DNA of 43,437 nt from Candidatus Woesearchaeota archaeon (GTDB lineage: Archaea; Nanobdellota; Nanobdellia; Woesearchaeales; UBA10216), in the NCBI GenBank assembly GCA_016192945.1, contig JACPTE010000022.1:1-43437 (forward strand), written 5' to 3'. Positions 1 to 43,437 of the stretch are shown in pieces. Under the pieces are notes generated by a model. That model saw only the letters and a list, made by a program, of their open reading frames with translations, was not told the origin of the DNA and searched no databases. How positions within the stretch are numbered: the first letter of the stretch is position 1; the number at the start of each line of letters is the position of its first letter. The translations under genes were made by a program, and so were the position numbers.

Positions 1-7858: not shown

Positions 7859-8916
7859 AAAGCGCAATAATAGAGCAGGACATGGAAAAAATAGCAAAAA
7901 ACATTTCAGACATATCAGGCAAGCTAAGCGGAAAGACACTCCTTATCACTGGCGGCGCAGGATTCCTTGGGAATTACTTCATTGGAGTGATTGATTACCT
8001 GAACAATGCTTCCCTTGAAAAGCCATGCAGGATAATATCTGTGGACAACTTCTCAACAGGAGTCAAATACAGGATTGAGGAGGGCCCTAACTTCAGGGCA
8101 ATACGGCACAACATAAAAGACACCATAAGGATAGACGAGCCAGTGCACTTCATAATCCATGCAGCAGGAATAGCATCCCCAAAGTTTTACAGGGAATTAA
8201 GGATAGAGACAATAGATGTTGCAACCCTCGGTACAAAAAACGCACTTGAGCTCGCCAAGGACAAGAAAGTGGAGAGCATGCTCTACTTCAGCTCAAGCGA
8301 GGTATACGGAGACCCTGCCCCTGAATCCGTTCCTTCCCCTGAAACATACGCAGGGAATGTATCATGCACAGGACCAAGGGCAAACTATGACGAGTCAAAA
8401 AGGCTTGGAGAAACATACTGCATCGCGTATTACGAAACCCTTGGAGTGCCTGTAAAGATGGTGAGGCCCTTCAACGTCTTCGGGCCCGGAATGAGGTTTG
8501 ACGACTACCGCGTAATACCTAATTTCGTCTCGCACATGATGCAGGGAAAGCCGCTTCCCCTCTATGGCGGGGGAAGCCACACAAGGACATTCTGCTACAT
8601 AACAGACGCGATGACAGGCTTCTTCAAAGTGCTCCTTTCAAACTACAACGGGGAGCCGTTCAATGTAGGGAATGACAACAACGAGATAACAATGAAGCAG
8701 CTGGCAATGATTATTGCCGAGCTTTTTGACCCGAGCCTCAAGATGGACGAGATAAGGGGGCTGAATGATGCATACTCAATGGCTGACCCAAAAAGAAGAT
8801 GCCCTGACCTGGCAAAGATAAGGACAAAACTGAACTACAACCCCCAGGTAGACATAAGGGCAGGGCTAAAGAGGTTCATGGACTGGGCAAGGGAGAACTA
8901 TAGAGAATCGCGATGA
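7855..8916 (+). CDS. NAD-dependent epimerase/dehydratase (extended SDR, UDP-glucuronate decarboxylase-like)
   Basis: LLITGGAGFLGNYF, YxxxK in ANYDESKRLGE, RPFNVFGPGMR. Confidence 0.88.
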   Translation: MKSAIIEQDMEKIAKNISDISGKLSGKTLLITGGAGFLGNYFIGVIDYLNNASLEKPCRIISVDNFSTGVKYRIEEGPNFRAIRHNIKDTIRIDEPVHFIIHAAGIASPKFYRELRIETIDVATLGTKNALELAKDKKVESMLYFSSSEVYGDPAPESVPSPETYAGNVSCTGPRANYDESKRLGETYCIAYYETLGVPVKMVRPFNVFGPGMRFDDYRVIPNFVSHMMQGKPLPLYGGGSHTRTFCYITDAMTGFFKVLLSNYNGEPFNVGNDNNEITMKQLAMIIAELFDPSLKMDEIRGLNDAYSMADPKRRCPDLAKIRTKLNYNPQVDIRAGLKRFMDWARENYRESR

Positions 8917-10464
8917 TTATTTTTTCTCCTTCCCGCGCTCATCTTCCCTGACCACTGTTGAAGCCCTGTACAGCGAGTCAAAAGTTCCTGCATCAGTCCA
9001 ATGGCCATTCAGGAAGCTGTATGCCAAGGTGCCCTTCCTGATATACTCATTGTTCACATCGGTGATTTCATATTCGCCGCGAGCAGAGGGCTTAAGGGCC
9101 CTTATTATCTCAAAAACATCAGGATTATACATGTAAATTCCTGTAACAGCATACCTGCTCTTCGGCTTCCTGGGCTTCTCCTCAATCCCGATTATCCTGT
9201 TGCCCTGAAGCTCGGCAACACCAAAGCGCTCTGCATCACCAACCTCCTTGAGGAAAATCCTGGCGCTCTCGGTGCCGTTCTTGAATGCCTCAATCTCGCC
9301 TGAAATGTCATCAGTAAAAATATTATCCCCCAGGATGGCAACGAACTTGTCATTCCCGACAAAATCCTCGCTCAGCGACAAAGCCTGGGCAATCCCAAGC
9401 GCACCATCCTGAACCTTGTAAGTCAGGTCAATCCCAAACTCCTTCCCTGAGCCTAGAAGCTTCATGAAGTCTCCAGCGCACTCTGTCCCGGTAATCAGCA
9501 AAATCTTCCTTATCCCAGCATTTATCATGGAAAACAACGGATAAAATATCATTGGCTTGTCATGGACAGGCAAAAGATGCTTGTTTGTAACCTTGGTTAT
9601 TGGCAGCAGCCTTGAGCCAGTCCCCCCTGCAAGGATAACGCCCTTAATCGTGACCAACCCGAGATAATCCTTCAACGCATCCTCCCACCCCCTCAGGGGC
9701 TCAAGCTTTGTGTTGATAAGTATGGAGCACTTGGGGCGCCTTGCAGGCCTGTCAAGCTCATCGCTGGTGATTGGAACAACAACAGTCTTGAGTCCTGCGA
9801 GCTCTATAATCTTCTTTGCATACTCATACCAGCTGCATGAGCCTGAATTGGTAACATGATAAATCCCGAAGTCACAACTGTAGACAATTTCCTTAATCTT
9901 CACTGCAACATCCTTGGTGTAGCCAGGGCAGATGACCTGGTCTGTGACTACAGCAATCTTGTCGCGCTCCCTGGCCAGCCGGATTATGGTATCAACAAAA
10001 TTTGACCTGTGCCTTCCGAAAAGCCCGGAAGTCCTGACTATGAAGTATTTCTCCATCTTTTCCCTTATCAGCCGCTCAGCAAGCGCCTTTGCCTGGCCGT
10101 GAACATTAATAGGATTGGGCTGGTCATATTCTGTATAGCCGTTCTGGTTCCCGTCAAAAACATAGTCTGTGCTGAGATGCAGAAGAGAGGCCCCAGCAAG
10201 ACTGCAGGCATCAGCCACATATCCTGCTGCATAGCCATTCACCTCAAGGCAGAGTTCCTTGCTTGTTTCAGCCCCGTCAACATCAGTGTATGCTGCAGCA
10301 TTAATCACCAAATCAGGCTTCAGCTCAGCTATCTTTCTGGATACATCGCCCTTCTTCGTAATGTCAAGGTCCTTTCTCTTCCAGGCAACAACCTTTTCAT
10401 TGCTGAACACTGAAACAAGGTCCTTTCCAAGAAGCCCGTCAGCCCCTAAAATGAGGATTTTCAT
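8917..10464 (-). CDS. RmlD-RmlA fusion: dTDP-4-dehydrorhamnose reductase + glucose-1-phosphate thymidylyltransferase
   Basis: N-half MKILILGADGLLGKDLV...STDYVFDG; C-half IKGVILAGGTGSRLLPITKVTNKHLLPVHDKPMIFYPLFSMINAGI; one continuous 515-aa ORF. Confidence 0.92.
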   Translation of the reverse strand: MKILILGADGLLGKDLVSVFSNEKVVAWKRKDLDITKKGDVSRKIAELKPDLVINAAAYTDVDGAETSKELCLEVNGYAAGYVADACSLAGASLLHLSTDYVFDGNQNGYTEYDQPNPINVHGQAKALAERLIREKMEKYFIVRTSGLFGRHRSNFVDTIIRLARERDKIAVVTDQVICPGYTKDVAVKIKEIVYSCDFGIYHVTNSGSCSWYEYAKKIIELAGLKTVVVPITSDELDRPARRPKCSILINTKLEPLRGWEDALKDYLGLVTIKGVILAGGTGSRLLPITKVTNKHLLPVHDKPMIFYPLFSMINAGIRKILLITGTECAGDFMKLLGSGKEFGIDLTYKVQDGALGIAQALSLSEDFVGNDKFVAILGDNIFTDDISGEIEAFKNGTESARIFLKEVGDAERFGVAELQGNRIIGIEEKPRKPKSRYAVTGIYMYNPDVFEIIRALKPSARGEYEITDVNNEYIRKGTLAYSFLNGHWTDAGTFDSLYRASTVVREDERGKEKK

Positions 10465-11480
10465 TGTGATGCCTCCTTAAGCCCGTGCTTTTCATAATAA
10501 TGGCTCCTGTAATACTCAAGGAACTCGCCGCTCTTGATTTTTTCCCACCAGGCCCTGTTATTCCTGTACCAGGCTACAGTTTCCTTCAAAGCCCTCCTGA
10601 AATCATGCGAAGGCTTCCACCCAAGCTCCCTTACCTTTGAAGTGTCAACAGAATACCTCTTGTCATGCCCAGGCCTGTCCTTCACAAGCTTTATCAGGGA
10701 TTTTGGCTTTTTCAACTCAGAAAGAATCATCCCTGTCACTTCAAGATTAGTGAACTCGTTGCCAGCGCCTATATTGTATATCTCCCCTGTCCTGCCCTTC
10801 TCCATCACAGCAAGGATTGCCTCGCAATTGTCAATTACATAAATCCAATCCCTGACCTGCAGGCCATCCCCATACAACGGGAGCGCCTTGTTCTCAATGG
10901 CATTTGTTATGAAAAGGGGAATAAGCTTCTCAGGATGCTGGAATGGGCCGAAATTATTGCTGCTCCTTGTAATCAGAACAGGCATGCCATAAGTCTCAGA
11001 GTAAGACTTCGCAATAAGCTCCCCGCCAGCCTTGCTGGCCGAGTAAGGGCTGCTGGGAGACAGGACTGATGTCTCAAAAAAAGAGCCCTCTGAAATGCTG
11101 CCGTAAACCTCATCAGTGCTAACCTGGACAAAGCCGCAATCGTTCTTCCTCGCAGCCTCAAGAAGAACATACGTTCCAAACACATCAGTCATGATAAAGC
11201 TGCCCGGCCCGCTTATAGAGCGGTCAACATGGCTTTCAGCAGCAAAGTTAACAATAACATCGCACCCCTTAGCTACGGGCTCAACAAGCTCACTGCTGCA
11301 TATATCACCCTCAATAAAAGTATAACGGCTGTCATTCTCAACATCCTTCAAATTGTCCTTATTGCCTGCGTAAGTCAGCTTATCCAGGTTTATTACACTG
11401 GCATCCTTGTACTTCCCAAGGACGTGCCTGATGAAATTGCTGCCTATAAACCCTGCCCCGCCTGTAACGAGATACTTCAT
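10461..11480 (-). CDS. rmlB: dTDP-glucose 4,6-dehydratase
   Basis: [59 protein letters not shown]. Confidence 0.95.
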   Translation of the reverse strand: MKYLVTGGAGFIGSNFIRHVLGKYKDASVINLDKLTYAGNKDNLKDVENDSRYTFIEGDICSSELVEPVAKGCDVIVNFAAESHVDRSISGPGSFIMTDVFGTYVLLEAARKNDCGFVQVSTDEVYGSISEGSFFETSVLSPSSPYSASKAGGELIAKSYSETYGMPVLITRSSNNFGPFQHPEKLIPLFITNAIENKALPLYGDGLQVRDWIYVIDNCEAILAVMEKGRTGEIYNIGAGNEFTNLEVTGMILSELKKPKSLIKLVKDRPGHDKRYSVDTSKVRELGWKPSHDFRRALKETVAWYRNNRAWWEKIKSGEFLEYYRSHYYEKHGLKEASQ

Positions 11481-11957
11481 TCAGCCACCCTTATTTGCCT
11501 TCCACTTGTAAGGAATCTCAATCGCATCAAAGGGGAGCCTGTACTCGTCAGGCTTCTCATGCGAGAACGGAGGCCTGTTATAGCTCCTGTCAGGAATGTT
11601 GACTACAACAGCCTCCTCAGCTGAAGCGCACTCAAAGCCGTGATACACACCAGGGGGAATCTTGACAAGGACGGGATTTTCATCCATGCTGATGACAAAC
11701 TCCTGAATCTCGTTTCTCGTGGGAGAGCCCTCCCTTGAATCAAACAAAACAAGCCTCATCCTGCCCTTGACGCAAGTGAAGAAATCAGACTGAATCCTGT
11801 GATAATGCCACGCCTTTGCAAATCCCGGGAGGCATGTGGTCACGTAAACCTGGCCAAACCCCTCAAAAAAGGGCTCATCCGAGCGAAGAACCTCCATCAG
11901 CCTGCCCCTCTCATCAGGGATTGCCTTAAGCTGCTTTACCTTTACGCCATATATCAT
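11481..11957 (-). CDS. rmlC: dTDP-4-dehydrorhamnose 3,5-epimerase (RmlC-like)
   Basis: AIPDERGRLMEVLRSDEPFFEGFGQVYVTTCLPGFAKAWHYHRIQSDFFTCVKGRMRLVLFD; start likely at internal Met 11957 rather than 11978. Confidence 0.88.
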   Translation of the reverse strand: MIYGVKVKQLKAIPDERGRLMEVLRSDEPFFEGFGQVYVTTCLPGFAKAWHYHRIQSDFFTCVKGRMRLVLFDSREGSPTRNEIQEFVISMDENPVLVKIPPGVYHGFECASAEEAVVVNIPDRSYNRPPFSHEKPDEYRLPFDAIEIPYKWKANKGG

Positions 11958-12003
11958 AAAACAGATAAAACGCAACATATTTAAATACTTTGTTGTTACT
12001 TGA

Positions 12004-12021
12004 GTAATATTAGAGTATTAC
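12004..12021. promoter_or_regulatory. candidate operator: hyphenated palindrome GTAATA-N6-TATTAC
   Basis: Immediately upstream of ATG 12023 in the rmlC / RHH-NTase divergent intergenic region; TATA-like catatttaaatac sits upstream. Confidence 0.5.
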
Positions 12022-12022
12022 C

Positions 12023-12844
12023 ATGAAAGCCAGGGTATCCATATCAATAGACCGGAATGTCCTTGAAAAGCTGGACAGGGAAGTAGACAACATAAACATA
12101 CAATCCAGGTCAGAGGCCATTGAGAAGATAATCAACCAGCATGTAAGCGAAAGGAAAAAATGCGTTATACTTGCAGGAGGGGAGCCGCAAAGCCTCTATT
12201 CAAGCGAGCTTGGATGCTACAGACCCCTTGCAAGGATAAACGGAAAAACCCTCATAGAGGACATGATAGGGAAGGCAAGGAAGATAAACTACAATGAAAT
12301 CCTCATAATCGGGGCTAAGGAAGTGCTGTCAGCAATATACAGCGAGATAGGCGATGGAAAGTCCCTTGATGTGGGCATAGAATACCTTGAGGAGAAAGAG
12401 CATCTTGGCTCAGGAAAGACACTGGCGCTCGCAAAGCCCCACATAAAAGGCACTTTCCTCTTTATGCCCTGCGACCATTACTTTGAGATGAACCTTGAAG
12501 AGGTTGAATCATACCACAAGAGAAACAAGGGAACAGCGACACTCGTAATCTACTCGGGAACAGAACACGAATGGAAGAAAAGCTCAATAGTCAGCCTTGA
12601 GGGAAACCTTATAGTCAAGTACATAGAGAAGCCGAAATACGTTGAGACGCACCTCACCTCGCTGATGACAGGGTTTGCAGAGCCGGATATATTCAGCTAC
12701 ATCCCCTCTGGAAAGATAACATGGAGCCTGCAGGAGAACATATTCACAGAGCTTGCCAAGAAAAGAAAGCTTGTTGGATACATCTACTCCGGAATGTGGA
12801 AGAACATACATGGAAAGAATGACCTGAAGGAGATGGAGAAATAG
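12023..12844 (+). CDS. ribbon-helix-helix (CopG-like) DNA-binding domain fused to sugar nucleotidyltransferase
   Basis: RHH: KARVSISIDRNVLEKLDREVDNINIQSRSEAIEKIINQHVSE; NTase: KCVILAGGEPQ...YRPLARINGKTLIEDMIGKA... Confidence 0.85.
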   Translation: MKARVSISIDRNVLEKLDREVDNINIQSRSEAIEKIINQHVSERKKCVILAGGEPQSLYSSELGCYRPLARINGKTLIEDMIGKARKINYNEILIIGAKEVLSAIYSEIGDGKSLDVGIEYLEEKEHLGSGKTLALAKPHIKGTFLFMPCDHYFEMNLEEVESYHKRNKGTATLVIYSGTEHEWKKSSIVSLEGNLIVKYIEKPKYVETHLTSLMTGFAEPDIFSYIPSGKITWSLQENIFTELAKKRKLVGYIYSGMWKNIHGKNDLKEMEK

Positions 12845-12931
12845 TGCTATGGAAGAAAAATGATCCTGGATTTTCATAAACTTCAGCCTTATTGAAAAGT
12901 TCAAGAGTTTTTACATGTCAAGGCAGATTCG

Positions 12932-12959
12932 GTTAGCTAATCGCTAACTTCCTTTTTTT
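12932..12959 (+). terminator. stem-loop plus T-run
   Basis: gttagc taatc gctaac followed by ttcctttttttc. Confidence 0.5.
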
Positions 12960-12962
12960 CAA

Positions 12963-14870
<1,908 letters not shown>

Positions 14871-14999
14871 TATTCCACCTCCGCATGCTTTTTCATTCCT
14901 TTGATTCTATTTAAACGATGAATAGGGTTTTTCCATGACATTTTAATTCTTTCTGATTGAGCTTTTCTTGCCTCTTTAATATATCTTTTGAATTCTATA

Positions 15000-16217
15000 T
15001 TAAAAGCCATAAGGCCTGAAAATAACGTCAGGGCTATCCCTGTACAGCCGCCTCAGCTCGCCAATCCCCTGTTTGCCCCTGAACCGGTTAACCATGTCGG
15101 GAACATTGGAATACGATTCCTCAAGCCTGAACCTGCCTATCCTTTTTTGAATCTCCTCATCAGGATACTTTCCTGTTCGCTTAGCATAATCAAGCAGCCA
15201 CACAGTGACAGCAGTGTGAACAACATGCTCCTCCCTTCTTAGCCAAGCCCTGCTTATTTGGGAAATTACCTCGCCATCAACAACCTCTTTGCCGGCAGAG
15301 TAACCTGAAAGGGCGTTTTGAGTATGCCTGACTGTATCTGCCGATGCAACTTCATGAAAAATCTCTGATGGGCCTGATTCTGCCCTGTAAATGTCATCCT
15401 TATCAGAAGCCACTAAAATTGGGTTCTTTTCATTGCCTTCAAGCCTGAACCCATCCCTTTCAAACACGAAGTGCATTGTCCTGGAAACATGCCCGGCAAT
15501 CTTTTTTCTATTTGTGAGGCTTGAATACAGGAGCTTTCCATTACGCATGCGAAGCTCATACCTTGGCTCCTCAAAAAACCCTGTTTCCTTCACCAAATAA
15601 ACAATCCTTTTAGAGCCTGCAGATGCATCAACTATTTCCCCTGCACTTTTTGGGGCTACTACAACAAAGGCAAAATTTATGCCGTAAAAATCCAGGAAGT
15701 CGTCAATTGAGCCTTTAACCATTCCCAAGGCAGTCTCTTTAAGCTGGGACTCCCTAACTGAATAAGGCACAGCCCAGTTTCCCTTTACCAGCTCAACAGG
15801 TGTGTATCCTGCAACCTGCCCCTCCAACCCCTGACTCCTAATCTTATCCAGCAATATCCTGTCATAAGCAGACATGTCTGGAAATAAATTTTTATCAGAA
15901 ACCCTTTCAAATCCGTGAGCCATCCTATATTCAGAAGGAAGCACATTACCAACATCCACCAGCGCGTCTAACCTTTCGCCAATGTAAGCCCCTTCCGCAA
16001 GTGATGGAAGAGGGGATGGAATTGCATAACTGGAGACTGTTGGGGAGCTTACCTGTGGATGCTGGCGTGATGAAAAATAGCCAAGACCTGCCCCTGCCAA
16101 AAGCAAGGCCACAGAGCCGCCTATTATAACTCCCGTTGGAATGCGCCTACCATGAGAACCCCTGTCGGGATAATCGCTTGAATGCTTCCCCGCCTTTTTC
16201 TTCTTTCCCATAATCAC
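15000..16217 (-). CDS. hypothetical membrane-anchored extracytoplasmic protein
   Basis: Basic N-term then TM GVIIGGSVALLLAGAGLGYF and a long soluble domain; no family recognised. Confidence 0.65.
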   Translation of the reverse strand: MIMGKKKKAGKHSSDYPDRGSHGRRIPTGVIIGGSVALLLAGAGLGYFSSRQHPQVSSPTVSSYAIPSPLPSLAEGAYIGERLDALVDVGNVLPSEYRMAHGFERVSDKNLFPDMSAYDRILLDKIRSQGLEGQVAGYTPVELVKGNWAVPYSVRESQLKETALGMVKGSIDDFLDFYGINFAFVVVAPKSAGEIVDASAGSKRIVYLVKETGFFEEPRYELRMRNGKLLYSSLTNRKKIAGHVSRTMHFVFERDGFRLEGNEKNPILVASDKDDIYRAESGPSEIFHEVASADTVRHTQNALSGYSAGKEVVDGEVISQISRAWLRREEHVVHTAVTVWLLDYAKRTGKYPDEEIQKRIGRFRLEESYSNVPDMVNRFRGKQGIGELRRLYRDSPDVIFRPYGF

Positions 16218-16259
16218 TGAGAAGTTACGAATTGTTTATAAAACTTCTGCAGAGACAAG

Positions 16260-17216
16260 TTACGCTCTCTTAATCTCGCTCTTGAACCATTCCACAGTCA
16301 GGTTAAGCCCCTCTTCCAGGCTTACTTTCGGCTCCCACTTCAGCAGCTTCCTCGCCTTTGCAAGGTCAGGCCTCCTGTTCTTAGGGTCATCCTGTGGAAG
16401 CTTCCTGAAGACAATGCTGCTCCTGCTTCCAGTAAGCGCAATAATCTTCCTTGCAAACTCAAGTATAGGCAGCTCCTCTGAATTGCCCAGGTTTACAGGC
16501 TCATTTACTGATGAAAGCATCAGCCTGAAAATGCCATCAACCAAATCAGAAATGTAGCAGAAGCTTCTTGTCTGGGAGCCATCCCCGAAAACAGTAAGGG
16601 GCCTGCCATTAAGGGCCTGCCAGATGAAGTTAGGGACTGCACGCCCGTCATTGAGCCTCATGTAAGGGCCGAAAGTGTTGAAAATCCTGACAATCTTGGT
16701 ATCCATCCTGTGCTGCCTGTGATATGCCATTGTGATTGCCTCAGCAAACCTCTTTGCCTCGTCATAAACCCCGCGAGGGCCTATGGGATTTACATTGCCC
16801 CAGTAGGATTCCGGCTGGGGATGCACAAGAGGGTCGCCGTAAACCTCGCTTGTAGATGCAAGCATGAAAACAGCTCCCTTATCCTTAGCCAGCCCCAGGG
16901 CATTGTGGGTTCCAAGGCTGCCAACCTTCAAAGTGGGAATTGGATACTTCAGGTAATCTGCAGGAGATGCTGGAGATGCAAAATGCAGGACATAATCAAT
17001 TTTCCCTGAGCAGCTTATATGCTCAGCAACATTCTGGTTCAGGAACTCAAAGTCTGGATGCCCCTTGAACTCGTCAATGTTCGCGAGGCTGCCTGTGATG
17101 AGGTTGTCAACACATACAACTCTGAAACCCTTATCAAGAAGGTGCTTGCAGAGATGCCTCCCGATAAAACCCGCCCCTCCTGTAACCAGCGCTGATTTTA
17201 TTTTCCCGCCCTCCAA
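16260..17216 (-). CDS. UDP-glucuronate decarboxylase-like SDR
   Basis: [66 protein letters not shown]. Confidence 0.9.
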
Positions 17217-17941
17217 TGGATATCCGCATCTCTCAGCTGGTCATGGCTGCCTATGTCAAACCACTTCTCGCTGAAAACAAAGCCATAAACATGGCTCCTT
17301 GAGGAGAGCCACTTTATAAAATCTCCCAGGTTATCAGGCTTGTGATTCTGCCTTATGCAGCCCTCAAGCTCCTCCAAATGCCCTTTTGTAAAAAAATAGC
17401 AGGCTGTGCTGGCCAGCGAAGTCTTTGGGATTGCAGGCTTCTCCTCAAAATCCACCACCCTGAATTCATCATCTACCTGCGCAACCCCCAGCTTTCCTGC
17501 AAGAAGGCTCCTGTCACCCAAATCATAGAGTGCAACAACTGATGATTTTTTCTGCATGAAGAACCTGTACATGCTGAGAAGACTGAACTCAAAAAGGTTG
17601 TCACCTGCAATTACAAGTATGTCGTCATCAATACCCTCAGCCTTTACAGCAAAATCTATGTCACCAATAGCCCCAAGTCTGTCATCGTTGCTATTGGTAA
17701 GGTCATTGAGAAGCCTTATCTTCAACCCAGACCTGTAGCTGCCAAGCCACTCCCCGAATTTTGGGAAAAACTTGTTATTGGTAACAATTACAACTTCATT
17801 GACAGCAGGAATTTCCACAATCCTCTCAAGAATATGCTCAATGATGGGCTTCCCAGCTATTTTAATAAGGGGCTTCGGGTTGTCTTTTGTAATGGGATAC
17901 AGCCTTGTACCATACCCTGCCGCCAGGACTATCGCTTTCAT
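17198..17941 (-). CDS. sugar-1-phosphate nucleotidyltransferase
   Basis: [39 protein letters not shown]. Confidence 0.92.
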
Positions 17942-18075
17942 TTGTTGCTGGGTCTGATACCCCGCCCCTTGGGGCGGCCTCCGTTATTATTTGCTGGGAA
18001 ATTCCCAGCAACTTTGAAAATCCCAACACTCATTACTGATACCCCGCCGCTTGCGGCGATTGGGATTTTCATTTT
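17937..18075 (-). repeat. 139-bp inverted repeat, copy 2
   Basis: Reverse complement matches 6118-6256 with one mismatch; fills the whole gap between the UGD stop and the NTase start. Confidence 0.97.
17938..18072 (-). CDS. putative 44-aa small protein, copy 2
   Basis: [44 protein letters not shown]; 4 nt after the UGD stop, stop overlaps the NTase start (ATGA). Confidence 0.45.
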   Translation of the reverse strand: MKIPIAASGGVSVMSVGIFKVAGNFPANNNGGRPKGRGIRPSNK

Positions 18076-18076
18076 A

Positions 18077-19378
18077 CTAGCGGCCTATTCCCTCATAATT
18101 GAAGCCGAATGCGCGCATATCAGAAGGCTCGTAAATGTTCCTGGCATCAACAATGTTTGGCAGTTTCATCAATGACTTGAGCCTTGCCTTGTCCAGCTCC
18201 CTGAACTCATCCCACTCAGTTATGATGACAAGGCAATCAGAATCCCTGGCAGCGTCATATGAATTAGAAGAATATTCCACATCATTGAGGAATTTTTTTG
18301 CGTTATTCCTGGCAACAGGGTCAAACGCACTAACCACAGCCCCCAGCTTCTGCAGCTCCCTGACCAGGACAATTGAAGGCGCATCCCTCATGTCATCAGT
18401 CTTGGGCTTGAAGGCAAGCCCCCATAATGCTATTTTCCTGCCCTTCAAATCATTCCCAACAAGCGCCTTTACCTTCTCAGCAACAAAAAGCTTCTGGTCC
18501 TCATTAACCGCGTCAACAGAGCCCATCATACGAGCCTTGCAGTTACTCTCGCCCATCATATGAATCAGGGCGCGGACATCCTTTGGGAAGCAGCTGCCCC
18601 CATAGCCTGCGCCAGCCTGAAGGAACCTCGGCCCGATGCGGTTATCCAGGCCTATTCCCTTGGCAACCATCTTTACATCAGCGCCCACAGCCCTGCAGAG
18701 ATGGGAAATCTCGTTCATAAAGGATATCCTTGCAGCAAGCATCGCATTGCTCGCATACTTGATGAGCTCTGAGCTCTGCATGTCAGCAACAAGAATAGGC
18801 CTGCCTGTGCGCTCGATAGGCTTGTATATGTCAAGCATTATTTTCTTGGCAGCATCATTATCCACGCCTATAACAATCCTGTCAGGAAGCATGAAATCGT
18901 TAACTGCTTCACCCTCCCTCAGGAATTCCGGGTTTGAGACCACATCAAAGCTCATCTTCCTCCTCTGGCTTGAGGCTATCATGTCCTTTATCCTGCTGCA
19001 AGTGCCTGGAGGGACTGTGCTTTTAACAACAACCACCTTATAGCTGTTCATGTGAATGGCTATATCCTTCGCAACAGAAAAAACAGAGGACAGGTCAGCA
19101 ACGCCGTTTTCTGCAGAGGGGGTGCCAACTGCAATGAAAATGATGTCAGAAAACTGGACAGCCTCCTTAATGTCAAGAGTGAACCTGAGCCTTCCCTCAC
19201 GGAGGTTCAGCTCAACCAAATCCCTGAGTCCAGGCTCAAAAATAGGGAGAACTCCCTTATTAAGCCCCTCAATCCTTGCCTTGTCAACATCCACGCAGAT
19301 GACATCGTTGCCCAGGTTAGCAAGGCACGTGCCCGTAACGAGGCCCACATAACCGCACCCAATCATTGAAATCTTCAT
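18077..19378 (-). CDS. UDP-glucose/GDP-mannose dehydrogenase family (UGD)
   Basis: MKISMIGCGYVGLVTGTCLANLGNDVICVDVD, GAGYGGSCFPKDVRAL, ALWGLAFKPKTDDMRDAPS. Confidence 0.95.
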   Translation of the reverse strand: MKISMIGCGYVGLVTGTCLANLGNDVICVDVDKARIEGLNKGVLPIFEPGLRDLVELNLREGRLRFTLDIKEAVQFSDIIFIAVGTPSAENGVADLSSVFSVAKDIAIHMNSYKVVVVKSTVPPGTCSRIKDMIASSQRRKMSFDVVSNPEFLREGEAVNDFMLPDRIVIGVDNDAAKKIMLDIYKPIERTGRPILVADMQSSELIKYASNAMLAARISFMNEISHLCRAVGADVKMVAKGIGLDNRIGPRFLQAGAGYGGSCFPKDVRALIHMMGESNCKARMMGSVDAVNEDQKLFVAEKVKALVGNDLKGRKIALWGLAFKPKTDDMRDAPSIVLVRELQKLGAVVSAFDPVARNNAKKFLNDVEYSSNSYDAARDSDCLVIITEWDEFRELDKARLKSLMKLPNIVDARNIYEPSDMRAFGFNYEGIGR

Positions 19379-19397
19379 GAAAGCGGGGAAATACCAA

Positions 19398-19413
19398 AAG
19401 ATATAAATATCTT
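19398..19413. promoter_or_regulatory. palindromic TATA region AAGATAT-AA-ATATCTT
   Basis: Centred in the 56-bp gap between divergent UGD and RHH-NTase genes. Confidence 0.5.
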
Positions 19414-19434
19414 ACCTTCATCCTACTTTATAGC

Positions 19435-20235
19435 ATGAAGAAGAAGATAAGCATAACCATAGACGAGAAAGCGCTCCAGGAGATAGACGCCACAATAGAC
19501 AACCTTTACATCAGGAACAGGTCGCAGGCAATAGAATTCCTCGTGAAAAGCTCGCTCGGGGAAAGGAAAACCGCAGTAATACTGGCCGGAGGAAAGGAAG
19601 AGGAGCTTGAGATAGGCGCTGGAGAATACAGCGTGACTGCCAGGATAAAAAACTCCACAGTTGTTGAGAGGGCTGTAAAAAAGCTCAGGGAGAACGGATT
19701 CAAGGACATGTACATAATCGCAAGGCATAATGTGCTCACGCAAATATTCAACGTGCTAAAGGACGGGAGCGGCTACAGCGTAAAGATAAACTACATTGAG
19801 GAGAAGTCATCCAGGGGAACTGCCTCATCATTGAAGCTTGTCAAGGGAAAAATAAGCTCCAGCTTCCTGATTGTCTATGGGGACATAGTATTTGACAAAA
19901 TAAACCTTGAGGAGCTCTGGAACCAGCACGTGAAAAACAGCGCTGTAGCCACAATAGTGCTGACAACATCAGCAAAACCGCAGGAAAAGGGAACAGTGAA
20001 GATGGAGGGGAACAAAATACTGGACTTCATACAGAAGCCGAAGCAATCAGACATATACCTCGTGTTTTCCCCCATAATAGCCGCAGAGCCTGAGCTGCTT
20101 GAACAGGATGGAGACAGCCTGGAATATGACATATTCCCAAAACTCGCGGAAAAAGGGCTGATGCGGGGGCACATAAGCTCTGAAAAAGAGATTCACATAC
20201 ACACCAAGGAAGACCTGAGAGAATTCAACAAGTGA
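19435..20235 (+). CDS. ribbon-helix-helix domain fused to sugar nucleotidyltransferase, paralog
   Basis: KKKISITIDEKALQEIDATIDNLYIRNRSQAIEFLVKSSLGERKTAVILAGGKEEELEIGAGEYSVTARIKNSTVVE... Confidence 0.85.
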   Translation: MKKKISITIDEKALQEIDATIDNLYIRNRSQAIEFLVKSSLGERKTAVILAGGKEEELEIGAGEYSVTARIKNSTVVERAVKKLRENGFKDMYIIARHNVLTQIFNVLKDGSGYSVKINYIEEKSSRGTASSLKLVKGKISSSFLIVYGDIVFDKINLEELWNQHVKNSAVATIVLTTSAKPQEKGTVKMEGNKILDFIQKPKQSDIYLVFSPIIAAEPELLEQDGDSLEYDIFPKLAEKGLMRGHISSEKEIHIHTKEDLREFNK

Positions 20236-20240
20236 GGTGA

Positions 20241-20864
20241 ATGATGGAAACCGTGCAGGCAATTGCAGCAGGAGCTGTGGCAGCAGGCATACTGCTTGCT
20301 GCAGTGCTTTTACTGAAGGGAAAAGGAAGGAAACCCAAAAGAATAATTGATCCCCAAATAGCAGGGGAGCTGTTCAGCAGCACGCACTGGAGCATAATAT
20401 GGGTTCCAGCCAGGCTATATGTCGGATACACATGGCTGGCAGCAGGTCTTGAAAAAACAATAACCAGCAGCTGGCTCTCAGGCGATGCCATCAGGGGATT
20501 CTTCAGCCACGCACTAAGCACAACAGCAGGGAAACCGGCAATATCATACGGCTTTTACAGGAGCTTCATACAGGCCATTTTTGACTCAGGGCAATTTCAG
20601 CTGTTCGCAGCAATGATAATGGCAGCAGAAATAATCATAGGGGTATGCCTTATCCTCGGGGCTTTCACAGGAATAGCTGCGTTCATCGGAGGCTTCATGA
20701 ACTGGAACTTCATGATGGCAGGCACTGCAAGCATCAATCCCCTGATGTTCCTGTTCAGCGTACTCCTGATAATGGCATGGAAAACAGCAGGCTACACAGG
20801 CCTGGACAGGTGGCTGCTCCCGAAGATTGGAACGCCATGGCAGAAGAATATTGGAAAAGGATAA
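20241..20864 (+). CDS. DoxX/DoxD-like membrane protein
   Basis: ARLYVGYTWLAAGLEKTI, multiple TMs, GGFMNWNFMMAGTASINPLMF. Confidence 0.75.
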   Translation: MMETVQAIAAGAVAAGILLAAVLLLKGKGRKPKRIIDPQIAGELFSSTHWSIIWVPARLYVGYTWLAAGLEKTITSSWLSGDAIRGFFSHALSTTAGKPAISYGFYRSFIQAIFDSGQFQLFAAMIMAAEIIIGVCLILGAFTGIAAFIGGFMNWNFMMAGTASINPLMFLFSVLLIMAWKTAGYTGLDRWLLPKIGTPWQKNIGKG

Positions 20865-20880
20865 GGATTTTTTAAAAAAG

Positions 20881-20999
20881 TGATGAACAGCGAACTCGGG
20901 TTCCCGCACAAAGTGCAGTACAATCGAGAACGTGCGCCTGCTTAGCTGCTGAGTTCGGGATGGGATCAGGCGTTTCCAGGCGGCCATGGCCGTTCATCA
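20881..20999 (-). rRNA. rrf: 5S ribosomal RNA
   Basis: Reverse strand TGATGAACGGCCATGGCCGCCTGGAAACGCCTGATCCCATCCCGAACTCAGCAGCTAAGC...; complementary termini; TATA box tttataaa about 25-30 nt upstream. Confidence 0.95.
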
Positions 21000-21097
21000 G
21001 GAATATGGAAAACCTGCCTGTTTATAAATTTAACCGTAAAAAAAATGTTTGCCGCTTACTAAAAAGAATTAAATAGAACTCGCCCCATAACAGTTCC

Positions 21098-21622
21098 ATG
21101 TTCATCAGAACCAAGAAGATAAAAGGGAAGGACTACGGCTATCTTGTCAATAACAGCTGGACAGAGAAAGGGGCCAGGCAGAAAGTAGCCTGCTATCTTG
21201 GAAAGGTCCACAAGCCGGAAAGAATACGGAATAAAACGCTGAAGGAGTTCCTGGCTGTTGAGAACCTTGCAGAGTATTTTGACAGCAAGGAATACAAGGA
21301 AATAATCGGCAGCCTCATCAGATTGGAGCTGCACAACCACAATGTGGATGATTTTTTTTTTGTAGACGGAAACATGGTTAAAACCCTGTCAGGAAAAGAG
21401 GCATTGATCCAGGCAAACCAGGGATTCATATGCTCAGGAACTCTAAAGCAGCTTCACGAATATAACGGGGAAAACGATGACGGATACGCGCTTGCCAGCC
21501 TCGTCACAGCAGCAGGATTGAATGTGGAAAAGGATATTTTCGTGCTGCTGTTTGAAAAGGCAAAATCATCAGCAAACTCGGCAACAGGCGGACAGCAGAG
21601 CAAGGAAGAGTTCTATTATTAG
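21098..21622 (+). CDS. conserved hypothetical protein
   Basis: MFIRTKKIKGKDYGYLVNNSWTEKGARQKVACYLGKV...; no firm family. Confidence 0.6.
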   Translation: MFIRTKKIKGKDYGYLVNNSWTEKGARQKVACYLGKVHKPERIRNKTLKEFLAVENLAEYFDSKEYKEIIGSLIRLELHNHNVDDFFFVDGNMVKTLSGKEALIQANQGFICSGTLKQLHEYNGENDDGYALASLVTAAGLNVEKDIFVLLFEKAKSSANSATGGQQSKEEFYY

Positions 21623-21627
21623 CTTTA

Positions 21628-22746
21628 TCAGCACAACTCAACAACAACCCTTCCTGCGGACTCATCAACCTCCTTCACTACAGCATGGCCCTTCAGCCTT
21701 TCCTTAATCTCCTTCCAGCCAAACTTTTTCCTTGCCTTGTTGAGCTCAACTATGATTTCCCTAACGACAGCGTAATTATGATAGATGGCATCTGCTTTTG
21801 CAGTGTTCTCTGCAATGTCCCTTTCTATCTGCCCAATCATCTCCTCCTGCTCGGAGATTATGCGCCGAATGACTGCCTCCTTCCTATCAAGAGAAGATGG
21901 CTCCCTGAACTCGTGAGAATAATAATAGTCCAGCGCCTTGCTGAATGAGCCAAAGGGCTTCCTGCCATAACTTCTGTAGAACTCCAGCCCGAATGGGACC
22001 ACGTTCACTGCATCGCTGCCATCATAAGCAACCTGGGGCTCAATTTTCATGCCAACAATCCGCCTTATGGCGCCCTCAATGGATTTTGCCTCGCCTTCAT
22101 CAACAAGCTGAGGCCTCTTGAGCTTGTCAACAGAGGAAAGGATGCAAACCTCCTCTGCATAGACCCCGCCCAATCCCAAGTCCATTGCCAGCGACTTTAC
22201 AACAGAATCCCTTGAAGATGAGCCAAGCATGCCGGCAAGCTGCACATGGCTGATTTCATAAAAATCGTGCTTCTTCTTCGGAAACCCGTATGCGCTTCCA
22301 GGAACTATTTTTCGGTCACTCCAAAGCTGCCTCTCTGCAACAGCAATAATAGAGTAATCGCCCCTGCAAAGGACTATGTTGCCCTTGCTGAAGAGCTCAA
22401 AAATCAGAAAATAATCCTCGCCAGCTCTTGAAAAGGCCATTTCAATTATGCGCTCACTCTTAAGCTGCCTCACATCCTCAAGCCTGCTATTCTCAAGGTA
22501 CTTCCTCAACTGAAGGCACAGGTTAGGGGGCTTTTCAGGGAAATCAAAGTCCTGCTCTGTGGCAAACAGGGCTGTAGGAGCCATTACTCTCACTTTTATT
22601 TTGCCAGAATTGGGCTTATGAAGCTGCAATACTACATCTTTTGCCTTCAGCTGGTAAATCTTGTCTATTTTAGCCCCTACAAGCTGCTTAAACTCACGCA
22701 CTATTACCCCAACCTCTATGCTGGACAGCTCACTTTTCATAGCCAA
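21628..22746 (-). CDS. NFACT-family protein (Rqc2/FbpA-like), short form
   Basis: MKSELSSIEVGVIVREFKQLVGAKIDKIYQLKAKDVVLQL...; coiled coil then ends ..AGRVVVELC without a downstream NFACT-R region. Confidence 0.85.
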   Translation of the reverse strand: MAMKSELSSIEVGVIVREFKQLVGAKIDKIYQLKAKDVVLQLHKPNSGKIKVRVMAPTALFATEQDFDFPEKPPNLCLQLRKYLENSRLEDVRQLKSERIIEMAFSRAGEDYFLIFELFSKGNIVLCRGDYSIIAVAERQLWSDRKIVPGSAYGFPKKKHDFYEISHVQLAGMLGSSSRDSVVKSLAMDLGLGGVYAEEVCILSSVDKLKRPQLVDEGEAKSIEGAIRRIVGMKIEPQVAYDGSDAVNVVPFGLEFYRSYGRKPFGSFSKALDYYYSHEFREPSSLDRKEAVIRRIISEQEEMIGQIERDIAENTAKADAIYHNYAVVREIIVELNKARKKFGWKEIKERLKGHAVVKEVDESAGRVVVELC

Positions 22747-22904
22747 GAGCCTATAGAAACCAGTATAAAAGGCTTATGCTACTGATGGTGCCTAACTGAG
22801 TGGGGGTTGTTTCAGTAGCTTCAATCACTACAACCCTCACTTTTCACTAATACGCATCGGGAAGGCAAAATTATATAAACAACCAACTCCGATGTAACCG
22901 GAAA

Positions 22905-23297
22905 ATGTTCGGGATTTTAAGATTTCTAAGGCAGGATGAAGGGAGGTGGAGCGAGCTTGACAAGGCCCTTGAGTCTGCCTTTGGCAGGGTCAGGGCTGAA
23001 ACCAGGAACATATATGCGTGGATAAAATACCTCAGGGAAAAGGACATACAGAACGATGTCAGGCAGGACAATGCCAACAGGGAATTAGGGGAGCACAAGG
23101 CGCTCATAAAAACAATGCAGATGGAAATCGCAATGCTCAAGGAAGAGGTAAAAAACATCCAGAGAAATAGCACTAAAATCAGTCCGTTTCCGGACCAAAT
23201 CCGGACCAAATCCGGACTAAAAAGCGGACTGATTTCAAGATTGGTTTCGCAGTTGATTTTTTATCTGTTGCGCAAGGCTTTTTCCAGCTTTTCTTGA
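22905..23297 (+). CDS. hypothetical coiled-coil protein
   Basis: 130-aa ORF, coiled coil HKALIKTMQMEIAMLKEEVKNIQRN; 3' end overlaps the convergent kinase gene. Confidence 0.55.
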   Translation: MFGILRFLRQDEGRWSELDKALESAFGRVRAETRNIYAWIKYLREKDIQNDVRQDNANRELGEHKALIKTMQMEIAMLKEEVKNIQRNSTKISPFPDQIRTKSGLKSGLISRLVSQLIFYLLRKAFSSFS

Positions 23298-23741
23298 TGT
23301 GTCTGCAACGACAACCTTGTGGCCAAGCTCTTCTGCCTCAACAAGGCAGGTGTCAAAGATTTCAGCATCCAGGTTTTCCCGCACCTTGGCGGCAGGGTAT
23401 CTGCGAGCCTCAAGACGCCTTTTAAGGGCATTAAGGCTGCATTTGGTGACTACGCACAAATCTGCATATCTGGCAGGCAAAAAGTGAGACATATGGGAGT
23501 CTATAACAAGACCATTGGGCGAGTTCTTTGAGGCTTTTTGGGCCCTGATAAGGGCAAGAATGGAAGAGCTAAATTTTCTCCTGTCAACTATTAAAGTTCG
23601 TCTTATCTTATCGTATCCCTCACTTACCTGCTTAGCGATTTTGATGCCATCAATATACCTGTAATGAAGCAAAAGTGAGAGTTCTTTGGCTAAGAATGTC
23701 TTTCCTGTTCCAGGAGTCCCTGTTACTAAAATAATCTTCAT
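23235..23741 (-). CDS. adenylate kinase-like P-loop nucleotide kinase (Fap7/AK6 type)
   Basis: MKIILVTGTPGTGKTFLAKELSLLLHYRYIDG Walker A; VIDSHMSHFLPARYADLCVV. Confidence 0.85.
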   Translation of the reverse strand: MKIILVTGTPGTGKTFLAKELSLLLHYRYIDGIKIAKQVSEGYDKIRRTLIVDRRKFSSSILALIRAQKASKNSPNGLVIDSHMSHFLPARYADLCVVTKCSLNALKRRLEARRYPAAKVRENLDAEIFDTCLVEAEELGHKVVVADTSRKAGKSLAQQIKNQLRNQS

Positions 23742-23892
23742 CAGCAGTTCAGCTCACACATATAGCGGTTTTAGGCACCATTAACAAAAGTGAGTCTTAA
23801 ACTAAAAAAGTTCGTTTATTCTTATTATTATGATTTCAACTAAACTTGCAATTATGGTTAAGTATATAAATATTGCATCATATTCTGATTGA

Positions 23893-24359
23893 ATGGCCAA
23901 AAAGGAGAACACATTCCTGCTATTATCCCTTGAAGAGGAGAAGGCAAAGAAGCTTGCAACTGTAATAAGCAATGAGGTTTGCAGAAGGCTGCTTGACTGC
24001 CTGGCCAAGAAGGAAGCCACTGAAACAGAACTATCAAGGGAGCTGAACATACCAATATCAACTATCACATAATAATAGCCCCGAAAACAACCGAAAGCCT
24101 GGCAAACAAGCTGAAGAGTATACTTCCAGTATTTGCAATAGTCTCTGTTGCGGGGATTATAATACAGCTAACAACAAGCAGCATGCAAAGCACCGTTGTA
24201 GAGGAGGCCAAAGCCCCAATTATTTACTCAGCATTATTGAATGACTCTGCAAAATACGTATATGTGCAGCCTGACATAGCATTGTGGTTCGCAATAGGCG
24301 CCCTGTTCGCACTGGTAGTCTACCTTTCTTATGACATCCTCAAGGAAAGGCTTAAATAA
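23893..24359 (+). pseudogene. winged-helix membrane regulator with internal frameshifting deletion
   Basis: N-part MAKKENTFLLLSLEEEKAKKLATVISNEVCRRLLDCLAKKEATETELSRELNIPISTIT* then, in another frame, IIIAPKTTESLANKLKSILPVFAIVSVAGIIIQLT...ALVVYLSYDILKERLK*. Confidence 0.7.
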
Positions 24360-24380
24360 GCCCAAGACAAAAGGAGCTGA

Positions 24381-24734
24381 ATGGGAAAAAAAGAGGCAAT
24401 CCTTTTAATAGCATTGGTTTCTGCCCTGTTAATAGGCTGCGCCAAACAGGCCCCTGAAAAAAACATAAGCATAGAAAACCAAAAAGAAAAGAGCACGGAA
24501 ACACTTAACAGATATTTCTCAGGGATTGACTACTCCTGCAAAACATCATCTGACTGCACAATAAAAGATGTCAGGAACTGCTGCGGCTACTACCCCCAAT
24601 GCGTGAACAAGGGGGCAAAAACCGAGCCTGAGCTGGTAAACAGCATGTGCGCAATGGAAGGGGCTGTAAGCATCTGCGGCTTCAAGAGCATTTCAAAGTG
24701 CGAGTGCATAAGCAACAGGTGCGAGGGCAATTAG
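24381..24734 (+). CDS. cysteine-rich lipoprotein
   Basis: Signal peptide with lipobox-like LLIGCAKQ; many Cys residues. Confidence 0.65.
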   Translation: MGKKEAILLIALVSALLIGCAKQAPEKNISIENQKEKSTETLNRYFSGIDYSCKTSSDCTIKDVRNCCGYYPQCVNKGAKTEPELVNSMCAMEGAVSICGFKSISKCECISNRCEGN

Positions 24735-24831
24735 ATTTTTCAGCCAGCATAGACAGCATAACTTCAAACAAGCTTGAAGCCTACTCGCACATATAAATAA
24801 AAGCCTGCATTACCACTAAAATGGTGATTAC

Positions 24832-26925
24832 ATGGATGAAAAACTAATAATGGCATTGATTGTGGTTGCAGCCACATTTGGGGTGCTTGTAGCAACCCTT
24901 AATCAAGGGCCTGGAACTACAGAAGGTCCTGAACTGAAAAAGTTCAGCTCAGAGGCAGAGCTTATGGAATACGTGCAGAAAAACCAGGAACAGCCAAGCT
25001 ACTACGGGTTATATAGCGACAGGCGAATGCTGACCAAAATGAACTCTATTAGTTCAACATCAGCCCCATCATCAACGAGCCTTGAATCAGCAGGGGGCTC
25101 AAGCAGTTTTTCAACAACCAACATCCAGGTCCAGGGCGTTGATGAGGCAGACATTGTAAAGAACGACGGGAAATACATCTACACAATAAGCGGCAACAGG
25201 CTGGTAATTGCAGAGGCATACCCTGCAGAGCAAGCCAGGATAGTTTCTGAGACAGAACTTAACGGAACTCCAACACAGATATTCTTAAACAAGAACAGGC
25301 TTGTTGTTTTCGGAAATTATTATGAGTCATACACTTACATCAAGGTATTTGACATAACAGACAGGGAAAAGCCAAAAGAGTCAAGGAACATTGTCCTGAG
25401 CGGAAACTACTATGACTCCAGAATGATAGGAGACTATGTTTACGCTGTTGTCAACATGCCTGCCTACTACTACAACAAAGAACCGATACTCCTGCCATTC
25501 ATAAGCGAAAACGGCAAGGAAACAAGAATACAGGCAGAGGGAATATACTATTTTGACTTCCCTGACTACAGCTACAACTTCATAAACATCCTGTCTGTCA
25601 ACTCGCAGAATGACGATGAGAATTACAACAGCAGGACTTTCCTTGCAGGAAACACCCAGAACATGTATGTTTCAATGGACAGCATATATGTGACATACAC
25701 GAGGATGAACTATATCTACACAATGGACAACATAGTTGACAACGTAATAATGCTGACTGTTCCTGAGAATGTTGCACAACAAATAAATGCGATAAGAAAA
25801 TCCAATGAATCAAACAAGATGCAGCAGATAGAGGAATCCCTCAACAATTACATGAACAGCCTTTCAACAGAAGAAAGGGATGCATTCTCAAAGAAAGCAG
25901 AGCAAAAAATGGCTGAATTTGAGGAAAGGATGGAAAAGGAGATGGAGAAAACAACAATCCACAAGATAGCTATAAGGGACGGGAAAATAGACTACAAAGG
26001 CCAGGGAAGCGTTCCTGGAACAGTGCTGAACCAGTTCTCAATGGACGAGCATAACGGATACTTCAGGATTGCCACAACTACAGGGCACGTCTCAAGATTC
26101 AGGGGAAATGAGCCGCTTTCAAAGAACAACATCTACGTGCTTGACGAAAAGCTCAAGATTTCAGGAATGGTAGAGGACCTTGCGCCAGGAGAGAGGATTT
26201 ACTCAGCAAGGTTCATGGGAGACAGGGCGTACCTTGTCACATTCAGGAAAGTAGACCCCCTCTTTGTAATAGACCTAAAAAACCCTGAAAACCCGAAAGT
26301 GCTTGGAAAGCTGAAGATACCCGGGTATTCGGACTACCTGCACCCATATGACGAGACCCACATAATAGGGCTTGGAAAGGAGGCGCTGGATGCAGAAGAG
26401 CCTGGAGCGCAGTTCGCATGGTACCAGGGAATAAAGCTTGCCCTGTTTGACGTAAGCAACCCTGAAAACCCGAGGGAAGTCGCCAAATACAACATAGGCG
26501 ACAGGGGAACTGACTCTGAAGCGCTATACGAGCACAAGGCATTCCTGTTTGACAGGGAAAAAAACCTGCTTGTGATACCCATAACACTGGCAGAGATTGA
26601 CAGGGCAAAATATGCAGAAGGAGAAGGCAAAGTGCCGCCTGACACATACGGCGAATTCGTATGGCAGGGAGCATACGTACTGAGCCTGGACGCAAATGGC
26701 GGGTTCAAGCTGAAGGGAAAGATAACGCATGTTGAAGATGACAGCCTGGAAAAGAGCGGCTACTATTACAGCTCGCCATACTCTGTCAAGAGAGCGCTAT
26801 ACATTGACAACACCCTCTATACAGTGTCAGACAAGCTCATAAAGGCAAATGACCTTGGCAGCATGGAGGAAACAGCCAGGATAAAGCTTCCTTATCAGGA
26901 GAGCTATAACCGCTATATTGAGTAG
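24832..26925 (+). CDS. secreted beta-propeller domain protein
   Basis: N-terminal TM; VQGVDEADIVKNDGKYIYTISGNRLVI...; repeated blade-like IKVFDITDREKPKE, LFVIDLKNPENPKVLGKLKIPGYSDYLHPYD. Confidence 0.85.
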   Translation: MDEKLIMALIVVAATFGVLVATLNQGPGTTEGPELKKFSSEAELMEYVQKNQEQPSYYGLYSDRRMLTKMNSISSTSAPSSTSLESAGGSSSFSTTNIQVQGVDEADIVKNDGKYIYTISGNRLVIAEAYPAEQARIVSETELNGTPTQIFLNKNRLVVFGNYYESYTYIKVFDITDREKPKESRNIVLSGNYYDSRMIGDYVYAVVNMPAYYYNKEPILLPFISENGKETRIQAEGIYYFDFPDYSYNFINILSVNSQNDDENYNSRTFLAGNTQNMYVSMDSIYVTYTRMNYIYTMDNIVDNVIMLTVPENVAQQINAIRKSNESNKMQQIEESLNNYMNSLSTEERDAFSKKAEQKMAEFEERMEKEMEKTTIHKIAIRDGKIDYKGQGSVPGTVLNQFSMDEHNGYFRIATTTGHVSRFRGNEPLSKNNIYVLDEKLKISGMVEDLAPGERIYSARFMGDRAYLVTFRKVDPLFVIDLKNPENPKVLGKLKIPGYSDYLHPYDETHIIGLGKEALDAEEPGAQFAWYQGIKLALFDVSNPENPREVAKYNIGDRGTDSEALYEHKAFLFDREKNLLVIPITLAEIDRAKYAEGEGKVPPDTYGEFVWQGAYVLSLDANGGFKLKGKITHVEDDSLEKSGYYYSSPYSVKRALYIDNTLYTVSDKLIKANDLGSMEETARIKLPYQESYNRYIE

Positions 26926-26994
26926 TGCTCTTTCTTTTTTTCATTTTCATTCCTCATCAAAAGCATTAAAAAGCCGGATTCCAAGCTAGCAGCC

Positions 26995-27444
26995 ATGAAC
27001 TGCGAGATGTGCGGGACAGCAGCTGCAAATGAGCTTGTGAGGGCAATAGTTGAGGGGACAGAGCTCAACCTCTGCCAAAAATGCAGCAGGTTTGGAAGGG
27101 TGATAGCAAGGCCAAGTCCAGCAAGAATCCCTGAGAAAATGAGCCCCCCCAGAACAGAGCCAGAGCTTTTAATAATCCCAAACTATGCGAGAGTGATAAG
27201 GCAAAAGCGTGAGCAAATGGGGCTCAGCCAGAAGGAATTCGCGCAAAAAATCGCAGAGAAGGAATCATTCATACACCAGATGGAGACAGGCTCTGCTGAG
27301 CCGGGCATTGAGCTCGCCAGAAAACTGGAACAATTCCTGAAAGAGAAGCTCATCACCCAAGCAGATGATGGGGGAATCAGGCTTTCCAAGCCCAAAAAAG
27401 AGGAGCTGACACTAGGGGACTTCGTAAAAGTCAGGAAACGATGA
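26995..27444 (+). CDS. archaeal multiprotein bridging factor 1 (aMBF1): Zn ribbon + XRE HTH
   Basis: CEMCG...CQKCS and YARVIRQKREQMGLSQKEFAQKIAEKESFIHQMETG. Confidence 0.92.
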   Translation: MNCEMCGTAAANELVRAIVEGTELNLCQKCSRFGRVIARPSPARIPEKMSPPRTEPELLIIPNYARVIRQKREQMGLSQKEFAQKIAEKESFIHQMETGSAEPGIELARKLEQFLKEKLITQADDGGIRLSKPKKEELTLGDFVKVRKR

Positions 27445-28127
27445 GCTATTCCAATACAACCATAATAATCCCAACCCTGAACGAAGCCAAGAGCATAGGC
27501 AAGCTTCTGGACCTCATAACAGGAAAGTATCCTGGCATAAATGTAATAGTAGCTGACGACGGAAGCAGGGACTGCACTCAGGAAACAGTGAAAAGCCGCT
27601 CAAAAAAGAACAAAAGAATACTGCTTCTTGACAGGGCAGGCAATCCTGCAAAGGGGCTGACTGCAAGCGTGATAGATGCTGCAAAGCTGGCCACAACTGA
27701 ATATATTGTTGTTATGGATGGAGACCTGCAGCACCCCTCTGAAAAAATCAGGGAGATACATGAAATGCTGAAGAAAAATGACATTGTTGGCGCTGCAAGG
27801 AAAAAAGTCCTTGTGAAATGGCCATTGAACAGAAGGCTGATATCAGCAGCAGCAACACTCCTGGCAAAAGCGAGGCTGGGAAGAAACGTAAGCGACCCCC
27901 TGTCAGGCTTCTTCGGCATAAAAACAGGCATATTCAAGCACATACTGGCTAAAAACGAGGGAAGATTTGAAAAGAATGGCTACAAAGTGTTCTTTGAAAT
28001 ACTCAAGTACGCCCCAAAAAGCGCGACTTTCTGCGAAGTCAATTATGACTTCGGGCTGAGGAAGGGAGGGGAGTCAAAGATAAACTCAGGGCACATGATG
28101 GCATTCCTGAAATCGCTGTTCAAGTAG
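27441..28127 (+). CDS. GT2 glycosyltransferase, dolichol-phosphate mannosyltransferase-like
   Basis: TTIIIPTLNEAKSIGKLLD... VIVADDGSRDCTQE... VVMDGDLQHPSE. Confidence 0.92.
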   Translation: MSYSNTTIIIPTLNEAKSIGKLLDLITGKYPGINVIVADDGSRDCTQETVKSRSKKNKRILLLDRAGNPAKGLTASVIDAAKLATTEYIVVMDGDLQHPSEKIREIHEMLKKNDIVGAARKKVLVKWPLNRRLISAAATLLAKARLGRNVSDPLSGFFGIKTGIFKHILAKNEGRFEKNGYKVFFEILKYAPKSATFCEVNYDFGLRKGGESKINSGHMMAFLKSLFK

Positions 28128-29589
28128 AGGAAAATATAAAGAACTGCCTGCCATCAACAGACCTGTTCAACACCAGCTTATCCCTTGCAGCCATGTGCCT
28201 GAATAACGCCTTCTTGCTATCCTCACAATCAGGCCCGTAATTTTCACAGGGGAAGAAATCAGGGCTATAGACTGCATAATCATACACTCGCGCCGAGTCG
28301 TAAGCGCTTAGAGCCGCCTCAGGGCTGTCATACATTGGGATAAACAGGTTGTCAGAAAATGATGAGAAAACAGGGTCAGTAGTCATAACTGCCAGGCCTG
28401 ATGAATTGAAGAACCCGTAAACCTCTGAAACCACCCTGGGAGCTGAATGGGGAACCCAGGAAAACTGCCTGTAATCCTCCCTTAATGCAGCAAAACTGCC
28501 CAATACAAGAATGAAGCTAATCATGAATGCATAAGGAAGCTGTAACCCCCTGCTAAGCTTCCTCATGAACGAGAAAGACTCAGAAAGCCAATAAGAAGAG
28601 AGCAACACAACTGCAGGCAGAAACGAAATCAGAAACCTTTCCTGCTTATTGGGAATAAGCGTAAAATAAGCAAGATACGCAACCAGATAAGCTGATAAAA
28701 CAATGTGAGCCTTGCTTCTCTTCCTCAGGATGAACAGCGCGCCGGGAATGAAAAACAGCAGGAAAATGTTCTCCTTCATTATTGCGCTGAAATAAAACAA
28801 AAGGTTGCTGCTGAAGCCCTGAACAGAGTAAGCCAAATTGCCCTGAGCCAATGAGCCAAGAATAAAAGGCCTTAAGGCAGCATCAACTGCATTGGAGGTG
28901 AACTGCCTGTACATAAAATAGTTTGCAGCCAGAAACGGGAACACCGCCATGAAGAATGTAGCTGCAAATTCAATGCATTTTCTTGCAGAAACCCTCAGTT
29001 CCCTCTCTGAAAGGGCTATTGCTGCAATTACTGAAACGCCTATAAGGATGTGGGGGAACCTGAAAAGCACAGCAGCAGCTGCAAAAAGAGCTGAGAGCCT
29101 TATCCTGTCCCTTGCAAAAAAATAAACAGAGAGCATGGAAAAAAACAGGGAAGGGACATCTGTAAGTATATTGCTTGAGCCAATGAAAAACACAGGGGAA
29201 AAAGCCAGGAATGCTGATGCAATGGCTGCTGCCACAGGGCTGAGAAATTCCCTTCCAAAAAGATAAGTGGCAATTATAACGCCGGCAGAGAAAGCCAGCG
29301 CAAGCACCTCATAAGCAAGAACACTGCCAACACCCAGCCTCCAGAAAAGGCCCAGAAGCAGCGGAAGTCCTGGCGGCCTTATTGACTCCCACAGCCCGGA
29401 AGTTCCTGCCGAGTAAATATACTTTCCCATTCCAATATAGACAGACTCATCCCACACGACCATGTGGTACTTCATCAGGAAAAACAGCTTTCCTGAGGCA
29501 AACAGAAACAAAACCGCAATCAAGACACAAATGCCTGCTTTACTGCTTAGTTCATATTTCAGATTCATTGCCTGTAAGATGCTTTGCAA
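28120..29589 (-). CDS. GT-C fold membrane glycosyltransferase (PMT/ArnT-like)
   Basis: WDESVYIGMGKYIYSAGTSGLWESIRPPGLPLLLGLFWRLG; multiple TMs. Confidence 0.82.
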   Translation of the reverse strand: MQSILQAMNLKYELSSKAGICVLIAVLFLFASGKLFFLMKYHMVVWDESVYIGMGKYIYSAGTSGLWESIRPPGLPLLLGLFWRLGVGSVLAYEVLALAFSAGVIIATYLFGREFLSPVAAAIASAFLAFSPVFFIGSSNILTDVPSLFFSMLSVYFFARDRIRLSALFAAAAVLFRFPHILIGVSVIAAIALSERELRVSARKCIEFAATFFMAVFPFLAANYFMYRQFTSNAVDAALRPFILGSLAQGNLAYSVQGFSSNLLFYFSAIMKENIFLLFFIPGALFILRKRSKAHIVLSAYLVAYLAYFTLIPNKQERFLISFLPAVVLLSSYWLSESFSFMRKLSRGLQLPYAFMISFILVLGSFAALREDYRQFSWVPHSAPRVVSEVYGFFNSSGLAVMTTDPVFSSFSDNLFIPMYDSPEAALSAYDSARVYDYAVYSPDFFPCENYGPDCEDSKKALFRHMAARDKLVLNRSVDGRQFFIFSST

Positions 29590-30302
29590 TTGCTGTCATT
29601 ACCCAAGTTCCTGCAGATTTCAGCCAGCACCACCTCCATGGATGAAAAGCCCTCAAATTTTTTCTCGTCAATTATCAAGGTCGGATACACATTGATGTCG
29701 TAGTTGTTCCTAAGGACTCCTATCATCGGCTCCTCCTTATAATCCGAATCCAATGCGAATGTGATCAGGCTATCACCGAATCTTTTCTTAAGGTAATTCA
29801 GGACGAACTCCTGCTGCCCGCAGTCAGGGCAATTCCGGTTAGTGGAATAAAAGTAAAGGATTGTAGAAAGGTTCTTGCTGCACCGCTGCTTTACCTTTTT
29901 TGAAAAAAGCCAGTACTGCATCTGTGACAGGGTATAATCCCTCTTCAGCTGGCTAAAGGTTTCCTTATTAGTCTGCGTATTCTCTGAGTAGCTCACCAGC
30001 TTCAACCTTGCTGTCTCAAGGTTGTTGATGCTCTCATCAAAAGTCTTGGACAGCTTTTCACAATCATTCTCTGCACCAAGCTGGTCCACATAAGAATACT
30101 GAACCTGAAGACTGCTGAAATCCAGCTTCTGCTGGACGCTCAACTGCTCTATATACCTTATCCTCCCGCCCTCAATAACCAGCCCAAGAAGCAGGCCCAT
30201 CCCGAAAATCATCATGGTCAGGGCTCCTGCAACAGCATACCGCGTCAGGTTAACCTTCCTTCTGGAAAGCAAGGCATCACCACCTCTTCCATTTTCTGGC
30301 AA
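29565..30302 (-). CDS. membrane-anchored thioredoxin-fold protein
   Basis: N-terminal TM; ILYFYSTNRNCPDCGQQEFVLNYLKKRFG (CPDC) and VYPTLIIDEKKFEGF (cis-Pro). Confidence 0.8.
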   Translation of the reverse strand: MPENGRGGDALLSRRKVNLTRYAVAGALTMMIFGMGLLLGLVIEGGRIRYIEQLSVQQKLDFSSLQVQYSYVDQLGAENDCEKLSKTFDESINNLETARLKLVSYSENTQTNKETFSQLKRDYTLSQMQYWLFSKKVKQRCSKNLSTILYFYSTNRNCPDCGQQEFVLNYLKKRFGDSLITFALDSDYKEEPMIGVLRNNYDINVYPTLIIDEKKFEGFSSMEVVLAEICRNLGNDSNCKASYRQ

Positions 30303-31527
30303 TCAGGTCCCTGAATACGCCCATCCATATTATTCCAAGCAGGATGTAATAAAAAAGGATTGCAGATAGCAGGGGGAAAAATCCGTGTGCGCCGATTTTT
30401 TCCCGCGCCAATGAGTGGGAGAGTATTACTATTGCAATTGTAACAGACATTATGAACAGCGCAAGCGCCAGCCTATAATAATCAATATCAAGCAAGTTGA
30501 GTGTGAAGCTGATATGGCTGAAATATGTCGGCAAATCAAAATTGACAGAGCTGAGGTTTTTTATTGTGCTGAACAAGGGCCTTATCAGCTCTGAATAGAG
30601 TGTCAGCGCCACAAGAAGCGTCACAAGAAACCCTGAAACAAAAACCAGCGGAAGATAAAAAAGACCGAAGTCGCCAAACTTCCGGTTGAAAATCATGCTT
30701 TTGTAATCAAGTATATTCAGGAATGAACCCTTGTTCCACCTGTTCCTCTGGGCAAACAGCTCAGAAATGTTCCTGGGGGAATTTGTCCATACCTGGGAAT
30801 CAGTCACCTGGACAAGCTGGTAACCATGCCTCTGCAGCCTCAGGGCTATTTCAAGATCCTCTGTGTTGTGCCCCTTCCGGTAGCCTCCCATGCTTTTCAG
30901 CACATCAGTCCTGTATATGCTGAACGGGCCCGGGGCTACATGCAGGCAGTTAAGCTTGCTTATAAGAGAGCTGTAGAACTTATTTATCACATATTCATAC
31001 CACTGAACCTTCTGAATAAAGCTCTTTGGGTCAGCAACCTTCAGCATGGGAATGACAACACCCACACTTTCTGAATTGAAATGCGGGAGCATCTTCTTCA
31101 GCGCCCCGCGCTCCACAAAGGAATCAGCGTCCAAACAAACGAAGAATTCCCCTGATGCCAGTTCAAGAGCCTTGTTAAGGGCTTTGTATTTCCCGCTGTT
31201 TTTCTGGTCTATTATAATAATATCACGCTCTTTTCCTGAAGATGCTACATCCCTGACCCTGCTCAAAGTGGAGTCTGTTGAGCCGTCATTTATGACAATA
31301 ACCTGAAGCCTGTCCTTTGGGTAATCAAGAGCCAGCACAGAATAGAGCGATTTGCAAACCGCATCCTCCTCATTGTATGCGGGAATGGCAACAGTTACCC
31401 TTGGGAAATTTTTAATCCTTGGCTTACCCTGATCTGCCTTCAAAACCCCAAGAAGCCAGAAAATTGTGTAATAAAGAGTAATAAAATAGATAAGTGCCAT
31501 CAAAATGCCTATCCAATCGATGTTCAT
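30277..31527 (-). CDS. GT2 processive-type membrane glycosyltransferase
   Basis: VTVAIPAYNEEDAVCKSLYSVL, VINDGSTDST, CLDADSFV, QRNRWNKGSF. Confidence 0.92.
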   Translation of the reverse strand: MNIDWIGILMALIYFITLYYTIFWLLGVLKADQGKPRIKNFPRVTVAIPAYNEEDAVCKSLYSVLALDYPKDRLQVIVINDGSTDSTLSRVRDVASSGKERDIIIIDQKNSGKYKALNKALELASGEFFVCLDADSFVERGALKKMLPHFNSESVGVVIPMLKVADPKSFIQKVQWYEYVINKFYSSLISKLNCLHVAPGPFSIYRTDVLKSMGGYRKGHNTEDLEIALRLQRHGYQLVQVTDSQVWTNSPRNISELFAQRNRWNKGSFLNILDYKSMIFNRKFGDFGLFYLPLVFVSGFLVTLLVALTLYSELIRPLFSTIKNLSSVNFDLPTYFSHISFTLNLLDIDYYRLALALFIMSVTIAIVILSHSLAREKIGAHGFFPLLSAILFYYILLGIIWMGVFRDLIARKWKRW

Positions 31528-31589
31528 TTTAGCGCTCCACTAGCCTGTGCAAAGGGTTATCGATTGCATCATTTAAATATTTCGGAAAT

Positions 31590-32999
31590 TCACCTGCCCA
31601 AGTACCTCCAGACCTGGACATCAGGCGAGTCATAAATCCTGGTGAACGACTCATTGCTCCCAAGAAGGAACAGAAGCCCGTCATCATTATTTCTCCATAT
31701 CCTGCCGTTCCTCATTGAGCTGTCAATGTAAATGTACTTCACATCATACCTGTCAAGCAGTCCTTTAGTCTTATCAAGGTTGCGGGAATAAAATATCTGC
31801 ATTGAATCGTTGTACCTGTTCCTGAAATCAGATACTATAAAGCCGTCCATGAGGACAGGCTTCTTGGAGAAATACTCTATCCAGAAGCCGTTTGAGTAAT
31901 GGGAGAAAACCGTGCCAGGCTCCTCACCCTTCAGCCATTCAAGGCTGCTGACCGTTTCCTGAGAGGGACCCTGGTTAGCAATCCTGCTGACATATGAGGC
32001 AGTTGAAAACATCAGTCCGCAGGCTATTATCAGGACAGTAAAGCTTTTGATTGCGGAAACCTCCCATCTCATCCTGATTATCCTGTACAAGCCCTCCCCT
32101 GCAAAAACCGCAACAACAAAGCCCATGTATGCCAGCACGAAAGGGCCTGCAAAAAGCAGCGATGTCATCAGGAACAGCAGGAGGAAATAAGGGATGCTAT
32201 ACGAATATTTCTGCTTCCATGTGAAGGCGACCCCTGCGAAAAGAAGCAAGATGGTGAAAATCCCGAACCCATTCCCCCCAAAATCTGAAAGGACTGATGA
32301 GAGGATTCCTGCATTGAAAGCACTATCAGCAGTAAGAAGATAGTAAGCCGCCGAGCCTATGAAAGAAAAGAAGAACAGGAGAAGAAAGAACATCTTCCTC
32401 CTGTTTTCAGCCAGGTAATGCCCCAGGAGCAGCACAATCAGGAGCATTGAGTTAAACAGGCCGAACATTATCGTTGAAACAAGAACAGCAAAGCCTGCGA
32501 ATTTCATCTTCCTGCTCATAAGGGCGTAAAAGCCCCCCAAAAACAAGAGTATTGCGAGCGAATGAGGCCCTGACATTGTGAACGTGCTGATAAATGAGGG
32601 GGAAGACGCCAGAAGAACTGACATAATGGCCCTCCTAAGCCCGGTAATTCCGAAATTCCCCAAAATAAGGTAGAACAAGATGAATGAAAGCAGACCAAAA
32701 ATCACAGGCAGGATAACCAGGGCCCTGTCAAGCCCAATAAGCAGAGACGCATACCCGAGCAAAACCTGGAAAGGGCCGAAATAATAAGGCCTTGAATTGT
32801 AAACCAGCGTGTCAGAGGCAGCTATATTCCCTCCGGATATCTCTTCAGCTATCCTGGCGTGATAATACGGCTCCTCCCCGAACACAAGAGGCACATTCAA
32901 AGAAATCCTTAAAAAAAAGGGCGATACCAGCACTCCAATGCAAAAAACCACCATCAATCCGAAAACAAGATAGCTTCTTTTCATCAGCCCACCCTGCAA
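31590..32999 (-). CDS. GT-C-like multipass membrane protein, STT3-like architecture
   Basis: GEEPYYHARIAEEISGG N-terminal loop; many TMs; soluble C-term SHYSNGFWIEYFSKKPVLMDGF. Confidence 0.65.
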   Translation of the reverse strand: MQGGLMKRSYLVFGLMVVFCIGVLVSPFFLRISLNVPLVFGEEPYYHARIAEEISGGNIAASDTLVYNSRPYYFGPFQVLLGYASLLIGLDRALVILPVIFGLLSFILFYLILGNFGITGLRRAIMSVLLASSPSFISTFTMSGPHSLAILLFLGGFYALMSRKMKFAGFAVLVSTIMFGLFNSMLLIVLLLGHYLAENRRKMFFLLLFFFSFIGSAAYYLLTADSAFNAGILSSVLSDFGGNGFGIFTILLLFAGVAFTWKQKYSYSIPYFLLLFLMTSLLFAGPFVLAYMGFVVAVFAGEGLYRIIRMRWEVSAIKSFTVLIIACGLMFSTASYVSRIANQGPSQETVSSLEWLKGEEPGTVFSHYSNGFWIEYFSKKPVLMDGFIVSDFRNRYNDSMQIFYSRNLDKTKGLLDRYDVKYIYIDSSMRNGRIWRNNDDGLLFLLGSNESFTRIYDSPDVQVWRYLGR

Positions 33000-34474
33000 A
33001 GAGACCTGTAAATTGAAGCCTCCGAGTTCTCATATACCAGGTCAAAGCATGCGCTGCTGTAATAATCCAGCCCGGTAATGTTCCTTGATTCAAGGGCTTT
33101 TTTTGTTATTACAAGATAAGATATGCCATACTTCTCAAGGATAGACACTGCAGCAACCTGAGACTTGGTTGAGTAAATGGCATTCAAGTCAGAAACCCTG
33201 TGCCCGACATCGGCTGACAATGAGGGTGCAGTATCAACAAAATTTTTGTGCCTTGAAACTGCAGGAACCATGCTGCCTTCCTTCAAATCAGCAAATACCA
33301 CCGAGCTTGAAGGGGGCTCTGAGGCAAGCCATGAGAAGGCTGCCACTTCGCTGCTGCTTGGCTCATCAAAGTAATCAGAGCCCTTATACAAAACAGACGG
33401 GATTACAGAGGTCAGGAGGAATATCACCATGACCAGAGCGTACACCACAGGGAGGTTTCTTGAAATATGCATTTTCCTGACATAGGCAAAGGATGCCTCA
33501 TACACCTCCCCTGAAAGAACAGCGAAAAACACGCCAAGGTATATGAGCCCTGCATCAAGCCCTATAAGGCCTGTTGAAATCATGACCAGAACAATAAGTG
33601 AGCTGCTGATGAGAATATGAACCCCCTTTTTCCTCTCCTCAAAAACCTGCCTGTAAATTACGAATATGCCTGCAACAAATGTAAGAACGCCAATCCTGTA
33701 AATAGCGTCAAGTATGTTGAAGCTGGCCAGATTCAGAGTGGAAAAAACAGAAGATGAGCTGTGCCATATTGCGGAAAACCCGTTCAAGAGGAAGATTTCC
33801 TTGAAAAAAAGGAATATAATCCATAACGTAGTTATCACAGAAAAAAGAATAACCTCACGCTCTGCCCTTGAAGGGCTTGAGCCAAGAACGTAAAGCATCA
33901 CCACATACAGTGAAATTCCTGAAACGAAAACCAGCGAGGTTGAATGGGTAAGCGCAAGTGCAAACACGGACAATATAAGGAGGAAAATGGAATTCGCCTT
34001 GTCAAGCCTGAGCATGAGATAAACCAGGAAAAGCGTCAGGGGAACAGCCAGCGAGTATTCAGAAACGCTGTTTGCAGTCTTCAGGACAAATACCGGAATA
34101 AAGCCTGCTGACAACGCAGAGAAAAGGGCTGCTGTCCTGCTCTTCGTAAGCTCAAGCGATATCAGGTAAGCCAAAAAAACAGCCAGGCTTGCGAACAGGT
34201 TAGGCAAAACCTTGAGCACCAATTGCAGGGGAATGAACATACCAAAAAAAGCCAGGATGTAGTGGAAAAGAGGCACAAAGGGATGAGGAGAGTAGTAGAG
34301 CCCATAATTGAATGAAGGGATTAAGTTAGCCTTTATGCCCTCTACCTGGCCTATGTTAAAATAGGCATCATAGCTGAAATTATCAGAGCCAAAGGCTATG
34401 AACAGCCTTGCCAGAAGCGCAGCTAGGAAAATGAGCCCGAGCATAACTGTTTCCCGCCTCAGCTTCATGTGCAT
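32984..34474 (-). CDS. GT-C-like multipass membrane protein
   Basis: YDAYFNIGQVEGIKANLIPSFNYGLYYSPHPFVPLFHYILAFFG; many TMs; soluble C-term. Confidence 0.65.
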   Translation of the reverse strand: MHMKLRRETVMLGLIFLAALLARLFIAFGSDNFSYDAYFNIGQVEGIKANLIPSFNYGLYYSPHPFVPLFHYILAFFGMFIPLQLVLKVLPNLFASLAVFLAYLISLELTKSRTAALFSALSAGFIPVFVLKTANSVSEYSLAVPLTLFLVYLMLRLDKANSIFLLILSVFALALTHSTSLVFVSGISLYVVMLYVLGSSPSRAEREVILFSVITTLWIIFLFFKEIFLLNGFSAIWHSSSSVFSTLNLASFNILDAIYRIGVLTFVAGIFVIYRQVFEERKKGVHILISSSLIVLVMISTGLIGLDAGLIYLGVFFAVLSGEVYEASFAYVRKMHISRNLPVVYALVMVIFLLTSVIPSVLYKGSDYFDEPSSSEVAAFSWLASEPPSSSVVFADLKEGSMVPAVSRHKNFVDTAPSLSADVGHRVSDLNAIYSTKSQVAAVSILEKYGISYLVITKKALESRNITGLDYYSSACFDLVYENSEASIYRSLCRVG

Positions 34475-34566
34475 TTAAGCTGTTCAGGGGTGTATTTAAG
34501 GTTTATGAGAACAAAAAGCGCCATTAAAAGAAAAGGTTTAAATATAAGCATTCGTCAAGGAGAAGA

Positions 34567-34857
34567 ATGGGCAAATCAGGATTTGCAATAACCTCGCTGG
34601 TTCTGGGCATAATTTCCATACCCGGCGTGATATTCAGCTTCTTGGACATTCCATTCTCAGTTTTGGCCATTGTTTTCGGGCTGGTAGCCCTCAACAAGAT
34701 GAAAACAGATGGCTCAGATGGAAAGGGGCTGGCGATTGCAGGCATTGCAATGGGCGCCATAACACTCTTCCTGGCAATAATAATGGTGCTGCTTGCGATA
34801 TTCGCCATCAGCACAGGGCTGTACAACCTCAATGCGTCAACTTCAGGTTTTCAGTAG
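34567..34857 (+). CDS. DUF4190-like small membrane protein
   Basis: SGFAITSLVLGIISIPG...LAIVFGLVALNKMKTDGSDGKGLAIAGIAMGAI. Confidence 0.75.
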   Translation: MGKSGFAITSLVLGIISIPGVIFSFLDIPFSVLAIVFGLVALNKMKTDGSDGKGLAIAGIAMGAITLFLAIIMVLLAIFAISTGLYNLNASTSGFQ

Positions 34858-34892
34858 GCTTACTGCATAATTTCTTACGATAAAAAGATTAG

Positions 34893-36095
34893 TCATGGCA
34901 GCTTCAATATGGCCTTGCCGTCCTTGAATATTCTGACTGTTCCTCCGCTTGAAGAGACAACAACCCCGATTGAGTCTGTAAGCTTGGTTATTGCTGCTGT
35001 GCACCTGTGCCTTGTCCCGAAACCCTGCAGCCCCTGCAAGTCAAGGTTGTTCTGGTCAATGTTGATGTATGCGCCAGCAGTCAGCACAGTGCCTGTCTCG
35101 TCAATAAGGAAAACTCCGTCAAGCTGGGCCAGGTTCTTCAGGGTTTCCTTCATGTCAACATCAATTATATTCCTCGCATCCTCTGGCAGGCTTCCAAGCG
35201 GGTTCATCTTCAAAAGCGGCTTTGTGTACTTTAGCAATTCATCCTTGTTCCCTACGACAAAGGCAGTGCCTATGCTCCTTCCCTCGCGCCCTTCTGAACT
35301 TATTTCCATTGCAAGGCTGATTATTGCCTCAATTATGTCAGGGCTTACTTTCTCTGTCAGGTGATGCGTGCTGATGTTGAAGAACACCTTGTCAACATCC
35401 AGTATGAAGAAAAACCCCTTGAGCCAGGGCCCTATGCTGTCCCCTCCAACAAAGATTATCTTATCCCCCTTGCCAATGTAGTTCTTGTTGACAGCCTCCA
35501 TAAGCAGCTCCTTTATTGGAAGGACTGAGCCCTGCTGCCTCTTCATTTTCGTATTATAGCTAAACCTCTTATAGGTGCCCTTCTTAATCTGCTTGAATAT
35601 GGCAACCTTGACATCCTCGAAATTGAACTCGTTAACTTCTGAATCCCCTTTTTCCATGGTGACTATGCAGTTAGCCTTTACCTCCCTGGAGATATTCACT
35701 GCAGCAGCACCTATAAGCTTTTCAATTGTAAGCGCAGGCTCAGGGTTCACCTCCTCAACAGGCTCTGGCTCAGGCTGCTGCTCCTTCTGCTGAACAGGAT
35801 TTGCACCAACTAAAGGAGCTGCATGAGCATCTTCAAGGCCTGAGGCAGGCTTATCATACAAAAGGAGCTTTGAATCTATTGACTCCTGATGAAGGGGTTC
35901 CTTCCCCATAGCAGGATCAGCAAAGAAGTTGGACAGCTTTTTCTGGAATGCGCTCCTTACAGCCTCCATCACATAATTGGGTATGACCTTGTTCCTGTCC
36001 TCTTCTGCCTTCTTCATGGAAGGCGTCTGATAAGCTGTGTGGTCAAAATCATCCTCAACCTGCAATACCAGTTTTCTCCTGCTTACCTTTTTCAT
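34893..36095 (-). CDS. DacZ-like diadenylate cyclase (DisA_N/DAC domain)
   Basis: EGREGRSIGTAFVVGNKDELLKYTKPLL...LAQLDGVFLIDETGTVLTAGAYINI...GFGTRHRCTAAITKLTDSIGVVVSSSGGTVRIFKDGK: DG(A/V) and RHR motifs. Confidence 0.82.
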   Translation of the reverse strand: MKKVSRRKLVLQVEDDFDHTAYQTPSMKKAEEDRNKVIPNYVMEAVRSAFQKKLSNFFADPAMGKEPLHQESIDSKLLLYDKPASGLEDAHAAPLVGANPVQQKEQQPEPEPVEEVNPEPALTIEKLIGAAAVNISREVKANCIVTMEKGDSEVNEFNFEDVKVAIFKQIKKGTYKRFSYNTKMKRQQGSVLPIKELLMEAVNKNYIGKGDKIIFVGGDSIGPWLKGFFFILDVDKVFFNISTHHLTEKVSPDIIEAIISLAMEISSEGREGRSIGTAFVVGNKDELLKYTKPLLKMNPLGSLPEDARNIIDVDMKETLKNLAQLDGVFLIDETGTVLTAGAYINIDQNNLDLQGLQGFGTRHRCTAAITKLTDSIGVVVSSSGGTVRIFKDGKAILKLP

Positions 36096-36922
36096 TTCAG
36101 CCTTACACCCTTTGACTGCTTAATGTAATCAATTATTAAGTTGCTAATCTGGCTGCGCACAGATTTCTTCTCCCTTACATTGCACAAATAACGCGATGTC
36201 AACTGGATAGCTGAAAGCCCGTTGACAACAGATATCTCCATATTCACCTCTGGCTTGACATTAACCTTCCTGTGGTCTGCCCGCGTCCATCTTTTGGAGA
36301 GGTCTGCCATAAGCCCGCCCACGACCTGGTCTGTCGCCTTCTTTACAATGGACTCTGCCTCATGCTCATCGCTGTCCTTGTCAACAACAACTGAAAGCAT
36401 GTCCCACACATAGGGTGTTCCTTTAGTGTAATTAGTTATCGGCTGGGTAAGGACGAGCTCATTCGGGACAGCTATCATCCTGCCGCTTGGCGAGTCATCC
36501 TGCAGCTCGGCCATGCTTGTATGCATTATGTTAATGTCAAACACATCACCCCTGTTTGAGCCTATGCTAACCCGGTCACCAATTGCATACGGCTTCTTCA
36601 GGACTATTGTTATCCAACCAAAAAAATTCATTATGGGCTTCTGCAGGGCAATGGCAAGCCCAGCGGCCAATATTCCCACTGAAGCCAGCACATTCTTGAA
36701 CAGGTCGCTAAATATCACAATCAGCACAAATATCACTATTATTGCCACTGCATACTGATATATAGAAACCATCTCCTTGACATGCGCCCGGTCCTTCTGG
36801 CCCTCAAAATGCCTCCTTACAAGGTAGGATGTGAGCTTTATGATAAGTATCCCTATGCACACTGACAATACCAGGGTGGCAGCGTTGTTGAGCTGCTCTG
36901 ACAAAAGCGTGAATTGAATCAT
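36092..36922 (-). CDS. MscS-family mechanosensitive channel
   Basis: LASVGILAAGLAIALQKPIMNFFGWITIVLKKPYAIGDRVSIG. Confidence 0.93.
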   Translation of the reverse strand: MIQFTLLSEQLNNAATLVLSVCIGILIIKLTSYLVRRHFEGQKDRAHVKEMVSIYQYAVAIIVIFVLIVIFSDLFKNVLASVGILAAGLAIALQKPIMNFFGWITIVLKKPYAIGDRVSIGSNRGDVFDINIMHTSMAELQDDSPSGRMIAVPNELVLTQPITNYTKGTPYVWDMLSVVVDKDSDEHEAESIVKKATDQVVGGLMADLSKRWTRADHRKVNVKPEVNMEISVVNGLSAIQLTSRYLCNVREKKSVRSQISNLIIDYIKQSKGVRLK

Positions 36923-36963
36923 CCTACAATAATATGGTGAAATTAAGAAACATAAAAAAAAAT

Positions 36964-37015
36964 AAAGGCTCCCATTGTTGAGTTTGGGGAGTTAAGAATC
37001 AGTTCGGGAGCCTTT
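36964..37015 (-). terminator. stem-loop plus T-run downstream of the 37032 gene
   Basis: Perfect 10-bp stem aaaggctccc/gggagccttt; reverse strand continues ATTTTTTTTTATG. Confidence 0.5.
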
Positions 37016-37031
37016 GTTAGCGTTCATTTTT

Positions 37032-37439
37032 CTATTTTTTTGCTATGAAGTGCTGTTTTTTCCTTAATTCCTGAAGCCACATGAAACCTATTGTTGTCAT
37101 TGCCTTGTTGAACTTGTCTGAAACCCTGTAAGTCTTCTTGTAAATGTCATAATCAATCAGGCCCATGCCCTTCATCGGGGTGAGTATCCTGTCATAAAAC
37201 TGCCTTTTGTTATAGCTTATCCTGACCTTCTTCCCGCGATAAGCAGGCTCGTCAATCTCTGTCACAAACCCCTCATGGAGCTTGTTGGCAAAAATGCTCA
37301 TCTCGGTCTTCGTCAGCTCATCAGCATGCAGCTTTAGTTCCTCCACCAGCATTTTTGCAACTACTTTCTGCTGGTTTGTTGCAAATATTATCTCATAAAC
37401 ATCTTCTGGAAGGTTGAACCTGTCAAACAATACAACCAT
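37032..37439 (-). CDS. hypothetical winged-helix-like protein
   Basis: 135-aa ORF; FYDRILTPMKGMGLIDYDIYKKTYRVSDKFNKAM. Confidence 0.55.
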   Translation of the reverse strand: MVVLFDRFNLPEDVYEIIFATNQQKVVAKMLVEELKLHADELTKTEMSIFANKLHEGFVTEIDEPAYRGKKVRISYNKRQFYDRILTPMKGMGLIDYDIYKKTYRVSDKFNKAMTTIGFMWLQELRKKQHFIAKK

Positions 37440-37517
37440 TTACCACATTCATAAGTAAACTAGTATATAAATGTTACTATTTCGTATACTGGAATAGTAT
37501 TTTTGTATATGAGAAGC

Positions 37518-38207
37518 CTACGGCCCTGCCTTCCTGGAGCCCTCCTCCACTCTCTTCTTAAGCTCAGCCGCCTTATCCTTCAGCTGTTCTGTAAGCCTCT
37601 TCCTTCCAGCCCTCGTATGAAGGTCAATGGCGTTCACAAGGTCTCCCCCAAACTTGATTCCACGCTCTGCAACCCTGAAGTTCCAGATAATGTTGTCAAT
37701 GTCCTTCATCCGGGCCACATTCTGCTGGGCCCACCTGTTCATGAATGTAATGTTCTCAATCCTGTACTTAATAGGCTCCTGAGGCTGCTCTGCAGCATAG
37801 CCAAATGCAGAAACAAAACACGAGCCAAGCCCTACTGTGTGGGCAGCAAGCATCATGTTCTGGGCAGCCATGGCAGCCTCCTGGACAGCATAAAAATCCG
37901 TTCCCCTCTTTCCATAAAACTCCCTAATCCTCCTCAGCATCATCACTATCAGTATGTGAACAGGGGCTTCCTCCATCCAGTACTGCTTAAGGCATGCCTC
38001 TGCCAGGGCCTTCCTCTTATGGATGGAGTCAACAACTATAAATCTCCAGCACTGGAGATTCCCTGAGCTTGGAGCAACACGCCCTGCATCAACAATCGTG
38101 CCAATCTTATCCCACTCAACAGGCATGTCAGTATACTTCCTGATGCTCCTCCTTGTCCTGATAGCCTCAAGAACATCCAGCCTTGGAAAGTGCTTATGCT
38201 GCTGCAT
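37518..38207 (-). CDS. nitroreductase family protein
   Basis: LEAIRTRRSIRKYTDMPVEWDKIGTIVDAGRVAPSSGNLQCWRFIVV. Confidence 0.93.
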   Translation of the reverse strand: MQQHKHFPRLDVLEAIRTRRSIRKYTDMPVEWDKIGTIVDAGRVAPSSGNLQCWRFIVVDSIHKRKALAEACLKQYWMEEAPVHILIVMMLRRIREFYGKRGTDFYAVQEAAMAAQNMMLAAHTVGLGSCFVSAFGYAAEQPQEPIKYRIENITFMNRWAQQNVARMKDIDNIIWNFRVAERGIKFGGDLVNAIDLHTRAGRKRLTEQLKDKAAELKKRVEEGSRKAGP

Positions 38208-38266
38208 ATATGCCTACATCTGGACAAGAGTTAATAAATATTTTGGTGCGTTGCAATTCCAGCAGA

Positions 38267-43437: not shown

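Follow-up and report, generated by a model that had tools for sequence, protein, structure and literature searches.

A ribbon-helix-helix domain fused to a probably inactive sugar nucleotidyltransferase: a candidate feedback regulator of the rml operon in a woesearchaeal genome

The window analyzed here, a stretch of 43,437 nucleotides from the genome of a Candidatus Woesearchaeota archaeon (G000, 1.07 Mb), contains a gene that joins a putative DNA-binding domain to a sugar nucleotidyltransferase and is transcribed away from the genes of dTDP-rhamnose synthesis. The first-pass annotation read it as a trigger enzyme, in which a repressor domain is attached to an enzyme of metabolism. The question raised by this locus is whether the protein is still an enzyme or has become a regulator derived from one. 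The features involved are listed in Table 1. Three of them had escaped the first-pass annotation: the degenerate active-site loop of the nucleotidyltransferase, another fusion gene at 19435-20235, and a conserved operator-like site at 11993-12021.

Table 1. Features of the window discussed in the text, with the evidence for each
Feature	Position	Strand	Evidence
RmlD-RmlA fusion, 515 aa	8917..10464	-	Domain matches, motif alignment
rmlB-like dTDP-glucose 4,6-dehydratase	10461..11480	-	Epimerase/GDP_Man_Dehyd matches; rmlB assignment from context
rmlC, dTDP-4-dehydrorhamnose 3,5-epimerase	11481..11957	-	PF00908; proposed start 11957
Palindromic TATA box TATTTAAATA	11978..11987	.	Sequence; TATA then operator also in orthologues
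Operator-like site: half-sites TTGTTAC 11993-11999, GTAATAT 12004-12010, GTATTAC 12015-12021	11993..12021	+	Genome uniqueness, clade-C genomes, half-site statistics
Clade-C RHH-nucleotidyltransferase fusion gene, 273 aa (target)	12023..12844	+	ORF call, Pfam domains, conservation in relatives, AF2 model
Ribbon-helix-helix domain (DNA-binding) at the N-terminus, residues 1-45, with ribbon MKARVSISID and helix B SRSEAIEKII	12023..12157	+	RHH_1 above curated cut-off; predicted helices
Nucleotidyltransferase fold, proposed catalytically dead ligand-sensing domain	12158..12841	+	PF00483, Foldseek, lost catalytic residues
Degenerate P-loop GGEPQSL replacing GGxGTRL, residues 52-58	12176..12196	+	Alignment
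UDP-glucose 6-dehydrogenase (ugd), presumed clade-B target	18077..19378	-	PF03721/PF00984/PF03720; operator kept in G037, where ugd is unlinked
Clade-B operator-like site TATCTTACCTTCATCCTACTTTAT, tandem TATCYTAC 11 bp apart	19408..19431	+	Overlaps/abuts TATA 19402-19409
Degenerate clade-B paralogue (RHH-nucleotidyltransferase, 266 aa), divergent from ugd	19435..20235	+	Similarity, neighbourhood

The architecture first proposed, a CopG-like ribbon-helix-helix (RHH) segment preceding a nucleotidyltransferase (NTase), is borne out. The ORF spans exactly 12023-12844, and in Pfam its residues 4-41 match RHH_1 (PF01402; 24.7 bits, E=2.2e-5, curated cut-off 20.5) and residues 47-257 match NTP_transferase (PF00483; 52.9 bits, E=4.9e-14). 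Matches to the NCBIfam models of archaeal GlmU-like, RmlA and NikR proteins were weak and sub-threshold. RHH_1 was also matched, at E<=0.1, by 9 of the 15 sequences in alignment set A3. An AlphaFold2 monomer model built with 15 sequences has a mean pLDDT of 87.8 and a pTM of 0.80. Helices 11-20 and 29-40 precede the NTase fold, in a low-confidence N-terminus (pLDDT 59-76) where the ribbon strand is not formed in the monomer. The closest PDB structure to the NTase part by Foldseek is the RmlA-type 3hl3 (E=7e-18, TMq 0.74), and other near folds include MurU and GDP-mannose pyrophosphorylases, the GMPPA/GMPPB complex among them. Since the full-length architecture, RHH included, is kept in many related genomes and is modelled as such by AlphaFold2, the fusion is not a chance joining of ORFs. 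A toxin-antitoxin reading (RHH antitoxin with an MNT-type nucleotidyltransferase toxin) was rejected: the domain is a PF00483 sugar nucleotidyltransferase within one fused protein, and it is linked to sugar operons.

Three full-length fusions are present in the genome itself: the target, the gene at 19435-20235 in the same window, and C1:14304-15083. Of 60 related genomes, 50 have family matches, many of them full length with RHH; across the phylum, the count at E<=1e-20 is 146 among 382 genomes. The wider relatives were recovered by searching genome contigs with the clade alignment, while the single target protein as query gave none. The family is widespread in DPANN archaea, and the relatives that have names come from MAGs of Woesearchaeota, Aenigmatarchaeota, Parvarchaeota and Micrarchaeota. 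A maximum-likelihood tree of the NTase domain, with 69 fusions and 4 ordinary NTases and with some long-branch rows of unsure place, contains four clades, each on one side of a branch: A (support 98/99), B (100/98), C (99/96) and D (100/100). B, C and D are grouped together at 100/99. The target falls in clade C, which is monophyletic.

The divergent arrangement with rmlC across 65 bp (11958-12022), also claimed at first, was confirmed: the upstream gene on the opposite strand matches the expected epimerase family and likely starts at 11957. Both promoters seem to use one TATA box, with rmlC leaderless and an intergenic region of 65 bp, because TATTTAAATA lies about 25 nt from that start. The box is apparently common to the two promoters, and the spacing from its centre, judged by what is usual in archaeal promoters, makes a leaderless rmlC message likely. 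An alternative, longer rmlC ORF call from 11978 would place the TATA box at the start of the coding region. Downstream of rmlC, the RmlA part of the RmlD-RmlA fusion keeps its motifs intact (GGTGSRL, GDN, EKP and WTDAG). The RmlD-RmlA fusion is retained in G003 and G008 with 74-76% identity, and other relatives have separate genes. In G008, rmlC appeared to be absent in the ORF scan, but it was found at full length by tblastn. In a visual count over the ORFs listed for MAG contigs, of which some are short, rmlC or rmlB is the divergent neighbour in 10 of 15 clade-C members. Of the remaining members, most neighbour other sugar-nucleotide genes, and L063, L068 and L069 are among the members with no directly divergent rml gene.

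Directly 5' of the target start codon, between this codon and the TATA box, is GTTACTTGAGTAATATTAGAGTATTAC, which can be read as three GTAWTAC-type half-sites 11 bp apart. In the 1.07-Mb genome the three-half-site pattern occurs a single time, and for a looser pattern of two half-sites the 11993-12021 region is the only place without mismatch. Allowing up to one mismatch, the three-part pattern was found in 5 of 60 related genomes, exactly those with clade C (G000 included) and always at the clade-C gene, versus 1 match for the reversed control in the 60 genomes. Upstream of the 15 clade-C genes there are 46 half-sites, against a mean of 9.1 and a maximum of 19 in 1000 shuffles; control promoters at the same loci (n=119) have a mean of 0.12, none with two. 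Tandem half-sites are kept in Aenigmatarchaeota, Parvarchaeota and Micrarchaeota orthologues with 39-46% protein identity, phased by 10-11 bp and in varied combinations of orientation. The shuffles, the control promoters and the whole-genome counts speak against the inverted repeat at this promoter having arisen by chance, and that reading was rejected. Among the genomes searched, we found none with a clade-C site at a target operon unlinked from the clade-C gene. The idea that the protein regulates the divergent rml promoter is strongly supported at the level of comparative genomics, by the conserved divergent linkage together with a conserved, genome-unique operator-like site.

The part of the first reading that did not hold is the enzyme. 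The active site described for HddC has a GXGXR motif, two lysines and one Asp (PMC6981941). The GxGTR loop of the target is EPQSL, and the loop Arg is conserved in none of the 15 clade-C members. The PKP lysine is replaced by Arg in 14 of them (R67 in the target) and kept in one. From the metal-binding Asp pair, the first Asp is kept (D151 in the target) while the last is Asn in 15/15 (N261 in the target). The same Asn is found in 8 of 16 clade-A members, and since half of that clade shares it, this substitution alone is not diagnostic of inactivity. Given the catalytic residues lost across clade C and the intact RmlA in the operon, we judge that the target is probably inactive as a catalyst, and by these alignments the trigger-enzyme description does not fit it. 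Some residual activity may persist, considering that D151 and the EKP lysine (K203) are kept and that clade A, which is presumably active, has Asn at the last Asp position in half of its members. A true trigger enzyme, in which an active sugar-1-phosphate nucleotidyltransferase would also repress rml and, as PutA does, alternate between its catalytic and DNA-binding roles according to the amount of substrate, could appeal to the intact NTase fold, to the retention of D151, E202 and K203, and to clade A, which is related and has intact motifs behind the same RHH-like N-terminus. We consider it unlikely for the target, in view of EPQSL in place of GxGTR, a loop Arg that no clade-C member conserves, a PKP Lys changed to Arg in 14 of 15, and an operon already provided with an intact RmlA.

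That description fits clade A better. Its members have the loop Arg in 15 of 16 sequences and the PKP Lys in all 16, and the paralogue at C1:14304-15083 (L052:7954-8841) has intact catalytic motifs, an RHH-like N-terminus and a phosphoglucomutase/phosphomannomutase (PGM/PMM) gene following it. In the clade-A members examined the next gene encodes about 444-450 aa, and it is the PGM/PMM gene in G000. Tandem TATCATAC-like sites are found 5' of the TATA box in 7 of 15 clade-A members (shuffle mean 0.2, maximum 3). With its intact motifs, RHH-like N-terminus and adjoining PGM/PMM gene, the C1 paralogue would be the strongest candidate for a genuine trigger enzyme.

In clade B, represented in the window by the 266-aa paralogue, the same catalytic positions are mostly lost, with Asp to His in 9 of 26 members and Glu to Gln in all of them. 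UDP-glucose dehydrogenase is the divergent neighbour of most clade-B genes. Their tandem site has the form TATCYTAC-(11 bp)-TATCCTAC and occurs once per genome in 20 genomes, with 0 matches for the control pattern. Nineteen of the 20 sites are at the fusion gene or at the adjoining ugd promoter. The remaining one is at the ugd promoter of G037 (L096, G037:C41, about 3090-3113), a genome where the clade-B gene is on a different contig. Because this site stays at an unlinked ugd, it follows the target gene and not the regulator gene alone, which suggests regulation in trans by clade B. In G006, G010 and G012 (L012, L015 and L050), the stretch that separates the clade-B start codon from the operator holds long inverted repeats, possibly a terminator or leader structure.

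These sites also bear on a second alternative, in which the dead NTase domain would be a regulatory pseudo-subunit that mainly binds and allosterically tunes the active RmlA, with the RHH serving only for autoregulation or dimerisation. The model for it is human GMPPA, an NTase paralogue without catalytic function, which binds GDP-mannose and acts as a regulator of GMPPB (PMC11228364), and GMPPA/GMPPB structures are among the closest folds to the target (7d72). GMPPA resembles what is proposed for the target in being an NTase-fold protein that lacks catalysis, binds a nucleotide sugar and regulates a pathway, but it acts by protein contact and has no DNA-binding domain. We regard this alternative as very unlikely, as it leaves unexplained both the conserved operator in a promoter shared with the target operon and the clade-B site retained at an unlinked ugd.

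We consider it probable that the target is a repressor with a pseudoenzyme sensor, through which nucleotide sugars would exert feedback on the rml operon. It would be a one-component transcription regulator evolved from a sugar-1-phosphate nucleotidyltransferase, and by sequence it fits such an origin: a predicted DNA-binding domain, a probably inactive enzyme homologue, a linked operon and an operator-like site are all present. The RHH domain would dimerise and bind the three half-sites at 11993-12021. The bound protein would then cover the transcription start of its own gene and adjoin the rmlC promoter on the side of its BRE, the element recognized by TFB, and a single complex could repress both divergent genes. 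Repression of both is the most likely outcome, because binding there would block the regulator start and crowd the rmlC BRE. The NTase fold, its catalytic loop lost, probably still binds dTTP, dTDP-glucose, dTDP-rhamnose or glucose-1-phosphate, and ligand binding would shift DNA affinity, so that dTDP-rhamnose synthesis would come under feedback control. That the protein senses a nucleotide sugar directly, as first suggested, is plausible, and it is the genomic linkage that points to a dTDP-linked ligand. Activation of rml from the same promoter, by the apo or the ligand-bound protein, with repression restricted to its own gene, is compatible with the position of the operator, which lies between the shared TATA box and the regulator gene, 5' of the rmlC BRE, where archaeal activation could occur. 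It seems improbable to us, since the tight packing against TATA and BRE favours steric repression and RHH proteins are mostly repressors.

The target belongs to none of the PutA, BzdR or GMPPA systems, although in its principle it is like PutA and BzdR, and GMPPA is a precedent for the proposed sensor. BzdR combines an HTH domain with a shikimate-kinase-like domain. It is thought to derive from an enzyme recruiting a DNA-binding domain (PMC3602430), and as an enzyme-derived regulator it is similar to the target, but its DNA-binding fold is different and its sensor is derived from a kinase, whereas the genome of the target still has an apparently active fused clade-A member. PutA (trifunctional proline utilization A), in which an N-terminal RHH is fused to a metabolic enzyme, is an autogenous repressor of its own pathway (PMC5293562). 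It has an RHH and an enzyme-type domain in one protein, as the target does, but PutA is catalytically active, a flavoenzyme that moves from DNA to the membrane, while the fused domain of the target is an NTase with lost catalytic residues in DPANN archaea. RmlA, the glucose-1-phosphate thymidylyltransferase, has the same fold (3hl3), and the target is linked to dTDP-rhamnose genes; the target differs in having no GxGTR loop and no PKP lysine, and in its RHH domain. The RHH of the target aligns with the N-termini of NikR, one of the RHH_1 repressors, but the C-terminal domain of NikR senses metal, where the target has an NTase fold. We found nothing specific in the open-access literature on an RHH-nucleotidyltransferase regulator, a nucleotidyltransferase trigger enzyme or a dTDP-rhamnose-sensing rml repressor, and no regulator with a nucleotidyltransferase-derived sensor is described in the open-access literature searched. 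To our knowledge, metabolite-responsive regulation of transcription in DPANN archaea is almost unexplored.

With about even odds in our estimation, the DPANN fusions would be DNA-binding sensors derived from nucleotidyltransferases, with one clade per pathway: C for dTDP-rhamnose, B for UDP-glucuronate, and A, as a fused enzyme that is still active, for the PGM/PMM operon to which it belongs. The transition from enzyme to repressor would then be preserved in the paralogues of one genome. If this is true, a single small genome holds a presumably active fused enzyme (A) and two inactive relatives dedicated to promoters (B and C), and the evolution of regulators from enzymes by recruitment of a DNA-binding domain becomes directly testable. 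The predicted operators are short, unique and defined to the base, making binding and reporter tests straightforward, and they are possible parts for nucleotide-sugar biosensors.

The fourth clade has a different neighbourhood. In clade D (L074-L078, L080, L082 and L087, from family f75 of the same class), the GxGTR loop is deleted, and the divergent neighbour is a proteasome beta-like gene instead of a sugar operon.
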